In this document: positions 1-64,000 of the stretch, one piece after another
Layout: each line of letters opens with the position of its first letter
Numbering within the stretch: position 1 is the stretch's first letter
DNA from: Pseudodesulfovibrio sp. JC047
Lineage (GTDB): Bacteria; Desulfobacterota; Desulfovibrionia; Desulfovibrionales; Desulfovibrionaceae
Length of the DNA stretch: 64,000 bases
Direction: 5' to 3'
Assembly (NCBI RefSeq): GCF_010468615.1
Contig: NZ_WUEH01000020.1
Span: forward strand, 1 to 64,000
The notes under the pieces: generated by a model
Told to the model about the DNA's origin: nothing
What the model saw: only the letters and a program-made list of their open reading frames with translations
The model's database searches: none
Translations under genes and position numbers: made by a program

Positions 1-36
1 CTGATGATATTTTAATCCTAGCCATGTCGGCCTCCT

Positions 37-1011
37 TTGAGCTTCACTTTTACTGGTATTGTTACCAGATTAAGCCTTGGAGTGCCGACATGGTATTTTT
101 GCGTCCTCCGACCAACCCCGGACAGGTATGCCTTCGGCGACTGGGGGAAAGGGAGAGATAAACCTGTTTGTCCATATTGTGGTGAAAAAGAACGCATACA
201 AAACCGGAAGAAAAAGAATTTTATCAAGGCCTTGCATGCAAAAAAGATTTTACCGTTCGTATTGTTACTGTTTTTGCCCGTTCTCACATCCTTTTACATA
301 AATGGCTATACGCTATTTACCTTCTTGTAACTGTCCGCAAAGATATTTCGTCTGTACAATTGTCAAAAGAATTAGGCATTACACAAAAATCAGCATGGTA
401 TATGTTGTAGCGACTTCGTGCAGCATGCGGAAATGATAATGATGACGATGATTACAATGATGGTGGAGTGAGTAGTAAATTTTTACGGGGTATGGTTGAA
501 GCCGATGAAACATACATTGGCGGCAAGGAAACCAACAAACATGAGTGCAGAAAGCTCAAAGCTGGGCGAGGCACCATAGGGAAAACCGCAGTTATTGGTT
601 TTCGAGAACGCTCCGGACAAACAAAGGCCAAGGTCTTGACCAGCGTCAAGAAAGGCGCGATTCGTGCGGCTGTACGGGGTATTGTCGCCTCTCAAGCCAC
701 TCTTCATACAGACACTTCCCGCTTCTCGTGGCATGGAAGAATACGAACATTTTTCAGTCAACCATAGTGCCAAGGTCTATGTGGATGGGATGGCGCATAC
801 TAACGGAATTGAAAGCGTATGGGCGGTTCTCAAGCGCGGATTTTATGGAATATATCACTCTTTTAGCGTCAAACATCTTTAAAAATATGTTGAAGAATTT
901 ACATTTCGTCTCAATGAAGGCTCATGCTCTGTGCATTCATATGATCGTATGGATGCACTTCTCGACAAGGCCGTCGGAATTCAACTTACGTATGAAACTT
1001 TAACAGCCTAA
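37..1011 (+). pseudogene. Broken IS1595-family (ISXO2-like) transposase
   Basis: Pieces of one transposase lie in order in different frames. A zinc ribbon (CPYCGEKER, near 170-195) comes first. Next is a helix-turn-helix region reading SVQLSKELGITQKSAW and interrupted by an in-frame TAG near 409. Then comes the first catalytic segment VEADETYIGGKETNKH (about 495-545), a later segment HTNGIESVWAVLKRGFYGIYH (about 797-858) in another frame, and a tail ending in TAA at 1009-1011. The order matches the ISXO2-like DDE transposases of the IS1595 family. At least one nonsense mutation and several frameshifts make it non-functional. The true start and terminal inverted repeats could not be identified, so the 5' boundary is approximate. 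Confidence 0.85.
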
Positions 1012-1071
1012 ATAAAAAGGGAAAATGGAGTCTTACAAAATTCAAATTGTCAGGGAATCAAAGATGTAGTT

Positions 1072-1131
1072 CCCTTTTCAAAGGGTTCTTTGGCAGGTCC
1101 AGGACAGCGTCCTGGTCACGCTGAAGGCGAG
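1072..1131 (-). repeat. Partial copy of the dispersed hairpin repeat
   Basis: Read on the minus strand, about 60 bases match the start of the two tandem repeat units at 61916 and 62299. They include the self-complementary core CCAGGACGCTGTCCTGG and the following CCTGCCAAAGAACCCTTT. The rest of the 350-base unit is absent. It lies between the dead transposase and the kinase gene. Confidence 0.7.
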
Positions 1132-1144
1132 GGGTAGGGTGGTT

Positions 1145-2506
1145 TTATTGGCAGACGGCTCTGACGAAGAATCGGCAGGTGAGGTCTTGCCACCAGACGA
1201 ATCCCATTTCGGCATCGGCATACCATGCGGCGGTGAATGCCTTGGTATCGGCGGACCAGAGTCGGGCTTTTTGTGGGTCGAAAAGTGGTTGCAGACAGCG
1301 TTCACCGGGCGTTGTTTGGGGAGAAAAAATGGTGAGTAATTCCGGGATGGTTGGCAACCTCCAATTGGAGTGGCCGGCGAATTGGTGGTGATTCAGACGA
1401 CGCACATGGGCGTGAGCGTGTTGCCAGGTGAGCGGGTAGCGTGTCCCGTGCTTTTCCCAGATGTGGCCGGTGGTGCGATTGAGGATGGTCTGGTTGTCGA
1501 GATCCTGAAAATCGTTGGGGGCGGACTGATTGGGTCGCCAGAGCGTGTCGAGATCGAAAAGGGCCTGCGCTTTTTTGAGGGAGACTTTGACGGGCTGCTG
1601 ACGGGGGGACGGTTGGGCGGCTGGTGCATCGAGATCAAGGAGAAGATCCGTTGCGAGACAGATGGCTTCCTTGTGGGCGAGCCAGGCTGATTCGAGTGCG
1701 TCAAGAGCGCGGATCATGCGGGTGGCGTCGGGAAAACGATCAGTGGGGTCAGCGGCGAGGGCTTGGGTAAAAAAAGATGCCCAGAGCGAGTCGAATCCTG
1801 GATACATTTCAGCAAGGAGCGCGGCGTCAAAGGGCGTGGAAGGAAGATCTCCGGTGAGCATTCGATAGAGGGTGACGCCGACGGAATAGAGATCGGATCG
1901 GGCATCGGCGGTTTCCGGTGCCGCTTCCTGTTCAGGGGCGGTGTAATAGGGTGAACCGATGACCATTCCCGTGTGACCGGCGGGTGTTTCGCCGCGTAAT
2001 TTGCTCAGACCGAAATCGATGAGTTTGACACGTCCGGGGCCATCTTGATCCTCGGCCAGCATGACGTTGAATGGTTTGATGTCCCGGTGAACGATGCCTT
2101 CGAAGTGGAGCCGGTCAAGCCCTTGAAGCATGGCGCGGGCAATGTGCAGGGAGGCTGTGAATCCGAGTCGGCGTGAGTTCTTTTCGACTTCATAGGTTTC
2201 GCCCATGAGGACACCGAGATTGCCGCAAAAATATTCCATGGTGAAATGGGGAGGGACGGTTGGGGTGCCCATGTCCACATCCAGAATGGACGCCACATTC
2301 GGGTGACTGATGCGGGCCATGGTGATCGCTTCCTTGGCAAACATGTCCGTGAGAGCATCCGGACCGACGATGGCTTCGAGCATGTCCGAGGGCTTCAAGA
2401 CCTTGAGCGCGACGATTCGGCCCGTGATCGGCATGAGTGCTTTGTAAACCGCGCCCATGCCGCCTCGTCCCAAAAGTCCGCGTATTTCATATCGTCCGAT
2501 GTGCAT
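1145..2506 (-). CDS. Serine/threonine protein kinase with C-terminal DUF1566 domain
   Basis: This is a cytoplasmic Hanks-type kinase. Its N-terminal two thirds carries a glycine loop (GRGGMGAVY), the ATP-binding lysine in VALKVLKP, the catalytic loop HRDIKPFNV, the metal-binding DFG in LIDFGLSK, and GSPYYTAPEQ with SDLYSVG. The last 110 or so residues look like DUF1566 (Lcl C-terminal domain), with the typical THNHW-like phrases SNWRLPTIPELL and LWSADTKA. No transmembrane segment was found, unlike many PknB kinases that have an extracellular sensor. The start at 2506 was chosen because homology begins at once (MHIGRYEIRG); a TTG at 2524 is an alternative, and neither has a strong ribosome site. 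Its targets cannot be told from the sequence. Confidence 0.9.
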   Translation of the reverse strand: MHIGRYEIRGLLGRGGMGAVYKALMPITGRIVALKVLKPSDMLEAIVGPDALTDMFAKEAITMARISHPNVASILDVDMGTPTVPPHFTMEYFCGNLGVLMGETYEVEKNSRRLGFTASLHIARAMLQGLDRLHFEGIVHRDIKPFNVMLAEDQDGPGRVKLIDFGLSKLRGETPAGHTGMVIGSPYYTAPEQEAAPETADARSDLYSVGVTLYRMLTGDLPSTPFDAALLAEMYPGFDSLWASFFTQALAADPTDRFPDATRMIRALDALESAWLAHKEAICLATDLLLDLDAPAAQPSPRQQPVKVSLKKAQALFDLDTLWRPNQSAPNDFQDLDNQTILNRTTGHIWEKHGTRYPLTWQHAHAHVRRLNHHQFAGHSNWRLPTIPELLTIFSPQTTPGERCLQPLFDPQKARLWSADTKAFTAAWYADAEMGFVWWQDLTCRFFVRAVCQ

Positions 2507-2777
2507 GAAAGTACGGTAGCCCAACCGACCTGCCGTCGTCTACCGTATGCGTCTTGGACTAGAGGGAAAAAGGAGTGGGAAAGCGCAGGGAAATTGCCTG
2601 CGTGAAAGAACTCTTTGGGGAAGGATTGTGGAGGAATATTTTGTTTTATGGGGCTTAATACCGCTGTTTTATTTCCTTTTTTCGATTTCATATTCACTGT
2701 TGCACTCAGGTATGGTTTAGATTATTTCTAGACTTGATGAACCTTCTGAGAGATCGAAAGAAAGGGGACATATCCCA

Positions 2778-3455
2778 ATGAAAAAAAGTATTGTGGTTTT
2801 GGCTGCTTTGACAGCCTCGGCGTTGCTGTTGAGTGGGTGCTTTCGCAAACACATCGCTTCAACGCCTCCGGCTCGACAGCCTGCCCGCCAGACGACGGTC
2901 ACGGTGGATACTCAGCCGAAGCAGATGGAAAAAGAGTCTGAGATCATTGAAGAGACGTATGTCGTCGATGCTCCGGCTGACGCGACGATGCAGCCGATAG
3001 AAGTTGGCGAAAGTGATTTGGCGGAAGAGCCTTTGCCACAGGAAGCACTGCCGCAAGCGGCTGGTGACAGTGCGCAGAAGGCGGTCTCCAAGGAAGTGAA
3101 GAGCGAAACCAGCACAAGCGCAACTCCGGCCACTGTCGGAACCGACCCGGAAAAAGAAGTGGTCGTGATCGAGAATGTGGTCGTGGCTGAAGACGTTGTG
3201 ATGTCGCCTGCTGCTGAGGGTGGCGAGTATTATGTCCAGGTCGGCGCGTTCACGGATCTTGAGAACGCAAACAAAGTCCTCGCCCGGCTCCTTTCGGACG
3301 GGTACAAGGACTCTGTCTTGTCCAAGACGGAGACAGGATTGTTTCGTGTGCAGGCTGGTGCTTTCCCGGACGAGGTTTCGGCCGAAGGAGCACTGACCAG
3401 ACTTAAGACGGACTATCCTGAAGGGTTCGTCTTCAAAAAAACATCCGATGAATAG
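2778..3455 (+). CDS. SPOR-domain lipoprotein
   Basis: The 225-residue protein begins with a lipoprotein signal peptide (MKKSIVVLAALTASALLLSGC; lipobox LLSGC with Cys21), so it should be lipid-anchored. Residues about 25-145 form a low-complexity stretch rich in Ala, Glu, Pro and Val, probably a flexible periplasmic linker. The C terminus (about 150-222) is a SPOR repeat domain (YYVQVGAFTD..., then LFRVQAGAFPDEVSAEGAL). SPOR domains bind septal peptidoglycan stripped of stem peptides, so a role at the division site is likely from family knowledge. A GGGG ribosome site precedes the ATG. It is followed by a strong hairpin shared with the convergent HU gene. Confidence 0.9.
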   Translation: MKKSIVVLAALTASALLLSGCFRKHIASTPPARQPARQTTVTVDTQPKQMEKESEIIEETYVVDAPADATMQPIEVGESDLAEEPLPQEALPQAAGDSAQKAVSKEVKSETSTSATPATVGTDPEKEVVVIENVVVAEDVVMSPAAEGGEYYVQVGAFTDLENANKVLARLLSDGYKDSVLSKTETGLFRVQAGAFPDEVSAEGALTRLKTDYPEGFVFKKTSDE

Positions 3456-3467
3456 AAACGAAAGTGG

Positions 3468-3503
3468 ATTCATACGGTTCGATGGGTATCGAACCGTGTG
3501 AAT
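3468..3503. terminator. Long hairpin between convergent genes
   Basis: A 16-bp stem (one G-T pair) closes a GGGT loop between the ends of the SPOR lipoprotein gene and the HU/IHF gene. The T tract is poor, but the position between convergent genes suggests a bidirectional terminator. Confidence 0.7.
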
Positions 3504-3508
3504 CTGTC

Positions 3509-3793
3509 TTATCTATTCAGTTCAGCGCGGAATTTGCGAGACAGCCTGAAGACAACCACCTTTCGTGGAGGCAGCGTAATCGTCTGGGTCGTTTGAGGGT
3601 TACGACCTTTGCGTGCCCGCTTGTCGTATGCCTCAAATTTGCCGAATCCACTGATAAGAAGAGCGTGGTCCTTCTTGATGGATGTCTTCATGATGTCAAG
3701 GATGGATTCAACCAGATCCTTGATCTCGGCGCGATTCTTGTCAGTCCGTTCGTAGATGTAATCCACGATGCCAGCTTTGGTGAGGGTGCTCAT
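3509..3793 (-). CDS. HU/IHF-family DNA-binding protein
   Basis: The 94-residue protein has the full HU/IHF fold signature. N-terminal helices (MSTLTKAGIVDYIYE) lead to ISGFGKFEAYDKRARKGRNP, the beta-arm region that inserts in the minor groove, and then PPRKVVVFRLSRKFR at the end. The pattern resembles the IHF alpha/HU group of deltaproteobacteria; IHF versus HU cannot be decided here. A GGAGG ribosome site precedes the ATG. It starts 30 bases after the HIT gene on the same strand, so the two are probably co-transcribed. Confidence 0.92.
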   Translation of the reverse strand: MSTLTKAGIVDYIYERTDKNRAEIKDLVESILDIMKTSIKKDHALLISGFGKFEAYDKRARKGRNPQTTQTITLPPRKVVVFRLSRKFRAELNR

Positions 3794-3823
3794 TGATCGC
3801 CTCCAAAAAAAGGTTTCCAGAAA

Positions 3824-4249
3824 TTACTTCACGAGGTCCGCGATTTTTGTCGCGAGCCGTTGCATCTCGTCAGAGTCTGTATACGAAGTCTGCTCCCACA
3901 GGCGCAGTCCATCATCCGAAAATCTCGGAATAAGGTGATAATGTGCATGATTCACCAACTGTCCGGCCGCCTCATAGTTGTTTTGCATGAGATTCAGTCC
4001 GTCGGCCTTGGTGACATCCATGATCGCCTTTCCCACAACCGACAACGCATGAAGCAGGTCATTTCCCAGTTCGGCGGGGATATCCATCAGCGTGGGGTAG
4101 TGCCCTTTGGGCAGTACCAGCGCATGTCCCGCGTTCACTGGTGCGATATCCAGAAAAGCAAAACAGGTTTTCGATTCAAACACTTTTGCGCAGGGAATTT
4201 TACCTGCGATAATTTGACAAAAAACACAGTCAGAATCCACGTGAGCCAT
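3824..4249 (-). CDS. HIT-family nucleotide hydrolase/transferase
   Basis: The protein is about 141 residues. It has the histidine-triad motif HAHYHL near the C-terminal third and an N-terminal CVFCQIIAGKIP typical of the HINT branch (the paired Cys suggests a zinc site). HINT-type proteins hydrolyse purine nucleoside phosphoramidates and related AMP adducts. The start at 4249 is preferred over an upstream ATG at 4291 because GGAGGGGAG lies eight bases before it and the family homology begins there. It is the first gene of a likely two-gene unit with the HU/IHF gene. Confidence 0.9.
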   Translation of the reverse strand: MAHVDSDCVFCQIIAGKIPCAKVFESKTCFAFLDIAPVNAGHALVLPKGHYPTLMDIPAELGNDLLHALSVVGKAIMDVTKADGLNLMQNNYEAAGQLVNHAHYHLIPRFSDDGLRLWEQTSYTDSDEMQRLATKIADLVK

Positions 4250-4568
4250 TGAAATTCTCCCCTCCGTCTGACCGAAATCCAAACCTTTCAACGGTCTGTG
4301 ATACCCATTTTTGACGGAGAAATTTTGACAGTTACTCGCTTTTATACCCGGGAAATTCAGTTAAATCAAGTCGGTTCGCGAATTTTGTGGAAAGCCTTGC
4401 ACAGCAAGGCCTCGCGCCAAGTCTAGAAATCTTCTGGAAAATGGTTGCGCAAACCTTCTTAACACATTGAAATACCTGTTTGATTTTGTAAAGCCTTTAA
4501 TTTCAAATTGTTATACTAGTTTGTGAGAAAAAGTTCAAGCATTGTGGCCCGGTGAGCTTTATTTCATA
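4250..4568. other. AT-rich intergenic region, no gene seen
   Basis: No convincing reading frame. A short hairpin (GCCTTGC, ACA loop, GCAAGGC) lies at 4394-4410. The region probably holds the promoter of the HIT/HU unit. Confidence 0.4.
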
Positions 4569-4763
4569 CTATTTAAGTATTTTTTTTGAACGTGCAGGAA
4601 CGCCTGTGGCGATTGTTTCGGGCGTAATAGTATTTATAACCACAGCTCCGGCACCGACGACACTTTTTGCGCCGATGATACAATTCTGAATGACTGACGC
4701 GCCGACGCCGACGAGCGCGGCTTCGCCCACGGTGACGGTTATAGCGATGAGAAGTATATTCAT
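4569..4763 (-). pseudogene. C-terminal remnant of a hexapeptide-repeat acyltransferase
   Basis: The 64 residues match only the end of a left-handed beta-helix sugar O-acyltransferase of the NeuD type (VGEAALVGVGASVIQ, IIGAKSVVGAGAVV, then TIATGVPARSKKI). The N-terminal domain and most hexapeptide turns are missing, and no matching upstream frame was found. A GGAG site does sit before the ATG, so a short peptide may still be made. A truncated gene is the most likely reading; part of a beta-helix alone would not be expected to form an active trimer. Confidence 0.7.
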
Positions 4764-4835
4764 AATGTTTCTCCGGGTATGGCTTTTGATTTACCTGTTT
4801 TGTTTTTTTCATGTCAACCTCGTGCAAAGGACTGC

Positions 4836-4865
4836 TTGACTCACCATTCTCGGACGCGATATCTC
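4836..4865 (+). promoter_or_regulatory. Candidate promoter for fabD-aroE
   Basis: TTGACT at 4836-4841 and TATCTC at 4860-4865 are 18 bases apart, 70 bases before the fabD start. Confidence 0.4.
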
Positions 4866-4934
4866 ACAGACCATCAATCAGATTGAAAAGTGAAGGGACT
4901 GACACTCTCTCGTCATGCATACAAGGAGCATTCA

Positions 4935-5867
4935 ATGACCAAAATCGGTGTCCTTTTTCCGGGACAAGGCTCTCAGGAAAAGGGGATGGGGCGCGATGTC
5001 GCTGAAAGCGATGCCGCAGTTCTCGACCTCTGGAAATTGGCAGAAAAGGAATCCGGTCTGCCTCTTCGTGAAATATATTGGGATGGCGAGGCCGCAGACA
5101 TGGCCGATACCCGGGCCTTGCAACCCGCGTTGACTGTGGTCAACCTGTCGCTGTGGTTGGCCGTGAAAGGGAAAATTGCTCCGGCCGCAACAGCCGGGCA
5201 CAGTTTGGGTGAATTTGCCTCACTCGGTGCGGCGGGTGTCTTGAGTCTGGCCGACTGCATCAAGGCTGTCACGGTGCGTGGACGGCTCATGGCCGAATCC
5301 GGTGGTGTCGGGCACGGCATGGCCGCTGTGGTCAAGCTCCCCCAGGCCACGGTGGAAGAGATTGTGGATGCGGTCGTGCGGGAAACCGGCAAGGAGTTGC
5401 GTGTTGCCAACTACAATACCCCGGCTCAGTTCGTCATCAGTGGCGAGCAGGAAGCGCTGGATGCCGCAGATGTTTTGGTCAAGGCGGCCAAGGGACGTGC
5501 CATTCGTCTGGCCGTGTCCGGGGCCTTTCACAGTCCGCTCATTCAGGAAGCCGCAGACGAATTCGCCGCATTTCTCAAAACGTTGACCTGGAATGCGCCT
5601 GTTTTTCCGGTTCATCACAATGCCACGGCACTGCCCCAGCCTGATCCCGAGCAGATTTCGATTACCATGCAACATCAGATGACCTCCAGCGTGTTGTGGA
5701 TTCAGACCGTGCAAGCCATGTGGGCGACCGGCATTCGCGAGTTTGTGGAAGTTGGTCCCAAGGGGGTGCTGTTCAAGATGCTGAAGGCCAATCTCGGGTC
5801 CATGGATGAAAAATGGTCCGGCCTGAAGGTTGGTTCTCTGGAACAGGCTGGCGAGCTGTCGGCATGA
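4935..5867 (+). CDS. fabD: Malonyl-CoA:ACP transacylase
   Basis: This enzyme transfers malonyl from CoA to acyl carrier protein, supplying fatty-acid elongation. The 310-residue length fits the family. The N terminus has the signature GVLFPGQGSQ, the nucleophile is Ser90 in AGHSLGEF, and the active-site histidine is in SGAFHSPL (about residue 200). The start at 4935 is chosen because AAGGAG lies seven bases upstream and homology starts there; an ORF extension to 4890 is not supported. The stop codon overlaps the aroE start (ATGA), indicating translational coupling. The pairing of a fatty-acid gene with a shikimate gene has no obvious pathway reason. Confidence 0.95.
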   Translation: MTKIGVLFPGQGSQEKGMGRDVAESDAAVLDLWKLAEKESGLPLREIYWDGEAADMADTRALQPALTVVNLSLWLAVKGKIAPAATAGHSLGEFASLGAAGVLSLADCIKAVTVRGRLMAESGGVGHGMAAVVKLPQATVEEIVDAVVRETGKELRVANYNTPAQFVISGEQEALDAADVLVKAAKGRAIRLAVSGAFHSPLIQEAADEFAAFLKTLTWNAPVFPVHHNATALPQPDPEQISITMQHQMTSSVLWIQTVQAMWATGIREFVEVGPKGVLFKMLKANLGSMDEKWSGLKVGSLEQAGELSA

Positions 5868-6679
5868 CCATGAACGGCAGCTATGGCATCATCGGGTGGC
5901 CTTTGGGGCATACCATGAGTCCGACCCTGCATTCCTGGGGATTCGAACAGTTCGGCATGGACGCCCGGTACACGGCGTGGCCCGTTGCTCCGGACGAGCT
6001 GGCACCATTTATGGAACGGGTTCGAACACAGCCTGTTGCCGGTCTCAGCGTGACCATCCCGCATAAACAGACGGTCATGCCGTTTCTGGACCGAATTTCA
6101 GATCGAGCCGCACGCATTGGAGCCGTGAACACCGTGTATTGGGACGGGGATGTCCTTTGCGGTGAAAATACCGATATCACGGGTTTTGTCGCTCCGTTGC
6201 ACGCTTTGTCGTTTGTGCCTGCATCCGCGTTGGTTTTGGGCGCGGGAGGCGCGGCCAGAGCCGCTCTTGCCGGTTTGAAGGAGTTGGGTGTCACTCGGCT
6301 TGCCGTGACCAACCGGACTTTGGCCAAGGCCGAGGCTTTGGCTGCCGCATTTGCCGTTGACTGTGTTGCCTGGGAATCCCGTATGGATTCCGGATGGCAA
6401 TTGGTGTGCAATACGACCCCTTTGGGCATGTCCGGTGCGGAAGAGGCTCGTTCTCCATGGGATGCGCAGGTCTTTTCGTCGGATATGTTGGCCTATGACA
6501 TTGTATATAATCCGTTGGAAACACGGTTTCTTCGTGAAGCCCGTGAAGCCGGGTGCCGCACGGTGTCCGGTCTGGACATGTTTGTTCAGCAGGGTTTGGC
6601 GCAATTTGCGTTGTGGACTGGACAGTCCATGGATGCAGCCGGTGCGAAAGGTCATCTGTTGGGTGCCTTGAAAGGGTGA
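5864..6679 (+). CDS. aroE: Shikimate dehydrogenase
   Basis: NADP-dependent reduction of 3-dehydroshikimate to shikimate, in aromatic amino acid synthesis. The 271-residue protein has the substrate-binding start YGIIGWPLGHTMSPTLH, the catalytic lysine in SVTIPHKQ, GAVNTV, the ENTDITGF motif with a conserved Asp, the nucleotide loop GAGGAARAAL and the NRT motif typical of NADP binding. The ATG at 5864 overlaps the fabD stop by four bases; the longer frame starting at 5813 would lie within fabD and lacks homology. A secreted cyclophilin gene follows after 53 bases. Confidence 0.95.
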   Translation: MTMNGSYGIIGWPLGHTMSPTLHSWGFEQFGMDARYTAWPVAPDELAPFMERVRTQPVAGLSVTIPHKQTVMPFLDRISDRAARIGAVNTVYWDGDVLCGENTDITGFVAPLHALSFVPASALVLGAGGAARAALAGLKELGVTRLAVTNRTLAKAEALAAAFAVDCVAWESRMDSGWQLVCNTTPLGMSGAEEARSPWDAQVFSSDMLAYDIVYNPLETRFLREAREAGCRTVSGLDMFVQQGLAQFALWTGQSMDAAGAKGHLLGALKG

Positions 6680-6732
6680 TTTTCTCTTGGTACGTGTCTT
6701 TTGTCAGATCGTTTGAAACGAAAGGTGAGAGA

Positions 6733-7392
6733 ATGAAGAATATGAAAATGGTGTGTGTGGCTGTTGCCGCGTGTCTGGTTCTTGTGGTGTCCGTTGTGTG
6801 CGGTTCCAACGCCTATGCCGGACCGAATCCAGTGGTTATCATGGAGACGTCTGAAGGCCGGATCATCTTGATGCTGTATCCCAAGGACGCGCCCAAAACG
6901 GTTGCCAACTTTTTGAGATATGTGGACTCCGGATTTTATGACAAGACTATTTTCCATCGGGTCATTCGTCAGCGCAAGTCTCCCGATGGGCAGCAGGATG
7001 GGTCCATGAATATCGTGCAGGGTGGCGGTTATACGTATCCCATCAAGCGGAAACGGCCCATGGCTCCCATTGTGAATGAAGCGGCCACCGGGCTGTTGAA
7101 CGCCAAAGGGACCATTGCCATGGCACGGACCGACAATCCTGATTCGGCCACGAGCGAATTCTTTTTCAATGTCGAGGACAACCCGGTCCTGGATTATAAA
7201 CAAACGTCCAAACAGATCGGGACCGGAAGTTTCACTGGCAGCACCACCATGGGCTATTGTGCTTTTGGCAAGGTCATCAGGGGGATGGATGTGGTCGTCA
7301 AGATACATCAGGCGAAAACGGGTCGGTCCGGCGGCATGAGTGACGTGCCAGCAAAGCCGATTATTCTCAAAAAAGCCTACCGTCCTCAATAG
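6733..7392 (+). CDS. Exported cyclophilin-type peptidyl-prolyl isomerase
   Basis: The 219-residue protein starts with a Sec signal peptide ending near NAYA, so it should act in the periplasm as a proline isomerase in protein folding. The cyclophilin core includes FHRVIRQ, GGGYTYP, TIAMARTDNPDSATSEFFFN and a C-terminal FGKVIRGMDVV. Two insertions relative to minimal cyclophilins (RKSPDGQQDG and YKQTSKQIGTGSFTGS) are visible. AAAGGTGAG precedes the ATG. It may be read through from aroE and is followed by a clear terminator. Confidence 0.93.
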   Translation: MKNMKMVCVAVAACLVLVVSVVCGSNAYAGPNPVVIMETSEGRIILMLYPKDAPKTVANFLRYVDSGFYDKTIFHRVIRQRKSPDGQQDGSMNIVQGGGYTYPIKRKRPMAPIVNEAATGLLNAKGTIAMARTDNPDSATSEFFFNVEDNPVLDYKQTSKQIGTGSFTGSTTMGYCAFGKVIRGMDVVVKIHQAKTGRSGGMSDVPAKPIILKKAYRPQ

Positions 7393-7412
7393 GGGCTTCG
7401 GGTGATGATTTC

Positions 7413-7445
7413 AAAGGCGATCCGGCAATGGATCGCCTTTTTTTG
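7413..7445 (+). terminator. Rho-independent terminator
   Basis: AAAGGCGATC pairs with GATCGCCTTT around an 8-base loop and is followed by TTTT. It ends the fabD-aroE-isomerase unit. Confidence 0.9.
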
Positions 7446-7454
7446 TTGAAATCG

Positions 7455-7931
7455 TCAGACAAGGTCGTGCTCGTGACCATCGGTACGGATGACCACGCGT
7501 CCCGTGCCCAAATGCAGCGACATGGTTCGGGGTATGTCGTCGCCGAATTCTTCGGCTGTTAAGCGGGTTTTGTTATACGCGAGCACGCCTTTGAGTGCCG
7601 TGGCGTTTCTGGTGCCGATAGGAATATGAAACTGGCTGCGAATATTGGCTCCACCGGCTCCTTTGTATATGAGACGGTGCTGACTGGCTCCAGCCTGTAC
7701 CAGGCTACGGACCATGGCAGGAACACCTGTTGTCACGAATTTGAAAGGATTGGTTTCGCTGTTTTGATGGTTTCCCGGCGCGGGGAGCAGGCAATGGATT
7801 AATCCGCCGATGCGTGTTCTCGGATCATAGGCAGAGACCCCGATACAGGACCCGAGGGAATAGGTAATCAGGACATCCTCGGGGTGTACCGAGAATTGCA
7901 TGTCCGAGAGACCAACGATTTTGAGACTCAT
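7455..7931 (-). CDS. cheD: Chemoreceptor glutamine deamidase CheD
   Basis: CheD deamidates glutamines in chemoreceptors and, in other species, works with CheC. The 158-residue protein has the catalytic Cys in TYSLGSCIGV, the preceding conserved Thr, the catalytic His in GLIHCLLP, and KGAGGANI. GGGGAG lies upstream of the ATG. No cheC, cheB or cheR gene is adjacent, so this is an isolated chemotaxis gene. Chemoreceptors lie 30 kb away in the window and could be its substrates. Confidence 0.93.
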   Translation of the reverse strand: MSLKIVGLSDMQFSVHPEDVLITYSLGSCIGVSAYDPRTRIGGLIHCLLPAPGNHQNSETNPFKFVTTGVPAMVRSLVQAGASQHRLIYKGAGGANIRSQFHIPIGTRNATALKGVLAYNKTRLTAEEFGDDIPRTMSLHLGTGRVVIRTDGHEHDLV

Positions 7932-8130
7932 GGCGGTCTGTGCTCCCCGTAAAGTATACGGTGGTCAGCGCACAGAGTAAAGTGACACCCTCGTGTGATG
8001 TGATCGGTTGCGTCCCGGTCTGGCTCGTGTCTTTCGAGACAGACCTTTCTGAATTTTCTTTGGATTGGGTCGAATCCGACGGCTTATCATATTCTTTTCT
8101 GGACTTTTTTTAGATTTTTCTGAAAAATAC

Positions 8131-8152
8131 TGCCATACTGTATGATATGGCA
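8131..8152. other. Small hairpin upstream of the amidase gene
   Basis: TGCCATA and TATGGCA form a 7-bp stem with an 8-base loop 62 bases before the amidase start. Its function is not clear; it could be part of the 5' untranslated leader. Confidence 0.35.
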
Positions 8153-8213
8153 TATCCTGTTTCAAGGCTGCTTTTTTCGAAGGTCTTTTTCTTTCAGCCC
8201 CGGACGACATAAA

Positions 8214-10019
8214 ATGAAATTGCATAAATCTTCAAAATATTTAAATTTATTTACTCTGGCAATCGTTGTTACAGTGATGATGTCGGTGTGCTCGAGTGTC
8301 AGCTTTGCGGCCTCGGCCAAATCGTATTTTATTGTTGGGCATTCCGATTTTCATGCGCTTGTCAAGAACAGCAAGCGGGCGAAGTATCGTTCCAATTGGG
8401 AAAAGGTGGAGAAATCCTTTGCTCGGTGCCTCAGAGCCGATCCCAACGGTTCGTATGCGCCCAAGGCCTTGTACTACATCGGTCGAGTACATGAAGAACT
8501 CGGTGTCCAAAGCGGGCTGAAGTCTGATTTTCGTCGAGCTGTGGACTATTATGGTCGGGTGCTTGCACGGTATCCTCGTCATGGCTGGGCGGACGATTGT
8601 CTGTATCGCCGAGCCGGGGTGTATGCCAAACGATTGCGGGAGACCACCAATGCCCGGTTGGATTTGGCTAAAATCATTGTGGAATATCCGCGTGCTGACA
8701 TGCGGGCCAAGGCCAAGGTCGCGTTGAGGAAGCTGGGGAAATATGATTGGGCCATAGCCACGGTTTCCAAAAAGAGCACATCCAGTCACGCGGTAGCGAG
8801 TTCCAGAACGAAGACCTCGACACGAAAAACGACAGCCAAGGTGACGAATATCAGGCCCAAGGATCCGACCGGCACGGCGCATCTCGATGTTGTCCGGTAT
8901 ACATCCAGCGATGAGTATACTCGTGTGGTGTTAGAGTTGGATGCGCAGGCCAAATATCGATATCAAGTGCTCCAGCCAAACCCGGACGTGAATCGGCCAC
9001 ATCGTTTGTATGTTGATATCAACAATTCCAGATTGGGTCATGACGTGACCGCGTCCACAACGGTTTCCGATGGCATTCTCCGATCCATTCGCACCGGGCA
9101 GTACAACAAGGATACGACCCGAGTGGTTCTGGATTTCCTGGATTTGCAGGAATACAAGATCTTTCCGCTTCAGAATCCATATCGTATCGTGATTGACGTG
9201 TATGCGCCGGATGAGAAAACACGTGCAGCCCAGAAAGCCGCTTCGAAAAAGGTGTCCCGAAAAACGACCGCCAATTCCAAATATCGCCCACCGAGTGGCA
9301 GCAAGAAAATGGCTGGCGATTTGCTTGAACAGCTCGGTCTGACGGTCAAGACGATCATGATCGATCCCGGTCACGGAGGCAAAGACCCCGGAGCCGTCGC
9401 CAACGGATTGCGGGAGAAGGACATCAATCTTCGCTTTGCGAAGTTGCTTGGGAGAAAGCTCAAGGCCAAGGGTTTCAATGTTTCATATACGCGGACCACG
9501 GATGTGTTCATCGCGTTGGAGAAGCGGACAGCCATGGCGAATGTGAAGAAGGCCGATTTGTTTCTGTCGATTCACTGCAATGCCAATCGGAGTCGAAACA
9601 TTCACGGGCTGGAGACGTACAGTTTGAACCTTGCGAAGTCCAAGGACGCAGTCCGAATCGCGGCTCGAGAGAACGCGGTTGACCCTCGATCCATTTCTGA
9701 TCTTCAGTTTATCTTGACGGATTTGATGGTGAATTCGAAGATCAAGGAGTCGCGGGATTTGGCTTCAGATGTGCAGTCCAGCACGATTCGTCGTGTTCGC
9801 AAGAAATATAGTTTGAAGAACATGGGGACTCGCGAGGCACCATTTTATGTCCTCATGGGGGCAAAAATGCCTTCCGTGCTTGTGGAGTTGGGATATATCA
9901 CGAACAAGACGGAAGCCAAGCGGCTTCGTTCTGACAAGTACCTCGACCATCTCGCCAACGGTATTGTTGAAGGGATATTGGCCTACAAGGGGAAGATCGA
10001 GCGATACGCTTCTCTCTAG
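8214..10019 (+). CDS. N-acetylmuramoyl-L-alanine amidase with AMIN domain
   Basis: Zinc amidase that cleaves the stem peptide from murein, needed for cell separation. A signal peptide (about residues 1-34) is followed by a helical tetratricopeptide-like region (YIGRVHEELG, VDYYGRVLARYPRH). After a basic linker comes an AMIN domain (about 220-310, starting HLDVVRYTSSDEYTRVVLEL). A second linker leads to the Amidase_3 domain with zinc and catalytic residues in MIDPGHGGKDPGAV, GLREKDIN, LFLSIHCNAN and the final VLVELGYITN. The ATG at 8214 was chosen because the signal peptide begins there; the frame is open back to 8142. The N-terminal repeat region is an addition to the E. coli AmiC layout. Confidence 0.92.
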   Translation: MKLHKSSKYLNLFTLAIVVTVMMSVCSSVSFAASAKSYFIVGHSDFHALVKNSKRAKYRSNWEKVEKSFARCLRADPNGSYAPKALYYIGRVHEELGVQSGLKSDFRRAVDYYGRVLARYPRHGWADDCLYRRAGVYAKRLRETTNARLDLAKIIVEYPRADMRAKAKVALRKLGKYDWAIATVSKKSTSSHAVASSRTKTSTRKTTAKVTNIRPKDPTGTAHLDVVRYTSSDEYTRVVLELDAQAKYRYQVLQPNPDVNRPHRLYVDINNSRLGHDVTASTTVSDGILRSIRTGQYNKDTTRVVLDFLDLQEYKIFPLQNPYRIVIDVYAPDEKTRAAQKAASKKVSRKTTANSKYRPPSGSKKMAGDLLEQLGLTVKTIMIDPGHGGKDPGAVANGLREKDINLRFAKLLGRKLKAKGFNVSYTRTTDVFIALEKRTAMANVKKADLFLSIHCNANRSRNIHGLETYSLNLAKSKDAVRIAARENAVDPRSISDLQFILTDLMVNSKIKESRDLASDVQSSTIRRVRKKYSLKNMGTREAPFYVLMGAKMPSVLVELGYITNKTEAKRLRSDKYLDHLANGIVEGILAYKGKIERYASL

Positions 10020-10040
10020 ATCGTGTGAGAAAAAATATTT

Positions 10041-10080
10041 GAGGCCTCCGGTTTTGCCGGAGGCCTCTTTTGTTTTTTTT
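10041..10080 (+). terminator. Rho-independent terminator
   Basis: GAGGCCTCCGG pairs with CCGGAGGCCTC, followed by TTTTGTTTTTTTT, 21 bases after the amidase stop. Confidence 0.95.
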
Positions 10081-10439
10081 GATTGAAGAAGGAGGAAAAG
10101 AAAAAGGCCAGGTTTCCCTTTGGGTATTGAGCGTTGCGCGCTACGCGGTGGGGAGTCATTTGGCATTGTTTCAAAGGTTTTGCCTTTACGGCGACGTGCT
10201 TTTTGCTTGGCTTCCGAAGAAATATAGCAGCGGCCATGCCTTGCTTTATGGGCCGTGTGACGGTTTTATCTTTTGCTGATGCGTATTGCTTCATCGTTAG
10301 AGTCAGGACGCAAATCTTGCTAAAGTGTGAAGCTCGTATTTTTTAAAACACGGAGTTGATAAGCTGACTATTGCCTAGGCTAAATTTCTTAGCGAAACGG
10401 GAAAATATACAGGATGCTGAACTATCCTGTGCTGCAAAA
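10081..10439. other. Intergenic region without a supported gene
   Basis: Several short overlapping frames are open on both strands between 10070 and 10350, but none has a ribosome site or recognisable domain. It marks the change from core genes to the AT-rich island. Confidence 0.4.
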
Positions 10440-10470
10440 CAAAAAAGCCCCAAACAAAGGAGCTTTCTAT
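10440..10470 (-). terminator. Terminator of the ImmA-like gene
   Basis: On the minus strand AGCTCC pairs with GGGGCT around TTTGTTT and is followed by TTTTTT, about 25 bases after the stop codon. Confidence 0.75.
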
Positions 10471-10493
10471 TATTAATACTTTGGTTCTAAAAT

Positions 10494-10994
10494 TTAATCA
10501 ATATTTAACGCACTCATTCTCACATTTGCCGCTGCAGGGGAAACGCCGAACTTTAACGCAAGGCGCATTTCGTTCTTTTCGCATTCAACAGCAGATCGAC
10601 GAAACTCATCTTCAGGCATCAAAAATTCAGCGGCAAACCAATTTGCTTCCCATTCCCTACGATTGCTGCCACGACGATTGAGCAATAGCTCTTGATCTCC
10701 TTCAAAATCCGTATGAAGGAAATAGTGACCAAGTTCATGAGCAATTGTAAAATTATTTCTTGCGCCAGAAGTAGAAAAAGGAAGGTAGATTTCAAAGTCC
10801 TTCTTGGCAGCAACTCGCAAAGTCTCCTCACGGTCATCACCAAAGACCGTTGTAATTTTTCCACCAAGAATCGGAAGCATGCGGTCATAGGCTTCTTGGG
10901 GCGTATCTCCCGGTTTAAAAAATATGTCGCGTTTCTCACGAGCTAAATGAGCAACCGCACTTTTGGGGTATTCACCCTTTTTGAGTCGTGGCAT
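10494..10994 (-). CDS. ImmA/IrrE-family metallopeptidase
   Basis: The 166-residue protein has the zinc-peptidase motif TIAHELGHYFLH, and downstream EANWFAAEFLMP, in which a conserved Glu and the AxxFLMP pattern are typical of ImmA/IrrE proteins (DUF955). In mobile elements such proteins cleave a phage-type repressor, or serve as the toxin-like partner of an Xre antitoxin (COG2856 pairs). No helix-turn-helix partner gene is next to it. GGGAGGGG precedes the ATG. It is divergent from the putative AbiC gene, and the pair has lower GC than the flanking core genes, so it was probably acquired horizontally. Confidence 0.85.
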   Translation of the reverse strand: MPRLKKGEYPKSAVAHLAREKRDIFFKPGDTPQEAYDRMLPILGGKITTVFGDDREETLRVAAKKDFEIYLPFSTSGARNNFTIAHELGHYFLHTDFEGDQELLLNRRGSNRREWEANWFAAEFLMPEDEFRRSAVECEKNEMRLALKFGVSPAAANVRMSALNID

Positions 10995-11153
10995 TTTCCC
11001 CTCCCAATTTCAAAATAAATAATATTGCGCTTGAGCCGTTGATTACACAACTTTTTTTAACTGACAAGTTCTTTATTATTGATTGCCTATAATGTAACAA
11101 CTAACCAATTATTTGCAATCAAAATTGTATTTAAAAATCGTGAGTACATTTTC

Positions 11154-12083
11154 ATGCGCATTCTTAGACTACTTTTAATGACAGTTGTCCTTCTCGTCGT
11201 ATGGTTTTTGGGCGGCCATTTATTCCATAAACACTGGTGGGTTATTGACAATCTGTTTGGAGAAGGTTGTTGGGAAAACACCTTCGCCCCAGTAAGTGCT
11301 CTTTTTGCTGCATTTGCTTCGGGGGGCGCTATTTATGCAATAATTGTTCAAATTCGACAATTCAGAAGTCAACAATTTGAAAGTAATTTCATGAATTTAC
11401 TCAATATTTACAAAAGCAATAAAGAAAGCCTTACTGTGCACATTGGAAAAAAGGAAACGCGAGGGATCGATGTCTTTTATGATTCCTACATGCTTTTGAA
11501 AGAAATATACACAAGGGTAAAGTGTCCGGACTTCTCTGGAGGAATATTTCAACCGAACAGTAAATCTGAATATATCATTGGTGCACGAATTGATGATTTA
11601 AGAAATGATTACGGTGTGATTGAATGGGAAGGTCGCGAAAGGTTTAAGCTTTGCCATAAAACTTTAGAAGAGTGCTTGGAGAACTCTTTGGGGAAATATT
11701 TTAGACATCTATATCATACTGTCAAATACGTCGATAAAATGGCTCCAAATTCCAGAAAGAAGAAGTTGTATATAGGTATTCTTAGAGCACAGTTTGATAA
11801 TTATGAATATGCTTTAATTTACTATAATACCCTCATGTCAAATGACAAAAAAGTTTTTAAAAATACTTCGAAATTTCAGCATCTCATTGAACGGTACTGC
11901 CTTCTTCATAATTTAAATCAACGATTACTATTCGATGGTCATGATGCAGGACGCTATTCTGATAAGGCTTTCTGGCATTTTTGGAGACGTATGAATAAAA
12001 AATATTACCAATCATGGAAAAAGAATGTTTGGGAAAAATGCGTTACAAATTTTAAAGAATGCTTCATCCCTCAATTTGAATGA
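11154..12083 (+). CDS. Putative phage abortive infection protein (AbiC-like)
   Basis: The 309-residue protein has two N-terminal transmembrane segments (residues about 5-20 and 44-62) followed by a soluble, charged domain. Marks of the putAbiC family are the FESNFMNLLNIYK segment after the second helix, YFRHLYHTVKYVD in the middle and LRAQFDNYEYALIYYN near the C-terminal third. Family members are predicted membrane-anchored abortive-infection proteins; the mechanism is not known. The ATG at 11154 places the membrane helix at the start; 11079 is an alternative, and neither has a strong ribosome site. The AT-rich codon use differs from the neighbours and suggests transfer. Confidence 0.7.
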   Translation: MRILRLLLMTVVLLVVWFLGGHLFHKHWWVIDNLFGEGCWENTFAPVSALFAAFASGGAIYAIIVQIRQFRSQQFESNFMNLLNIYKSNKESLTVHIGKKETRGIDVFYDSYMLLKEIYTRVKCPDFSGGIFQPNSKSEYIIGARIDDLRNDYGVIEWEGRERFKLCHKTLEECLENSLGKYFRHLYHTVKYVDKMAPNSRKKKLYIGILRAQFDNYEYALIYYNTLMSNDKKVFKNTSKFQHLIERYCLLHNLNQRLLFDGHDAGRYSDKAFWHFWRRMNKKYYQSWKKNVWEKCVTNFKECFIPQFE

Positions 12084-12350
12084 GCTACGCTACGCCCCTT
12101 CTTTATTTTAAAGATTTCGTGGCCCAAATTTTTGATTTATGAAAGATAAGAGCATAATTTTTCTTGTGTGAGAAGTAAAAGACGTTCTCGTGGTTATGGG
12201 GGATAGCCTTTTGGGACAAATTGCTATTTGTGTCTACGTTGGTCATGATGGGAAAGTGATTTCAGAACCTTTTGAGTCAAGAAAGGGAGGATAGCGGATG
12301 GAGCAAGTGAAATGTTGTCTTTAGACGTTTTTAAAAGCACATTGAGTGGC

Positions 12351-12355
12351 TCCTA
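12351..12355 (+). repeat. Left target-site duplication of the IS3 element
   Basis: TCCTA occurs directly outside the left inverted repeat and again outside the right one at 13642-13646. Confidence 0.75.
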
Positions 12356-12415
12356 GAGGTGGCCTCGGTTCTTCGGACCACTGAGCAGCGAATTTAAGGT
12401 GGACAAGTTTACGGG

Positions 12416-13294
12416 TTACGCCGCCTTTTGGTTCCAAGCCAGAGGGGGGCCCCCCTCTGGCTTGGAACTTTGATATACATCCATCGGCTTCATTCCGTCA
12501 AAAGTGAAATGAGGCCGACGATTATTATAAAAATCAAACCACCAGGCCAATGCCTCACGCAGTTCACTTCCTGTGCTTAATTCATGCAAATATACGCATT
12601 CATATTTCAAGGAACGCCACAACCGTTCGATCATGACGTTATCCCTCCACCGGCCACGGCCGTCCATTGAAATGCGTATGCCAGCATCCCTGAGAGTCTT
12701 CGTGAATTCATAACTGGTAAACTGTGAGCCTTGGTCGGTATTGAATATCTCTGGCTCGCCATAGCGATTTATGGCCTCTTCCAAAGCCGCTACACAGAAA
12801 TCCGTATCCATCGTATTCGACAATCGCCAAGAGAGAACTGCACGACTGTGCCAGTCCATGACCGCCACGAGGTACAGGAACCCACGTTTCATGGGGATAT
12901 ACGTAATGTCCGTGCACCAAACTTGATTTGGCTTTGTGATCGGCAGATCCCGAAGCAAATATGGATAAACCTTATGCCCAGGATGAGGCTGGCTCGTTCG
13001 AGGTTTTTGATAAACAGCCATCAACCCCATCTTTCGCATCAACCTCCTCACCCGCTCTCGACCAACAGGATACCCCGTATCTCGCAGTATATTCCGCATC
13101 TGTCTTGATCCGAAAAACGGCAGTTCCATGAACAGCTCATCGATTATCCGCATCAACTCCAGATTGAGCGGAGACTCGCCGATAGGCTGGTAGTAATATG
13201 TTGATCGTTGCAATTGCAGAACTTTGCACTGCCGTCGAATGCTGAGACTAGGATGTCCGCTGTCGACGATTTTGCGCCTTCGCCCGCAGCTCAT
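12416..13294 (-). CDS. IS3-family transposase OrfB (DDE integrase domain)
   Basis: The 292-residue protein has an N-terminal HTH_21 region (LELMRIIDELF... GSRQMRNIL... GRERVRRLMRKMGL) and an rve integrase core. The catalytic residues are Asp in WCTDITYIPM, Asp in FNTDQGSQFTS and Glu in DNVMIERLWRSLKYE. Its ATG overlaps the orfA stop (ATGA), so expression may be by coupling rather than by the -1 frameshift common in IS3. The last codons contain a 38-base perfect palindrome. Confidence 0.93.
   Translation of the reverse strand: MSCGRRRKIVDSGHPSLSIRRQCKVLQLQRSTYYYQPIGESPLNLELMRIIDELFMELPFFGSRQMRNILRDTGYPVGRERVRRLMRKMGLMAVYQKPRTSQPHPGHKVYPYLLRDLPITKPNQVWCTDITYIPMKRGFLYLVAVMDWHSRAVLSWRLSNTMDTDFCVAALEEAINRYGEPEIFNTDQGSQFTSYEFTKTLRDAGIRISMDGRGRWRDNVMIERLWRSLKYECVYLHELSTGSELREALAWWFDFYNNRRPHFTFDGMKPMDVYQSSKPEGGPPLAWNQKAA
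12431..12468. repeat. Perfect 38-base palindrome inside the end of orfB
   Basis: The two 19-base halves (GTTCCAAGCCAGAGGGGGG and its exact complement) meet without a spacer. In RNA this gives a very stable hairpin. It encodes residues close to the orfB C terminus (SKPEGGPPLAWNQ). Confidence 0.9.
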
Positions 13295-13575
13295 ATTTTG
13301 GCAAAGGCTTGCTGCAAAAAATCCTTCTCCACAGTCAACTGGCCGATCTTTGCATGAAGGTCCTTGATCTGCGCTTCGTTGTTTTGTGGGGTATTCTTGG
13401 TCTTGCCGAAAAAGGATTCGACGATCCCTTCCTTAGCTTGTTTCTTCCACGTGGAGATCTGGTTGGGATGAACGCCATGTTTGCTGGCCAGCTCTGAAAT
13501 CGTGTGTTCACCGGACAATGCATCAAGTGCGACACGGGCTTTGAACTCTGCAGAAAAACGTCTTCTCTTGGACAT
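13291..13575 (-). CDS. IS3-family transposase OrfA
   Basis: The 94-residue protein is the DNA-binding subunit. It has a helix-turn-helix of the HTH_Tnp_1 type (RRRFSAEFKARVALDAL, then ISELASKHGVHPNQISTWKKQ), followed by a leucine-zipper-like coiled coil (IKDLHAKIGQLTVEKDFLQQ). AGGAGG eight bases before the ATG at 13575 fixes the start; the frame extends to 13653 without support, and that part would cross the inverted repeat. Confidence 0.93.
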   Translation of the reverse strand: MSKRRRFSAEFKARVALDALSGEHTISELASKHGVHPNQISTWKKQAKEGIVESFFGKTKNTPQNNEAQIKDLHAKIGQLTVEKDFLQQAFAKI

Positions 13576-13641
13576 GATCGAGCCTCCTTCGGCTACTATC
13601 TGTCCACCTAAGCAAGTGGTCCAGTTTTCTGGGGCCACCTC

Positions 13642-13646
13642 TCCTA
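13642..13646 (+). repeat. Right target-site duplication of the IS3 element
   Basis: TCCTA, identical to 12351-12355. Confidence 0.75.
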
Positions 13647-13856
13647 AATACAAGTCTCTAACTTTGTCGGGGTACTATGACTTCGAATAGCAAAGTTGAC
13701 ATATTTTTTGAGCGCAATGAGGTGCCTGCGTTTTCCCTTTTTACATAGTCATTATAAGATTGGTCAGTTTGGCCGGTCTCATCTGTGTTGTATTTTTCGT
13801 AATGGCAAAATTGATCAAGTGGGGACAGAATGGGGACAAATCGCTCAACAACGAAA

Positions 13857-13888
13857 AAGCCCTTACGAAGAAAACTTCGTAAGGGCTT
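13857..13888 (-). terminator. Terminator downstream of tRNA-Phe
   Basis: AAGCCCTTACGAAG pairs fully with CTTCGTAAGGGCTT around an AAAA/TTTT loop. On the minus strand the stem is followed by a T tract, nine bases after the tRNA 3' end. Confidence 0.9.
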
Positions 13889-13897
13889 GATTTCGCG

Positions 13898-13973
13898 TGG
13901 TGCTCGGGGACAGAATTGAACTGCCGACACGGGGATTTTCAGTCCCCTGCTCTACCGACTGAGCTACCCGAGC
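13898..13973 (-). tRNA. tRNA-Phe (GAA)
   Basis: A 76-base cloverleaf with CCA encoded. The acceptor stem is GCTCGGG/CCCGAGC, the D stem GCTC/GAGC, and the anticodon stem GGGGA/TCCCC around loop CTGAAAA, giving anticodon GAA. The T stem is GGCAG/CTGTC around TTCAATT. The AT-rich island with AbiC, ImmA and IS3 lies on its 3' side, a usual place for integrated elements. Confidence 0.96.
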
Positions 13974-14046
13974 ACGCTGTCGAGAAATGGGATTTACCCA
14001 AATGAGCGGAGCTTGGCAAGTGGTTTTTTACAAAAAGCCGTTTTTT

Positions 14047-15801
14047 TTATTGTTTGTTCTCCAAAGGCGCTCCCATTTCAAGAATTCTGGCGGCAAATCC
14101 GGAGCGTAATGCCTCCAGATAGTCTGTATCCAGTGGACCCTTCCAGGTCGTGATTTCTGTATACCGCTTGGGAATTTTGACCTTGTCAGGCCGGTAGCCC
14201 ATTTGGAGCCGCAGCCGCCAGCGGAGGCGTTGCACTCGGTCGCCTATTTCGGGGATGCTGCCGTGCAGTTCGCCGTATCCGACTGATTCCATGGCTTCGG
14301 CCAGCAATTCGTCCTTGTACACCCCTCGGGAGAACAGGCAGCCGACCATGCAGTTGAGCACGATGCGGTCGCGTGCGTCGTTGACCAGAAAGTCGAGCGC
14401 GCCCTGAACGTCCTGTTCTTCATGCTTCTGGTCCCATGAATACCCTCCGGAATCCAGATGGGCATGACGGAAGCCCAGCGCCTCGGACACGAAGAAAACT
14501 TCGCCAGTGGCATACCCGGCCATTTCCTGACCCAGAACGCAGGCGAAATCCTCGCCGCCAAAGACCTTGGCGCATTTCATGGTCCCGGACGCAAGCAACC
14601 GATAAAACTCGTTGGTTGGCCGTCCCAGTTTCTCAACGGCTTGCATGTAGGTTTCGGCATCACCCCAGCGGAGTGGGAGTTCGGTCTCCTTCTCGCTGAT
14701 GACGCCCCGTTCCAGCGCCTCGGTGGCCCAGGCCAGGGCCACGCCTGTGGACATGCAGTCCAATCCTTCCTTCTCGATGACATCCAGAATGCGCAGGACG
14801 TCGCTGGCGTCTGTCACCTCGATCATGGAACCGCAGGCAAAAATCGGTTCGAAATCATAGCCGACTTGTCGATACAGGTATTGGTTGTTTGTCTGGAATT
14901 GTTCCCGGACAAAGCCCACATGGATGCAGCCCACCGGGCAGCCGGCACAGGCCGCGTTGCGCAACAGAGTGTCGTCCGCAAAGGTCTCGCCGGAAATGTT
15001 TTTGGCCAACGGGCTGGATGTCTGCTGAAGGTTCTTCCACGGCAGACTCTTCAATTCGCTCAGCGGACTGACATTCACCGCAGTTCCGACGCCATGGTAT
15101 TTGGCCATCATTTCCGTGGTGGTGAGTTGCTGATAGATGTGTTTGTATAATTTGGGATACTGCTTGCCTTCGGGCAGGGCAAATCCTCTGTCGCCGAGAA
15201 GGCATATGGCCTTCAGGTTTTTGACGCCCATGGCTGTGCCGCCGCCCATGCGGCCGAAGTGGCGATAGGTATCCACGTTGATACAGGCATAGGCTGACAG
15301 ATTTTCACCAGCCGGGCCGATGCGCATGATGGACCGACGCCCGGCACCGGGGAAGATTTTTCTCAGCACGCGGCCCGTGGCGATGGCGTCAAAACCGCGC
15401 ATGTATTCCACATCCCGGGTTTCAACTCTGCGGGACCCCACACACAGGGCGGTCAACCGTTTGGCCTTGCCCGTGATGACGAGTGCGTCGAGATCGGCGA
15501 ACCGGAGCGACAGAGCGGATTTCCCGCCCGCGTAACTTTCGGTATATTCATTATGATAGGGAGAGCGAAACGCGCAGCACGTTTTGCTCATGAGCGGGAA
15601 ATATCCGGTCAGCGGGCCAATGGCGAAGATCACGGGCTGTTCCGGGTCGTCCCAGTGGCGGTCCACATGGCCGAATTCCTCGAACAACTTGGCCGCCAGA
15701 CCCGTTCCACCCAGATATTCACCCCGTCCGGGGCGTTCGATGATTTGGGTCTTGCCGGTGGTCAGGTTCACCATCATGACTCGGAAGAAGTCTCTAATCA
15801 T
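14047..15801 (-). CDS. Tungsten-type aldehyde:ferredoxin oxidoreductase
   Basis: Predicted to oxidise aldehydes to carboxylic acids (or the reverse) with a tungstopterin cofactor and one [4Fe-4S] cluster. The 584-residue length fits the family. The N-terminal pterin-binding region is seen in GRGEYLGGTGLAAKLF and GPLTGYFPLMSKT, then RFGRMGGGTAMGVKNLKAI-like text. Cluster cysteines are in CAGCPVGC, with a further Cys in the C-terminal part (LNCMVGC). GGAGGAAGC before the ATG at 15801 sets the start, which overlaps the ferredoxin stop by eight bases. The dedicated ferredoxin subunit makes it resemble two-subunit AOR-like enzymes; the true substrate is unknown. Confidence 0.9.
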   Translation of the reverse strand: MIRDFFRVMMVNLTTGKTQIIERPGRGEYLGGTGLAAKLFEEFGHVDRHWDDPEQPVIFAIGPLTGYFPLMSKTCCAFRSPYHNEYTESYAGGKSALSLRFADLDALVITGKAKRLTALCVGSRRVETRDVEYMRGFDAIATGRVLRKIFPGAGRRSIMRIGPAGENLSAYACINVDTYRHFGRMGGGTAMGVKNLKAICLLGDRGFALPEGKQYPKLYKHIYQQLTTTEMMAKYHGVGTAVNVSPLSELKSLPWKNLQQTSSPLAKNISGETFADDTLLRNAACAGCPVGCIHVGFVREQFQTNNQYLYRQVGYDFEPIFACGSMIEVTDASDVLRILDVIEKEGLDCMSTGVALAWATEALERGVISEKETELPLRWGDAETYMQAVEKLGRPTNEFYRLLASGTMKCAKVFGGEDFACVLGQEMAGYATGEVFFVSEALGFRHAHLDSGGYSWDQKHEEQDVQGALDFLVNDARDRIVLNCMVGCLFSRGVYKDELLAEAMESVGYGELHGSIPEIGDRVQRLRWRLRLQMGYRPDKVKIPKRYTEITTWKGPLDTDYLEALRSGFAARILEMGAPLENKQ

Positions 15802-16228
15802 TGCTTCCTCCCTCGATGGATTCTTTTTCCGGCAATTCAACCATTTCGAGACAATCATGCGGACAGAACGCGACGCACTGACCACAGTGGATGCAGACAT
15901 ACGGATTCACTTCGTGGTCCAGAAAAATGGCGTCCACGGGGCAGGCTTTGGCGCATTCGCCACATCGGATGCACAGGTTCTTTTTCTGGATGACACCGCC
16001 ACCCTTGCGTTGGGACAGTGCCCCGGTGGGACAGGCCGCAGCGCACGGAGCCGGACTACAGGCCAGACATACGCGGGCTTCAAACCCCGTGGACAACCCG
16101 CCGGACGAGGAAATACGGATGCCCGCCTTGTTCCATGAAAGGAATTTATGGACCTGTCTCGCACAGGCCAATGAACACGAATGGCAGCCGATACACCGCT
16201 CCATCCGTACAGCTCTAAGTGCTTTCAT
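15794..16228 (-). CDS. Polyferredoxin subunit of the AOR-like enzyme
   Basis: The 144-residue protein has four sets of cluster cysteines: CIGCHSCSLAC, CLACSPAPCAAACP, CIRCGECAKACP and CIHCGQCVAFCP, enough for four [4Fe-4S] clusters as in DMSO-reductase-type electron-transfer subunits. There is no signal peptide, so it works in the cytoplasm. CCGGAGG precedes the ATG. It is the first gene of a two-gene operon and overlaps the oxidoreductase, so the two products are probably a complex that passes electrons between aldehyde oxidation and another carrier. Confidence 0.92.
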   Translation of the reverse strand: MKALRAVRMERCIGCHSCSLACARQVHKFLSWNKAGIRISSSGGLSTGFEARVCLACSPAPCAAACPTGALSQRKGGGVIQKKNLCIRCGECAKACPVDAIFLDHEVNPYVCIHCGQCVAFCPHDCLEMVELPEKESIEGGSND

Positions 16229-16372
16229 ACGAAATTGCCTCCGGCAGTGTCAGGGGAGGGGGGGAGTTCCACCCCATCCAGAACACGGCCTGTCCCCTTT
16301 CTTTGTCCACGTTATGCCGTGCTTTTTCAACGGCCTGCTTTCCGTGCCCTCAACGGGAAAAAGAAAAAGGTC

Positions 16373-18097
16373 TTAATCTGAGTGTTCAAGAATATCCTGC
16401 TTGAGCGCCCACAGGATATGATTTTTCAACTGAATTTCATCGACATGGGGCGCAACATGTAAAGCCTTGCGTATCAGGGAGTGAGTGTCAACCGGCTTTC
16501 TTGCAAAAAAAACGAGTTTCTTGATGATTTCCATGTCAATGGATGTCCCCAGTCCCGCATAGATATTCGGAAAATCGCGTCCATGGTAATACGCTTCTCC
16601 GGTACGTCCCGCTTGGAGTACGGTGTCGTCATTCAGGGTTTCACTGGTATAATGGCCAAATAAATGACCAAATTCCGGGGCCAACGGATGCTTGATGTTC
16701 CGCAGCGGGGCGGCGTCCACCGGCTCGTCCCATAGCGTGTCCCACAATTTGACATAGCGGGCGATGGCGGATGGCCAGGAAAAATGGTGTTCGATTCGAA
16801 CGCGTGCGGCGTGCCCCATGGCTTGCCGTTTTTCGCGGGATGCGATCAGCTCCTTGAGCGCTTCGGCCAAGGCCGGGATGGACACCGCCGTGCGTTGGGC
16901 CAGCCGCAGGTGATAGTCGCTGTCAAAGGTCAATGGGGCTTCGAGGTCCACATCTGGGGTGGCTGCGGGACCGATGGTTGGGACGAGCAGTCCGGTTTCG
17001 CCATGCTTCACGATATCCGTGTATCCATCATAGGCCGAGGCCACGACGGGCAGGCCAAAGGCTCCGGCCTCTACCAGCGTGATGCCGAACGTTTCCTGCG
17101 GGTTGTCGGCAATGGAAACGAAAATGTCCGCTGACTGGAAAAGCGTGATTTTTTCTTCGTCATCCGGTCGCACATGGAGGCGCAGGGCAATCCCGGCATT
17201 GGCAGCCAACTTTGTGAGCATGGTGCCGATGTCTTCCTTGTCGTCAACCCATCCCGCCAGGACAATCTCCACATCCTGCGGATTCAGTCCGTCCTGTATC
17301 AATCGGTGGACGGCCCGGATGAGCGGGACGATATCCATTTTGGAATGGTGGGAAATCCGTCCGAAGACCAGGATTCTGACAGGGGTGGCGTCCCGGGGCG
17401 GGCCGGGTGTCAATGCTTCGGCGTCCACGGCCAGTGGAATACGGGCAAGTCGGGGACCCGGATGACTGGTCGGGGTCAGTCCGAATCCATCCCGAAGCCA
17501 TGAAAAATAGTTTTTGACCACTTCCTGCCCGGCTCTGGATGTACAGATGATGCTGTCACGACGTGTGGTGCCGGGCCACAGATGGTGCAGAAACGCGGTT
17601 CCGAAATGGGCATAACTCAAGGAATGGGTCAGGCCGGTGATCGGGAAAATTTCGGCACTGTACCGATTACGCATTCGGGTCAGGAATGGCTGGCTCACGA
17701 TGCAGTCGGACACATGGAAACAGTGATAGTGTGTCTGTGCCAGCATGGTCGGCAGATCCCGGCGGAGCAAAAGTGTGATTCGTCCGGTTTGAAGCAGTGT
17801 GGGAGCGACCGTGAGCAGGGTCTTTTCCAGTTGTTCCTGTTCGTTCTTTCCGGACAGGAAGAAGTGATATTCATCAAAGGGGTCTGCCGTGAGCAGTGCC
17901 TGAAGAAAGGTCGCGTTGGCCACCATTCGTCCCAGAATTGGGCCGGTCTCGAAAAAGGGATCGAGCGTGCCCCATATACGGTGTTTTTTCAGCATACTCT
18001 GGTCAAAACCGTTCCCGCTGCTTTTGTCAATGACTTCCCCCGGACAGGGCACTTTTTTCCGCCTTTCGAGCGGGCTAAAAAAGAAATTGGTATTCAT
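16373..18097 (-). CDS. Glycosyltransferase family 4 protein
   Basis: The 574-residue protein has a GT-B fold. The C-terminal GT1/4 domain carries FGRISHHSKMDIVPLI, then ADIFVSIADNPQETFGITLVEAGAFGLPVVAS, the typical E-x7-E nucleotide-sugar motif. The N-terminal acceptor domain is seen in PILGRMVANATFLQALL. About 150 residues after the GT domain do not match a known family. It lies alone between the AOR operon and a diguanylate cyclase. The acceptor cannot be predicted. The start at 18097 has no clear ribosome site. Confidence 0.85.
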   Translation of the reverse strand: MNTNFFFSPLERRKKVPCPGEVIDKSSGNGFDQSMLKKHRIWGTLDPFFETGPILGRMVANATFLQALLTADPFDEYHFFLSGKNEQEQLEKTLLTVAPTLLQTGRITLLLRRDLPTMLAQTHYHCFHVSDCIVSQPFLTRMRNRYSAEIFPITGLTHSLSYAHFGTAFLHHLWPGTTRRDSIICTSRAGQEVVKNYFSWLRDGFGLTPTSHPGPRLARIPLAVDAEALTPGPPRDATPVRILVFGRISHHSKMDIVPLIRAVHRLIQDGLNPQDVEIVLAGWVDDKEDIGTMLTKLAANAGIALRLHVRPDDEEKITLFQSADIFVSIADNPQETFGITLVEAGAFGLPVVASAYDGYTDIVKHGETGLLVPTIGPAATPDVDLEAPLTFDSDYHLRLAQRTAVSIPALAEALKELIASREKRQAMGHAARVRIEHHFSWPSAIARYVKLWDTLWDEPVDAAPLRNIKHPLAPEFGHLFGHYTSETLNDDTVLQAGRTGEAYYHGRDFPNIYAGLGTSIDMEIIKKLVFFARKPVDTHSLIRKALHVAPHVDEIQLKNHILWALKQDILEHSD

Positions 18098-18249
18098 TTT
18101 TCACATATGAATTCAAGGGATTGTCAACATTATACAACGGCAAGATGTCTTATTGCACTCGATTATCACTCTTTGGCCCCGATCTTGCTCAACTCCTTGT
18201 GCGAGAGGAAAGCTCGTCAAGGTTTTGACATTCAAGGAGACGTGGAGAC

Positions 18250-19752
18250 ATGCCAAGACAATCCATCAAGCAGAAAAGAAGCCCTGAACTCATGTGGGGT
18301 TTGGGACTCGATGACACCCTTGTTCATCAGATAGAAGAGGGCGTCGGGCCTGGATTTCATATTCAGAATTTCCCCACAGATGCCCTGCCTTTGGAAAAGG
18401 ATATTTTTCGGGAAGAAAAGCCCACGGCGGCCTGGATTCCCTGGTCGGTGTGGAGTGATTTCCCTGAATACAAAAAAGCCGAATACCGTGATCAGGACAC
18501 CACACAACGGATTCTGATCCAAAACGAGCAGGATACGCCGTTGGAAATGGACAAGGTGCTGGCCGAAGGGTTTCTCACGGTGGTCAGTATGCCGTTGACC
18601 CGGCCCAAGATTCAGGATGTGTTGTTTCGTGCCAAGGAAGTGACGTCCATGTATTCGGATATTTACCGAATGACGGAAGAGATTCTGCTTGAACGGGAAT
18701 TGTTGGCCAGAAAGACCGATCAGCTGATGTTTCTGAACAAGGTGCTTGCCTCGGCGACCGAAAGTCTGGATGCCTCCACCATCCTCGCCAATGCCAAGGA
18801 CACGCTCGGTCTGGTGCTGCCTATCAAGATGTTGCACGCCGCGTTCTGGAATCATCAGCCCAATTCCGATGTGGCTGATGTCGAAATTTTTCTCAACGGT
18901 GCAATGCCACCGGAAACAGAGTCCGAATGGGTTGAAAACATCATGGGGTCCGCCAATTTCATGGGCAGTGGCCCGGTGAACGGATTCAACATTTTTCACA
19001 CGGATTCCGCCCGGCGGCCCGAGTACGCATTGACGCCCACTCAGGGCAAGTTGGTCACCATGCCGCTCACCGCCGGTCACGAGACCTTTGGCTGTCTTTC
19101 CCTCCTGTGCGAACCCGGCTATCGGCTGGGCAAGGATCAGGTGGAAACATTCCGATCTGCTGTCAACCACATCGGTTTGGCTCTGCGCAACGCTTTGACA
19201 TTCAAGGAAGTGCAACGCCGTGCCGACCACGACGGTCTCACCCGATTGTTCAATCGGCATACCTTTGAAGAGCGGTTGGTGTATGAGATCAAACGCCGCC
19301 GCCGGTACAATCACGATTTGTCGCTGCTGATGGTGGATCTCGATCATTTCAAACAGATCAATGACTCTTACGGACACAAGGCCGGTGATTTGGTGTTGCA
19401 GAAGATCGGGGATATCCTGACCACCTCATTTCGGACCACGGACCTTGCCGCACGCTATGGCGGGGAAGAATTCGTGGTGCTCCTGCCGCACACTTCGGAA
19501 GAAGCGGCCTGGAAATTGGCGGAACGCGTCCGGTCAATCATTGAAGCGTGCAATTTCCATTTTGACGGCCATGATTTTACCATCACCGCGTCCATTGGCG
19601 TGGCCTCGGTGGAAGGCGGCGCATTGACCACCAATGACGACCTCGTCATCAAGGCGGACAAGGCCCTGTATCAGGCGAAAAATAACGGTCGAAACATGGT
19701 TGTGGTTTCGGGACAGAAGACTACCGATAGAGATCGTTCGGCCATGCAATAA
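18250..19752 (+). CDS. Diguanylate cyclase with GAF-like sensor (GGDEF)
   Basis: The 500-residue protein makes cyclic di-GMP. The C-terminal GGDEF domain is complete: DGLTRLFNRHTFEERL, MVDLDHFKQINDSYGH, the signature GGEEF in RYGGEEFVVLLP, and an inhibitory I-site RxxD (RTTD) five residues before it. The middle (about 155-320) looks like a GAF domain (SLDASTILANAKDTLGLVLP ... GLALRNAL). The N-terminal 130 residues are not recognised. No transmembrane segment, so it senses a cytoplasmic signal. GGAGAC precedes the ATG. A terminator follows. Confidence 0.92.
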   Translation: MPRQSIKQKRSPELMWGLGLDDTLVHQIEEGVGPGFHIQNFPTDALPLEKDIFREEKPTAAWIPWSVWSDFPEYKKAEYRDQDTTQRILIQNEQDTPLEMDKVLAEGFLTVVSMPLTRPKIQDVLFRAKEVTSMYSDIYRMTEEILLERELLARKTDQLMFLNKVLASATESLDASTILANAKDTLGLVLPIKMLHAAFWNHQPNSDVADVEIFLNGAMPPETESEWVENIMGSANFMGSGPVNGFNIFHTDSARRPEYALTPTQGKLVTMPLTAGHETFGCLSLLCEPGYRLGKDQVETFRSAVNHIGLALRNALTFKEVQRRADHDGLTRLFNRHTFEERLVYEIKRRRRYNHDLSLLMVDLDHFKQINDSYGHKAGDLVLQKIGDILTTSFRTTDLAARYGGEEFVVLLPHTSEEAAWKLAERVRSIIEACNFHFDGHDFTITASIGVASVEGGALTTNDDLVIKADKALYQAKNNGRNMVVVSGQKTTDRDRSAMQ

Positions 19753-19768
19753 GACACATCGAATTCAC

Positions 19769-19806
19769 AGCCCCTGTTTCCATTTGGACGCAGGGGCTTT
19801 TTGTTT
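19769..19806 (+). terminator. Rho-independent terminator
   Basis: AGCCCCTG pairs with CAGGGGCT around a 14-base loop, followed by TTTTTGTTTTTTT, just after the diguanylate cyclase. Confidence 0.9.
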
Positions 19807-19897
19807 TTTTAGGGGATGAAAGAGTGTGTATACGTCGTTTTTCCGGTGGCGGCCTCTTTGAAAAGAGCGAGATCGGTCGGTCAGACGATGGTTTTGG

Positions 19898-21256
19898 TCA
19901 TCGTTTCCCTTGAAGGATCATTTTCCATTTTCGAGATGCTTCCCAACTGAACCCTCCGGGCACACAGGGCCAAATGGAATTGTTCTGGAACAGCGGGTCT
20001 TCGGCCAACGGATAGGGGCTGGCGGCGCAGGCGGTTTCAAACATGGGTGAACCGGGAATCGGGGTATATTGCGCCAGATGTGGTCGGAATCCATAGGCTC
20101 GAACATGGGCCACGGCCTGAGCCACATTGTCATAGTCCTGATTCGGCAGGCCAAACAGGATATAGACCCCGATATCGTCGAGGTCGAATCCCGCATCCAG
20201 CAGATTCCGCGCACCGGCTTCCCATTCTTCCCGGGTGAGCTTCACGTCGTTACGATGGTCGAAATCCGTGGTTTCCAGCCCCAGTCTGACCGTGTGCAAT
20301 CCCGCTGCCTTGAGCCGTTGGCAGACCTCGGGCGTCAATCGGCGGATGTGCATGGCGTTGGGCGTATGCAGTCGCAATCCCGGAGTCTTTTCAATGATTC
20401 CGTCCAACACCGGCCAGAGCCATTTCTTTGGATTGACCAATAACGCATCGTCATAAAAAGAGAAATCGCGGACACCCCGGTCGTATTCCGATTGGATGGA
20501 GCGCATGATCGCTTCAGGTGATCCCTGACAGAATTGGGGGTAGAGCGCATGGCTGGCACAATATTCACATGAAAAAGGGCAGCCCCGTGAACCGAGGATG
20601 ATGGAGTATCGAGGGTTCTCGTACAAGTCGAGAGCTAATGAAAGTCCTGCATTATCAGGTATTTGCGGTGTGTCAAAACCAATCAATTTCCAAAAGGCCG
20701 CCCAGTTGTCTGGTCGTTCCAGTGGTCCTTGTTGGATAGAGGCGTCGGCATGGACCGTGGCGTGTTCCGAACACAGGGTGGCGTATCCACCGCCAATAAA
20801 ACGGGGAACATCGGGCCACAGCTCGGCGGCCATGGTCAGGACGTCCAACGCGCCCGGATACCAATAGGTCATGATGGATGAGACGAGCACGGCATCGGGC
20901 CGGGGGTCGAGTGCGGCCAGTGCTTCGTGAACCTGTTCGTGCGGCAGGCCATATCGGGAGAATCGACGTTCCATGAACGAGAGGTTGTCCGGGAGCGGAA
21001 TGGTTTCCTTTGGATAATGGCCGGTGCCGTATTTGCCGGGTTTTGGCCAATGCACATCATTCCATGAAGGAGACAGGCAGTCCATCAGGGCCACGGAGGC
21101 TCCGGCACTGCGAACCATGTCCAGACAGGCGAGCAGCCCGACGGGCCGGGACCAGACATTAAAGGCCGCGAAATCGTGAATCCATGGATTGATGCCGAGA
21201 ATGCGGGGACCGTTTCCTTCGGTCCAGGAAATGTGAGGGAATTCGGGAAGGGCCAC
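19898..21256 (-). CDS. Radical SAM protein with B12-binding-like N terminus
   Basis: The 452-residue protein has the radical SAM cluster motif CPFSCEYC (Cys-x3-Cys-x2-Cys) and later FYDDALLVNP and LGLETTDFDHR. The N-terminal 150 residues resemble the cobalamin-binding domain that precedes many such enzymes (RPVGLLACLDMVRSAGASVALMDC), but a clear DxHxxG is not seen. The start is a GTG with no strong ribosome site, five bases after the stop of the small membrane protein gene, which suggests coupled translation. The reaction cannot be inferred. It is the last gene of a four-gene operon. Confidence 0.85.
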   Translation of the reverse strand: MALPEFPHISWTEGNGPRILGINPWIHDFAAFNVWSRPVGLLACLDMVRSAGASVALMDCLSPSWNDVHWPKPGKYGTGHYPKETIPLPDNLSFMERRFSRYGLPHEQVHEALAALDPRPDAVLVSSIMTYWYPGALDVLTMAAELWPDVPRFIGGGYATLCSEHATVHADASIQQGPLERPDNWAAFWKLIGFDTPQIPDNAGLSLALDLYENPRYSIILGSRGCPFSCEYCASHALYPQFCQGSPEAIMRSIQSEYDRGVRDFSFYDDALLVNPKKWLWPVLDGIIEKTPGLRLHTPNAMHIRRLTPEVCQRLKAAGLHTVRLGLETTDFDHRNDVKLTREEWEAGARNLLDAGFDLDDIGVYILFGLPNQDYDNVAQAVAHVRAYGFRPHLAQYTPIPGSPMFETACAASPYPLAEDPLFQNNSIWPCVPGGFSWEASRKWKMILQGKR

Positions 21257-21260
21257 AGCG

Positions 21261-21437
21261 TCACCGTGTCAGGAAATTGGAAAGAATAGATAATCCGAGC
21301 ATGAGAATAACCAGGATCAACAGTATGTTGGTCCATTTGTCACGCCGGTAGGCCCGTTCGGATTTGGACTTGGTGAACTGGCTGAGGATGAGAAAAATCA
21401 AGCCGAGGACGATGATGAGTTTCATGAACAGGCCCAT
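21261..21437 (-). CDS. Small membrane protein, 58 residues
   Basis: A short frame with GGAGAG seven bases before the ATG. It starts four bases after the pgeF stop and ends five bases before the radical SAM start, so it fits exactly into the operon. The product has two transmembrane segments (about residues 3-19 and 38-56, KLIIVLGLIFLILSQF and ILLILVILMLGLSILS) joined by a positively charged loop (KSKSERAYRRDKW). This suggests a hairpin with the loop in the cytoplasm. No family is recognised. Confidence 0.75.
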   Translation of the reverse strand: MGLFMKLIIVLGLIFLILSQFTKSKSERAYRRDKWTNILLILVILMLGLSILSNFLTR

Positions 21438-21440
21438 ACA

Positions 21441-22208
21441 TTACTCTCCGCGTATCCAGATAATCCCCGCCTGTCTGCCGGTATCCCGGTTCGGGGTGGT
21501 GTTTGTTTTGCGATAGGAAAAAAAGGTGTCGTCCAGCCCCATGGTACAGAGATTCATCCCGAAAATCTGTGATTCAGGCACGCCCGCGTCTATCAATTGA
21601 TCGCGGGTCATACGCCACAGATCGACCGTCTTGTTTCCCGGGGTGAAATAGCGAGTGAATTCCGGGCCGAAATCCGTATCGAAATTGACGAATTCGGCGG
21701 CATCAGGCCCAAGGGACGGGCCGCGCACGGCAAAAACATCCTTGGGAACCAGTCCGTAGTGGTCGCAGAACCGACGGACTCCGGAACCGGGGAAATTCAT
21801 TCTGTTTCCACGCCATCCGGCATGGAGTCCGGCAATGTATTTTCCGGAACGGTGGGCCAGTAGAATGGGTTGGCAGTCAGCGGTCTTGATGACCAGTCCC
21901 ACACCCGGTGTCGAGGTCGTGACGCCGTCGCCGTCCAGCGAGGCATGGACATCAGGAGGCGTGGAATCAGGGTCGAAATGGATGACATCTCCATGAATCT
22001 GGTTCAATTCGCACCAGCCGGAGAGGCCCAGACGGTCGAAGAGAGCCTGTCGATTGGTGCGGACCGCTGTTGGGTCGTCGTTGACGTCATAGGACAGGTT
22101 CGCAGAGTCGTGCGGTGGTTCGGAGACCCCGCCCCGCCGGGACGTGAACGCGCAGGCAACGCCTGGAATGTCATAGAATTGGTAGGGAAAAAACGCTATG
22201 GCCGCCAT
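21441..22208 (-). CDS. pgeF: PgeF/YfiH-family multicopper-like hydrolase (DUF152)
   Basis: Members act on purine nucleosides or remove wrongly placed L-Ser in peptidoglycan precursors (PgeF of E. coli). The 255-residue protein shows the conserved features: FTSRRGGVSEPP, a His in NQIHGDVIH, the metal-binding Cys in KTADCQPILL, and His in AGLHAGWRGN. Its start overlaps the end of the formyltetrahydrofolate ligase gene by 13 bases. The overlap, and the closely spaced genes after it, define one operon. Confidence 0.9.
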   Translation of the reverse strand: MAAIAFFPYQFYDIPGVACAFTSRRGGVSEPPHDSANLSYDVNDDPTAVRTNRQALFDRLGLSGWCELNQIHGDVIHFDPDSTPPDVHASLDGDGVTTSTPGVGLVIKTADCQPILLAHRSGKYIAGLHAGWRGNRMNFPGSGVRRFCDHYGLVPKDVFAVRGPSLGPDAAEFVNFDTDFGPEFTRYFTPGNKTVDLWRMTRDQLIDAGVPESQIFGMNLCTMGLDDTFFSYRKTNTTPNRDTGRQAGIIWIRGE

Positions 22209-22777
22209 ATTTCCTCATCAGTACAGATTATGTCAACGGGGATGTCCCATGGCTGAACCGGCAGGGCATCGATCAATTGAAAAGCGTATCCCACCCCGAC
22301 TTTTACGGTGTCTCGCATGGCATCACCGGCAAGCAGCCGATCGTAGTAGCCGCCGCCATATCCGAGTCGGTATCCGTGCCGGTCAAAACAGACTGCCGGT
22401 ATGATGGCGAGATCCGGCGTACACGAGGCCACGGGCGGGCATCGCTTGGCGTCCGGTTCAAGAATGGAAAATGCGCCCGGAATCAGGTCGTCCTCGCATG
22501 AGGCGCAGGCAATGTCCATATGGCCGTATTCGTCCGGGCGACATCGGGGCATGAGGACCCGGCATGACCGATCCCACAATTCTTTGACTAGCGGCCGGAC
22601 ATCCAATTCTTCCCGAACCGGCCAGTACAGCAGAACCTCTTTGGCCGAGTGCCATATATCCAGAGAACGGACATGTTCTCCGGCGGCGTGGCTGCGATTC
22701 TGGCCCCAGGAAGGGGAGAGTGCAGCGCGTCGTTTTCGCAGGGCGGTTCGCAATTGCTGTTTGTCCATATCCGTCAT
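22196..22777 (-). CDS. 5-formyltetrahydrofolate cyclo-ligase
   Basis: ATP-dependent conversion of 5-formyl-THF to 5,10-methenyl-THF, recovering a folate side product. The 193-residue protein has the family start LRTALRKRRAALSP, PVREELDVRPL, and the nucleotide/Mg motif DRHGYRLGYGGGYYDRLL. ATG codons at 22777 and 22768 are both possible. It is the first gene of the operon leading to pgeF, the small membrane protein and the radical SAM protein. Confidence 0.93.
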   Translation of the reverse strand: MTDMDKQQLRTALRKRRAALSPSWGQNRSHAAGEHVRSLDIWHSAKEVLLYWPVREELDVRPLVKELWDRSCRVLMPRCRPDEYGHMDIACASCEDDLIPGAFSILEPDAKRCPPVASCTPDLAIIPAVCFDRHGYRLGYGGGYYDRLLAGDAMRDTVKVGVGYAFQLIDALPVQPWDIPVDIICTDEEIWRP

Positions 22778-22899
22778 GGCGTGAGCCTACCACGCACGCT
22801 ACGGACAATCCAGCGCGGAGAATATCCCCGCTTGGGTTTCGGTGCATCTTGTTGTATCGTGGCCAACGGTATCAATACAACTGATTGCGCGGGGTAACG

Positions 22900-24279
22900 A
22901 TGGCTGCAAACATACTGGTTCTCGACGACGAAAAAAATTATCTGCTCATTCTGGAAACCATCCTTGAAGACGAGGGATACACGGTCACCACCCTGTCCGA
23001 CCCCGAAATGGGGCTGGCCTATCTCGAAGATTCCGAGGTGGACATCATCCTGACCGACATGAAAATGCCCGGTTTGACGGGGCAGGACGTGTTGGAACAG
23101 TGCAAAAAGAAGTACCCGCATATTCCGGTGCTCATCATGACCGCTTTCGGGTCCATCGAAGCTGCGGTCGAGGCCATGCGGATCGGTGCATTCGATTACA
23201 TTACCAAGCCCTTTGCCAACGAAGAACTGTTGCTGTCCATTTCCAAGGCCAAACAATTCGCGGCCACGCAACAGGAAAATATCCGGTTGAAACGGGAAAT
23301 CAGGGACCGATACTCCAAGGACAACATCATTGCGCGTGGCAAGGGAATGCAGCAGGTCATGGATATGGTGGATCGTGCTGCGCCGTCCAAGTCTACGGTG
23401 CTCATTCTGGGAGAATCCGGCACGGGTAAAGAGCTGATTGCCCGGTCCATTCATACTTCGTCACCGCGTCGGGAAGCCCCTTTTGTCACGGTCAACTGCA
23501 TGGCTCTTAATCCCGGGGTGCTTGAATCCGAATTGTTCGGCCATGAAAAGGGGTCCTTTACCGGAGCCATGGCCATGCGCAAAGGCCGTTTTGAACAGGC
23601 CAACAAGGGCACCCTATTTCTCGATGAAATCGGTGAACTGACCCCGGAACTTCAGGTCAAACTGTTGCGCGTGCTTCAGGAGCATCAGATAGAACGGGTG
23701 GGCGGCACGGAAACCATTGATGTGGATATCCGCATCGTGGCCGCGACCAACAAGAATTTGCAGGAAGCGGTGTCCAAAGGCGAATTTCGGGAAGATTTAT
23801 TCTATCGGCTCAATGTGGTGTCTCTGTTCATTCCGCCGCTGCGGGAACGGCGTGAAGACATTCCCTTGCTGGCTGCGCATTTTCTGGAAAAATACAACAA
23901 GGAAAATTCGGTGGAGATCAATGGCTTTTCCGCCGGAGCCATGGATTACCTCTCCGCCTACGAATGGCCCGGCAATGTCCGTCAGCTCGAAAACGTGGTT
24001 GAACGATGCACGGTGCTGGCTCGCACGGACACCATTCATGCCGACGATTTGCCGCCAGAAATCAAGGATGAGGAAGCCCAGTTCAAATCCGCTGTCGATC
24101 TGTTGCCGACCAAATTGAATCTGGCGGACACCATGGACAAGATCGAAGGGGCGTTGGTCAAACGCGCTTTGGTCAGAACCGATTTTGTCCAGGTCAAGGC
24201 CGCTAAAATGCTCGGTCTGTCCAAGTCGAATCTTCAATATAAACTCAAGAAATACAGCCTGTCCGGCAAAGCGAAATAA
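22900..24279 (+). CDS. Sigma-54-dependent response regulator (NtrC family)
   Basis: The 459-residue protein has three domains. The receiver (1-120) has the phospho-acceptor Asp in DIILTDMKMPG and the Lys in YITKPF. The AAA+ activator domain has Walker A GESGTGKELIA, a sigma-54 loop EKGSFTGA (GSFTGA instead of GAFTGA), Walker B FLDEIGEL and the arginine region REDLFYRLNVV. The C-terminal Fis-type HTH reads AAKMLGLSKSNLQYKLKKY. The ATG at 22900 follows GGGG; a TTG at 22885 is an alternative. No histidine kinase gene is adjacent, so the partner is elsewhere. It is translationally tied to the ATP-grasp gene. Confidence 0.93.
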   Translation: MAANILVLDDEKNYLLILETILEDEGYTVTTLSDPEMGLAYLEDSEVDIILTDMKMPGLTGQDVLEQCKKKYPHIPVLIMTAFGSIEAAVEAMRIGAFDYITKPFANEELLLSISKAKQFAATQQENIRLKREIRDRYSKDNIIARGKGMQQVMDMVDRAAPSKSTVLILGESGTGKELIARSIHTSSPRREAPFVTVNCMALNPGVLESELFGHEKGSFTGAMAMRKGRFEQANKGTLFLDEIGELTPELQVKLLRVLQEHQIERVGGTETIDVDIRIVAATNKNLQEAVSKGEFREDLFYRLNVVSLFIPPLRERREDIPLLAAHFLEKYNKENSVEINGFSAGAMDYLSAYEWPGNVRQLENVVERCTVLARTDTIHADDLPPEIKDEEAQFKSAVDLLPTKLNLADTMDKIEGALVKRALVRTDFVQVKAAKMLGLSKSNLQYKLKKYSLSGKAK

Positions 24280-25443
24280 ATGTTTCTTCTCGACGCTCCC
24301 TATGTTTCCGATTTCCTGAAAAAAGCGGTCAGCGAACTCGGTCAGTCGGTTTTGGACACCCCAGAAGCTCGGAGGCTTGTCGGCGACACCGGGCTGGATT
24401 TCATGGATATTGCGACATTTACGTCCCGCCTTGAAGCCGGGGAAAAGGTGCTGACCAACTCGGAGAATGCGCTTGAGCATGTCATTCGTTGTGGTGGCGA
24501 GTCCGATCTGGCCCGGCAGATCGATATCTGCAAGGACAAGGCCCTGTTCCGCGAGACCGTGGCCGACCTGCACCCCCACTATCGATTCATGCGAGTTCCC
24601 TTCGAGGATCTCGAATCGTTTGATCTTTCGTCCATGCCGTGTCCGTTTGTGGTCAAACCGGCACGGGGATTTTTCAGTCTTGGCGTGCATGTGGTTGCCA
24701 CCCCGGACGATTGGCCCGATGTCGTGGCCGCCATCCACGAGGAACGGGCGGCCATGAACGCCGAATATCCCGAAGACGTGGTCAACTCCGCCGAGTTCAT
24801 CGTGGAACAGTGCATTGATGGAACGGAATACGCCATTGACGTCTTTTATGACGAGCAGGGTGACGCCGTGATTACCAACATCCTGCATCACCATTTCATT
24901 TCCGAAGACGACGTTTCGGATCGGCTGTACTACACGTCCACCGCCATCATGAAAACATGGCTGCTCCCGTTTTCCGAGTATGTGTCCGCCGTGGGACACG
25001 CCTGTGATTTTCGCAATTTCGCCACGCATATCGAAGTCCGCGTGACTGCCGACGGAGATATCATTCCCATTGAGGCCAATCCGCTCCGGTTCGCAGGATG
25101 GTGTGTGGCGGATATCACGTCTCACGCCTGGGGTTTCAATCCTTACGCGTGCTATTTCAAGTCATTGCGTCCGGATTGGGATGCCATCTTGGATGGGCAG
25201 GAAGATCGTGTCACCGCCATGGTCATCGGCGATTTCGTACCGGGTGCGGATCGGGACCGTGTCGTGTCCATTGATTACGACGGATTTTGCGACCTTTTCC
25301 CGACCGTCCTTGAAGTGCGAAAAATCGATTACCGGGCATATCCGGTCTTTGCCTTTGTTTTTGCTCAGATGAACGAAACAGAACTCGCGGAATTGAAGAC
25401 CGCCATTGCCAGTGACTTCAGCCGATTCGTGGTCATGAAATAG
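24280..25443 (+). CDS. ATP-grasp domain protein
   Basis: The 387-residue protein has an ATP-grasp fold: CPFVVKPARGFFSLGV for the ATP-binding strand, SAEFIVEQCIDGTEYAID for the adenine region, and HIEVRVTADGDIIPIEANPLR for the metal-binding Glu/Asn. It should ligate a carboxylate to an amine or similar nucleophile using ATP. The substrate is unknown. The ATG directly follows the stop of the NtrC-type regulator with no gap, so translation is probably coupled. The start has no separate ribosome site. Confidence 0.85.
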   Translation: MFLLDAPYVSDFLKKAVSELGQSVLDTPEARRLVGDTGLDFMDIATFTSRLEAGEKVLTNSENALEHVIRCGGESDLARQIDICKDKALFRETVADLHPHYRFMRVPFEDLESFDLSSMPCPFVVKPARGFFSLGVHVVATPDDWPDVVAAIHEERAAMNAEYPEDVVNSAEFIVEQCIDGTEYAIDVFYDEQGDAVITNILHHHFISEDDVSDRLYYTSTAIMKTWLLPFSEYVSAVGHACDFRNFATHIEVRVTADGDIIPIEANPLRFAGWCVADITSHAWGFNPYACYFKSLRPDWDAILDGQEDRVTAMVIGDFVPGADRDRVVSIDYDGFCDLFPTVLEVRKIDYRAYPVFAFVFAQMNETELAELKTAIASDFSRFVVMK

Positions 25444-25572
25444 GCGGAATCTCCCGATTGGAAAGCGTTCGGCCACGCTGTTTGGAAAGGAGGCACTTCG
25501 TTTTGTGTTCCCGGTGCGGCGTGTGTATTTCTCCGCTTGCTTCACTGTGTCACTCGGACTACCATTTATTTC

Positions 25573-28458
25573 GTGGAACCATCGATTACCGAATACGTCA
25601 CCGCCATGCTCGAATCCCGGCAGATGGCACCCCAGATAGCGGACCATCGTTTCCTGGATGGAGCCGAGGCCCGTTTTGGCGAACCTCGTCGTCCATGGCC
25701 GACTCCGTTGCGCGCTGCATTGACCCTGCTTGGCATGGATCAACTCTATGCGCATCAGGCCGAAGCCGTGGATTATGTCCGGGCCGGTCGCCATGTAGTC
25801 GTGGCCACGCCCACGGCCAGCGGCAAGACGTTGACGTACAATCTTCCGGTCATGGAACGGTGCCTGGCCGACCCTGAAGCCAAGGCCCTGTATCTGTTTC
25901 CGCTCAAGGCATTGGCTCAGGACCAGCTCAAGGGCTTCAACGAATTGGCCGCGCTCTTGCCGGAGGAACGTCGTCCCACCGCCGCCATTTATGATGGGGA
26001 TACCACGCCCCATTTTCGCAAGAAAATTCGCAATTCGCCACCCAATGTCATTTTGTCCAATCCGGAAATGGTCCATTTGTCCATGTTGCCGTTTCATGCG
26101 AGCTGGGCGGAATTCCTGTCCGGCCTGACCCATATTGTGGTGGACGAAGTTCATACCTATCGGGGCGTCATGGGTGGACATATGGCCATGGTGTTTCGGC
26201 GTCTTTTGCGGTTGTGTCGATATTACGGGGCCACCCCCACATTCGTTTTTTGTTCCGCCACCATCGGCAATCCCGCTGAACTCTGCCACATGTTGACCGG
26301 GTTGGATGTTCACCCCATTCTCGAATCCGGTGCGGCGCGCGGAGGACGGCACATGGTCTTTTTCAACCCGGACGGCAGCCCGTCACAAGCCGCCATTCAG
26401 TTGCTTCAAGCCGCATTGGCCCGAAATCTGCGGACCATTGTTTATTGTCAGTCCCGCAAGATGACTGAACTCATTTCCATGTGGGCCACGGAACGGAGTG
26501 GGCGATTTAAGGAGAAAATTTCTGCCTACCGTGCCGGTTTTCTCCCCGAGGAGCGGCGTGAAATTGAAACACGGATGGCTGATGGCGATCTGTTGGCCGT
26601 CATTTCCACTTCGGCCCTTGAGCTTGGCATTGATATCGGCGGATTGGATGTCTGCATCATGGTGGGCTATCCCGGTTCGATCATGGCCACGTTGCAACGC
26701 GGTGGGCGCGTGGGCCGCAGCCAGCAGGACAGCATGGTGGCCCTTATCGCCCAGGAAGACGCGCTCGATCAATATTTCATGCGCAACCCGGATGATTTTT
26801 TCAGTCGCCCCCCGGAATCCGCCATGCTCAATCCGTACAATCCGGTCATCATGGATCGACACCTCATTTGTGCCGCCGCCGAATTGACCGTGCGTCATGG
26901 CGAAACGTTTCTCCGGGAAAAGGCTGTGAGCGATCGTGTTCAGGAACTCGTCTCACTTGGCCGATTGTTCGAGGTTCAACCCGAACTGGCCGGACATCCG
27001 GCGGAAGTCGTGTCCAGCCGGAAGCGGCCGCATCGAGACGTTGATTTGCGTGGAGCCGGGCAGCAATTGCATATCGAAGACATTTCCTCGGTCACGGAAA
27101 AGGCCCCGGTCATCGGTACCATTGACGCCCACCGGGCGTTTCGCGAAACCCATCCCGGAGCCGTGTATCTGCATCGCGGCCAGACGTATGTCATCACCGA
27201 TCTCAACGTCGGAGCCGGTGCTGTTCATGCCCGCAAGCAACGGGTGGGGTATTATACCAAACCCAGAGGCAACAAGGACACGGAGATCTTGGAAGTCCTT
27301 GGTCAGAAAGCGTGTTTTGGCACCCGGGTTTATTATGGCCGAGTCAAGGTGACCGAGCAGATTACCGGCTATGAAAAACGGTCTGTCCGAGGGGGAAAGC
27401 TCCTTGGCATCATGCCGCTCGATTTGCCGCCTTCAGTTTTTGAAACCGAAGCCATCTGGTTTGAGATCGGCCATGACATCCGCCGTCGATGCGAAGAGGA
27501 ATTCCTTCATTTCATGGGTGGTATCCACGCCTTTGAGCACGCGGCCATCGGCATGTTGCCCCTGCTGGTCATGACCGACCGAAACGACCTCGGTGGCATC
27601 TCCACCCCCATGCATCCACAGGTGGAAGGCCCGGCTGTTTTCATTTATGATGGGATGCCCGGAGGAGCCGGGTTGACTCGGCAGGCCTTTGAGCACGCCG
27701 ATGAACTGATCGAGACGACGCTCAAGACCATTGAGGACTGTCCCTGTGATTTGGGGTGTCCGTCCTGTGTCCATTCGCCCAAGTGTGGATCAGGCAATCG
27801 TCCCATCGACAAACGGGCCGCTCAATTTGTGCTTGAGGCGATTCGTTCGGGAGACCCGAAATCAATCGAACCCAAGGAGATAGATGTGACGCTTCTACCT
27901 GGAATTGACCTGAAGAAACCCGCTCCCAAGCGGTATGGCGTGATTGACATCGAAACCCGTTACTCCGCCGCTGAAGTCGGTGGCTGGAATCGGGCTGATC
28001 GCATGGGCGTTTCCATCGCCTGCGTGTATGATTCAGATGATGACGCCATGCATGATTATGAACAGGACCAGATGCCGGAACTGGTCGAGCATTTGCAACA
28101 GTTCGATCTGGTGATCGGTTTCAATCATGTCAAATTCGACTACGCCGTCCTCAGCGGGTTGAATCCTTTTCATTTTCGCGGATTGCCGAATCTTGATTTG
28201 CTGATGGAAGTGCACAACAGGCTTGGATATCGACTCAAACTCGACAATATCGCTTCAGCCACCCTGAATGTCGGCAAATCCGCAGACGGTTTGCAAGCCC
28301 TGAAATGGTGGCAGGAAGGGCGGCTGGACCTCATCACCGAATATTGCCGACAGGATGTTGCCGTGACGCGGGATGTCTATCTGTTTGGCCGAGAGCATGG
28401 CCATGTCTTGTTTACCAACAAGGCCGGACAAAAGGTCAAATTGCCCATTGACTGGTAA
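25573..28458 (+). CDS. DEAD/DEAH helicase fused to DEDD exonuclease (MrfA-MrfB-like)
   Basis: The protein is about 961 residues. The helicase core has ATPTASGKTLTYN (Walker A), VVDEVHTYRGVMGGH (DEVH box), FCSATIGNP, ELGIDIGGLD and QRGGRVGRS (motif VI). A DUF1998 domain follows with a four-cysteine cluster CPCDLGCPSCVHSPKCGSG. The last 170 residues form an RNase H-like exonuclease with GVIDIETRY (Asp and Glu), GFNHVKFDYAVL (Asp) and YCRQDVAVTRDVY (Asp). In Bacillus, the MrfA (YprA) helicase and MrfB (YprB) nuclease are separate proteins in mitomycin-lesion repair; here the two seem joined. The start is uncertain: GTG 25573 matches family starts, and TTG 25537 is open. Confidence 0.88.
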   Translation: MEPSITEYVTAMLESRQMAPQIADHRFLDGAEARFGEPRRPWPTPLRAALTLLGMDQLYAHQAEAVDYVRAGRHVVVATPTASGKTLTYNLPVMERCLADPEAKALYLFPLKALAQDQLKGFNELAALLPEERRPTAAIYDGDTTPHFRKKIRNSPPNVILSNPEMVHLSMLPFHASWAEFLSGLTHIVVDEVHTYRGVMGGHMAMVFRRLLRLCRYYGATPTFVFCSATIGNPAELCHMLTGLDVHPILESGAARGGRHMVFFNPDGSPSQAAIQLLQAALARNLRTIVYCQSRKMTELISMWATERSGRFKEKISAYRAGFLPEERREIETRMADGDLLAVISTSALELGIDIGGLDVCIMVGYPGSIMATLQRGGRVGRSQQDSMVALIAQEDALDQYFMRNPDDFFSRPPESAMLNPYNPVIMDRHLICAAAELTVRHGETFLREKAVSDRVQELVSLGRLFEVQPELAGHPAEVVSSRKRPHRDVDLRGAGQQLHIEDISSVTEKAPVIGTIDAHRAFRETHPGAVYLHRGQTYVITDLNVGAGAVHARKQRVGYYTKPRGNKDTEILEVLGQKACFGTRVYYGRVKVTEQITGYEKRSVRGGKLLGIMPLDLPPSVFETEAIWFEIGHDIRRRCEEEFLHFMGGIHAFEHAAIGMLPLLVMTDRNDLGGISTPMHPQVEGPAVFIYDGMPGGAGLTRQAFEHADELIETTLKTIEDCPCDLGCPSCVHSPKCGSGNRPIDKRAAQFVLEAIRSGDPKSIEPKEIDVTLLPGIDLKKPAPKRYGVIDIETRYSAAEVGGWNRADRMGVSIACVYDSDDDAMHDYEQDQMPELVEHLQQFDLVIGFNHVKFDYAVLSGLNPFHFRGLPNLDLLMEVHNRLGYRLKLDNIASATLNVGKSADGLQALKWWQEGRLDLITEYCRQDVAVTRDVYLFGREHGHVLFTNKAGQKVKLPIDW

Positions 28459-28476
28459 GGGGATGGGCCGTGGGAT

Positions 28477-29610
28477 CTATGTGGTCGATCGGGTGATGAC
28501 GCGTTCATAAACACGGTTGATGGACTCGGCGACTTTTTCGATGGTAAAGCGGTCTTTGAGCCGTTGTTGTGCTGCTACGCCGTATTTTTTTGTGGTCTCA
28601 GGATTTTTAACAAATTCTTGAATGGCATGAGCAAGGGCTTTGGGATCATTGGGGGGCACGACTCGCCCCGTGATGCCGTCCTGATTGACCCATCCGGTTG
28701 CTGAACCGGGAATGGATGTGCTGACGAGTGGCAGTCCGTACCGCATGGCTTCGAGCAGCACCACACCAAAGGCTTCGCCCCTATCCACGGAGGGTAGACA
28801 GAATGCCGTGGCATGGCCCAGCAGGGTGTGGAGTTCCGTGTCCGAGATGTGGCCGGGGAGATGCACTCGGTCCGTCAGTCCCAGTTGGTGGACGAGTTGT
28901 GTGATTTTCGGGAACAAAGGGCCGTTCCCCGCGATGACGAATTGGACGTCTGGTAGTTGTTGGGCGGCATGGACGAGATGTTCATATCCTTTATAATAGG
29001 CAAATCTGCCGACACTGGCGATGAGAGGGGCGGGAGACGACGGTTTTTTTGGGTGCAACGGATACCGGTCTCTATCAAGCCCGAGAGGAATCACGGTACA
29101 TTTGTCGTTCCAGCGACGGAGTGAAGCACTTGATTCCAGATAGTGCGATGACGTGGCAATGATGCTGGCCGCTTTGTGGAGGCACCGTTGTTCAAAAATG
29201 CGATATGCCGGATAGAGTGTCTTGACCAAACTGTTTGGCGATCCGTGAACATCCGCGTGCCAATGGATGACGAGTGGTATGTCTTTTGGGAGTCTGCCAC
29301 AGAAGAGCACTGCTGGATTGGGCAGGTGCAGGTGAATGACGTTAGGGGCGTTTCGTGTGGTGAGTGTGCGCAACAACAGTGGAAAAGTTGGCGAAAGCGG
29401 GGCAAATGAAAAGGTGCATGCCGTGGTTGCACGAGTGATATTCACCCCTTCGCGAGAGACGGTATCAGACGCTTGAAAGGGCTTGGAGTGATGGCATAAA
29501 ATATGGACGTGCGAACCGTGTCGGGCCTGTTCCACGGAAAGGTCTCGAACAAAAGTTTCAACGCCACCTCGTTCAGGGGACGTGAATTTGCTGATGTGGA
29601 GGAGCTTCAT
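28477..29610 (-). CDS. Glycosyltransferase family 4 protein
   Basis: The 377-residue GT-B enzyme has the N-terminal glycine loop SPERGGVETFVRDL. In the C-terminal domain it has SVGRFAYYKGYEHLVHAA, GNGPLFPKITQLV and CLPSVDRGEAFGVVLLEAMRYGLP with the E-x7-E motif. It probably adds a hexose from a nucleotide sugar to a lipid-linked glycan. The ATG at 29610 is chosen from the homology start; a TTG at 29619 is possible. It is convergent with the helicase-nuclease gene and divergent from the next glycosyltransferase, marking the left edge of the glycan locus. Confidence 0.9.
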   Translation of the reverse strand: MKLLHISKFTSPERGGVETFVRDLSVEQARHGSHVHILCHHSKPFQASDTVSREGVNITRATTACTFSFAPLSPTFPLLLRTLTTRNAPNVIHLHLPNPAVLFCGRLPKDIPLVIHWHADVHGSPNSLVKTLYPAYRIFEQRCLHKAASIIATSSHYLESSASLRRWNDKCTVIPLGLDRDRYPLHPKKPSSPAPLIASVGRFAYYKGYEHLVHAAQQLPDVQFVIAGNGPLFPKITQLVHQLGLTDRVHLPGHISDTELHTLLGHATAFCLPSVDRGEAFGVVLLEAMRYGLPLVSTSIPGSATGWVNQDGITGRVVPPNDPKALAHAIQEFVKNPETTKKYGVAAQQRLKDRFTIEKVAESINRVYERVITRSTT

Positions 29611-29698
29611 ATCAGTCAAGGATGTACGCTAGACGAGGTGGGGAATCAAGGCTATGCGTGAACACAACCTCGTATGATTCAATGGGAAAGGGTGTTTC

Positions 29699-30820
29699 GT
29701 GAAAAAAATTTTGGTGAATGCCATGCCGTTGACCGTCGTTGGGACCGGGGTTGGTCGGTATCTTCGTGGACTGTATTCCGCGCTCGAAGCAGAATGGTCG
29801 GATTCTTTCGAAGTGTCATATTTTACAGGCAAAGGAATTGTTTCAACCATGCCTGACCCCGTTGGGCCGGGGTGGAAAGAGCGTGTGGGACAACTTCTGT
29901 GGAAAATGCCCACTCCCATCGCATTCGGAGCCCGCATGATGCAACACGCTTCGCTTGAGAGGAGTTTCGCTAGGATCAATCCGGGCTATGACATCTATCA
30001 TGAAGCGGGCTATTTCCCTTTTCAGGCCAAACGGGCAAAGCGAACTGTGATGACCATTCATGATCTGTCACTGTTGTTGCATCCCTCTTGGCATCCCCGG
30101 GAACGTGTGCGGTATTGGCAACATTTTTTTCATGACAGAGTCCCTTCCGTGGGTGCCTTTTGTGCGGTTTCCGAATTTACCAAACAGGAGATGGTGGACC
30201 ATCTTTACATTGATCCTGCGTTGATTACGGTGACGCATCTTGGCGTTGACGAGACGCTGTTTAACGATGGTGATGACCTGGAAGCGCAGGCCTTCCTTGA
30301 AAAAGCAGGACTGCCGGAAGACTTTCTGCTTTTTGTGGGAAGTGGTGATCCCAGGAAAAATCTCGATAAAGCTATTGCCGCCATTGGATTGAGCCATGTG
30401 AATCTACCGTTGGTCGTTGTCGGCTGGACTGGGTGGAATTCGGTGCAGGGAACAAATGTGGTGGGGCTCGGATTTCTTTCGGATCGAGTGTTGGCACAAG
30501 TGTATCGTCGGGCGACAATGCTTGTGATGCCCAGTGAATATGAAGGGTTTGGATTGCCTGTGGTTGAAGCCATGGCCTGTGGCTGTCCTGTTTTGGCGTC
30601 CAGAGCGGGAGCTCTTGAAGAAGTCGGCGGACAGGCCGTTGCCTCTGTGGATGATACGCACGACTTACGTGGATTTGCGGATAAAATAGACGAAACGGTT
30701 TTGTCGATTGAGAGACTGTCTGAATTAGCGGGGAAGGGGAAAAAACGTTCAGTTTCGTTTAGTTGGAGAAGAACCGCTTCATTGACGATGGGAAAATGTA
30801 TCGAGGAGAATGCGGTTTGA
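29699..30820 (+). CDS. Glycosyltransferase family 4 protein
   Basis: The 373-residue enzyme begins with a GTG preceded by AAAGGGTG. It has the acceptor-domain start NAMPLTVVGTGVGRYLRGL and IYHEAGYFPFQ. The donor-binding domain contains FVGSGDPRKNLDKAI and MPSEYEGFGLPVVEAMACG, an E-x7-E pattern typical of mannosyltransferases of GT4. A beta-barrel protein gene with its own promoter follows. The sugar and acceptor are unknown. Confidence 0.9.
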   Translation: MKKILVNAMPLTVVGTGVGRYLRGLYSALEAEWSDSFEVSYFTGKGIVSTMPDPVGPGWKERVGQLLWKMPTPIAFGARMMQHASLERSFARINPGYDIYHEAGYFPFQAKRAKRTVMTIHDLSLLLHPSWHPRERVRYWQHFFHDRVPSVGAFCAVSEFTKQEMVDHLYIDPALITVTHLGVDETLFNDGDDLEAQAFLEKAGLPEDFLLFVGSGDPRKNLDKAIAAIGLSHVNLPLVVVGWTGWNSVQGTNVVGLGFLSDRVLAQVYRRATMLVMPSEYEGFGLPVVEAMACGCPVLASRAGALEEVGGQAVASVDDTHDLRGFADKIDETVLSIERLSELAGKGKKRSVSFSWRRTASLTMGKCIEENAV

Positions 30821-30834
30821 ACCGTAAAAAATGG

Positions 30835-30862
30835 TTGACAAAATAATAGAAGAGGGTATTTT
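30835..30862 (+). promoter_or_regulatory. Promoter of the beta-barrel protein gene
   Basis: TTGACA at 30835-30840 and TATTTT at 30857-30862 are separated by 16 bases. A hairpin at 30869-30890 (AACCATCA/TGATGGTT) lies in the leader and may stabilise the message. Confidence 0.65.
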
Positions 30863-30931
30863 TTTTGGAACCATCAGGTGCATGATGGTTAGGAAAGTAT
30901 TAGAAACTGTCTAAAGAAGGAAGAAGATCTC

Positions 30932-31960
30932 ATGAAACGTTTTGCAATTTTTGTCATGGTGCTGGCCGCAATGGCCTTTGCAACCATGGCCTTTGCGGAA
31001 ACAAATGGCCAGCAGCAGGCGAATAGCGATATCGCCCGCACCAGCAGTCAGGCCTTGAGCACCATGGTGCAAGGGCGTGTGGCAACGATAGCCGCTCCGA
31101 AACCTGCGGGTTTTGATGCGACTGCCAAAAATCATATCAGCAAAAACGGCTCGTTCGCTTTTGCAACAAACGCTGAAGAACTTGGCCTGTCCTCCGGTGA
31201 CAGTGCAAACGAATTTGGCCTTTGGGGTATGGGCGCCTTCAATTCATTTGAAAGTGACGCATCCGGTGGCAAGTATGACGCGAACGCATTCAATCTGTTG
31301 ATTGGTGCTGACTGGCGTGCAACTTCAGATCTGTTGATTGGTATCGCAGCCGGTACCGGAACGCTGGATCTCGACAAGAAAGATTGGAATGGTGGCGCTG
31401 ATGACGGGTATATCCGGACTGAGCACGAATGGACCATCATGCCATATGCTGCATATAACATTACTGACACGACAATATTCGATGCCTCTTTTGCCTATAC
31501 GGATTCCCGCTATAAGGACAACGACGGTACTGATTCTGCCAAATACGATTCAACCCGTATGATGACCAACCTTGGTTTGTCCCAGTACTACATGGTTGAC
31601 AAATGGACTTTGAGTGGACGTCTTGGCTTCATGTACATTGATGGTGACTTGGGTTCATATTCCCGCGGCGCCACTGATGTTGCCAATCCTGACACCTATC
31701 TTGGTCAGGTGAGTGCTGAAGCAAAGGCTGCTTACATCTTCGATAACGGTATTGAGCCTTACGCCGCTCTCCGTTACTTCTACGATGTCGCCACCTCTGT
31801 TACCCCTGTCCATTCGGATTACGACGAATTCGAGGGTGTGCTTGGTGCCAACTGGCATATCGGTAACGATTGGTCCTTGGGCCTGGAAGGCGGTGCTTCC
31901 GCCGGCCGTTCCAAGTACAATGCCTACCGAGGTCAGGCCAGCGTTCGTTATGAATTCTAA
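30932..31960 (+). CDS. Outer membrane beta-barrel (autotransporter-domain) protein
   Basis: The 342-residue protein has a Sec signal peptide ending at AFA, a short linker (residues about 25-70), then a barrel domain of about 260 residues. The barrel shows alternating amphipathic strands (NLLIGADWRATSDLLIGIAA, WTLSGRLGFMYIDGDLG, AYIFDNGIEPYAALRYFYD) and a C-terminal phenylalanine (ASVRYEF), as the BAM complex recognises. It lacks the long passenger domain of classical autotransporters. AAGGAAG precedes the ATG, and the gene has its own promoter and terminator. It sits inside the glycan locus. Confidence 0.87.
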   Translation: MKRFAIFVMVLAAMAFATMAFAETNGQQQANSDIARTSSQALSTMVQGRVATIAAPKPAGFDATAKNHISKNGSFAFATNAEELGLSSGDSANEFGLWGMGAFNSFESDASGGKYDANAFNLLIGADWRATSDLLIGIAAGTGTLDLDKKDWNGGADDGYIRTEHEWTIMPYAAYNITDTTIFDASFAYTDSRYKDNDGTDSAKYDSTRMMTNLGLSQYYMVDKWTLSGRLGFMYIDGDLGSYSRGATDVANPDTYLGQVSAEAKAAYIFDNGIEPYAALRYFYDVATSVTPVHSDYDEFEGVLGANWHIGNDWSLGLEGGASAGRSKYNAYRGQASVRYEF

Positions 31961-31981
31961 ATAGCGGCAAATGATGAAAAC

Positions 31982-32014
31982 AAAGGGGTGGCTGAAACGC
32001 CACCCCTTTTTTTT
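31982..32014 (+). terminator. Rho-independent terminator
   Basis: AAAGGGGTGGC pairs with GCCACCCCTTT around a short loop, then TTTTTTT, 22 bases after the beta-barrel gene. Confidence 0.95.
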
Positions 32015-32058
32015 TAAGAATTGTAGCCGAATAAACGCTGAATGGATGTGTTTTTTTA

Positions 32059-32784
32059 ATGTCGAATACTCAAAATGTTGCAATAATTATCCCGGCTCTG
32101 AATGAGGCGCATACCATCGGGCCCGTTGTGACTGAAATACGGGCTTTGGGGTTTGATGTGTACGTGGTGGATGATTGTAGCAATGATGGAACGGATCATG
32201 TTGCCCTTGCGGCCGGAGCGATTGTCTTGCGAATGCCATTTGCAACAGGGGCATGGGGGGCTATTCAGGCCGGTATGTTATACGCCTTGAAAAGTCATGC
32301 TTACGAATGTTTTATCACCATGGATGCAGATGGTCAGCATCGTCCGGAATTTATACCAATTTTGTTGGATAAACTGGAAACGTCACCAGCCGATGTCTTG
32401 ATTGGTAGTTTCCCTCAGAGAGGAAGTGCGGCGCGGAAATTGGCGTGGAAGTTCTTTTCGTGTGTGACAGGCCTTCGGGTTCAGGATCTGACCTCTGGGT
32501 TCAGGGTCTACGGACGGAACGCGGCCGAAGTCTTGATGTGCAGAGAGGCAGTATTGTTTGACTATCAGGATCTCGGTGTGCTTTTGTTGCTTCGACGAAT
32601 GAAGATTGATTTTCAGGAAGTCCCTGTGGCCATGTGTGCTCGGGAAGATGGCTGTTCCCGCATTTTCAATTCATGGTTTTCTGTATTCTCATACATGCTG
32701 AAAACCTGTCTTTGGATAATGACGGACTATGTTTCAGGCAGCAAAAAAACGACACGAGATTGGACGGAATATGACGGTATATAA
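32059..32784 (+). CDS. Glycosyltransferase family 2 (polyprenyl-phosphate type)
   Basis: The 241-residue GT-A enzyme has IIIPALNEAHTIG, the diphosphate-binding VVDDCSNDGT, the metal-binding MDADGQHRPE and LTSGFRVYGR. This is the pattern of dolichol-phosphate-mannose synthases and undecaprenyl-phosphate sugar transferases, which load sugars on the lipid carrier at the inner membrane. It has no transmembrane segments of its own and overlaps by 14 bases the gene for a DUF2304 membrane protein, a usual partner. The ribosome site is weak. Confidence 0.9.
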   Translation: MSNTQNVAIIIPALNEAHTIGPVVTEIRALGFDVYVVDDCSNDGTDHVALAAGAIVLRMPFATGAWGAIQAGMLYALKSHAYECFITMDADGQHRPEFIPILLDKLETSPADVLIGSFPQRGSAARKLAWKFFSCVTGLRVQDLTSGFRVYGRNAAEVLMCREAVLFDYQDLGVLLLLRRMKIDFQEVPVAMCAREDGCSRIFNSWFSVFSYMLKTCLWIMTDYVSGSKKTTRDWTEYDGI

Positions 32785-33154
32785 TTGGGTCGCGGCATGT
32801 CTCGCCCTGTTTTTTTCTGGAGTCATCATTTTTTTGATTCGACGCCAGCGACTTGGTGTGATGCACATTTTTTGGTGGATTCTTGCCGTATTTGGTCTGC
32901 TTTTCGCCGGACTTTTTCCCCAATTGCTTGATCGCATCGGGTGGATGTTTGGAATTTCCTATCCACCAGTTCTGCCGATTCTTCTTGCTTTGTGCTTCTT
33001 GTTTGTAAAGATTTTGACCATGGATATTGAACGGACGAAGCAAGAAATCAGATTGCGGATAATGAGCCAGAAAATGGCGTCCTACGAAGCAGAGTTACAG
33101 AGACTGAGAGAGGAAAAATTGGCGCAGAAGGATGCCGAAAATACAGAAAAATAA
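32771..33154 (+). CDS. DUF2304 membrane protein
   Basis: The 127-residue protein has an N-terminal transmembrane segment (VAACLALFFSGVIIFLI), then a second and third (HIFWWILAVFGLLFAGLFP and VLPILLALCFLFVKIL), and a charged C-terminal coiled coil (ERTKQEIRLRIMSQKMAS...). This is the DUF2304 layout, commonly found fused or next to GT2 enzymes and thought to anchor or flip the lipid-linked sugar. The overlap with the GT2 gene supports a joint function. The ATG at 32771 follows GGACGGA. Confidence 0.85.
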   Translation: MTVYNWVAACLALFFSGVIIFLIRRQRLGVMHIFWWILAVFGLLFAGLFPQLLDRIGWMFGISYPPVLPILLALCFLFVKILTMDIERTKQEIRLRIMSQKMASYEAELQRLREEKLAQKDAENTEK

Positions 33155-33250
33155 CGTGCTGAAAGCGAACGGTATTGCCATATACCTCTTGACGTGGAGT
33201 GGAGATATGTGTAGGTCTAAATCAGTTTCTAATTACTTCCTATTTTGCAG

Positions 33251-33291
33251 GAACTGGTTTGCTTAGAGTCGTCTCTGATCAAACCAGTTTC
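33251..33291. other. Hairpin between the DUF2304 and hydrolase genes
   Basis: GAACTGGTTTG can pair with CAAACCAGTTTC across an 18-base loop. It may be a weak terminator or part of the hydrolase leader. A similar CAGTTTCTA occurs 60 bases upstream. No gene is seen between 33155 and 33308. Confidence 0.4.
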
Positions 33292-33308
33292 TCATTTTAG
33301 AGGGTGAT

Positions 33309-34130
33309 ATGATGTCCCAAAAAATTGTCCTTTTTGTGCTGGTTATAGCCTCTTTTCTGTGCGTTGCCAGTTGTTCCCCCCCTTCCATAGACTCAATGGC
33401 GCTTCAATCCGGATTTGAAGCCTCTCACGTTTCGGCTGAGCATTTTGATGTGGCTGTTTGTTTACGTGGGCACGGGCCTGTCCTGCGTGTCTACATCGAA
33501 GGCGATGGAAAGGCCTGGCTGTCCAAACGACGGCCATCTGTTGATCCCACTCCTGAAAATCCCGTGGCCTTTCATTTGGCCTCAATCGATCCTTTTTCGG
33601 TGGTGGGCTATCTTGCTCGCCCCTGTCAATTTGTTTGCGATGATTCTCGAAGAAATTGTCGTGTCCCGGTCTGGACATCTGCACGGTTTTCCGAGCCTGT
33701 CGTGGCTGACATGGACGTTGTTTTGGAGACGCTGAAATCGCGAGCCAAGGCCAGTCGGTTAGAGCTTGTCGGATATTCCGGAGGCGGTGCCATTGCGCTG
33801 TTATTGGCGGCCCGGAGGACTGATGTCGATTCGGTTATCACTATCGCAGGAAATTTGGATCATGCCTTTTGGACAACGCTCCATCATGTTTCGCCATTAC
33901 GAAATTCATTGAATCCTGCTGATTTTTCGTACCGACTTGAGGCCATACCTCAGATCCATATCGTCAGTACCGATGACACTGTCATGCCGCCAACTGTGGC
34001 CGCCAAGTATGTTGGCAGGTTTGAAGATCCGCAGCATGTGAAGATCATGACCGTTGATGGAATTTCTCATGGTGGAGACTGGGGGGCAGTGGTGTCTGAA
34101 GTCTTGACGACCGTCGAGAGGAGCCAGTGA
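33309..34130 (+). CDS. Alpha/beta hydrolase lipoprotein
   Basis: The 273-residue protein has a lipoprotein signal (SFLCVASC; Cys about residue 22) and so should be membrane-anchored on the periplasmic side. It has the nucleophile elbow ELVGYSGGGAIAL, an Asp in IVSTDDTVMPP and a His in DGISHGGDW, a complete catalytic triad. It probably cleaves an ester bond, but the substrate is not clear. GAGGGTG precedes two adjacent ATG codons. It is followed by the STT3-like gene after one base, so the two are an operon; a role in trimming or releasing glycan intermediates is only a guess. Confidence 0.85.
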   Translation: MMSQKIVLFVLVIASFLCVASCSPPSIDSMALQSGFEASHVSAEHFDVAVCLRGHGPVLRVYIEGDGKAWLSKRRPSVDPTPENPVAFHLASIDPFSVVGYLARPCQFVCDDSRRNCRVPVWTSARFSEPVVADMDVVLETLKSRAKASRLELVGYSGGGAIALLLAARRTDVDSVITIAGNLDHAFWTTLHHVSPLRNSLNPADFSYRLEAIPQIHIVSTDDTVMPPTVAAKYVGRFEDPQHVKIMTVDGISHGGDWGAVVSEVLTTVERSQ

Positions 34131-34131
34131 C

Positions 34132-36081
34132 ATGACGCGGTACCGTTTTTCAGGGCTGACATGGGCGGTTGTCACTGTCATTCTTGTCTCAGCCACAATG
34201 AGTGTCCTGCTTGGTTGGCAGAGCCTGAGCGCATTTTTTGAGCGCGGTATTCTGTGGAATGGTTCCCCTCTCATCGGGAACAATGACGGATATTATTATT
34301 TGGAACAGGCTCGCCGTCTTGCTCAAAGCGGCACCAGTTTCAGCGCAATTGTGTCCGATGTGCGGCAGTCAATGCTTTTACCGTACACGCTTGCCGCAAT
34401 TGCCGGAAACAATGTGGAACTTTTGCATTGTCTCAGTCTGTATGCTGGGCCGGTGCTCGGCTTTTCCATGCTTCTTGCCGTGTTGCCGTGGGCCGTTGAA
34501 ACCAGGTCCATCCCCGTGATTCTTGTTTCTGGTCCGTTGGCGATGCTGGCTCCGTATTGGCTTCTTCGGTCGCAGGTCGGGTTTTTGGATACCGATACGC
34601 TTGTTCCCGGACTGTGCCTGTATGCCTTGTATTGTGTGTTCAAGTTTTCCACGCAAGCTGTCAAACGTTGGCCATGGGCGTTGCTCTATTTGGGCGTGTT
34701 GCTGGTGACATGGTTCTGGTGGCGGCCTGGTGCATTCCTCATTGCCGGATATTTGGTCTGCTATGTCGCGTATCCGCGATATAGTTCGTTTGATCGCGTT
34801 GCAAAAGTCGTTCTTTTGGGCTGTGGTCTTTGTGTTCTTGGGCTTCTGCTTGCCGGATACGATCCTGTTGTGAAACAGGCGGCGTACCTTGTCGAACATA
34901 TCAACTTGGCCTTTGGTGGTGTCTCGAAGTCGCTTCTCTCTGATGCAATTATCGAGTTGGGCGCAGTGGGACCGTGGGGTATCGGGACCAAAAGTCTTGG
35001 TAGTCCCATTCTCCTTTTCCCGGCATTGGTGGGAACCGTCGGGTATTGTGTCCGGTATAAATGGAAAGCGCTGTTTTTGGCCTCGGCGTGGATCTTTGGC
35101 GGGGCGTCCATGCTATCCCAACGTTTTATTCCTTTGTTCGTGCCTGTGGCCGCATTTTTTACGGTCTATGGTGTTTTTTTTGTTGGTGAATGGGGGATTC
35201 ATACGTTTGCTGCACGGTGGAAAGCACATGAAAGGACGGTGCAGGGCCTTTTGACAGTGGTGTGCGCTTCGGTCCTTTTTTGGGGTGTGTCCAATGCGGC
35301 TTCCTATCGCCCTGTGTCGTATTTTACTCGCGGTGATTTTATCCTTGCACAAAAAATCAGTCAGGATTTTCCCTCGGATACCGTGATCTGGACATGGTGG
35401 GATTTTGGGTATTTTTATCGATATTTAACCGGCATGAAGACGTTTTTTGATGGCGGTTCACAAACCGATCTCAGTTGTTTTACCGCAGCCTATCCGTTGA
35501 TGCAGCCTGACATGCGAAAGGCCGCTCTGTGGATGAAACATTTTGCTGTTGCTTCACCAAATGAGCTTGATCTTCGGCACAAGGGGACCGGTTGGCCTGA
35601 AGCGGTTGCCAGGTTCAACGCCCGGCTTGCCCAGACTCCACGCAAGGCCGCTCCTTCCGTCGCTCTTTGCCTTCCCGCACGCGTGTATACAACCGTCGGC
35701 TATTTGTATGCTTTTGCCCATGTTTTTGATGAGCACATTCCTCCCGTGGTGAACCAGCTTGATCTGTTTCCCAAGGACGGTTTTCAGTATGACCCTGCAT
35801 CGAATGCAGTTGTTGTCCCCGAAATGATTGTCAATAAAGGGTATGATTCCTTTGGACGTGTCATCGATGCCACCGGCAAGACTCCCGATCTGTTTGATTT
35901 TGGGACTCTTCCTGACCCATATCTTGTTCATTCGGCAGCGACGAATTTCCTTGCTGTTGCCACGAGGCCGGTCGTGCGGTCCGTTCTTTTTCGACTTCTT
36001 GGGTTGTTTGAAGGCGATACAACGACTTTTGAACCGTTTTTTTTCGAGTATGACACCGGAGGAGTGTGGCGAGTGCATTAA
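34132..36081 (+). CDS. STT3/PglB-type oligosaccharyltransferase
   Basis: This 649-residue enzyme should move a lipid-linked glycan to Asn of exported proteins. The first 390 residues have about 11 transmembrane segments; the rest is a periplasmic domain. Key residues align with those of C. lari PglB: Asp52 (GNNDGYYY), Arg146, Asp153 and Asp155 (GFLDTDTL), Glu275 (AIIELGA, like the TIxE motif), Arg331 (SQRF), and WWD at 422-424 (WWDFGYF) that contacts the +2 Thr/Ser. GGAG stands before the ATG. It follows the hydrolase gene after one base. The periplasmic domain is shorter than in C. jejuni PglB, so acceptor rules could differ. Confidence 0.85.
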   Translation: MTRYRFSGLTWAVVTVILVSATMSVLLGWQSLSAFFERGILWNGSPLIGNNDGYYYLEQARRLAQSGTSFSAIVSDVRQSMLLPYTLAAIAGNNVELLHCLSLYAGPVLGFSMLLAVLPWAVETRSIPVILVSGPLAMLAPYWLLRSQVGFLDTDTLVPGLCLYALYCVFKFSTQAVKRWPWALLYLGVLLVTWFWWRPGAFLIAGYLVCYVAYPRYSSFDRVAKVVLLGCGLCVLGLLLAGYDPVVKQAAYLVEHINLAFGGVSKSLLSDAIIELGAVGPWGIGTKSLGSPILLFPALVGTVGYCVRYKWKALFLASAWIFGGASMLSQRFIPLFVPVAAFFTVYGVFFVGEWGIHTFAARWKAHERTVQGLLTVVCASVLFWGVSNAASYRPVSYFTRGDFILAQKISQDFPSDTVIWTWWDFGYFYRYLTGMKTFFDGGSQTDLSCFTAAYPLMQPDMRKAALWMKHFAVASPNELDLRHKGTGWPEAVARFNARLAQTPRKAAPSVALCLPARVYTTVGYLYAFAHVFDEHIPPVVNQLDLFPKDGFQYDPASNAVVVPEMIVNKGYDSFGRVIDATGKTPDLFDFGTLPDPYLVHSAATNFLAVATRPVVRSVLFRLLGLFEGDTTTFEPFFFEYDTGGVWRVH

Positions 36082-36368
36082 TTGAGGAAGGCCGAAAGGG
36101 AAGGTGAAGGCGAGAGACTTGAATGAAAAATGGTCCTTCGAATAAACTCGTCATAAAAGACCTGACGGTTTTCATGTCAGTTTTGTGATCTGCGGCTCGA
36201 CACGATAATGTCTGTATCACTTTGTATCGCACAAAATGACAATCACAAAGGCCACGTGATGGCCAACATCTTTGTGGGATACACGTCCCATCCGGTCTTG
36301 ATTGGATTGCCCCTCGTTGGATTTCGTGTCCAATGAGAGTGTCAAAACATTTTCGGTTCAATCAAGGA

Positions 36369-36518
36369 TTACGGATTCATCCCCCGACTTCCGATGCCCT
36401 TGACGACTTCAGAATCCCTTGGAGATTCGTTTGTTGCGTCTTCATTGGGGGCGTGATCTTTTGTGGCGCATCCTGCGAGTACGGCAAGGATTGTCAAAAT
36501 CAGCATAAAACGTTTCAT
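36369..36518 (-). CDS. Small lipoprotein, 49 residues
   Basis: GAGGAGG lies seven bases before the ATG at 36518. The product is MKRFMLILTILAVLAGC followed by 32 mostly polar residues (ATKDHAPNEDATNESP...). The lipobox LAGC marks lipidation at Cys17. No domain is visible. It is convergent with the STT3 gene and about 290 bases apart; the intervening stretch holds no other gene. Confidence 0.75.
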   Translation of the reverse strand: MKRFMLILTILAVLAGCATKDHAPNEDATNESPRDSEVVKGIGSRGMNP

Positions 36519-36877
36519 GAAAGGCCTCCTCAAAACGGTGTTGTGTCCGAGGTTACCATGGAATTTTGTTGGTTGTCGAGTTCGTGAAGACTTTTCGTGC
36601 ATTTTTGGCGGGTGAGGTCTTTTTCGTTTTGACGTGGTACAGCGTGTCAGAATACTTTTTGAGCAATTCCATTATATCATTATATTTTAGTAGAATGCGT
36701 TTTTCGTGCAACATGGTTTTGCGTGTTTTTTTTATTGCAAACGGTTTCTTGCTTTGCGCAAATTGATAGAACATCCTGGAATTGATTGAATAAATAGAGT
36801 CGTGCCACTGGCATATTGATTGCTTTTCTCTGTTCCTCTTGTTTGGTGGGCGAGATAAACATGCAGGGAGGAGACAG
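36519..36877. other. AT-rich intergenic region, no gene seen
   Basis: Nothing with a ribosome site is open on either strand. It should hold the promoters of the small lipoprotein (minus) and the chemoreceptor (plus). Confidence 0.4.
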
Positions 36878-38929
36878 ATGTCGGTGAGAAACAAGCTTGT
36901 CCTGGTGCTTCTGGTTTGTGTGGTCTGCTTTGCTTTAGTCTTTGGGGTGACCCGATTCGGACGGAATATTTCGGACCATTACGCGACCCTGATGAAAGAG
37001 GCGCGCAATGCGTATGGCGAGCTTTTGCAATCGCGCAGACAGGAGAAAAATTTTCAATTGCGCAAAAAAATCGATGCTATCGCGCGGGTGGATACGCATG
37101 TCACTGCGGTTCGGGACAGTATCAAGTCCATTGCCAACGCTGATCCCGAAATGGCAGAATCCTCAGATAACGCATTGGAGCTTCTTCTGGAATATGAGAC
37201 CAATTTTCATACCCTCGCCGATGCCGAGATTGCTATCGGATTGACCATTGATTCAGGGTGGCGCAACCGATTCATCATGTCCGCCCGAGGGCTGGAAGAG
37301 ATTTTTGCCGGGTTGGACAGTCTTGATATGACGGTACTCTTGTTACAAATTCGTCGGCAAGAAAAAAATTATATCATGCGTCGTCAGGCGGTGTACATTG
37401 AGCGGATGGATGCGTGGATAGACAAGATGCAGGCCGCTGTTGCAGCGTCGTCCTTGTTCGAGGGGCAGGATCGGATAGATTTTGCGGAAAAGATGGATAT
37501 TTATCTGAATGCCTTCAGTGGCTATCGAAAGAGCCTGGAATCCGGTGATGCCGCCGCAGCGCATTTGGCGCAATCCGCAACGGCCCTTGAGCCGGTTCTC
37601 AAGGACATCAGAAATCATTACATGGAAAAGAGTGCCCAGGTCGCCAGTTATGTGGATATGGCGGTCATCAGTGTCGAAATTGCTGCATGTGTTTTTATCG
37701 TTTTGTGTATCCTGTGGACGTTGTTTTCGATCACTCGACCGCTCGGAGCCTTGCAGAAATATTCGCGCGATGTTGCGGATGGGAATTTGGAAGCTCGACC
37801 CTCGGGCACATTCAATCATGAATTCAAGAATTTGTGCGATGATTTGATGCAGATGGTCAGGCAGTTGCACGAGCAGTTGGAGGCCGTGCGCCTCAAGGAG
37901 GCGGAGGCTGTGGCACAGGCAGAAGCCGCGCGGCAAGCCATGTTGGCGACCCAGGAGCAGGAGCGTCGTGTGCGAACCCTGTGGGGCCGCATGTCCGAGA
38001 CGGGCAAGCAGGCGGAAGGCATAGCTGACCGCGTGGGAGGAGCAACCGAGCAGGTCGCTGCCATGTTGGTGCAGATTCGACAGGGGTCACACAGTCAGCA
38101 TGAACGGGTCATGGAAACCGCGATTGCGATGGATCAGATGAATGCGGTTGTCTGTGAAGTGAGCAGGAATGCGTCGCAGGCGACAGGTCGGGCCATGGAT
38201 GCTCGGGATACGGCGGTGGAAGGTGCTGGGTTGGTTTCGGATGCCGTAACTTCCATTGAAGATGTCAATGGATTTACCGACAAGATAAGTCAGGGGCTGG
38301 AAAAGCTCGGGGTGCAGGTTGAATCCATTGGACAAGTCATGGATGTCATCAATGAAATTGCGGATCAGACAAACCTGCTGGCCCTGAATGCCGCCATTGA
38401 GGCAGCTCGTGCCGGAGAAGCCGGGCGAGGGTTTGCCGTGGTTGCCGATGAAGTCAGAAAATTGGCGGAAAAGACGATGTCCGCCACCAAGGAAGTGGAA
38501 GAGCATGTCGTGTCCATTCAACATTCATCCGCTCGGAATATTGAACGATTTCGTGATGTTGTCGAGGTCGTGAAACACAGTGCCCTCCAGGCCCGGGCTT
38601 CGGGCGAGGCGCAGGATTCCATCATCTCTCTGGTTGAACAGAATGTGCTGAATGTGGAGAGTATTGCATCGGCGTCCGAAGAACAAAGCGTGGCGTCGGA
38701 ACAGATTTCAAAAGCCATGGAGGAAGTCAGTCAGATCGCGAAATCCTTTACCGAAGGGGTTGAAAATGCGCACACCGCAGTGATTGATCTGGTGGAATTG
38801 TCCGAAGAATTGCGCCGGAGTATGCATGAAATGGTGTCTGGTGAAGAAGTTGACGATTTCGCTGAGGATACTTCAATCGCTGTTTCCGTGTCGCCATACG
38901 AAAAGGAATCGCAGCCTGTTCGTGTTTGA
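36878..38929 (+). CDS. Methyl-accepting chemotaxis protein with HBM sensor
   Basis: The 683-residue receptor has a transmembrane segment ([18 protein letters not shown]), a helical periplasmic sensor of HBM type (about 35-275), and a second segment ([20 protein letters not shown]). A HAMP domain and the signalling region follow. In the sensor the motif RRQEKNF occurs near residue 55 and RRQEKNY near residue 155, the bimodular helix signature. The MCP hairpin tip is [28 protein letters not shown]-like, in [11 protein letters not shown] style. GGGAGGAG before the ATG at 36878 fixes the start. The ligand is unknown; HBM receptors often bind organic acids or acetate. Confidence 0.92.
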
Positions 38930-38983
38930 GTAGGGTCTTTGACTGGGATGTGATTTGAACTGTGTGAAATATTAACGGTATGC

Positions 38984-39014
38984 GGCCCGGAATCTGATTG
39001 ATTCCGGGCCATTT
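38984..39014. terminator. Terminator between convergent chemoreceptor genes
   Basis: GGCCCGGAATC pairs with GATTCCGGGCC around TGATT, followed by ATTTTGAT. It can serve both genes. Confidence 0.8.
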
Positions 39015-39042
39015 TGATGTGTTGACGGTTGGTTACAACGGA

Positions 39043-41004
39043 TTAAAATCGTTCATAATCGTCGTTTGATCCGAGTTGATTTGATGGACTTTTTTGTCCA
39101 CCAGTCTTGGACTTTGACGGCAGTGCGGTCTTTTTGCTGGAAACCGTGGCCACGGTTCGTGGTGCTCCGTATTGTGATTCTTCTGCGACCTTGAAAAATG
39201 CCATTGTCGTCTGAAGGGCCTGTCCTTGGGCGGACAATTCTTCGCTGGTGGACGCCATTTCTTCGGAGGCCGATGCGTTTTGCTGGATGACCAGATCGAG
39301 CTGGGCGATGGCCTGGTTGATCTGGGCAGCTCCGGCATTTTGTTCATTACTTGAAGCAGATATTTCCTGGATGAGGGCGGCTGTCTTTTCAATGTCCGGG
39401 ACCAGGGATTGTAACATTTCTCCCGCTCGGTCAGCCACTCTGACACTTGAAGAGGACAGCTCGCTGATTTCAGCTGCGGCCGAGCCTGACCGTTCTGCCA
39501 ATTTGCGGACTTCGGCGGCAACCACGGCAAAACCCTTGCCGTGTTCACCGGCTCTGGCGGCCTCAATGGCGGCATTCAGGGCCAGCAGATTTGTTTGCCG
39601 AGCGATTTCTTCAATGATGGATATTTTTTCGGCAATGCTCTTCATGGCATTGACTGTTTGGTTGACTGCAACGCCGCTTTCCTTGGCGTCGGCAGCGGCT
39701 TTGGTTGCCAATGTGTCTGTTTCCGTGGCGTTGTCCGCATTCTGGCTGATATTGGATGCCATTTCTTCCATGGACGAAGAGACTTCCTCGATGGAGGCCG
39801 CCTGTTCAGTCGCACCCTGCGAAAGGGATTCTGATGAGGCGGACATCTCTTCACTGCCGGTGGCGACGTTGTCCGTGGCCATGTCCACGTCAGCAACCAC
39901 GGAGCGCAGCTTCAGGACCATGTTATTCATGGCCTTGGCCAACATGCCGACTTCGTCTTTCTGATCGATGTCGAGTGTCTTGGTGAAATCACCATTGGAC
40001 ATGTCCTTGGCAAAAGTGACGCCCATGGCCAGGGGTTTCGTAATGGCCCGAGTGAGGAAGAACGCGGCCAGGATGCCTAACAGAAGTGCGATAGCTGCCG
40101 TGATCGCACTGGTGAGGTTTGCCGTATTTATTTCATTGACCATTTTCATTTTTTGATCAGCCCGTGCGACACGGCAAATTTCATCGGCTTCCCGGGCAGT
40201 GGCGATCATCGTCTTTTCGGCCTCTCTCTGTTGTTTGGCGTATGTCGCGAATTTGTTCTGTTCGTTTTGGTAGGTTTCCAACGCCGCCACGGCGGTTTCA
40301 ATTTGGGCGATGTTGGTCCGGTTTCGGAAACGCGTTTTCAGAGCGGCAGTCTTTTCGAATAGTTGGGACAGTATCTCGTTGCTTTTTTGCAGAAAGGATT
40401 CGTCCTTCGTTGACATGAATTCGATTTCGTTCATGCGTGCAGTGAGAAACAATTGGATCAATGTATCGGCGTCATCCGCTTTTGTCAGCTTGTCTGTGAG
40501 GGCACTGTTGTCGGATGATTCTGAAGCGATCAGCTGCGCAAGTTGGCTTTGTTGTTCCTCGCGGAGTTCCGTGGTCTTGGAGATCGCTTCCTGTGCTGCT
40601 CTTTGCATTTTTTTTAAGGCCTGTTTGTTTTGCCCTTCAAGTTGCACATAGGAGGCGAAAGCCTGGCCGTATTCCTTGGCAGCCTCGGTGACATCCTTCA
40701 TTTGGTCCCTGTTGATCTGATGGGAGAATTTCAGGCTGGTCGTTTGTGTTTGAGCTTGAAGTTGCTGGAGGATTGCGGCGTGATTTTCGATGGCTTCGGT
40801 CGAGTGGCGGAGCATGACATTTTTTTCCTGAATGCGACTTTCAAGAATGAATCGAACAAGTCTGTTTACGTCATCCGCTTTGTCAACGCGGTCCTCCACA
40901 TCTCGCATCCCATTGATCCCAATGAGTGCGACAAAAGCTGTCAGGAGCAAGACAAGTCCGAATCCCAGACTGAGCTTGATTCCGAGTTTTAAGTTATTGA
41001 GCAT
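39043..41004 (-). CDS. Methyl-accepting chemotaxis protein with HBM sensor
   Basis: The 653-residue receptor has an N-terminal transmembrane segment ([19 protein letters not shown]) and an HBM-type helical sensor with the [11 protein letters not shown] motif. A second transmembrane segment ([22 protein letters not shown]), HAMP ([15 protein letters not shown]) and the MCP signalling domain ([18 protein letters not shown]) follow. The C terminus is basic and lacks a clear NWETF-like CheR tether. TAGGAGG precedes the ATG at 41004. It converges on the preceding receptor and probably arose by duplication, although the sensor sequences differ. Confidence 0.92.
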
Positions 41005-41379
41005 AAAGCCTCCTAATGAATGTTTCAGTTGATACAAGGAAGCGGGCATGGCACAAGTGTGCTCTTCTTTGTAGATAGACCTTTCGATATCGGTAAATTA
41101 TTTTTTATATTGTAAATTGTATACTCTTGTGGGATGATTTGTTCTCCGTTTCCAGGCCGAGGAAAAATCAAAATCGTCAGGGATGACGTTTTGACCTTGT
41201 CGCGGGGGGATGTTGTAGATTTTGATGGCTTGAAGGGGAGTCGGTATACTTTTGCCGATTGAATGCCCGAATACGGGAAAAGTCTGTCCCTTGCGCCGAA
41301 GAGGTGAATCGGCGAGTACCATCGTCGGAAATGTGATCTTTCATTAAACATACCATTAAATTAGGTATGAAATCAAAAA
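41005..41379. other. Intergenic region, no gene seen
   Basis: A long AT-rich leader upstream of the chemoreceptor. No convincing promoter for sigma-28 or sigma-54 was found, and no frame with a ribosome site. Confidence 0.4.
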
Positions 41380-41412
41380 GAGAAAGACCCGTTTGTGAAA
41401 ACGGGCCTTTCT
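41380..41412 (-). terminator. Terminator of the small orphan gene
   Basis: On the minus strand AAAGGCCCGTTTT pairs with AAACGGGTCTTT around a short loop and is followed by a CTCTTTTT tract. Confidence 0.85.
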
Positions 41413-41625
41413 TTATTCGGGCGTCTGTGTTGATTTCGGCTTGCTGATAATCTTGTGAACCCATCGAGAGTCCGAAACTCGGTCGGAAACAATGTATCCA
41501 CACTCTCGTAGGTAGCGCATTTTCGCTCCGCCATCACCGATGGAATACACGCGTTGCCCGACCGTATGTTGTTTCAAAAAGGTCAAGGCTGCTTTTTTGT
41601 AGTTTCTTGAGAACAGGTTAAACAT
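41413..41625 (-). CDS. Small uncharacterised protein, about 70 residues
   Basis: AAAGGAG is followed by two ATG codons in tandem; the second (41625) has the better spacing. The product reads MFNLFSRNYKKAALTFLKQ..., with VYSIGDGGAKMRYLRECGYIV and SRWVHKII, and is predicted to be a small soluble alpha/beta protein. It has its own terminator. No family is recognised. Confidence 0.65.
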   Translation of the reverse strand: MFNLFSRNYKKAALTFLKQHTVGQRVYSIGDGGAKMRYLRECGYIVSDRVSDSRWVHKIISKPKSTQTPE

Positions 41626-41764
41626 CATTTCTCCTTTGGAGTTGAGGAGCATCCCTTTATCACCAACTTTTTGATTGGTCTATTGCTCACAGGGGGGTGT
41701 GGTGGTGATTTCTTGAGAAGCTCAACGATATCAAACGGCTCATTCTTGACTTTCTTTAATGATG

Positions 41765-41864
41765 GGCCTAGACCGTCGTCAGGGGATGAGGTCCCCTCGA
41801 ACCGCTTGAAGCGATGAAGACTTCTGCCGTGAAAATCATGGTGGAGGTGCGTCTACATATTGCA
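41765..41864 (+). ncRNA. Candidate riboswitch leader of nhaB
   Basis: The leader can form a closed multi-branch RNA. TAGAC (41769-41773) pairs with GTCTA (41851-41855) and encloses three hairpins: AGGGGA/TCCCCT (41781-41797), CGCT/AGCG (41803-41813) and CCGTG/CATGG (41827-41841). The stem can grow by GGCC at 41765-41768 pairing with GGCC at 41865-41868, the first bases of the terminator stem, which would block termination. This architecture before a cation antiporter gene suggests a cation-responsive riboswitch, such as the lithium (nhaA-I) or sodium (DUF1646) classes. The class match is inference only; a plain small RNA with a terminator is also possible. Confidence 0.4.
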
Positions 41865-41891
41865 GGCCGCATCCACGGATGCGGCCTTTTT
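41865..41891 (+). terminator. Intrinsic terminator upstream of nhaB
   Basis: GGCCGCATCC pairs with GGATGCGGCC around a two-base loop and is followed by TTTTTG. It lies 103 bases before the nhaB start with no complete gene before it on this strand. Confidence 0.9.
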
Positions 41892-41993
41892 GTTGAGTGT
41901 CGATCCAAGAAGCGGTGAAGGTTGCCCTGTGTGACAGCTTTTCCCTTTGTTTCGGGTCAGTGATGATAATCTACAGCGCCAATGGAGAATGAA

Positions 41994-43616
41994 ATGGCTC
42001 AACCTTTAGCACGGACTTTTGTCAATATGTTCCTCGGCAATGCCCCGGTGTGGTATAAGCTTACCATCCTTGCATGTCTTGTCTGCAACCCGATTATCAT
42101 GATTACCGTCGGGCCTTTTGTGGCGGGCTGGTTGCTGATTGCAGAATTCATTTTTACCCTGACGATGGCTTTGAAGTGTTATCCGCTTCCGGCTGGTGGG
42201 CTTTTGGCTATCGAAGCCGTTGCCATGGGGCTGACTTCAGCAGACGTCGTGTACCATGAAGCCCTCAATAATTTCGAGGTGATTCTGCTGTTGATCTTCA
42301 TGGTTGCCGGTATTCATTTCATGAAGGATTTCCTGCAATTCACGTTTACTCGAATCCTGGTTCGGGTTCGGTCGAAAAAACTGATTGCATTGTTGTTCTG
42401 TCTGGCCGGAGCCTTCCTTTCTGCTTTCCTCGACGCCCTGACGGTGACGGCTGTCATTATTGCCGTGGCCTATGGATTTTATAATGTCTACCACCGTTTT
42501 GCTTCGGGCAAAGGCAGTGGCGATTCTCACAATCTGATTTCGGATGAGTTTGTCAAGCAGAAGGACCGCGAAGAGCTGTTGGCATTCCGGGCCTTTCTTC
42601 GCAATCTGATGATGCACGGTGCCGTGGGTACAGCGCTTGGCGGTGTCTGTACTCTCGTCGGTGAGCCGCAGAATCTCTTGATTGCCCATGAGATGGGATG
42701 GCATTTCATTCCCTTCATCGTCAAGGTGCTGCCGGTGTCCATGCCGGTTCTTGCCGTGGGACTGCTGACCTGTCTTGCCGTGGAACAGTTTAAAGTGTTT
42801 GGCTACGGAGCCGAGCTTCCTGGAAATATTCGTTCGTTTTTGTTGGAAACAGCCATTCGTATGGAAAAGGAACAGGGACAGCGTGGCAAGGTCAAATTAT
42901 GTATCCAGGCCCTGATCGGGGTGTGGCTTATTTTGGCTCTCGCCATGCATCTTGCTGCGGTCGGTCTGGTCGGCCTGTCCGTTATTATTCTGTTGACGTC
43001 CATGACTGGCGTTGTGGAAGAAAGCCAGCTTGGACATGCCTTTGAGGAGGCACTGCCTTTTACCGCACTGCTCGTTGTCTTCTTCTCTATTGTTGGTGTC
43101 ATTCATTCCCAGAATCTGTTTGCGCCCATTATTGGGTATGTCTTGAGCATGAAAGGACAGATGCAGTTGGTGGCCTATTATGCGGCTAACGGTCTTTTGT
43201 CCTCCATCTCCGATAACGTGTTTGTGGCGACGGTGTACATCTCGGAGACCAAGCTGCATTTCATCGGTCTGCTTGACGCCCTGCCGGGTATCGGCATGAG
43301 CGGTCAGGCTCTCATGGCCAAATTGACCGATTCCAGTCTGGTTCGGGCCGACGTCATTGCCAGCCTGCCTGCCACGGTCGCTCCTCAGGTTCAAGAGATG
43401 ATGGCTCATTTTGACAAGTTGGCGGTTGCCATCAATACCGGAACAAACATTCCGTCCGTGGCGACTCCCAATGGACAGGCCGCATTCCTGTTCCTGTTGA
43501 CAAGCGCGCTTGCGCCGGTCATCCGTTTGTCATACGGCCGTATGGTCATCCTTGCGTTGCCATACACCATCACCATGTCCCTGACTGGTTTGGCTGCCGT
43601 GTATTATCTGTTGTAA
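41994..43616 (+). CDS. nhaB: NhaB-type sodium/proton antiporter
   Basis: Exports sodium in exchange for protons at the inner membrane. The 540-residue protein has about 12 membrane segments and the marks of Nha[31 protein letters not shown], the discontinuous helix region [16 protein letters not shown] and [20 protein letters not shown] six bases before the ATG at 41994 decides this start over 41982. A structured leader with terminator precedes it and a beta-helix protein gene follows after 50 bases, so the pair is likely an operon under leader control. In a marine-type bacterium it would serve sodium homeostasis. Confidence 0.92.
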
Positions 43617-43669
43617 AAAGCATCCCATGATGCGGGACCGCCCCGAATTGTCAGTCAAAGGAGAGAATG

Positions 43670-45094
43670 ATGAAAAGCATTGCACGTCTTGTCGATCATA
43701 TTATCTCACGGGTGAATGTGAATCTGAAACCCATTGGTCGTGATGTCGAACCCGCTGTTCGGCAGTCGATCAGAACTGACAAGCTGACGCAGTATTATGC
43801 GTATTATGCCCTTTCAATTGACCATCCCTGGTACTTTCGTTTTCAGGAAAGCAACTTGGGAGGATCGTATTTTCTCGGAAAGTGCGAGGTTGATCGGTCA
43901 GTCGTTCTCAAGAGCGACATTCGCGGGGACGAGCTGAAGCCCAAAGGGGCGGTCGCGTATTTTGGTGGGCTTGGAACGGAGTTATATCAGGATGAGATTA
44001 TCCAGATCGTCAACAGCTTTCTGGTCAAGACCCTGATTCACAATAATTCTCAAAATCCTGAAATTCCCGAGTATTTTCGTATTCTCAACACCGTGGCCAT
44101 GCATTATTCAAATATTCATGGGACAACCACGGAAGGGGCGTATCTCGGTGCCTTTGCAACTGCGGATCTGTCTGTCCTGCATAATTGTGTGCTGGGCGAT
44201 TTCGCGTATGTGCAGGCTGGTGATTTGTCTCGACAGACGATTCAGTCCGGTCGGGTGTGGATTCATCAGCCCGGGGTTTTCGAATTCGACTACATGCACG
44301 ACCCGGAGATTATTGATCGGTATGTGACCTTTGACAGCAAGGGACAGTTGACCGGTGAATTCTCGGATTTTGTCAGGGAACGTCGGAGTGATTTTTTGCC
44401 CATGTATGATTCCCTGGCTTTCGAAAGTCCTGTGCCGGTGCCGGAGAGTGCTTTTTTGAGCCGGTATGCCGTGGTCAAGGGCGAGAGCCATCTGGGAGAC
44501 AATTGTCTGGTGGCGCAACGGGCGTGTCTGGAGAACGCGACACTCGGTAACGGTTCGAATGCGCAGGAAAATTGTTTTATCGTTGATTCGAAGCTGGAAG
44601 CGATGGATGTGATTGCTCATGGCGGCAAGCTCATTCACGTGGAACTTGGAGAAAAGGTTTTTGTCGGATTCAATTCGTTTCTTCATGGTGAAGCTGACAG
44701 GAAAATTCTGGTTGGGGCCGGGACAATCGTCATGCCACACACGATTATCGACGCGCTTGAGCCGCTTGATATCCCGAAAAAAATGATTGTCTGGGGATAC
44801 ATTCGGACCCAGGAAGATCTCGCATCCCACAGCATGAGTCTGGATGATTTTTCCAAACAACGGGAATTGCGTCTCGGTGCGCTTGTTTTCAATGGGGACG
44901 GGGCTGCTTTTATCAAGGGATTTCAACGTCGTATTGAGCACATCTTGCAGGAAAATGGTGCCTATTATGACGGGAATGATGCAACCCGTGGCCATGCCCA
45001 AAAGACTCAAAGCGTTTCATACAACTTATTTCAGCCCTATCTCGCAGGTGAAGAAGAAGCCATGTTTCCGGCAATTGTCGTCGGGAATCGGTAG
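43670..45094 (+). CDS. Left-handed beta-helix (hexapeptide-type) protein
   Basis: The 475-residue protein contains imperfect hexapeptide turns in its second half (SHLGDNCLVAQRACLEN, ATLGNGSNAQENCFI, KVFVGFNSFLHGE, KILVGAGTIVMPHTI), typical of sugar nucleotidyl/acyl transferases and gamma-carbonic-anhydrase-like folds. The N-terminal 250 residues are not recognised. No His triad for zinc is visible. AAAGGAG precedes tandem ATGs; 43670 has better spacing. It lies 50 bases after nhaB and shares its operon, so a link to ion or pH response is possible but not shown. Confidence 0.6.
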   Translation: MKSIARLVDHIISRVNVNLKPIGRDVEPAVRQSIRTDKLTQYYAYYALSIDHPWYFRFQESNLGGSYFLGKCEVDRSVVLKSDIRGDELKPKGAVAYFGGLGTELYQDEIIQIVNSFLVKTLIHNNSQNPEIPEYFRILNTVAMHYSNIHGTTTEGAYLGAFATADLSVLHNCVLGDFAYVQAGDLSRQTIQSGRVWIHQPGVFEFDYMHDPEIIDRYVTFDSKGQLTGEFSDFVRERRSDFLPMYDSLAFESPVPVPESAFLSRYAVVKGESHLGDNCLVAQRACLENATLGNGSNAQENCFIVDSKLEAMDVIAHGGKLIHVELGEKVFVGFNSFLHGEADRKILVGAGTIVMPHTIIDALEPLDIPKKMIVWGYIRTQEDLASHSMSLDDFSKQRELRLGALVFNGDGAAFIKGFQRRIEHILQENGAYYDGNDATRGHAQKTQSVSYNLFQPYLAGEEEAMFPAIVVGNR

Positions 45095-45313
45095 ATTTCG
45101 TTTTCGAGAAAAAAAGTGTCTCGCCGTCGGGTGTTTTCGGGCGTTGAGAAAATCAGATGAGGAAACCGTCTGCGGCGAAAGTGTCAGGTGATTTCGCCTC
45201 TGGCGGCCAAAGGGCTAGAGTCTTTTGGAAACCCATTGTCACCTTTGATGAGGAACAATTCGGGGAAATGTGGTCTGTGGCGATGTGATGAAATGATATT
45301 TCATGTAAAAAAG

Positions 45314-45346
45314 ATCCCATCACTTTGAGGTGATGGGATTTTTTTT
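45314..45346 (+). terminator. Rho-independent terminator
   Basis: ATCCCATCAC pairs with GTGATGGGAT around TTTGAG, then a T tract. It ends the nhaB operon; between 45095 and 45313 no gene is seen. Confidence 0.92.
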
Positions 45347-45362
45347 ATTTGGGGAGATTTCC

Positions 45363-46385
45363 CTATTCGACGGCGAATCCACCCACTGATTTGGGGGTTC
45401 CCTGTGTCGCTGCGGGCTGTTTTTTGGCCGCTTTTTTGGGAGCATGTGTCGGCGTGGCCGATGTTTTCTTGATGATTTCCGTTGCCGTGGCCACCATGCC
45501 GCCCATGTTGGCGAGGTCGGCCGGGATAATCATGGTGTTGTTTTCCTTGGCCAGATTGCCGAATTCGTCGATGTATTGTTCGGCGACCTTCAGGTTCATG
45601 GCTTCGGCACCGCCCGGGAGGTTGATGACTTCGGCCACCTTTTGCAGTCCCTGGGCCGTGGCGTCCGCGACCAGAAGAATTTCTTGGGCGCGTCCCTGGG
45701 CTTCGTTGATGCGTTTCTGCTTTTCACCTTCGGAAATCTGGACCGCTTCTTGTCTCAGACCTTCACTTCGGTTGATGCGGGATTGGCGATCACCTTCGGA
45801 GATGGCGATTTCCGCACGTTTTTCCCGTTCCGCCTTCATCTGCTGTTCCATGGCGTTCATGACCGTGCTGGGCGGGGTGATGTCCTTGATCTCGTACCGC
45901 ATGATCTTGACCCCCCATTCCTGGGCGGCTTCGTCAACGGCCTGGACAACCGAGGCGTTGATGGTCTCGCGTTCCTCAAAGGTCTTGTCCAGATCGATCT
46001 TGCCGATGGCGGACCGGAGCGACGTCTGTGCCAGTTGGGAGGCGGCGATATAATAATTTTCAATGCCATAGCAGGACATTTTTGCGTCGATGACCCGGAT
46101 GTACAGCACGCCGTCAATGGTCACGGACACATTGTCCCGGGTGATGCAGCTCTGGGCCGGAATATCCATGACCTCTTCCTTGAGACTGCGTTTGTACGCG
46201 ATCTTGTCGATGAAGGGGATCAGGATGTGCAGGCCCGCACCAATACTTTTGGAATATTTGCCGAGTCGTTCTACCACGAATTGGCTTTTTTGCGGAACGA
46301 TCACCGCTGTCTTGATAAGCAGGGTGACCACGATCACTGCAAAGACAATAACCGTGACAAGCGATGTCAATGTTGCTGGATCCAT
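45363..46385 (-). CDS. SPFH-domain membrane protein (stomatin/QmcA-like)
   Basis: The 340-residue protein has an N-terminal transmembrane anchor (VTVIVFAVIVVTLLI) and an SPFH/band-7 domain (VPQKSQFVVERLGKYSKSIG, CITRDNVSVTIDGVLYIRV, IGKIDLDKTFEERETIN). A helical region (AEREKRAEIAISEGDRQS) and an Ala/Lys/Pro-rich tail follow. Such proteins form large oligomeric rings at the membrane and influence quality control by FtsH-type proteases. It follows the NfeD gene with one base between stop and start, and NfeD is its standard partner. Confidence 0.93.
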   Translation of the reverse strand: MDPATLTSLVTVIVFAVIVVTLLIKTAVIVPQKSQFVVERLGKYSKSIGAGLHILIPFIDKIAYKRSLKEEVMDIPAQSCITRDNVSVTIDGVLYIRVIDAKMSCYGIENYYIAASQLAQTSLRSAIGKIDLDKTFEERETINASVVQAVDEAAQEWGVKIMRYEIKDITPPSTVMNAMEQQMKAEREKRAEIAISEGDRQSRINRSEGLRQEAVQISEGEKQKRINEAQGRAQEILLVADATAQGLQKVAEVINLPGGAEAMNLKVAEQYIDEFGNLAKENNTMIIPADLANMGGMVATATEIIKKTSATPTHAPKKAAKKQPAATQGTPKSVGGFAVE

Positions 46386-46386
46386 T

Positions 46387-46845
46387 TCAATGCTCCTTTG
46401 TTACGATAAACGCGTTGGGGTCTTTGGGATTGCGTTGGCTGATGCGGACCATGTCGCCGATAGCCACAGGGACGTCGCACTGAGCCGACCAGAATGAACC
46501 CAGGTATTTGATTCGTCCCGGCTGAGGCGGATCAATGGCCTCCACGACTTCGCACAATGCCCCGATGGCAGTGTCGGTCTCTTCTTCCGAAGCGGATTGT
46601 CCGGAAAAGGTCGCGGCCATGGTCTTTCGCAGCAGGAGAATCAGGCTCAGGGATGCAATGACGAAAATGAGGACTTGCATTTGGAGAGAAACCCCGAAAA
46701 AAGCCGAAATACCGGCAATGATTGCTCCCACACCAAAAAAAATCACGATAAAGGCGGGCATCACGAATTCTGCCACAAGGAAGAAGACGCCAATGCCCAG
46801 CCAGATCAGCCAGAGTATGTTTTCCATTGAGTTGAAATAGTCCAT
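46387..46845 (-). CDS. NfeD-family membrane protein
   Basis: The 152-residue protein has three or four hydrophobic segments (ILWLIWLGIGVFFLVAEF, IVIFFGVGAIIAGISAFF, MQVLIFVIASLSLILLL) and a C-terminal OB-fold region (AIGALCEVVEAIDPPQPGRIKYLG... IGDMVRISQ). NfeD proteins act with SPFH partners. AGGAGG precedes the ATG, and its stop TGA is one base before the start of the SPFH gene. Confidence 0.92.
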   Translation of the reverse strand: MDYFNSMENILWLIWLGIGVFFLVAEFVMPAFIVIFFGVGAIIAGISAFFGVSLQMQVLIFVIASLSLILLLRKTMAATFSGQSASEEETDTAIGALCEVVEAIDPPQPGRIKYLGSFWSAQCDVPVAIGDMVRISQRNPKDPNAFIVTKEH

Positions 46846-47021
46846 GAACCCTCCTGATTGGAACTCGATTCATACCTTTTCGGAACAGGTTTGTCGATGA
46901 GAACACGACTGTCCATGATATGAGCATGTGCAGCGGTTTTCTCAGGCTTGCGAAACCGTGCCGGGTGGTATACCGTTTCCCCCTCGAACTTTTAAAAGAC
47001 ACATAAACATACAAATATACT

Positions 47022-47474
47022 ATGAAATTTCGTATTTTTCTCGCAGGGCTACTGCTGTTTCTCGCGGCGATTCCCGCTTTGGCGAACGAACCGGACTATC
47101 TGGCCATGATGGCCCATGATTCTGAAATCAAGGCCATTGCCACGATTTCAAAACTTCGCAGGGTGAGCGGAACCCGCAATGGTACCTTTACGCATGTCTC
47201 TTTCAAACGGGTGTACGCCCTGACTCCATATACTCCCAAGGTCTTTGTCGGTGCGTGCAAGATACTCAATTATGCCTGGCAGAAACGGTCCGAGGGGATC
47301 ATCTATCTTAAACCAAAAGTCGGCCAAAAGGTCTATGTCACGGTCTCGTCCGACGGTGGGGCCATTACCAGCTTTACTCTGTTGACCCCTGAGTTGAACT
47401 ATGCTGTTCGCAAGGACCCAGCCCGGGTGGAATATACGCATGGTAAGGCTGTCCTGCTCCCTTCCTTTGAATAA
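47022..47474 (+). CDS. Exported protein of unknown function
   Basis: The 150-residue protein has a signal peptide (MKFRIFLAGLLLFLAAIPALA). The mature part is mostly beta-strand and basic: VSGTRNGTFTHVSFKRVY, IIYLKPKVGQKVYVTVSSDGG. A periplasmic role is likely. No family is recognised. There is no good ribosome site before the ATG, and the gene stands alone 100 bases before arsR. Confidence 0.75.
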   Translation: MKFRIFLAGLLLFLAAIPALANEPDYLAMMAHDSEIKAIATISKLRRVSGTRNGTFTHVSFKRVYALTPYTPKVFVGACKILNYAWQKRSEGIIYLKPKVGQKVYVTVSSDGGAITSFTLLTPELNYAVRKDPARVEYTHGKAVLLPSFE

Positions 47475-47522
47475 CCTCCACTGATTTTCGGGATGAAATC
47501 GAGCCCAATTGATTTTTCTTTC

Positions 47523-47557
47523 TTGACTTTGACGAATGCTTGGCTATATTGCCAAAT
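47523..47557 (+). promoter_or_regulatory. arsR promoter with overlapping operator
   Basis: TTGACT (47523-47528) and TATATT (47545-47550) form a promoter with 16-base spacing. The -10 box is itself the 6-base spacer of an inverted repeat TTGGC-N6-GCCAA (47540-47555). The same repeat occurs at 47900-47915. The overlap with the -10 would block polymerase when ArsR binds. Confidence 0.75.
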
Positions 47558-47578
47558 GAACAACATGGAGCATTGAGT

Positions 47579-47881
47579 ATGAAACAGGATCTCGTCACCC
47601 TCCGCCAATTTGAAGAGCGGGCACATGTCATCAAGGCCATGGCACATCCGTCGCGGCTGATAATGATCGACGAATTGTCCCGTGGGGAACGGTGCGTATG
47701 CGATTTGCGTGATCTGGTGGGGGCGGATATTTCGACGGTCTCCAAGCATCTGGCGGTGCTCAAGAAAGTTGGGATCGTGGAAGACGAGAAGCGGGGCAAG
47801 AATGTCTATTATCGGCTGAAAGTCCCTTGTGTGCTCAATTTTTTCCAGTGTATTGAATCAGTTTTGGCGGCGAATAAGTAA
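47579..47881 (+). CDS. ArsR-family metalloregulator
   Basis: The 100-residue repressor has the winged-helix core AHPSRLIMIDELSRGERCVCDL and VGADISTVSKHLAVLKKVGIVE. The CVC in the alpha-3 helix (ERCVCDL) is the typical metal/metalloid ligand pair, so it may release DNA on binding arsenic, antimony, cadmium or similar. ATG at 47579 is preferred over 47540, which lies in the operator. Two matching palindromes flank it: one over its own promoter and one between it and the permease gene, so it should regulate itself and the operon. Confidence 0.92.
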   Translation: MKQDLVTLRQFEERAHVIKAMAHPSRLIMIDELSRGERCVCDLRDLVGADISTVSKHLAVLKKVGIVEDEKRGKNVYYRLKVPCVLNFFQCIESVLAANK

Positions 47882-47896
47882 AAATTTTTTCATTAT

Positions 47897-47920
47897 CATT
47901 TGGCGAAAAGGCCAAATGAA
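47897..47920 (+). promoter_or_regulatory. Second ArsR operator
   Basis: ATTTGGC-N6-GCCAAAT, a perfect 7-bp inverted repeat, lies 16 bases before the permease start. It matches the operator in the arsR promoter (TTGGC-N6-GCCAA). Confidence 0.7.
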
Positions 47921-47935
47921 GAGGGAGGGAAGCCC

Positions 47936-49015
47936 ATGGCTTTATCTGAAAAAACGCAGTGTGACTGCCAGTCCTGTCCCGAGCCGGGAAACGCTCGGAA
48001 TGGGGTTATGAAATATATGGTGATCGGGATCGTGGCTTTGGCTGTTTGGTACGGGATATACAGTCAGCTTTCGCGGTTTGCGGACTGGTTTGCGTATTCC
48101 CTGCTTGGCCTGGATGCGACAAGTCATTTTGGCACGGCCGTGCAGTTTTTTGTGTATGACACGCCGAAGGTCTTGCTGCTTTTGATCTTGGTGGTTTTTC
48201 TTGTCGGTATCTTGCGGTCGTTCGTGACTGTGAATTGGACCCGGAGTTTTCTGGCCGGGAAGCGGGAATCGGTCGGCAATGTGTTGGCCGCGTTGCTCGG
48301 GGTGGTCACGCCTTTCTGCTCGTGTTCGGCTGTTCCGCTGTTCATCGGGTTCATGACCGCCGGGATTCCGCTTGGGGTGACATTTTCCTTTCTCATCGCT
48401 GCGCCCATGGTCAACGAGATCGCACTGGTCTTGCTGTATGGTCTGCTGGGGTGGGAAGTCGCGGCTTTGTATTTCGTGATGGGTATCACCATTGCCGTGG
48501 TGGCCGGATGGGTGCTTGGACGGATGAAACTCGAAGCGCATGTGGAGGATTGGGTCAAGGAAATTCGGGCTGGTGAAGCCGCTTCGGATGTCGCCATGAC
48601 CTGGCCTGGCCGGTTCGAATATGCGTTGAGTTCGGTCAAGGATATTACCGGACGGGTCTGGAAGTTCGTGGTCCTTGGCATTGCCGCCGGAGCACTCATT
48701 CATGGCTATGTGCCGGAAGGTCAGCTCGCCGGGATCATGGGAGACGAGGCGTGGTGGTCCGTGCCCTTGTCCGTCATTCTGGGCATTCCCATGTACACCA
48801 ATGCCGCCGGGATCATTCCGGTGGTCGAGGCCCTGCTTGGAAAGGGCGCGGCTCTGGGGACTGTGCTGGCCTTCATGATGTCTGTTATCGCCCTGTCGTT
48901 CCCTGAGATGGTCATTTTGCGCAAGGTGCTGAAACCCCGGCTTATCGCCATATTCATCGCGGTGGTCGGCAGCGGTATCCTTGCTGTCGGATATCTTTTC
49001 AACGCAATCGTGTAA
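47936..49015 (+). CDS. Permease of the ArsP/DUF318 family
   Basis: The 359-residue membrane protein has about eight hydrophobic segments. The conserved block TPFCSCSAVPLFIGF, with three cysteines in CSCS style, and MYTNAAGIIPVVEALLGKG mark the SO_0444/ArsP permease family, which exports arsenic compounds or metal ions. The Cys-rich start (CDCQSCP) may bind metal. GGAGGGA precedes the ATG at 47936. It lies between an ArsR operator and a small thioredoxin gene, forming one metal-response unit. Confidence 0.88.
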   Translation: MALSEKTQCDCQSCPEPGNARNGVMKYMVIGIVALAVWYGIYSQLSRFADWFAYSLLGLDATSHFGTAVQFFVYDTPKVLLLLILVVFLVGILRSFVTVNWTRSFLAGKRESVGNVLAALLGVVTPFCSCSAVPLFIGFMTAGIPLGVTFSFLIAAPMVNEIALVLLYGLLGWEVAALYFVMGITIAVVAGWVLGRMKLEAHVEDWVKEIRAGEAASDVAMTWPGRFEYALSSVKDITGRVWKFVVLGIAAGALIHGYVPEGQLAGIMGDEAWWSVPLSVILGIPMYTNAAGIIPVVEALLGKGAALGTVLAFMMSVIALSFPEMVILRKVLKPRLIAIFIAVVGSGILAVGYLFNAIV

Positions 49016-49038
49016 TTGAGAACAAAAGGATGGAAAAT

Positions 49039-49266
49039 ATGAAGATTCTTGTCATGGGTCCGGGATGTGCCAAGTGTGAGCAGGCGGAAAAGACCGTGCG
49101 CGAGGCCGTTGCCGAAGCCGGTGTGGATGCCTCGATCGAAAAGGTCACTGATTTTCAGGAGATCGCCAAGCACGGGATTTTTGCGACGCCTGCCGTGGTG
49201 ATCGACGGCGAGGTCAAGGTCGTTGGCAAGGCGCCGAGTAAGAAAGATGTCTTGAGCTGGTTGTAA
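49039..49266 (+). CDS. Small thioredoxin-like protein (redox-active disulfide protein 2)
   Basis: The 75-residue protein has the CxxC motif in MGPGCAKCEQ and FATPAVVIDGEVKV with the cis-proline of the thioredoxin fold. Members are often found after ArsP-type permeases and may pass electrons or bind the metal for the permease. AAAGGA eight bases upstream favours 49039 as start over 49030. It ends three bases before the convergent metW gene. Confidence 0.88.
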   Translation: MKILVMGPGCAKCEQAEKTVREAVAEAGVDASIEKVTDFQEIAKHGIFATPAVVIDGEVKVVGKAPSKKDVLSWL

Positions 49267-49269
49267 ACC

Positions 49270-49875
49270 CTATGCCTCACTTTGGCCCAACATGAAAATG
49301 CCGAACGTGGCAAAGAGGTTGGGCAAAAAGGTGATAACCCGTCCCTTTTCGTCATGGTGGTACGTCGATATGGCGACTTCCTTGACGATGGGGACGTTCA
49401 TGTTTTTGCAGAAGTGCAGAAAATCCGTGATGGGAATGACCCGGATATTCGGGGTGTTGTACCATTCATAGGGCAACTCTTTGGAAACGGGTGCCCGTCC
49501 GGTAAAGAACATCTGGAGCCGGTTCTTGTAATGGGTGAAGTTCGGAAAGGAGACAATGCCGAGTTTGCCGACCCGCAACATGTCCCGTATGCAAATAGCC
49601 GGATTTGTCACCTGCATGAGAGCCTGGGAGAGGATGACATAATCAAAGGCGTTGTCCGGGTAGTCTTCGAGTTCTTCATAGATATCGCCGTGAATCACGG
49701 ACAATCCCTTGGCAATGGCCTGACCGGCCGCGTCCTCGTCGATCTCTATGCCGGTTCCGACAATGTCCTTTTCCCGTGTCAGGTAGCTGAGCAGCGAGCC
49801 GGTCCGGCAGCCGAGGTCAAGGACTTTGCTGCCCGGTTCTATCCATGAAGCAATGACTTGAAGGTCAAATCGCAT
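49270..49875 (-). CDS. metW: Methionine biosynthesis protein MetW
   Basis: The 201-residue SAM-methyltransferase-like protein has LDLGCRTGSLLSYL (motif I), IEIDEDAA, and the strictly conserved VSFPNFTHYKNRLQMFF and YEWYNTPNIR of MetW. It works with MetX in homoserine acylation in bacteria that use the MetX/MetW pair; in some it is essential for activity. The ATG at 49875 overlaps the metX stop by one base (TAATG). The frame continues upstream to 50064, but that is inside metX and lacks homology. Confidence 0.95.
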   Translation of the reverse strand: MRFDLQVIASWIEPGSKVLDLGCRTGSLLSYLTREKDIVGTGIEIDEDAAGQAIAKGLSVIHGDIYEELEDYPDNAFDYVILSQALMQVTNPAICIRDMLRVGKLGIVSFPNFTHYKNRLQMFFTGRAPVSKELPYEWYNTPNIRVIPITDFLHFCKNMNVPIVKEVAISTYHHDEKGRVITFLPNLFATFGIFMLGQSEA

Positions 49876-51053
49876 TATGTGTCCTTTTGAATTTCGGAAT
49901 TCACCCGATTGAGAAAGCCTGACAACAGGCCATTGAGCCGGTCGTTGGGCAACAGAAATGCATCGTGTCCCCACGGTGCTTCGATTTCGCAGAAGCTCAC
50001 ATCCAATCCGTTCTTTTTCATGGCCTTGACCATGTTTTTTGATTGATACGTCGGATACAGCCAATCCGAGGTAAAGGAGATGACGAGATATCGACAGGAT
50101 GCGCGGGAAAATGCCGCGACGAGCGAACCGTCGCCGTATTGGTTTTCCAGATTGAAATAGTCGGCGGCCTTGGTCAGGTACAAAAATGAGTTGGCATCGA
50201 ATCGATCCACGAATTTGTTGCCTTGATATCGCAGGTAACTTTCGACCTGAAAATCCGCTTCGAAATCGAAGGAAAGTTCCACCCTGTCCTGAAGGCGTCG
50301 ATCAAATTTTTGGCGCATGGACTCATCAGACAGATACGTGATGTGCCCGACCATGCGGGCCACGGCCAATCCGTGTTCGGGACGGCCCGTTTCATAGTAG
50401 TTACCCTGATTCCATGTGGGATCGGCCATGATGGCCTGCCGGGCGACTTCATTGAAGGCGATGGCCTGGGCCGAGTGTTTGGTGGTGGTGGCGAGTGGCA
50501 GGGCGGCCCGTACCCGATCGGGATACCGCACGGACCATTCCAGAACCTGCATTCCGCCCACGGAACCACCGACCACGGCCAACAGGGTGTCAATGCCCAG
50601 ATGGTCGATCAATCCCCGTTGGCAACGGACCATGTCGCCGATAGTCGCGACTGGAAAACTTGTGCCATACGGCTGGCCGGTGTCCGGATTGATGGTCATG
50701 GGACCGGTTGATCCCATGCAACTACCGATGGTGTTCGAGCAGATGATGAAATATTTGTTCGTATCAAGCGGCTTGCCCGGCCCGACCATCAGGTCCCACC
50801 AGCCGGGTTTCGGGTCTTCCTCGGCATAATATCCGGCCATGTGTGAGTCGCCGGTCAGGGCGTGGCACACGAGGATGGCGTTGGATTTGTCTTCGTTCAA
50901 TGTCCCGCAGGTCTCATAGGCCAGCGAAACCGAAGGCAGGGTTCGACCCGAATCGAATGTCAGCCCCGCCCCGTTTTCATCAAAGATGAAGGTCTTCTTG
51001 ACGACCAGTCCCACGGAAGGCCCGTGGGCATTGTGCTCAATGTATTCGCTCAT
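49875..51053 (-). CDS. metX: Homoserine O-acetyltransferase
   Basis: Acylates homoserine in methionine synthesis. The 392-residue alpha/beta hydrolase has LVCHALTGDSH, the nucleophile Ser in VVGGSVGGMQ, Asp in SFTSDWLYP and His in PWGHDAFL, the full triad. Whether it uses acetyl- or succinyl-CoA cannot be told with certainty. The ATG at 51053 starts at the conserved N terminus (MSEYIEHNAHGPSVG), but the ribosome site is weak. It lies between the prenyltransferase and metW in a likely operon. Confidence 0.93.
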   Translation of the reverse strand: MSEYIEHNAHGPSVGLVVKKTFIFDENGAGLTFDSGRTLPSVSLAYETCGTLNEDKSNAILVCHALTGDSHMAGYYAEEDPKPGWWDLMVGPGKPLDTNKYFIICSNTIGSCMGSTGPMTINPDTGQPYGTSFPVATIGDMVRCQRGLIDHLGIDTLLAVVGGSVGGMQVLEWSVRYPDRVRAALPLATTTKHSAQAIAFNEVARQAIMADPTWNQGNYYETGRPEHGLAVARMVGHITYLSDESMRQKFDRRLQDRVELSFDFEADFQVESYLRYQGNKFVDRFDANSFLYLTKAADYFNLENQYGDGSLVAAFSRASCRYLVISFTSDWLYPTYQSKNMVKAMKKNGLDVSFCEIEAPWGHDAFLLPNDRLNGLLSGFLNRVNSEIQKDT

Positions 51054-51104
51054 GCCCGAGAAAATACGGGAGAGCGGTCTGGCGGTCAATGGTGGGCATG
51101 CATT

Positions 51105-51962
51105 TTATGCGAAAATATCAACGATCGTTCCAATGAACAAGGCCACGGCCACAACACCGTTCATGGTGAAAAAGGCGACGTTGACGCGTCGCATATCATC
51201 CGGTTTGACGAGCAGGTGTTCGCCCATCAGGATGACGCCAATGGCGACGGCAGTGATGAAATAGATGGTCCCCAGTCCGGCAGCCCATCCCGCGAGCAGG
51301 AAAAAGGCGGCGGCAATGGCGTGGCTCAGGGTGGAGATGCCGAGTGCGGCAGGGATGCCGAGTCTGGCTGGAATGGAATAGAGTCCGCGTTCCTTGTCGA
51401 ATTTTGCATCCTGACTGGCGTAGAGCAGGTCGAAACCGGCGGTCCACAGTGTCACGCCGAAAAAGAGCAGGATGGCCGGCAGGGTGACGGTCGGGTCCAC
51501 ACTGAGCCATCCGGCGACCGGAGCCAGTCCGAGGACGGAACCGAGAGCGAAGTGACACCAATGGGTGAACCGTTTGCAGAAGCTGTATGAGGACGACATG
51601 ATCAATGCCAGCGGCGAGAGTTTCAGGCAGAGCGGGTTCATGAGCGCACACGCGATAATAAAAACGACGGCGGCGGTGAGGATGAACATCAGGGTGAAGC
51701 TGGTGGACAGTTCGCCGGTGACCAGTTCCCGTTTTTGGGTGCGTGGATTTTCGCGGTCAATGTCGAGGTCCGCGTACCGATTGAAGGCCATGGCAAACGA
51801 GCGGATAGCGACCATGGCCACGGTCAGGACGAGCAGATTATATGTTCCGGGCCAGCCGTCAGCGGCCAGAAACGCGCCCATGTACGCGAAGGGCAGGGCA
51901 AAGATCGAGTGTTCGATTTTAATCATCCGGCACACCGTGCCAAAATTCTTCCATATTTTCAT
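51105..51962 (-). CDS. UbiA-family prenyltransferase (menaquinone type)
   Basis: The 285-residue membrane protein has eight or nine segments and the two Asp-rich motifs: FNRYADLDIDRENPRTQKR (N-x3-D-x-D) and LYASQDAKFDKERGL (D-x3-D). These bind the prenyl diphosphate. It attaches a prenyl chain to an aromatic acid. In Desulfovibrionaceae, which lack ubiquinone, this type (MqnP) is thought to serve the futalosine menaquinone pathway; this is family knowledge. GGAGG precedes the ATG. Confidence 0.9.
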   Translation of the reverse strand: MKIWKNFGTVCRMIKIEHSIFALPFAYMGAFLAADGWPGTYNLLVLTVAMVAIRSFAMAFNRYADLDIDRENPRTQKRELVTGELSTSFTLMFILTAAVVFIIACALMNPLCLKLSPLALIMSSSYSFCKRFTHWCHFALGSVLGLAPVAGWLSVDPTVTLPAILLFFGVTLWTAGFDLLYASQDAKFDKERGLYSIPARLGIPAALGISTLSHAIAAAFFLLAGWAAGLGTIYFITAVAIGVILMGEHLLVKPDDMRRVNVAFFTMNGVVAVALFIGTIVDIFA

Positions 51963-52083
51963 GTCATACCTCCGGCTTTCAGGTAAAAAGGGCGAACACC
52001 TCGTGAAAGCGACCCTTTTGCCTGTGTGGCCTGTCTTGAATGTTCCCCTGAAGTCAGTGGACCGCGTGTTCTGCGGCGGGGAA

Positions 52084-52527
52084 TCAATATTTGTTGATCA
52101 GCGTTGCCCCGGTAATCAGGAGCAGAACACCGACGATTCTTTGCCAGGAAATCATGTGGACGTTGAAGCTGATGAGTCCGTAATGATCAAGCAGTATTGC
52201 GGCCAGAAATTGTCCGGCCAAAAGCCAGGCCATCATGGTCGCGGCCCCGAGCTGTCCGGCCAGCACGATGATTGCGAAGACGAAAAATCCACCAAAGAGG
52301 CCACCTGTCCATGCCCATGCCGGGGCGGACACGATCATGCCCGGTGTCGGGATGGGTGCTTTGGATATGAGCCCATAAGCGAACAGGCCCAGCGTGCCCA
52401 CGGCGAACGAAACCGCCGCTGCCCAGATGGGGTCTCCCAACGATTCCTTGAGACGCAAATTGACGCCAGCCTGGACCGGCATCAATGCACCGGCCACGAG
52501 TGCGAACACGACGAACATCCATTTCAT
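52084..52527 (-). CDS. DMT-superfamily transporter (DUF606/YdcZ type)
   Basis: The 147-residue protein has about five transmembrane segments. FALVAGALMPVQAGVNLRLKES and GGLFGGFFVFAIIVL are typical of the DUF606 half-transporters, which are thought to work as dimers. A conserved LDHYGLISF is near the C-terminal end. GGAG before the ATG at 52527 sets the start. The substrate is unknown. Confidence 0.88.
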   Translation of the reverse strand: MKWMFVVFALVAGALMPVQAGVNLRLKESLGDPIWAAAVSFAVGTLGLFAYGLISKAPIPTPGMIVSAPAWAWTGGLFGGFFVFAIIVLAGQLGAATMMAWLLAGQFLAAILLDHYGLISFNVHMISWQRIVGVLLLITGATLINKY

Positions 52528-52701
52528 GATGGCTCCAATGTGGTTTGTCTGCGGGAAGTTTATCGTTGTTTCGGTCAATCGTCTATGGCTTTGGGAACGG
52601 AATTGCGCAAAATCGTGTGAGATCTGTCACCCAAGCGGCACCCATTCCTTGTTTGAAATCCATACAAAAGGATCGAATCAATCCAAACAGGGAGGATCGG
52701 T

Positions 52702-53049
52702 ATGACCGGCACACAGAAACGGGAAATACGAAAATACTTGATACATGGGTTGGAAATGGTGGTCGGGGCGGACATGGAGCACGGTCTGACTGTCGAGAAT
52801 TGTCCGGACGATATGGATTTCGCTTCCCAATTGGCCCGACACGGCATGAGCGTGACCATGCAGCGGCGGCGGGTGGCCAGGATTCGTGAGATGGAAGCCG
52901 CCCTGCGCCGTCTGAGCGAAACCGACTATGGAATGTGCGAGGAATGCGGCGATCCCATTGGCATGGCCCGGCTCATGGCCCACCCCTCGGCCCGATTGTG
53001 TGTGACGTGTCAGGCCAATGCCGAGAACGGGTTGTCACGGTGCGCCTGA
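52702..53049 (+). CDS. TraR/DksA-family zinc-finger protein
   Basis: The 115-residue protein has the C4 zinc finger CEECGDPIGMARL...CVTCQ near its end and a helical N-terminal half (ARHGMSVTMQRRRVARIREMEAAL). DksA-like proteins enter the secondary channel of RNA polymerase; the DxxDxA tip motif is not clearly present, so it may not be a canonical DksA. GGGAGGAT precedes the ATG. Its 3' end overlaps by 15 bases that of the convergent gene at 53035. Confidence 0.88.
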   Translation: MTGTQKREIRKYLIHGLEMVVGADMEHGLTVENCPDDMDFASQLARHGMSVTMQRRRVARIREMEAALRRLSETDYGMCEECGDPIGMARLMAHPSARLCVTCQANAENGLSRCA

Positions 53050-53721
53050 TGGGGTGTTAATTTTGACCAATTTGAAATCACCTTTGGTGACGAGCCCGAG
53101 TCCTGAAACCACGGTCCATGTTTGGGGAAGAATTCCCGGAATTGGAGAGGGCAGTCGACTTTGAACAGTGAGAACGGTGCGTTCGTGTCCAAAAAGCAAC
53201 GCGGTTTTTTCTTCAACAATACGACACAGAGCCAAAGGGGAGGTGATTGATATATCTCCAAGGCAGAAGACCGGAACAGTCCATTCATCTGTCGAAAAAT
53301 CCACCAGAACAACCACTCCCTTTTGGGTTTTCATCAGGAGCTGGCTGCCACGAGCCAGAAGCGTATATTGACTGCTGAACGATTGAAGGTTCTTGGCGTG
53401 AGGATGTGTCTTTTCTGTCAATGTATTGGGACCGAAAGTAAGCTTTTCCATAACCGTCAGCATTGCTGGATTTGGTCCCTTTTGGGACCAGACGGTGAGC
53501 GTCATGCCGTTTGGATTCCGAAAAAGGAGCGTGATTCCTGGTTTGGGGCCAAGAAAACAGCACAGATCATGCTCTGCACTTGAAGTACAAGGTGCGATCA
53601 GAAGGGCCAACAGGCAGACAAGAAAAGAGACAAGAAAGGGACAGGTTCTTGTCTCGCAATGGCGGATGACTTTGGCAAAAGACCGCACAGAAGATAACGG
53701 TGAGGCTGGCCTGGCTTTCAC
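53035..53721 (-). CDS. Exported protein of unknown function
   Basis: The 228-residue protein has a long N-terminal basic stretch and a signal/transmembrane segment (FLVSFLVCLLALLIAPC; a possible lipobox at APC). The rest is beta-rich: ITLLFRNPNGMTLTVWSQKG and YTLLARGSQLLMKTQKGVVVLV. No family is recognised. It is the last gene of a three-gene cassette on the minus strand and overlaps the DksA-like gene at the 3' end. Confidence 0.6.
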   Translation of the reverse strand: MKARPASPLSSVRSFAKVIRHCETRTCPFLVSFLVCLLALLIAPCTSSAEHDLCCFLGPKPGITLLFRNPNGMTLTVWSQKGPNPAMLTVMEKLTFGPNTLTEKTHPHAKNLQSFSSQYTLLARGSQLLMKTQKGVVVLVDFSTDEWTVPVFCLGDISITSPLALCRIVEEKTALLFGHERTVLTVQSRLPSPIPGILPQTWTVVSGLGLVTKGDFKLVKINTPSGAP

Positions 53722-53724
53722 GTC

Positions 53725-54108
53725 TCATCCCTCTTTCAAATCCGGGTGCCGGTCATAAAAGCCCGTGAGGGGTTCCAGTGGAACAGTGCATCGGGGACAG
53801 CGTTTGTCCGGCACCTCGGCAGCGGGATAGGCTGTCTCGCATTCGGGACAGATATACACTGCGACATACTCTCGCTGGCCTTTGCGAAAGGCCATGATGG
53901 TCATGAATATGCCGACGGCGGCACAGAACAATCCCATTTCAAGATGATATTCTCCCCACTCCCAGCAAAGGTCAGTGAGTTTCCAGCAATATCCCCAATC
54001 CAATATCATTGTGATTGCTAAGCCCAGACTCACAATTGCTCCACAGAGCATGTGGATATCTACTTTTCTATTTTTGTGTTTCCCTCTTTTTTTTGTTGAA
54101 GGAGTCAT
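53725..54108 (-). CDS. Membrane protein with C-terminal zinc ribbon
   Basis: The 127-residue protein has two transmembrane segments (LCGAIVSLGLAITMILDW and LEMGLFCAAVGIFMTIMAF) and then a rubredoxin-like zinc ribbon CPECETAYPAAEVPDKRCPRC with paired CxxC motifs. The ribbon could bind zinc or iron. No function is known. It overlaps the preceding gene by 41 bases and lies three bases from the next gene, so the three genes are probably co-transcribed. Confidence 0.7.
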   Translation of the reverse strand: MTPSTKKRGKHKNRKVDIHMLCGAIVSLGLAITMILDWGYCWKLTDLCWEWGEYHLEMGLFCAAVGIFMTIMAFRKGQREYVAVYICPECETAYPAAEVPDKRCPRCTVPLEPLTGFYDRHPDLKEG

Positions 54109-54460
54109 ATGCTTTTTCCCCTATTTTATATATTGTCGTAATCCCTTGTCCTTCTGCCGTTTCAGCAGGAAGACTTTTATTAAAGAGGTCGTTTCCAATA
54201 CGTCCGATCTTGTCAATTTTGTCAGGGTTGGTTTTGACCAAATCCGTTCCGGACCGGACAATGTCTTTCCCCTTTCCTGTTACGGCCTTTGCCAGATTCT
54301 TCCCCTGTCGAATCAGTGTGGGGGCGGCTGCGATGACTTTTGGACCAGCTGCGGCAGCTCCGGCTCCGGCAGCGGCGAGAGTGCCAATCCCTGCATTGAT
54401 GGTCGCTGCTCCGGCAAGACCTGATTCGAATCTCACAAAATACGACCGAACGGAGCGCAT
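54068..54460 (-). CDS. Ala/Gly-rich small protein, possible toxin-linker type
   Basis: The product is about 130 residues from the ATG at 54460. Its front part has an Ala/Gly-rich hydrophobic stretch (AAGAGAAAAGPKVIAAAP), followed by a charged C terminus (TGKGKDIVRSGTDLVKTNPDKIDKIGRIG). The composition resembles linkers in polymorphic toxin or RHS proteins, but no domain is identified. The start is uncertain: no ribosome site, and the frame is open to 54703. A hairpin lies just upstream. Confidence 0.45.
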   Translation of the reverse strand: MRSVRSYFVRFESGLAGAATINAGIGTLAAAGAGAAAAGPKVIAAAPTLIRQGKNLAKAVTGKGKDIVRSGTDLVKTNPDKIDKIGRIGNDLFNKSLPAETAEGQGITTIYKIGEKAYDSFNKKKRETQK

Positions 54461-54491
54461 TGATGAATCTTTACCATGTTTCCGGTTGGGG

Positions 54492-54526
54492 AAAAAGGGG
54501 TGGACCCGATGCCCACCCCTTGAACC
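54492..54526 (-). terminator. Terminator-like hairpin
   Basis: On the minus strand AAGGGGTGG pairs with CCACCCCTT and is followed by TTTCCCC. No gene clearly ends here; the 54527-54771 stretch upstream holds no supported gene. It may end a small RNA or attenuate the downstream cassette. Confidence 0.45.
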
Positions 54527-54771
54527 GGGATGCGTGTCCGGGGCCGTTCCCCGAACCTCGTGTGCAGCATAGCCCCGGTTTTCGTGAAAAATGGGAAATG
54601 TCGGTGAATGTAAGGTAAAAGCATTGGATCGGTATGAAAAATCAACTTGACAGGGGGCCTGTCTGTGCGGTGAAAAGAACGGTTCCAGTGTCCCTTTGCC
54701 CATGTGTCCAAGGCTTTTATTTGAGAACCAACTCTGCTATGCTGGTTCTTTCAACGAAACAGAGGTGAATT

Positions 54772-55326
54772 ATGAAGATATATCAGAGGATTTTCATCGT
54801 CCTGGCCCTGTCGTTGGCATTGGTGGCTTGCTCAAACGAATCCGAAACCAAGCCCGAGGCTGATCAGTCCGGTCAGAAGACCGTGTCGCAAACCGCGTCT
54901 CAGCCTGAGCTGAAAGTTTCACCCTCGAACGGTTCATACCCGTTCATGGGCGTGGCGGAACTGGATGCGTTCCTCGCCGCCAATACCGGCAAGCCGACCA
55001 TGGTGTTTTTCTGGGCCACATGGTGTCCCTCCTGTAAAAAGGAACTTCCCGAACTGGAACAGTTGCACGCAACCCACGGTGAACAGGTCAATATCATTGC
55101 CTTGTCCGTGGATGAACGCGTGGAGAATCTGGATAAATTCTTTAGCAAGGGCAGTATCGATCTGCCCGTGTACTGGGGCGACCAGGCTCTTGCCGCCAAG
55201 TACAAGGTGGAGGCCATTCCCACCATGGTTATTTTCGACACGACCGGAAAGCAGATCTTTGCACAGGCCGGTGTTTTCCCTCACTCCATGCTGGTCGCCA
55301 TGGTCAAAAAACTCACAGAACAGTAG
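54772..55326 (+). CDS. TlpA-like thioredoxin-fold lipoprotein
   Basis: The 184-residue protein has a lipoprotein signal (LSLALVAC; Cys20), a polar linker (about 25-50) and a TlpA/ResA-type domain. The domain has WATWCPSCKKELPELE (CxxC redox site), IIALSVDE and the cis-proline in VEAIPTMVIF. It should reduce disulfides in the periplasm, for example in cytochrome c maturation. CAGAGGTG precedes the ATG. It is the first of a likely chain with the acetyltransferase five bases after it. Confidence 0.93.
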   Translation: MKIYQRIFIVLALSLALVACSNESETKPEADQSGQKTVSQTASQPELKVSPSNGSYPFMGVAELDAFLAANTGKPTMVFFWATWCPSCKKELPELEQLHATHGEQVNIIALSVDERVENLDKFFSKGSIDLPVYWGDQALAAKYKVEAIPTMVIFDTTGKQIFAQAGVFPHSMLVAMVKKLTEQ

Positions 55327-55331
55327 GTTTC

Positions 55332-55790
55332 ATGATTCGCAAGGCTCGTATAAATGATGTCAAGGCCATTCACGGTTTGCTCATGCATACCGATGAACAT
55401 GACGCATTGGTCCTCCCCCGGTCCTTCAGTCAGTTGTATTCGCACCTGCGCGACTTTGTGGTCGCCGTGGATGAAAACGACGCTGTTATCGGGTGTTGTG
55501 CCCTCAGTCTGATTTGGGAAAATCTGTCAGAGATTCGTTCTCTGGTGGTCCTTCCCGTGCATCGAGGCAAGCAGTTGGGCCGACGATTGGTGGAAACCTG
55601 TTTGGAGGAGTCCGTGGCTCTTGGAATCCACAAGGTTTACACCTTGACCGAGGAAACCAGTTTCTTTGCACACCTCGGCTTTGTCGAGGAAGGCATGGAA
55701 AATTTGAACCAGAAGATTTTCATCGACTGCATGAACTGTCCGAGGTTCCCCGACCATTGCAACGAAGTCGCTATGACAATTAATCTCTAA
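55332..55790 (+). CDS. GNAT acetyltransferase, short ArgA-like
   Basis: The 152-residue enzyme has the GNAT core with the acetyl-CoA loop VLPVHRGKQLGRRLVE and FFAHLGFVE. The ending CMNCPRFPDHCNEVAM fits the single-domain N-acetylglutamate synthases found in arginine synthesis of many bacteria, so arginine biosynthesis is plausible. It lacks the amino-acid-kinase domain of the long ArgA. The gene starts five bases after the TlpA-like gene. Confidence 0.82.
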   Translation: MIRKARINDVKAIHGLLMHTDEHDALVLPRSFSQLYSHLRDFVVAVDENDAVIGCCALSLIWENLSEIRSLVVLPVHRGKQLGRRLVETCLEESVALGIHKVYTLTEETSFFAHLGFVEEGMENLNQKIFIDCMNCPRFPDHCNEVAMTINL

Positions 55791-55807
55791 AATAAGATAC
55801 AGTTACG

Positions 55808-56344
55808 ATGCCACACAAATTGACACCGTTTATTCCCGCAGAAAAAATCGCTGCGCGCGTCGAGGTTTTGGGCCGTGAAATTACGGAATCCTATGACGGT
55901 GACGGCCCGTTGGTCTGCATTTGCGTGCTCAAGGGTGCCTTCCTCTTTTTTGCCGATGTGATCCGAAAGATCGATCGCGACATTGAAGTCGATTTCGTCC
56001 GTCTGGCCAGTTACGGGACCGCCACATCCAGGTCCGAAGACATTGTTTTTTCCAAGGACCTGGAAGTTTCCATCGAAGGCAAGGACGTGCTTGTCATCGA
56101 AGATATCGTGGATACCGGCCATTCCATGGATTTTCTTTTGCATGTTTTGCGACGGAGAAATCCAAAGAGTTTGAAAATTTGTGCACTTATTGATAAGCAT
56201 GAGCGACGGGAACTGGGCGTGAGCGTCGATTTTCCCGGTTTCAAGTTGAGCGACGGGTTTATTGTCGGCTATGGTTTGGACTATGCCGAGCGATACCGAG
56301 AGCTTGATGGAATTTATGAATTGTCCACGGCTTCCGATAACTAA
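55808..56344 (+). CDS. hpt: Hypoxanthine phosphoribosyltransferase
   Basis: Salvages hypoxanthine and guanine to nucleotides. The 178-residue protein has the PRPP loop VLVIEDIVDTGHSMDFLL and the start VCVLKGAFLFFADVIRKI, plus the base-binding end VDFPGFKLSDGFIVGYGLDY. It follows the acetyltransferase gene by 17 bases and is probably in the same operon. Confidence 0.94.
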   Translation: MPHKLTPFIPAEKIAARVEVLGREITESYDGDGPLVCICVLKGAFLFFADVIRKIDRDIEVDFVRLASYGTATSRSEDIVFSKDLEVSIEGKDVLVIEDIVDTGHSMDFLLHVLRRRNPKSLKICALIDKHERRELGVSVDFPGFKLSDGFIVGYGLDYAERYRELDGIYELSTASDN

Positions 56345-56371
56345 CCAACCGGATTTTCTGGAGATCGAAAT

Positions 56372-57655
56372 ATGATCGTCACCTGCCCGAATTGCGAGAC
56401 CCGATACAATCTGCCCGACGATAAAATTCCTGCGGGTGGAGCCAAGGTCAAATGCTCCAAGTGCGCGCAAGTATTCAAGGCCGAACTTCCGCCGGTCACG
56501 CCTGAAGAGGAAGTGGAAGCACTCCTCGATGAAGATGGGCAGGGTGGAGAGACGCAGGCCGGGGATGCTTTTGACCAGGCTTTTCAGGATGTCGCCGCAG
56601 GTGAGGCTCCTTCGGAAGAGGTGCCCTCTGGGGATGCCGAGGTCCCGGAAGAGCAGGGTGACGAGATTTCAGATGAGCCGACTGGTGATGATTCGTCCAC
56701 GGACGAACCGCAGGATGATCCCTTTGCCGGGTTTGATCTTCCGTCGGATTCGGCGGACACTCCCGACGACTCCGTTGATACAGATGATCTGCCGGATACG
56801 GACGATCTTTTTGATGATGCCGAAGCATCTTTGCCCGACCCGGACGAAGGTTCTGCGCCGTCACCGTCTATTGGTGAAGACGAGGATATTTTTGCCGGTT
56901 TGGATGATGAGAGTGATGAGGACGACGAGTCCACGGATTTGTTTGAAGATGCGGACGATGATGATGACGATGCCGAAGACGGCGACGATCTCTTTATCGA
57001 TGACGACGATGAAGACGACAGTGTTTTCGACGAGACGCTCACTATCGAAGAAGACTCGCAACCCAGGAACAATAAGTCGCTGGGGTGCCTGATTACCTTA
57101 CTGGTGATTGTCCTTGCCGCTGGTGGAATTTTCTATTTCAAGGCCTGGACCTATGTTGGTATTGATGTGGGCGACATGCTCAAGAATGTGCCGTTTGTGG
57201 GACAGTTGTTCACGGAAGAGACCGACGGTGGACAAGATACCGCGCCAGGTGAATCCCCGGCAGAACGCGTTCGCAAGATCGAGTTGCAGAATGTCACGCA
57301 ATATTACGTTCCCAACGAAAAGGTTGGAAATTTGTTTGTTGTCGAAGGCAAGGCTGTGAACAAATTTGTCACGGCGAAAGAACTGGTCAAGGTCGAGGTC
57401 CTTTTGTATGATGAAACAAACAACATTTTGACTTCACAGGCTTTTTTGTGTGGCAACGTGCTGTCTCGGTTCCAATTGCAAGTGCAGACTCGGAAGGAGA
57501 TCGAAGACGGTTTAGCCAGCGATGTTGGTGTGCTGTCGAACAATACATTTATTCGACCTGATGCATCGACTCCATTCATGGCGGTTTTTTTCGAGCCGCC
57601 GGAGGGTATTAAAGAATTCATGGTCAAGGTCGTGGATGTAGGCGATCCTGAATAG
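56372..57655 (+). CDS. Zinc-ribbon (MJ0042) and DUF3426 membrane protein
   Basis: The 427-residue protein begins with an MJ0042-type zinc ribbon (VTCPNCETRYNLPDDKIP, then VKCSKCAQVF). A very acidic low-complexity stretch (about 45-230, long Asp/Glu runs) is followed by a transmembrane segment (LITLLVIVLAAGGIFYF) and a DUF3426 domain at the end (KIELQNVTQYYVPNEKVGNLFVVEG). The zinc ribbon should be in the cytoplasm and DUF3426 outside. The function is unknown. GGAG precedes the ATG. Confidence 0.88.
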   Translation: MIVTCPNCETRYNLPDDKIPAGGAKVKCSKCAQVFKAELPPVTPEEEVEALLDEDGQGGETQAGDAFDQAFQDVAAGEAPSEEVPSGDAEVPEEQGDEISDEPTGDDSSTDEPQDDPFAGFDLPSDSADTPDDSVDTDDLPDTDDLFDDAEASLPDPDEGSAPSPSIGEDEDIFAGLDDESDEDDESTDLFEDADDDDDDAEDGDDLFIDDDDEDDSVFDETLTIEEDSQPRNNKSLGCLITLLVIVLAAGGIFYFKAWTYVGIDVGDMLKNVPFVGQLFTEETDGGQDTAPGESPAERVRKIELQNVTQYYVPNEKVGNLFVVEGKAVNKFVTAKELVKVEVLLYDETNNILTSQAFLCGNVLSRFQLQVQTRKEIEDGLASDVGVLSNNTFIRPDASTPFMAVFFEPPEGIKEFMVKVVDVGDPE

Positions 57656-57674
57656 AAAAAATGATATTTTGTAC

Positions 57675-57702
57675 AGGGAGGATGGTAACATCCTCCCTTT
57701 CT
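57675..57702 (+). terminator. Rho-independent terminator
   Basis: AGGGAGGATG pairs with CATCCTCCCT around GTAA, then TTTCT. It ends the run from 54772. Confidence 0.9.
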
Positions 57703-57869
57703 AGTTGGGTATTGGTGAAAAATTTGTGATTTTTGGTGAAAGCGTAGAAAACTGTTGCAACCGGCTGCAAAGCATGTTGTTTTCAGCGCGGTAAAAATGT
57801 GGTGAGACAGCGGTATTTTCTGAAAAAGCCATTGACGGCAATCGACGGGCTATGCTACTTCTCCACCAC

Positions 57870-57887
57870 TTGTGAAGGATTGCACGA
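57870..57887 (+). promoter_or_regulatory. Candidate Rex operator
   Basis: TTGTGAA-GGAT-TGCACGA resembles the Rex site TTGTGAA-N4-TTCACAA, with the right half matching five of seven bases. It overlaps the -35 box of the atp promoter. The rex gene is at the end of the same cluster. Confidence 0.4.
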
Positions 57888-57908
57888 ATTGCCGTTTCCA
57901 AGTATAAT
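57880..57908 (+). promoter_or_regulatory. Promoter of the atp cluster
   Basis: TTGCAC at 57880-57885 and TATAAT at 57903-57908 are 17 bases apart, 36 bases before atpZ. Confidence 0.8.
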
Positions 57909-57944
57909 TGACGTGGAAATGGCCGATAACAACTTTCACGGGAC

Positions 57945-58253
57945 ATGAACATGCTCTTTTCAAAAGACGATCGATTGGTGCAAATCACCCAATTGGGTGG
58001 AACAGCCGGAACAATGGGATTACACATTGTATCGGCGATCATCGTCGGACTCACTATCGGGTACTTTCTGGATGACTATTTCGGAACCAAACCCTGGTTG
58101 ATAATGATCTTTTTTTTCGTCGGGGTTGTTGCCGGATTCAAGATGGTTTTTGAGGATTTCAGAAAGCTCCAGAGGCGTGAAGAGGCAAAGAAAGCACGTT
58201 CTTTGAAACAGGAAGGTGAAAAAGGTGCTGGACAGGATGAACCAATGGCTTGA
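57945..58253 (+). CDS. AtpZ/AtpI-family protein
   Basis: The 102-residue membrane protein has two transmembrane hairpin segments (HIVSAIIVGLTIGYFLDDYF and WLIMIFFFVGVVAGF) and a charged tail, typical of AtpZ, which precedes the Fo genes and may help magnesium uptake or c-ring assembly. It overlaps the atpI gene by 38 bases. A start at 57951 is also possible. Confidence 0.88.
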   Translation: MNMLFSKDDRLVQITQLGGTAGTMGLHIVSAIIVGLTIGYFLDDYFGTKPWLIMIFFFVGVVAGFKMVFEDFRKLQRREEAKKARSLKQEGEKGAGQDEPMA

Positions 58254-58638
58254 ACGAGTGCTCGTCAAGAGCGGCTTTCCCAAGCCAGACGTCCGTCTTG
58301 TTGTCCGCAATCAGATTTACGTGTCGCTGGGGACCTCTCTAGTGATCGTGCTGGTGACATTTTTTTCCCGATGGTCTCTTGCATATTCTGCGGGGGCGAT
58401 TATCGCCCTAGTCAATTTCTGGACGCTTGCCCGCGTGACCCAGACGTTGGTGTACAACGAAAAACGAGGTCCATTTTTACTGTTTATAATATTCATGGCA
58501 AAGATGACTCTGAGCGGGCTGGCCCTTTGGTGGCTGATAGGAGTTGAACATGTTCCCCATTGGGGGCTGATTTGTGGACTTGGAACCGTGGTGGTCAACA
58601 TCACCGTGACCGGGTTGCGTCAGTTGGGGGAAAACTAG
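58216..58638 (+). CDS. atpI: ATP synthase subunit I
   Basis: The 140-residue protein has four transmembrane segments (VSLGTSLVIVLVTFFS, SAGAIIALVNFWTLAR, LLFIIFMAKMTLSGLALWWL, WGLICGLGTVVVNI), the AtpI/UncI layout. It assists assembly of the c ring. The start is a GTG after CAGGAAG; ATG at 58237 is an alternative. It lies between atpZ and atpB. Confidence 0.82.
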   Translation: MKKVLDRMNQWLERVLVKSGFPKPDVRLVVRNQIYVSLGTSLVIVLVTFFSRWSLAYSAGAIIALVNFWTLARVTQTLVYNEKRGPFLLFIIFMAKMTLSGLALWWLIGVEHVPHWGLICGLGTVVVNITVTGLRQLGEN

Positions 58639-58665
58639 CCGAGTTGCTTTTAAGGAGGCTTGGAT

Positions 58666-59388
58666 ATGGGTTTTGCAGGTGGATTGGCACATCCTCTCTT
58701 GTATATGGATATGCTCAAAAGCATTGGCCATTGGGGTACCAGTGTAGAACACTGGCTCGGAGTCGAAAGCATTAACCACGTCTTGTACATGTGGTTGGTC
58801 ATGGCTATCATCCTTGCTCTCGGGCTGCTTGTTCGCAGCCGTTTGCGTTTGGTTCCCGGTGGCCTTCAGAATCTTTTCGAGACCATCATCGGTGGCCTTG
58901 AGAATTTTGTTGTTTCCAATGTCGGCGAACAGGGGCGTCAGTTCATGCCGCTGTTGTGCACGATTTTTATTTTCATCCTCGGGATGAACTGGCTTGGTCT
59001 TGTTCCTGGCTGTGATGCTCCGACTGCAAACATCAACACTCCCGCCGCAATGGCGATCATCGTGTTCTGTTTCTATCAGTTTGTGGGTATTAAAAAATGG
59101 GGCTTCGGGTACATCAAACACTTCATGGGTCCGGTCCCTGCCTTGGCACCGCTCATGCTGATCCTTGAGCCTATTTCGCATCTCGCTCGTCCCTTGAGCC
59201 TGACACTTCGTCTTTTCGGAAATATTCGAGGCGAGGAAATCGTTCTGATCCTGATGTTCATGCTGGCGCCCGTTGTCGGTTCGCTGCCCATGTACTTCTT
59301 GTTCATTTTGGCGAAAACCATTCAGGCATTCATCTTCTTCATGCTGACGATGCTGTATCTGCAAGGTGCGACTGAGCACGCTCATTAA
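58666..59388 (+). CDS. atpB: ATP synthase Fo subunit a
   Basis: The 240-residue protein carries the ion half-channels. The essential Arg182 lies in [13 protein letters not shown]. Six transmembrane segments are visible, ending with [27 protein letters not shown] before the ATG at 58666 decides against a TTG at 58660. The genes atpF, atpH, atpA and others are not in the window, so the ATP synthase operon is split, as in other Desulfovibrio. Confidence 0.95.
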
Positions 59389-59414
59389 GAGCCGCTCGCT
59401 TAATTTTGGGGAAA

Positions 59415-59428
59415 TGGTCCTTGGACCA
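59415..59428 (+). other. Intercistronic hairpin between atpB and atpE
   Basis: TGGTCC and GGACCA form a tight stem 34 bases before the atpE start. It could protect the atpE message, which is needed in many copies. Confidence 0.45.
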
Positions 59429-59461
59429 AAACATATTACGTAATCCATTTGGAGGATTAAA

Positions 59462-59767
59462 ATGAAAATCACGAAGATTTTGTTCACCACTATGGCCATG
59501 GTTCTGGTTGCTTCCACTGCTTTCGCTGCTGGCGATCCTGCTGTCATGTCTGCTAAAGCATACGCCACTGCCATCGGCATGGGCATCGCTGCCGGTCTCT
59601 GCGGTATCGGTCAGGGCATGGGCGTGAAAGGTTGCTGCGAAGGTATCGCTCGTAACCCCGAAGCTGGCGGACAGCTGTCCACCACTTTGATTCTTGGCCT
59701 GGCATTCATCGAATCCCTGGCTATTTACGCCTTGGTTGTTAACTTGATCCTGCTCTTCGTCGTCTAG
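59462..59767 (+). CDS. atpE: ATP synthase Fo subunit c
   Basis: The 101-residue proteolipid has a cleavable-looking signal sequence ([22 protein letters not shown]) before two transmembrane helices joined by the polar loop ARNPEA. The ion-binding carboxylate is Glu84 (FIESLAIY). Gln51 (GIGQG), Ser85 and Tyr89 align with Gln32, Ser66 and Tyr70 of the sodium-binding c subunit of Ilyobacter tartaricus, while its Thr67 is Leu here. TTGGAGG precedes the ATG. Confidence 0.95.
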
Positions 59768-59790
59768 TTTTCGACTGAAGAAATATATAT

Positions 59791-59815
59791 CGGGGAGGCT
59801 TCGGCCTCCCTTTTT
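59791..59815 (+). terminator. Terminator between atpE and rex
   Basis: GGGAGGC pairs with GCCTCCC around a short loop, then TTTTT. Confidence 0.92.
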
Positions 59816-59880
59816 ACTCTATCAATGTTTGAGGCATTTTATGTTTGCCACCTTTTTGGAGTGGCAAGAGACAAGGAACA

Positions 59881-60513
59881 ATGAAAAGCGAACACATTCC
59901 TAAAGCGACTATTGGCAGACTGGCTGTCTATATCCAGGTTCTCGAAAACTTGTTGCGCGATGGCAACGAAGTTATTTCTTCCGAGAAGCTGGCTCGTGCC
60001 TGTTCCGTCAATTCTTCGCAAATCAGAAAAGATCTTGCCTATTTTGGTGAGTTCGGTGTGCGTGGTGTTGGGTACTACGTTCAAGAACTGATTACTTCAA
60101 TCAAGCAGTCCCTTGGTATTGACCGGTTATGGAAATGCGCTCTTATCGGCGTTGGCAATATGGGCAGTGCCCTTTTGCGTCATCACGATTTCGAACGACG
60201 TGGATTTAAAATTTGTGCAGCTTTTGACTGTGATCCTGACAAGATCGGATTGGAGTTTGAAGGCATGGAAATTGTCTGTCCAACGCATTTGAAAGAGCAG
60301 GCCCCTGATTTGAACCTCGAAGTTGGCATTATCGCAACCCCGCCGGATCGCGCTCAGCGTGCCGCGAACCATCTTGTCGATGCCAATATCCGGGGAATCA
60401 TCAATTTTGCCCCCTCTCGTATCAACGTACCGAAGCATATCCCCGTAGAGTATGTCGATTTCTTCGATCATCTCTACTCGATCGCTTTTCAAATCACTCT
60501 CGGCAACGATTAA
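59881..60513 (+). CDS. rex: Redox-sensing repressor Rex
   Basis: The 210-residue protein senses the NADH/NAD ratio. The winged-helix N terminus has IPKATIGRLAVYIQVLENL and VNSSQIRKDLAYFGEFGVRGVGY. The Rossmann domain has the loop IGVGNMGSALL. The C-terminal swapped helix is VDFFDHLYSIAFQI. In Desulfovibrio, Rex represses energy genes such as sat when NADH is low (family knowledge). AAGGAAC precedes the ATG. A terminator separates it from atpE, but its place next to the atp genes is typical for the group. Confidence 0.94.
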   Translation: MKSEHIPKATIGRLAVYIQVLENLLRDGNEVISSEKLARACSVNSSQIRKDLAYFGEFGVRGVGYYVQELITSIKQSLGIDRLWKCALIGVGNMGSALLRHHDFERRGFKICAAFDCDPDKIGLEFEGMEIVCPTHLKEQAPDLNLEVGIIATPPDRAQRAANHLVDANIRGIINFAPSRINVPKHIPVEYVDFFDHLYSIAFQITLGND

Positions 60514-60680
60514 CTGTCGTTTTTCTTTTCTTCGTCGCACGTGTTGTGTGTTTGAAGAGTGGGGAAACGCGTGTTTTTTTTGTGGCATCTGAACGCAGGT
60601 GCCAGAGAGTGAGGGTATACTGTGAACGTACTAGCCGCCGGACATCTGTCAGGAGGCTTTTACGGGATGCAGCAGCAGAA

Positions 60681-61367
60681 TTATGCCTTGAAACGGTATC
60701 CTACCCCCCGGATCGTCTCAATCCAAGAAGCATATGGTTCGATTTTTTGGCGAAGTCGTCTGACGTGGGTATCCACTGTCCGTGAATATCCTTCAAAATG
60801 GGTGTCCCACACCGTATCCAGCAAATTGTCTCTGGTCTGAACTTTTCCCGCACCGGCAATCAGCACTGTCAGCAGTTTGAACTCCGTGGCCGTCAATGGT
60901 GTTTCTTGACCGTCAATCTTTATCTGATGGGCTTCGAAATCGATTTTGAGTCCTTCCCGCTCCCAGAGTTTCGGTGCATTTGGTTCCGGTGCGCCTGCGC
61001 GGCGAAGAATCGCCTTGATCCGTAAGATAAGTTCTCGCGGTGAAAACGGTTTGACAACATAGTCATCGGCACCCAGTTCGAGACCGACGATCTTGTCAAC
61101 TTCATCCCCCTTGGCCGTCAGCATAATGACCGGGATGCGGGCCAGGCCAGGGTCACCTTTAAGATGACGGCACACTTCCAATCCATCTGTGCCCGGCATC
61201 ATCAGGTCCAACAGGATCAGATCCGGTTTGAAAGCATCAGCAAGTTCCAGTCCCAGTTGCCCGTCCTCCGCCGCTGCAACAGAAAATCCCGCTGCCGACA
61301 GATTGTATTTGAGCAGTTCCCGCGTGTCTCTGTGATCTTCAACGACCAATATTTTCTGTGCTGACAC
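60681..61367 (-). CDS. PhoB-type response regulator
   Basis: The 228-residue regulator has a receiver (KILVVEDHRDTRELL; acceptor Asp in LILLDLMMPG; Lys in YVVKPFSP) and an OmpR/PhoB winged-helix DNA-binding domain (LTATEFKLLTVLI, VDTHVRRLRQKI, IRGVGYRF). The start is a GTG with AAAGGAG before it. No histidine kinase is adjacent on either side, so its partner and regulon are not clear; PhoB itself is plausible. Confidence 0.9.
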   Translation of the reverse strand: MSAQKILVVEDHRDTRELLKYNLSAAGFSVAAAEDGQLGLELADAFKPDLILLDLMMPGTDGLEVCRHLKGDPGLARIPVIMLTAKGDEVDKIVGLELGADDYVVKPFSPRELILRIKAILRRAGAPEPNAPKLWEREGLKIDFEAHQIKIDGQETPLTATEFKLLTVLIAGAGKVQTRDNLLDTVWDTHFEGYSRTVDTHVRRLRQKIEPYASWIETIRGVGYRFKA

Positions 61368-61642
61368 TCTTGGCTCCTTTGACTGTCATTCGGGTGATAT
61401 ATACCCTAAGCCATTCCGTGAGAGTGTGACATCTGTGCGACAATTTGGCAAATTATTCGCCTTTCTGTTGTGCTTTCTGCCCGTAGTCCACTCTCAAAAC
61501 TATGCCACTTTCTTGCGAATTCACGCATGATCAAGTCCATCAAAAGTGTTTTATCAGCCATGTCCATAAAGCACTTTCTCCATCCTGCCGATACAGTCTG
61601 TAACACCTTTGCAATGACACAGATATCAGGGAGCACCTCGCG

Positions 61643-61858
61643 ATGTATTATCATGGATTTGACAAAAAATTTCCTTCTGGCAACAAGTATTGGACTCTGT
61701 ATGACGACCAGCTGATCGGTATGCTCTTCTCGAAAATAGTCAACAAGACAGTGAGTGTTGAAACCACTTCCGCCGATACCGAAGAAATCGCCGATGAAAT
61801 GGTCCAAAATCTCTTCGACCTCTGTTTCTACATCAACAAGGACTTCCACAACTGCTAG
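61643..61858 (+). CDS. Small acidic protein of unknown function
   Basis: The 71-residue frame starts with an ATG ten bases after GGGAG. The product (MYYHGFDKKFPSGNKYWTLY... SADTEEIADEMVQNLFDLCFYINKDFHNC) is acidic and has no known domain. The opposite strand is open as well (61406-61849), so this is a tentative call; the ribosome site supports the plus frame. It is followed directly by the tandem repeat region. Confidence 0.45.
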   Translation: MYYHGFDKKFPSGNKYWTLYDDQLIGMLFSKIVNKTVSVETTSADTEEIADEMVQNLFDLCFYINKDFHNC

Positions 61859-61915
61859 CCCTCCCGGGGATCACCTTCAGCGAGACCAGCCCTACCGGGG
61901 GTCACCTTCGGTGGG

Positions 61916-62268
61916 ACCAGGACGCTGTCCTGGACCTGCCAAAGAACCCTTTGAAAAGGGTTCTCTGGACTCTCCTAAACTTTTTGGGTCGCTTCGCGAG
62001 GGCTGTCGGTAGCATTTCTTTGTGCCGCATATGGGAGTACGTTGTAAAAAATTGTATTTTTTACAGACTTTATTCAGAGAGCGTGAAACATGTTTTTTTG
62101 TACAACTCTCTTTTTCCGTTAGTTCTCTTTTTTTTCATTAGTTCTATTTCTTCAATCCCACTCAATGGATGTCGTGGGATCTCGCCGAAGGCGCGCTAAA
62201 AAGTTCTGGAGGGGAGTCCAGAGGGGAACCTCTTCCAAGAGGTTCCCCTCTGGCCGTCGGAGACATTT
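61916..62268 (+). repeat. Tandem hairpin-repeat unit 1
   Basis: The unit of about 353 bases is repeated at 62299 (383-base period) with only scattered differences. It begins with the palindrome CCAGGACGCTGTCCTGG. A hairpin around GAACCCTTTGAAAAGGGTTC follows, then a T-rich middle (CGCATATGGGAGTACG...). It ends in a long hairpin at 62218-62253: CCAGAGGGGAACCTCTT and AAGAGGTTCCCCTCTGG, 17 base pairs with a two-base loop. No gene is seen within it. Confidence 0.9.
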
Positions 62269-62298
62269 CCAGCCCTCCCGGGGGGCGCTTTCAGCGAG

Positions 62299-62651
62299 AC
62301 CAGGACGCTGTCCTGGACCTGCCAGAGAACCCTTTGAAAAGGGTTCTCTGGACTCTCCTAAACTTTTTGGGTCGCTTCGCGAGGGCTGTCGGTAGTATTT
62401 CTTTGTGCCGCATATGGGAGTACGTTGTAAAAGATTGTATTTTTTACAGACTTTATTCAGAGAGCGTAAAACATGTTTTTTTGTATAACTCTCTTTTTCC
62501 GTTAGTTCTCTTTTCTTTTATTCGTTCTATTTCTTCAATCTCATTCGATGGATGTCGTAGGACCTCGCCGAAGGCGCGTTAAAAAGTTCTGGAGGGGAGT
62601 CCAGAGGGGAACCTCTTCCAAGAGGTTCCCCTCTGGCCGTCGGAGACATTC
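62299..62651 (+). repeat. Tandem hairpin-repeat unit 2
   Basis: Second copy, with the same order of palindrome, hairpin (here CCAGAGAACCCTTT/AAAGGGTTCTCTGG, 14 base pairs), T-rich middle, and terminal 17-bp hairpin at 62601-62636. The 30-base spacer between the units (CCAGCCCTCCCGGGGGGCGC...) resembles 61858-61915 in front of unit 1. Confidence 0.9.
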
Positions 62652-62679
62652 CCCACCACACCACACTGGCGAGGGCGGG

Positions 62680-63105
62680 TTAGTTGTGGGCGTGGAACGT
62701 GTCCATGAGTTTTTCGAGAATGTGTTTGAAATCTTTGGCCTCGTGTTCGGTCAATTTGTCGAGCATGGTTCGGGTCAACTCAAGATGCAGGGCGTGATGC
62801 TTGTGAAATACGGCATGTCCTGCCTCGGTCAATTGGATAAGATACGATCGCCGGTCCGTCTGGTGCGGGACACGTTGCAACAGATGCTTCTTTTCCAATC
62901 GATCCACAGCCACAGTTAAGGTGCCCGTGGTCACACCGACCTTGGCGGCCAGATCTTTCATCTTGATCGCCCCTGAATGACCGACAATTTCAATCATGTG
63001 ATTTTGTGCTGTGGTCAAGCCACTTCCCTGCACGGCATCATCCTCCCATGCGGAAAGCCTTTCAAAAAATTCGACAATCAGTCCAGACAGTTCAGATTCT
63101 TTCAT
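62680..63105 (-). CDS. MarR-family transcriptional regulator
   Basis: The 141-residue regulator has the MarR winged helix: LTTAQNHMIEIVGHSGAIKMKDLAAKVGVTTGTLTVAVDRLE, then the wing QTDRRSYLIQLTEAGH. The GCAGGA site before the ATG at 63105 fixes the start; the frame is open to 63138. It is divergent from the P-type ATPase gene, with two matching palindromes in the shared intergenic region, so it should control both itself and the ATPase. Confidence 0.92.
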   Translation of the reverse strand: MKESELSGLIVEFFERLSAWEDDAVQGSGLTTAQNHMIEIVGHSGAIKMKDLAAKVGVTTGTLTVAVDRLEKKHLLQRVPHQTDRRSYLIQLTEAGHAVFHKHHALHLELTRTMLDKLTEHEAKDFKHILEKLMDTFHAHN

Positions 63106-63157
63106 GAAATATCCTGCGAAGAGACGGTTGTTCAACATCCGTTGGACGTCGATATTT

Positions 63158-63193
63158 TAATTCTATCTTCAAATAGTTTGACATTCAAAATAT
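63158..63193 (-). promoter_or_regulatory. marR promoter with overlapping operator 1
   Basis: On the minus strand TTGAAT and TAGAAT are 17 bases apart. The -35 side overlaps the inverted repeat TTTGA-CAT-TCAAA (63177-63189), with outer bases ATA/TAT extending the symmetry. Confidence 0.6.
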
Positions 63194-63219
63194 ACTGATG
63201 CTAGGTCTTGTCCAATCAC

Positions 63220-63232
63220 TTTGACAATCAAA
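63220..63232 (+). promoter_or_regulatory. Candidate MarR operator 2
   Basis: TTTGA-CAA-TCAAA, the same 5-3-5 inverted repeat as operator 1, 17 bases before the ATPase start. Confidence 0.6.
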
Positions 63233-63248
63233 CTAAACGGAGTCAACA

Positions 63249-64000
63249 ATGATTGGCCGCAATAGCGAGCTGAACGTCTACGGGGAGCTTTTTCGCTCTG
63301 AAGATTTTTTCAAGGTTGTAGGTGGAGCTTCACTCATTCCAGTGGCGTTTTTTTTCAGGGATAGTGCCTTCCCGGGCGTTCCTGCGGTGTCGTGGGGAAG
63401 CTTGTTGTTGCTTGTCTCCATTGCGGTCAATGGCCTGCCCATCATCTGGGAGGCGATTCAGGGGCTTTGGAAGCGGGAAATCAATGTTGATGAGTTGGTC
63501 AGCATTGCAATCATCGCGTGTCTTTTGAACGGGAATTATCTTGAAGGAGCGATTGTCAGTGCGATTATGGTGCTGGGCGCGTTGGTTGAGGAGGCCGTGA
63601 GTGACAGTGCGAGGAGTTCCATTCGGGCGTTGGTGGAAGTGACGCCCGAGACCGCTGTGGTGGACGTGGATGGTGAGGAAGTTGTTCGGGCTGTGAAGGA
63701 TGTACGGGAAGGGGACACACTGATCATTCGTGCTGGTGAGACGATTCCGGTGGATGGGACCATTCTGACAGGCAGGACCGCAGTGAATGAGGCCTCCATC
63801 ACGGGTGAATCCATTCCGGTGACCAAGGATGTTGGCAGCGAGGTCTACGCCGGAACCGGCTGCGTGGATGGTTTCGTTCGAATTCGGGCTGATCGTGTGG
63901 GCAAGGACGCCACCATCGGCCGGATCATTCAAATGGTGGAAGCAGCTGAACAGCAGAAAACCGAAAGTGGAAAGATCGTGGACAAATACGCGATGTGGTT
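63249..64000 (+). CDS. Metal-transporting P-type ATPase, 5' part
   Basis: The frame stays open to the window end (250 codons seen), so the gene is cut off. The visible part has two or more transmembrane segments (LLLLVSIAVNGLPIIWEAI, then LVSIAIIACLLNGNYLEGAIVSAIMV), followed by the actuator domain with GDTLIIRAGETIPVDG and the dephosphorylation loop NEASITGESIPVTK. This is the P1B (heavy-metal) subfamily. The CPx-type metal motif and phosphorylation site lie beyond the window, so the metal is unknown. There is no N-terminal metal-binding domain with CxxC. CGGAG precedes the ATG. Confidence 0.88.
   Translation, partial: MIGRNSELNVYGELFRSEDFFKVVGGASLIPVAFFFRDSAFPGVPAVSWGSLLLLVSIAVNGLPIIWEAIQGLWKREINVDELVSIAIIACLLNGNYLEGAIVSAIMVLGALVEEAVSDSARSSIRALVEVTPETAVVDVDGEEVVRAVKDVREGDTLIIRAGETIPVDGTILTGRTAVNEASITGESIPVTKDVGSEVYAGTGCVDGFVRIRADRVGKDATIGRIIQMVEAAEQQKTESGKIVDKYAMW

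Follow-up and report, generated by a model that had tools for sequence, protein, structure and literature searches.

Fluoride riboswitches of the crcB motif (Rfam family RF01734) have a P1 stem, a P3 stem, a GAACC junction and a pseudoknot formed between the P1 loop and a 3' strand, and the positions in this study are numbered by their linchpin pair, A40-U48 (excerpts of PMC8752731 and PMC11077080). In the excerpted text of PMC11077080, the base of the terminator shares nucleotides with the pseudoknot in the B. cereus crcB switch, and antitermination in the U41A mutant of this switch stays at 16% irrespective of fluoride, whereas in the wild type it is 28% without and 75% with fluoride. According to the available portion of PMC11139923, Na+/H+ antiporters are second in frequency only to exporters among the genes behind fluoride riboswitches, and this frequency is linked to the acid load that accompanies fluoride uptake; a link between this riboswitch and antiporter genes is thus already known. 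The nhaA-I and nhaA-II Li+ riboswitches and the Na+ riboswitch (RF03071) are likewise found before Na+/H+ antiporter genes. The latter is presumably the former DUF1646 motif. As stated in the accessible part of PMC9646797, the nhaA-I and nhaA-II motifs never precede nhaB genes.

The leader described here lies in a stretch of 64,000 nucleotides from Pseudodesulfovibrio sp. JC047 (contig NZ_WUEH01000020.1, positions 1 to 64,000; hereafter the window), upstream of a gene that the initial annotation had taken for a Na+/H+ antiporter gene. This assignment is confirmed, since the product matches PF06450 at 706.7 bits and is NhaB; NF007093 is matched above its cut-off and TIGR00774 below its cut-off. 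The listed open reading frame opens at 41982, and no ATG is present at this place in the leaders of three relatives of the same genus (G024, G035, and G034). A GGAG (41984-41987, located by eye) lies upstream of the ATG at 41994, which is judged the likelier start codon. The same genome carries a second NhaB gene, the product of which is 75% identical (G000:C11:138343-139962), and a CrcB gene on another contig, for which no recognizable fluoride riboswitch was found in the RF01734 genome search (150 of 488 candidates scored). On the minus strand, a 71-aa open frame (41413-41628) diverges from nhaB, with conservation of the region upstream of its start in four relatives.

At curated cut-offs, Rfam gives nothing at the leader, and a tRNA elsewhere is its sole match in the window. 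With permissive settings, a cmscan of 601 bases against 4227 families gives 11 matches at E <=10, only one of which falls below E 0.1; this is RF01734 at 41773-41833, with 24.5 bits and E 1.4e-4, below the gathering score of 34 bits. In the whole genome (3.57 Mb; 150 of 488 candidates scored), the leader is the best RF01734 match (E 2.0e-4), followed by one of 18.1 bits, with no place over the cut-off and no other place of at least 20 bits. Because all 14 control genomes also show some RF01734 match at E <=10, a score below the cut-off settles little by itself, and these same two facts are what a chance resemblance beside an ordinary terminator would have in its favor.

The orthologous leaders are more informative. 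NhaB is matched at E <=0.001 in 39 of 98 related genomes, some of these matches being weak, and the nearest proteins, all from the same genus, are those of G024 and G035 (93% identical) and of G025 and G034 (91%). Among 297 genomes from the class, RF01734 exceeds its cut-off at 54 places in 44 genomes, and three of these places immediately precede nhaB orthologues, in G024, G035, and G034. G024 and G035 differ at 1.4% of four-fold sites and are nearly identical, so these three leaders represent two independent intact sequences. The five leaders can be aligned from a promoter-like block through the start codon, and the linkage of leader and nhaB that had been proposed for the window is found in five genomes. 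The RF01734 scores are 54.6 bits for G034, 51.5 bits for both G024 and G035, and 24.5 bits for the window; the G025 leader gives no match up to E 1. A covariance model, R1, made from 30 of the 54 class hits, including the three intact nhaB leaders but neither the window nor G025, scores G034 at 70.5 bits, G024 and G035 at 68.1 bits, the window at 29.6 bits (E 1.7e-8 in 23 kb) and G025 at 24.9 bits. The E value with this clade model and the alignment of the whole leader with three intact aptamers reduce the probability of a chance resemblance to a negligible level. The leader is almost certainly homologous to the fluoride riboswitch: the intact orthologous aptamers, together with the alignment of the leaders and the trees described below, indicate that it descends from an intact fluoride aptamer. 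The new riboswitch class that had been considered for this leader was consequently rejected.

R1 was also run across 36 genomes of the genus. Besides the five leaders, it recovered at E <=0.01 one more intact copy in G034 and two weak matches, of 21 bits in G005 (G005:C16:18323-18388) and of 19 bits in G006 (G006:C1:1440228-1440285), which could be further decayed copies or chance matches. The second G034 copy (G034:C1:3022758-3022819, minus strand) is an intact fluoride riboswitch before a CrcB gene, and no copy of this kind was found in the genome of the window by the RF01734 search (150 of 488 candidates scored). Over 30 NhaB loci, R1 found besides the five leaders only a match of 17.8 bits in G020, past the 3' end of nhaB (L019, 930-992, minus strand), which the whole-genome search at E <=0.01 did not return, a match of 6.2 bits past the end of nhaB at L014, and two partial matches. 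Second NhaB genes outside these loci were covered by the whole-genome R1 search. Five of the 54 class hits precede NhaB, namely three in this clade (L055, L063, and L064) and two in another genus, g7 (L041 and L095), and a CrcB match is found near 23 of the 54 in the flanking stretches examined. The two g7 aptamers are intact, and L095, as judged by eye, shares the arrangement of an aptamer followed by a pairing hairpin and a separate terminator, but not the sequence.

The features of the leader and its gene, in window coordinates, are as follows.

41746-41774, forward strand: putative promoter, TTGACT (41746-41751), 17 nt, TAGACC (41769-41774); hexamers and spacing by eye.
41781-41825, forward strand: fluoride-type aptamer with an altered core, from RF01734, R1 and alignment with G024, G035, and G034.
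41781-41797, forward strand: P1, AGGGG/CCCCU with a 7-nt loop, or a register with an 8-nt loop; from the alignment and pairing counts.
41788-41824, forward strand: pseudoknot of GAGGUC (41788-41793) with GACUUC (41819-41824), in the 8-nt-loop register.
41803-41813, forward strand: P3 in a shifted register, CGCU (41803-41806)/AGCG (41810-41813), from the computed fold.
41814, forward strand: position 37, A instead of C, by comparison with 54 class hits.
41818, forward strand: position 41, A instead of U, equal to the published U41A change.
41820-41848, forward strand: hairpin H1, 41820-41832 with 41836-41848, 13 pairs; from the computed fold and orthologue pairing.
41841-41876, forward strand: possible antiterminator, 41841-41845 plus 41848-41851 with 41868-41876; proposed by eye.
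41864-41891, forward strand: intrinsic terminator, 10 pairs and a U tract.
41994-43616, forward strand: nhaB, Na+/H+ antiporter, from Pfam and NCBIfam profile matches and the start codons of relatives.

The initial annotation had described a structured leader at 41690-41891 with a perfect terminator before nhaB, and both hold: the fold has an energy of -81.8 kcal/mol (z -4.1), none of 200 shuffles is as good, and the terminator consists of a 10-pair stem and a U tract. The upstream helices were not confirmed. Counted as pairs of the computed window fold that are kept in the four orthologous leaders, which is not a measure of covariation, 4 to 5 of 7 are kept in the closing helix, 3 to 8 of 12 in the hairpin at 41703-41735, 7 to 9 of 12 in the hairpin at 41737-41768, and 8 of 11 in the helix that uses 41769-41779. 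The GGCC (41765-41768, located by eye), which had been proposed to pair with the terminator 5' arm, sits inside the promoter-like block. This block (41746-41774) shows 3 to 5 differences over 29 columns between the window and G024, G034, or G025, in comparison with 50 to 55% of differing four-fold sites in nhaB. The RNA most likely starts near 41780, a position that we infer from the conservation of the block because scanning 41560-42010 for consensus promoters revealed no sigma-70 site. The two hairpins are upstream of or inside the block and are thus probably absent from the RNA. Downstream of the terminator, GATAATCTACAGCG (41965-41978) is identical in all five leaders, while the stretch around it (41892-41981) differs by 32 to 36% between the window and G024, G034, or G025. 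It is possibly a second promoter or another site; no good -35 element was seen, and the consensus scan found no promoter there.

A Na+ or Li+ riboswitch, the class suggested by the initial annotation, agrees with the function of the downstream gene, and with that only. It is scarcely credible given the homology to fluoride aptamers, the poorly kept upstream helices and the lack of an RF03057 or RF03071 match at the leader. In the genome of the window at E <=1, the nhaA-I model (RF03057, Li+), the search for which had been recommended, gives one match of 16.8 bits on another contig, and RF03071 gives three matches, all below the cut-off; none of them is at nhaB, and neither nhaA-I, nhaA-II nor the Na+ class was listed at the leader by the cmscan of all 4227 families. 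Identity with RF03057 or RF03071 was accordingly rejected. What stands of the earlier proposal is that nhaB is linked to a riboswitch-type leader RNA that includes a terminator, and what falls is its assignment to a cation class or a new class. One RF03071 match of 26.8 bits (cut-off 40.5) at G000:C22:21454-21536 (L120, 1955-2037, minus strand) has no clear downstream gene on that strand among open reading frames of at least 120 aa and is probably due to chance.

In comparison with RF01734, the window leader shares P1, the pseudoknot, the GAACC junction, A40 and U48, the terminator and the antiporter target, while it differs in A41 and A37, a shifted P3, a shorter P1 with its loop, and a score below the cut-off. 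P1 and its loop are one base shorter than in the orthologues. In the register with an 8-nt loop, P1 is formed by GGGG (41782-41785) and CCCU (41794-41797) with one G-U pair, and all four inner P1 pairs and all six pseudoknot pairs can still form in the window; the pseudoknot covaries in the 30 class hits. The one-base deletion therefore appears mild, and the missing base was dropped as a candidate lesion because P1 and the pseudoknot form with the usual 8-nt loop. The usual P3 register (G24-C37, C25-G36) is broken, with two pairs that are nonstandard with respect to R1, and the stem of the window is displaced by one register. At position 37, the 54 class hits have C in 51 and U in 2, and one row (L090) was misanchored by the script; by eye, this row has C37 and U41. 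U occupies position 41 in 53 of the hits and C in the remaining one, and A never occurs there. The linchpin bases A40 (41817) and U48 (41825) are retained, whereas the U41 beside them is replaced by A, exactly the substitution of the B. cereus U41A mutant (excerpts of PMC11077080), the difference being that the latter is a laboratory mutant and the window leader a natural sequence. Judged from these bases, the core is altered at sites that are needed for the fluoride response, although a sequencing error in the single assembly may lie behind the changes.

The G025 leader is damaged in a different manner. By eye, its GAUG is changed to GAAG, its GAACC is altered, and a base is lost from the 3' strand of the pseudoknot; it also lacks junction A residues, and the pseudoknot pairing is lost. 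It has in common with the window a C at position 35 and no C37.

The region from 41780 to 41892 folds better than all shuffles (z -5.2), and its expression platform is largely retained in the orthologues. Hairpin H1 uses the 3' strand of the pseudoknot (41820-41825 in the window), and the sequence by itself implies competition between the aptamer and H1. Leaving out gap cells, 94.1% of the H1 cells are paired across 4 distinct orthologues, and the computed energies are -16.5 kcal/mol for the window, -12.2 kcal/mol for G034 and -8.9 kcal/mol for G025. In the same 4 orthologues, every cell of the terminator is paired, and two-sided changes are seen in 2 of its 10 pairs. The five leaders show weak covariation: for P1, H1 and the terminator combined, 19 of 500 shuffles reach the covariation score, 73 the count of two-sided changes, and 400 the count of further pair types. 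The putative antiterminator region alone has an energy of -13.3 kcal/mol, as compared with -14.4 kcal/mol for the 21-nt core of the terminator. When the aptamer is blocked, the computed minimum retains the terminator in all four leaders examined, including the intact ones, so these energies do not decide the switch mechanism. The layout differs from that of the B. cereus crcB switch, in which, by the excerpted description (PMC11077080), pseudoknot and terminator base overlap; in the window, the overlap is with a separate H1, which is followed by the terminator.

The retention of the fold, H1 and the terminator, together with core bases that are changed in two of the five orthologues, would also fit a remodeled core that senses another ligand, such as a different ion, while control of the Na+/H+ antiporter is kept. 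We regard such a change of ligand as highly unlikely, given that the two changed orthologues do not resemble each other, G025 having lost its pseudoknot pairing and junction A, and that no second sequence of the window type was found in 36 genomes of the genus.

The order of events was examined in trees. In the nhaB plus rpoB tree, which comprises 8 genomes, the window is the first branch, followed by G025 and then by G034 and the G024/G035 pair. The group without the window has support of 99.9/99 in this tree, 97.7/93 with rpoB alone, likewise from 8 genomes, 89.4/86 with nhaB DNA and 83/60 with NhaB protein. With the window outermost, G025 next and an intact ancestor, two independent losses of sensing in the clade would be the simplest account. 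A single first step shared by the window and G025 is possible as well, given that both have C35 and lack C37. The aptamers of the window and G024 differ in 13% of 46 columns, by 5 substitutions and one gap, as compared with 49.6% of four-fold sites, which suggests that selection acted on the aptamer through most of this divergence and that the changes in the core were late or few.

This low overall divergence bears on the reading in which the leader is a diverged but still functional fluoride riboswitch, where compensating changes would allow fluoride to turn nhaB on as before. The six pseudoknot pairs and four inner P1 pairs that can be formed, the retained H1 and terminator, and the new P3 register, which amounts to a 4-pair stem, would all be expected of such an element. 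An A at position 41, on the other hand, occurs in none of the 54 class hits and makes the B. cereus switch blind to fluoride (excerpts of PMC11077080), and the score of 24.5 bits contrasts with 51.5 to 54.6 bits in the orthologues; taken together, these observations make a working fluoride riboswitch rather unlikely. Our preferred reading, which we hold to be probable, is that the leader derives from a fluoride riboswitch and that its sensor decayed in the lineage of the window.

In the intact relatives, fluoride, as a Mg-fluoride complex, would stabilize the pseudoknotted aptamer, and the stabilized aptamer would withhold the 3' strand of the pseudoknot from H1. The H1 strand thus released could capture the terminator 5' arm by base pairing, which would allow read-through into nhaB; without fluoride, H1 and subsequently the terminator would form, and transcription would stop. 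In the window, A41, A37 and the shifted P3 would mean that fluoride no longer locks the aptamer, which would leave the bound state unlocked and termination as the default, as in B. cereus U41A. By analogy with that mutant, the RNA of which comes from a different species, loss of the fluoride response is likely. We infer from the sequence of the window RNA this loss, the antiterminator and the level of nhaB expression, which would be independent of fluoride and most likely low, because H1 and the terminator are predicted to form by default. The default state may also be ON. As given in the excerpts of PMC11077080, a B. cereus switch with a C-G top pair shows read-through of 75% without and 94% with fluoride, and C-G is found at the corresponding pair in G024, G035, and the window (in the 8-nt-loop register), while G034 has U-G. 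C-G occurs there in 9 of 29 distinct class hits and is hence not rare, so that either a low or a high default is possible for the window. Fluoride independence is the firmer prediction of the two. Some fluoride response may remain in the window, as P1 and the pseudoknot can still be formed, and a decayed sensor does not account for the retention of H1 and the terminator.

In our literature search, no report of a decayed fluoride riboswitch was found, which does not prove that none exists. The loss of a sensor with the terminator kept is a neat case but no surprise in principle. The case also illustrates that a match below the Rfam threshold can hide a known class and pass as a new one. If the preferred reading is correct, the window leader would be a natural counterpart of a laboratory loss-of-sensing mutant, in a clade in which three of five genomes have an intact aptamer before nhaB and the other two seem to have lost it through different changes, with the terminator kept. 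Such a clade would allow one to ask how riboswitches die, what becomes of the gene that they controlled, and whether the leftover expression platform is taken over.
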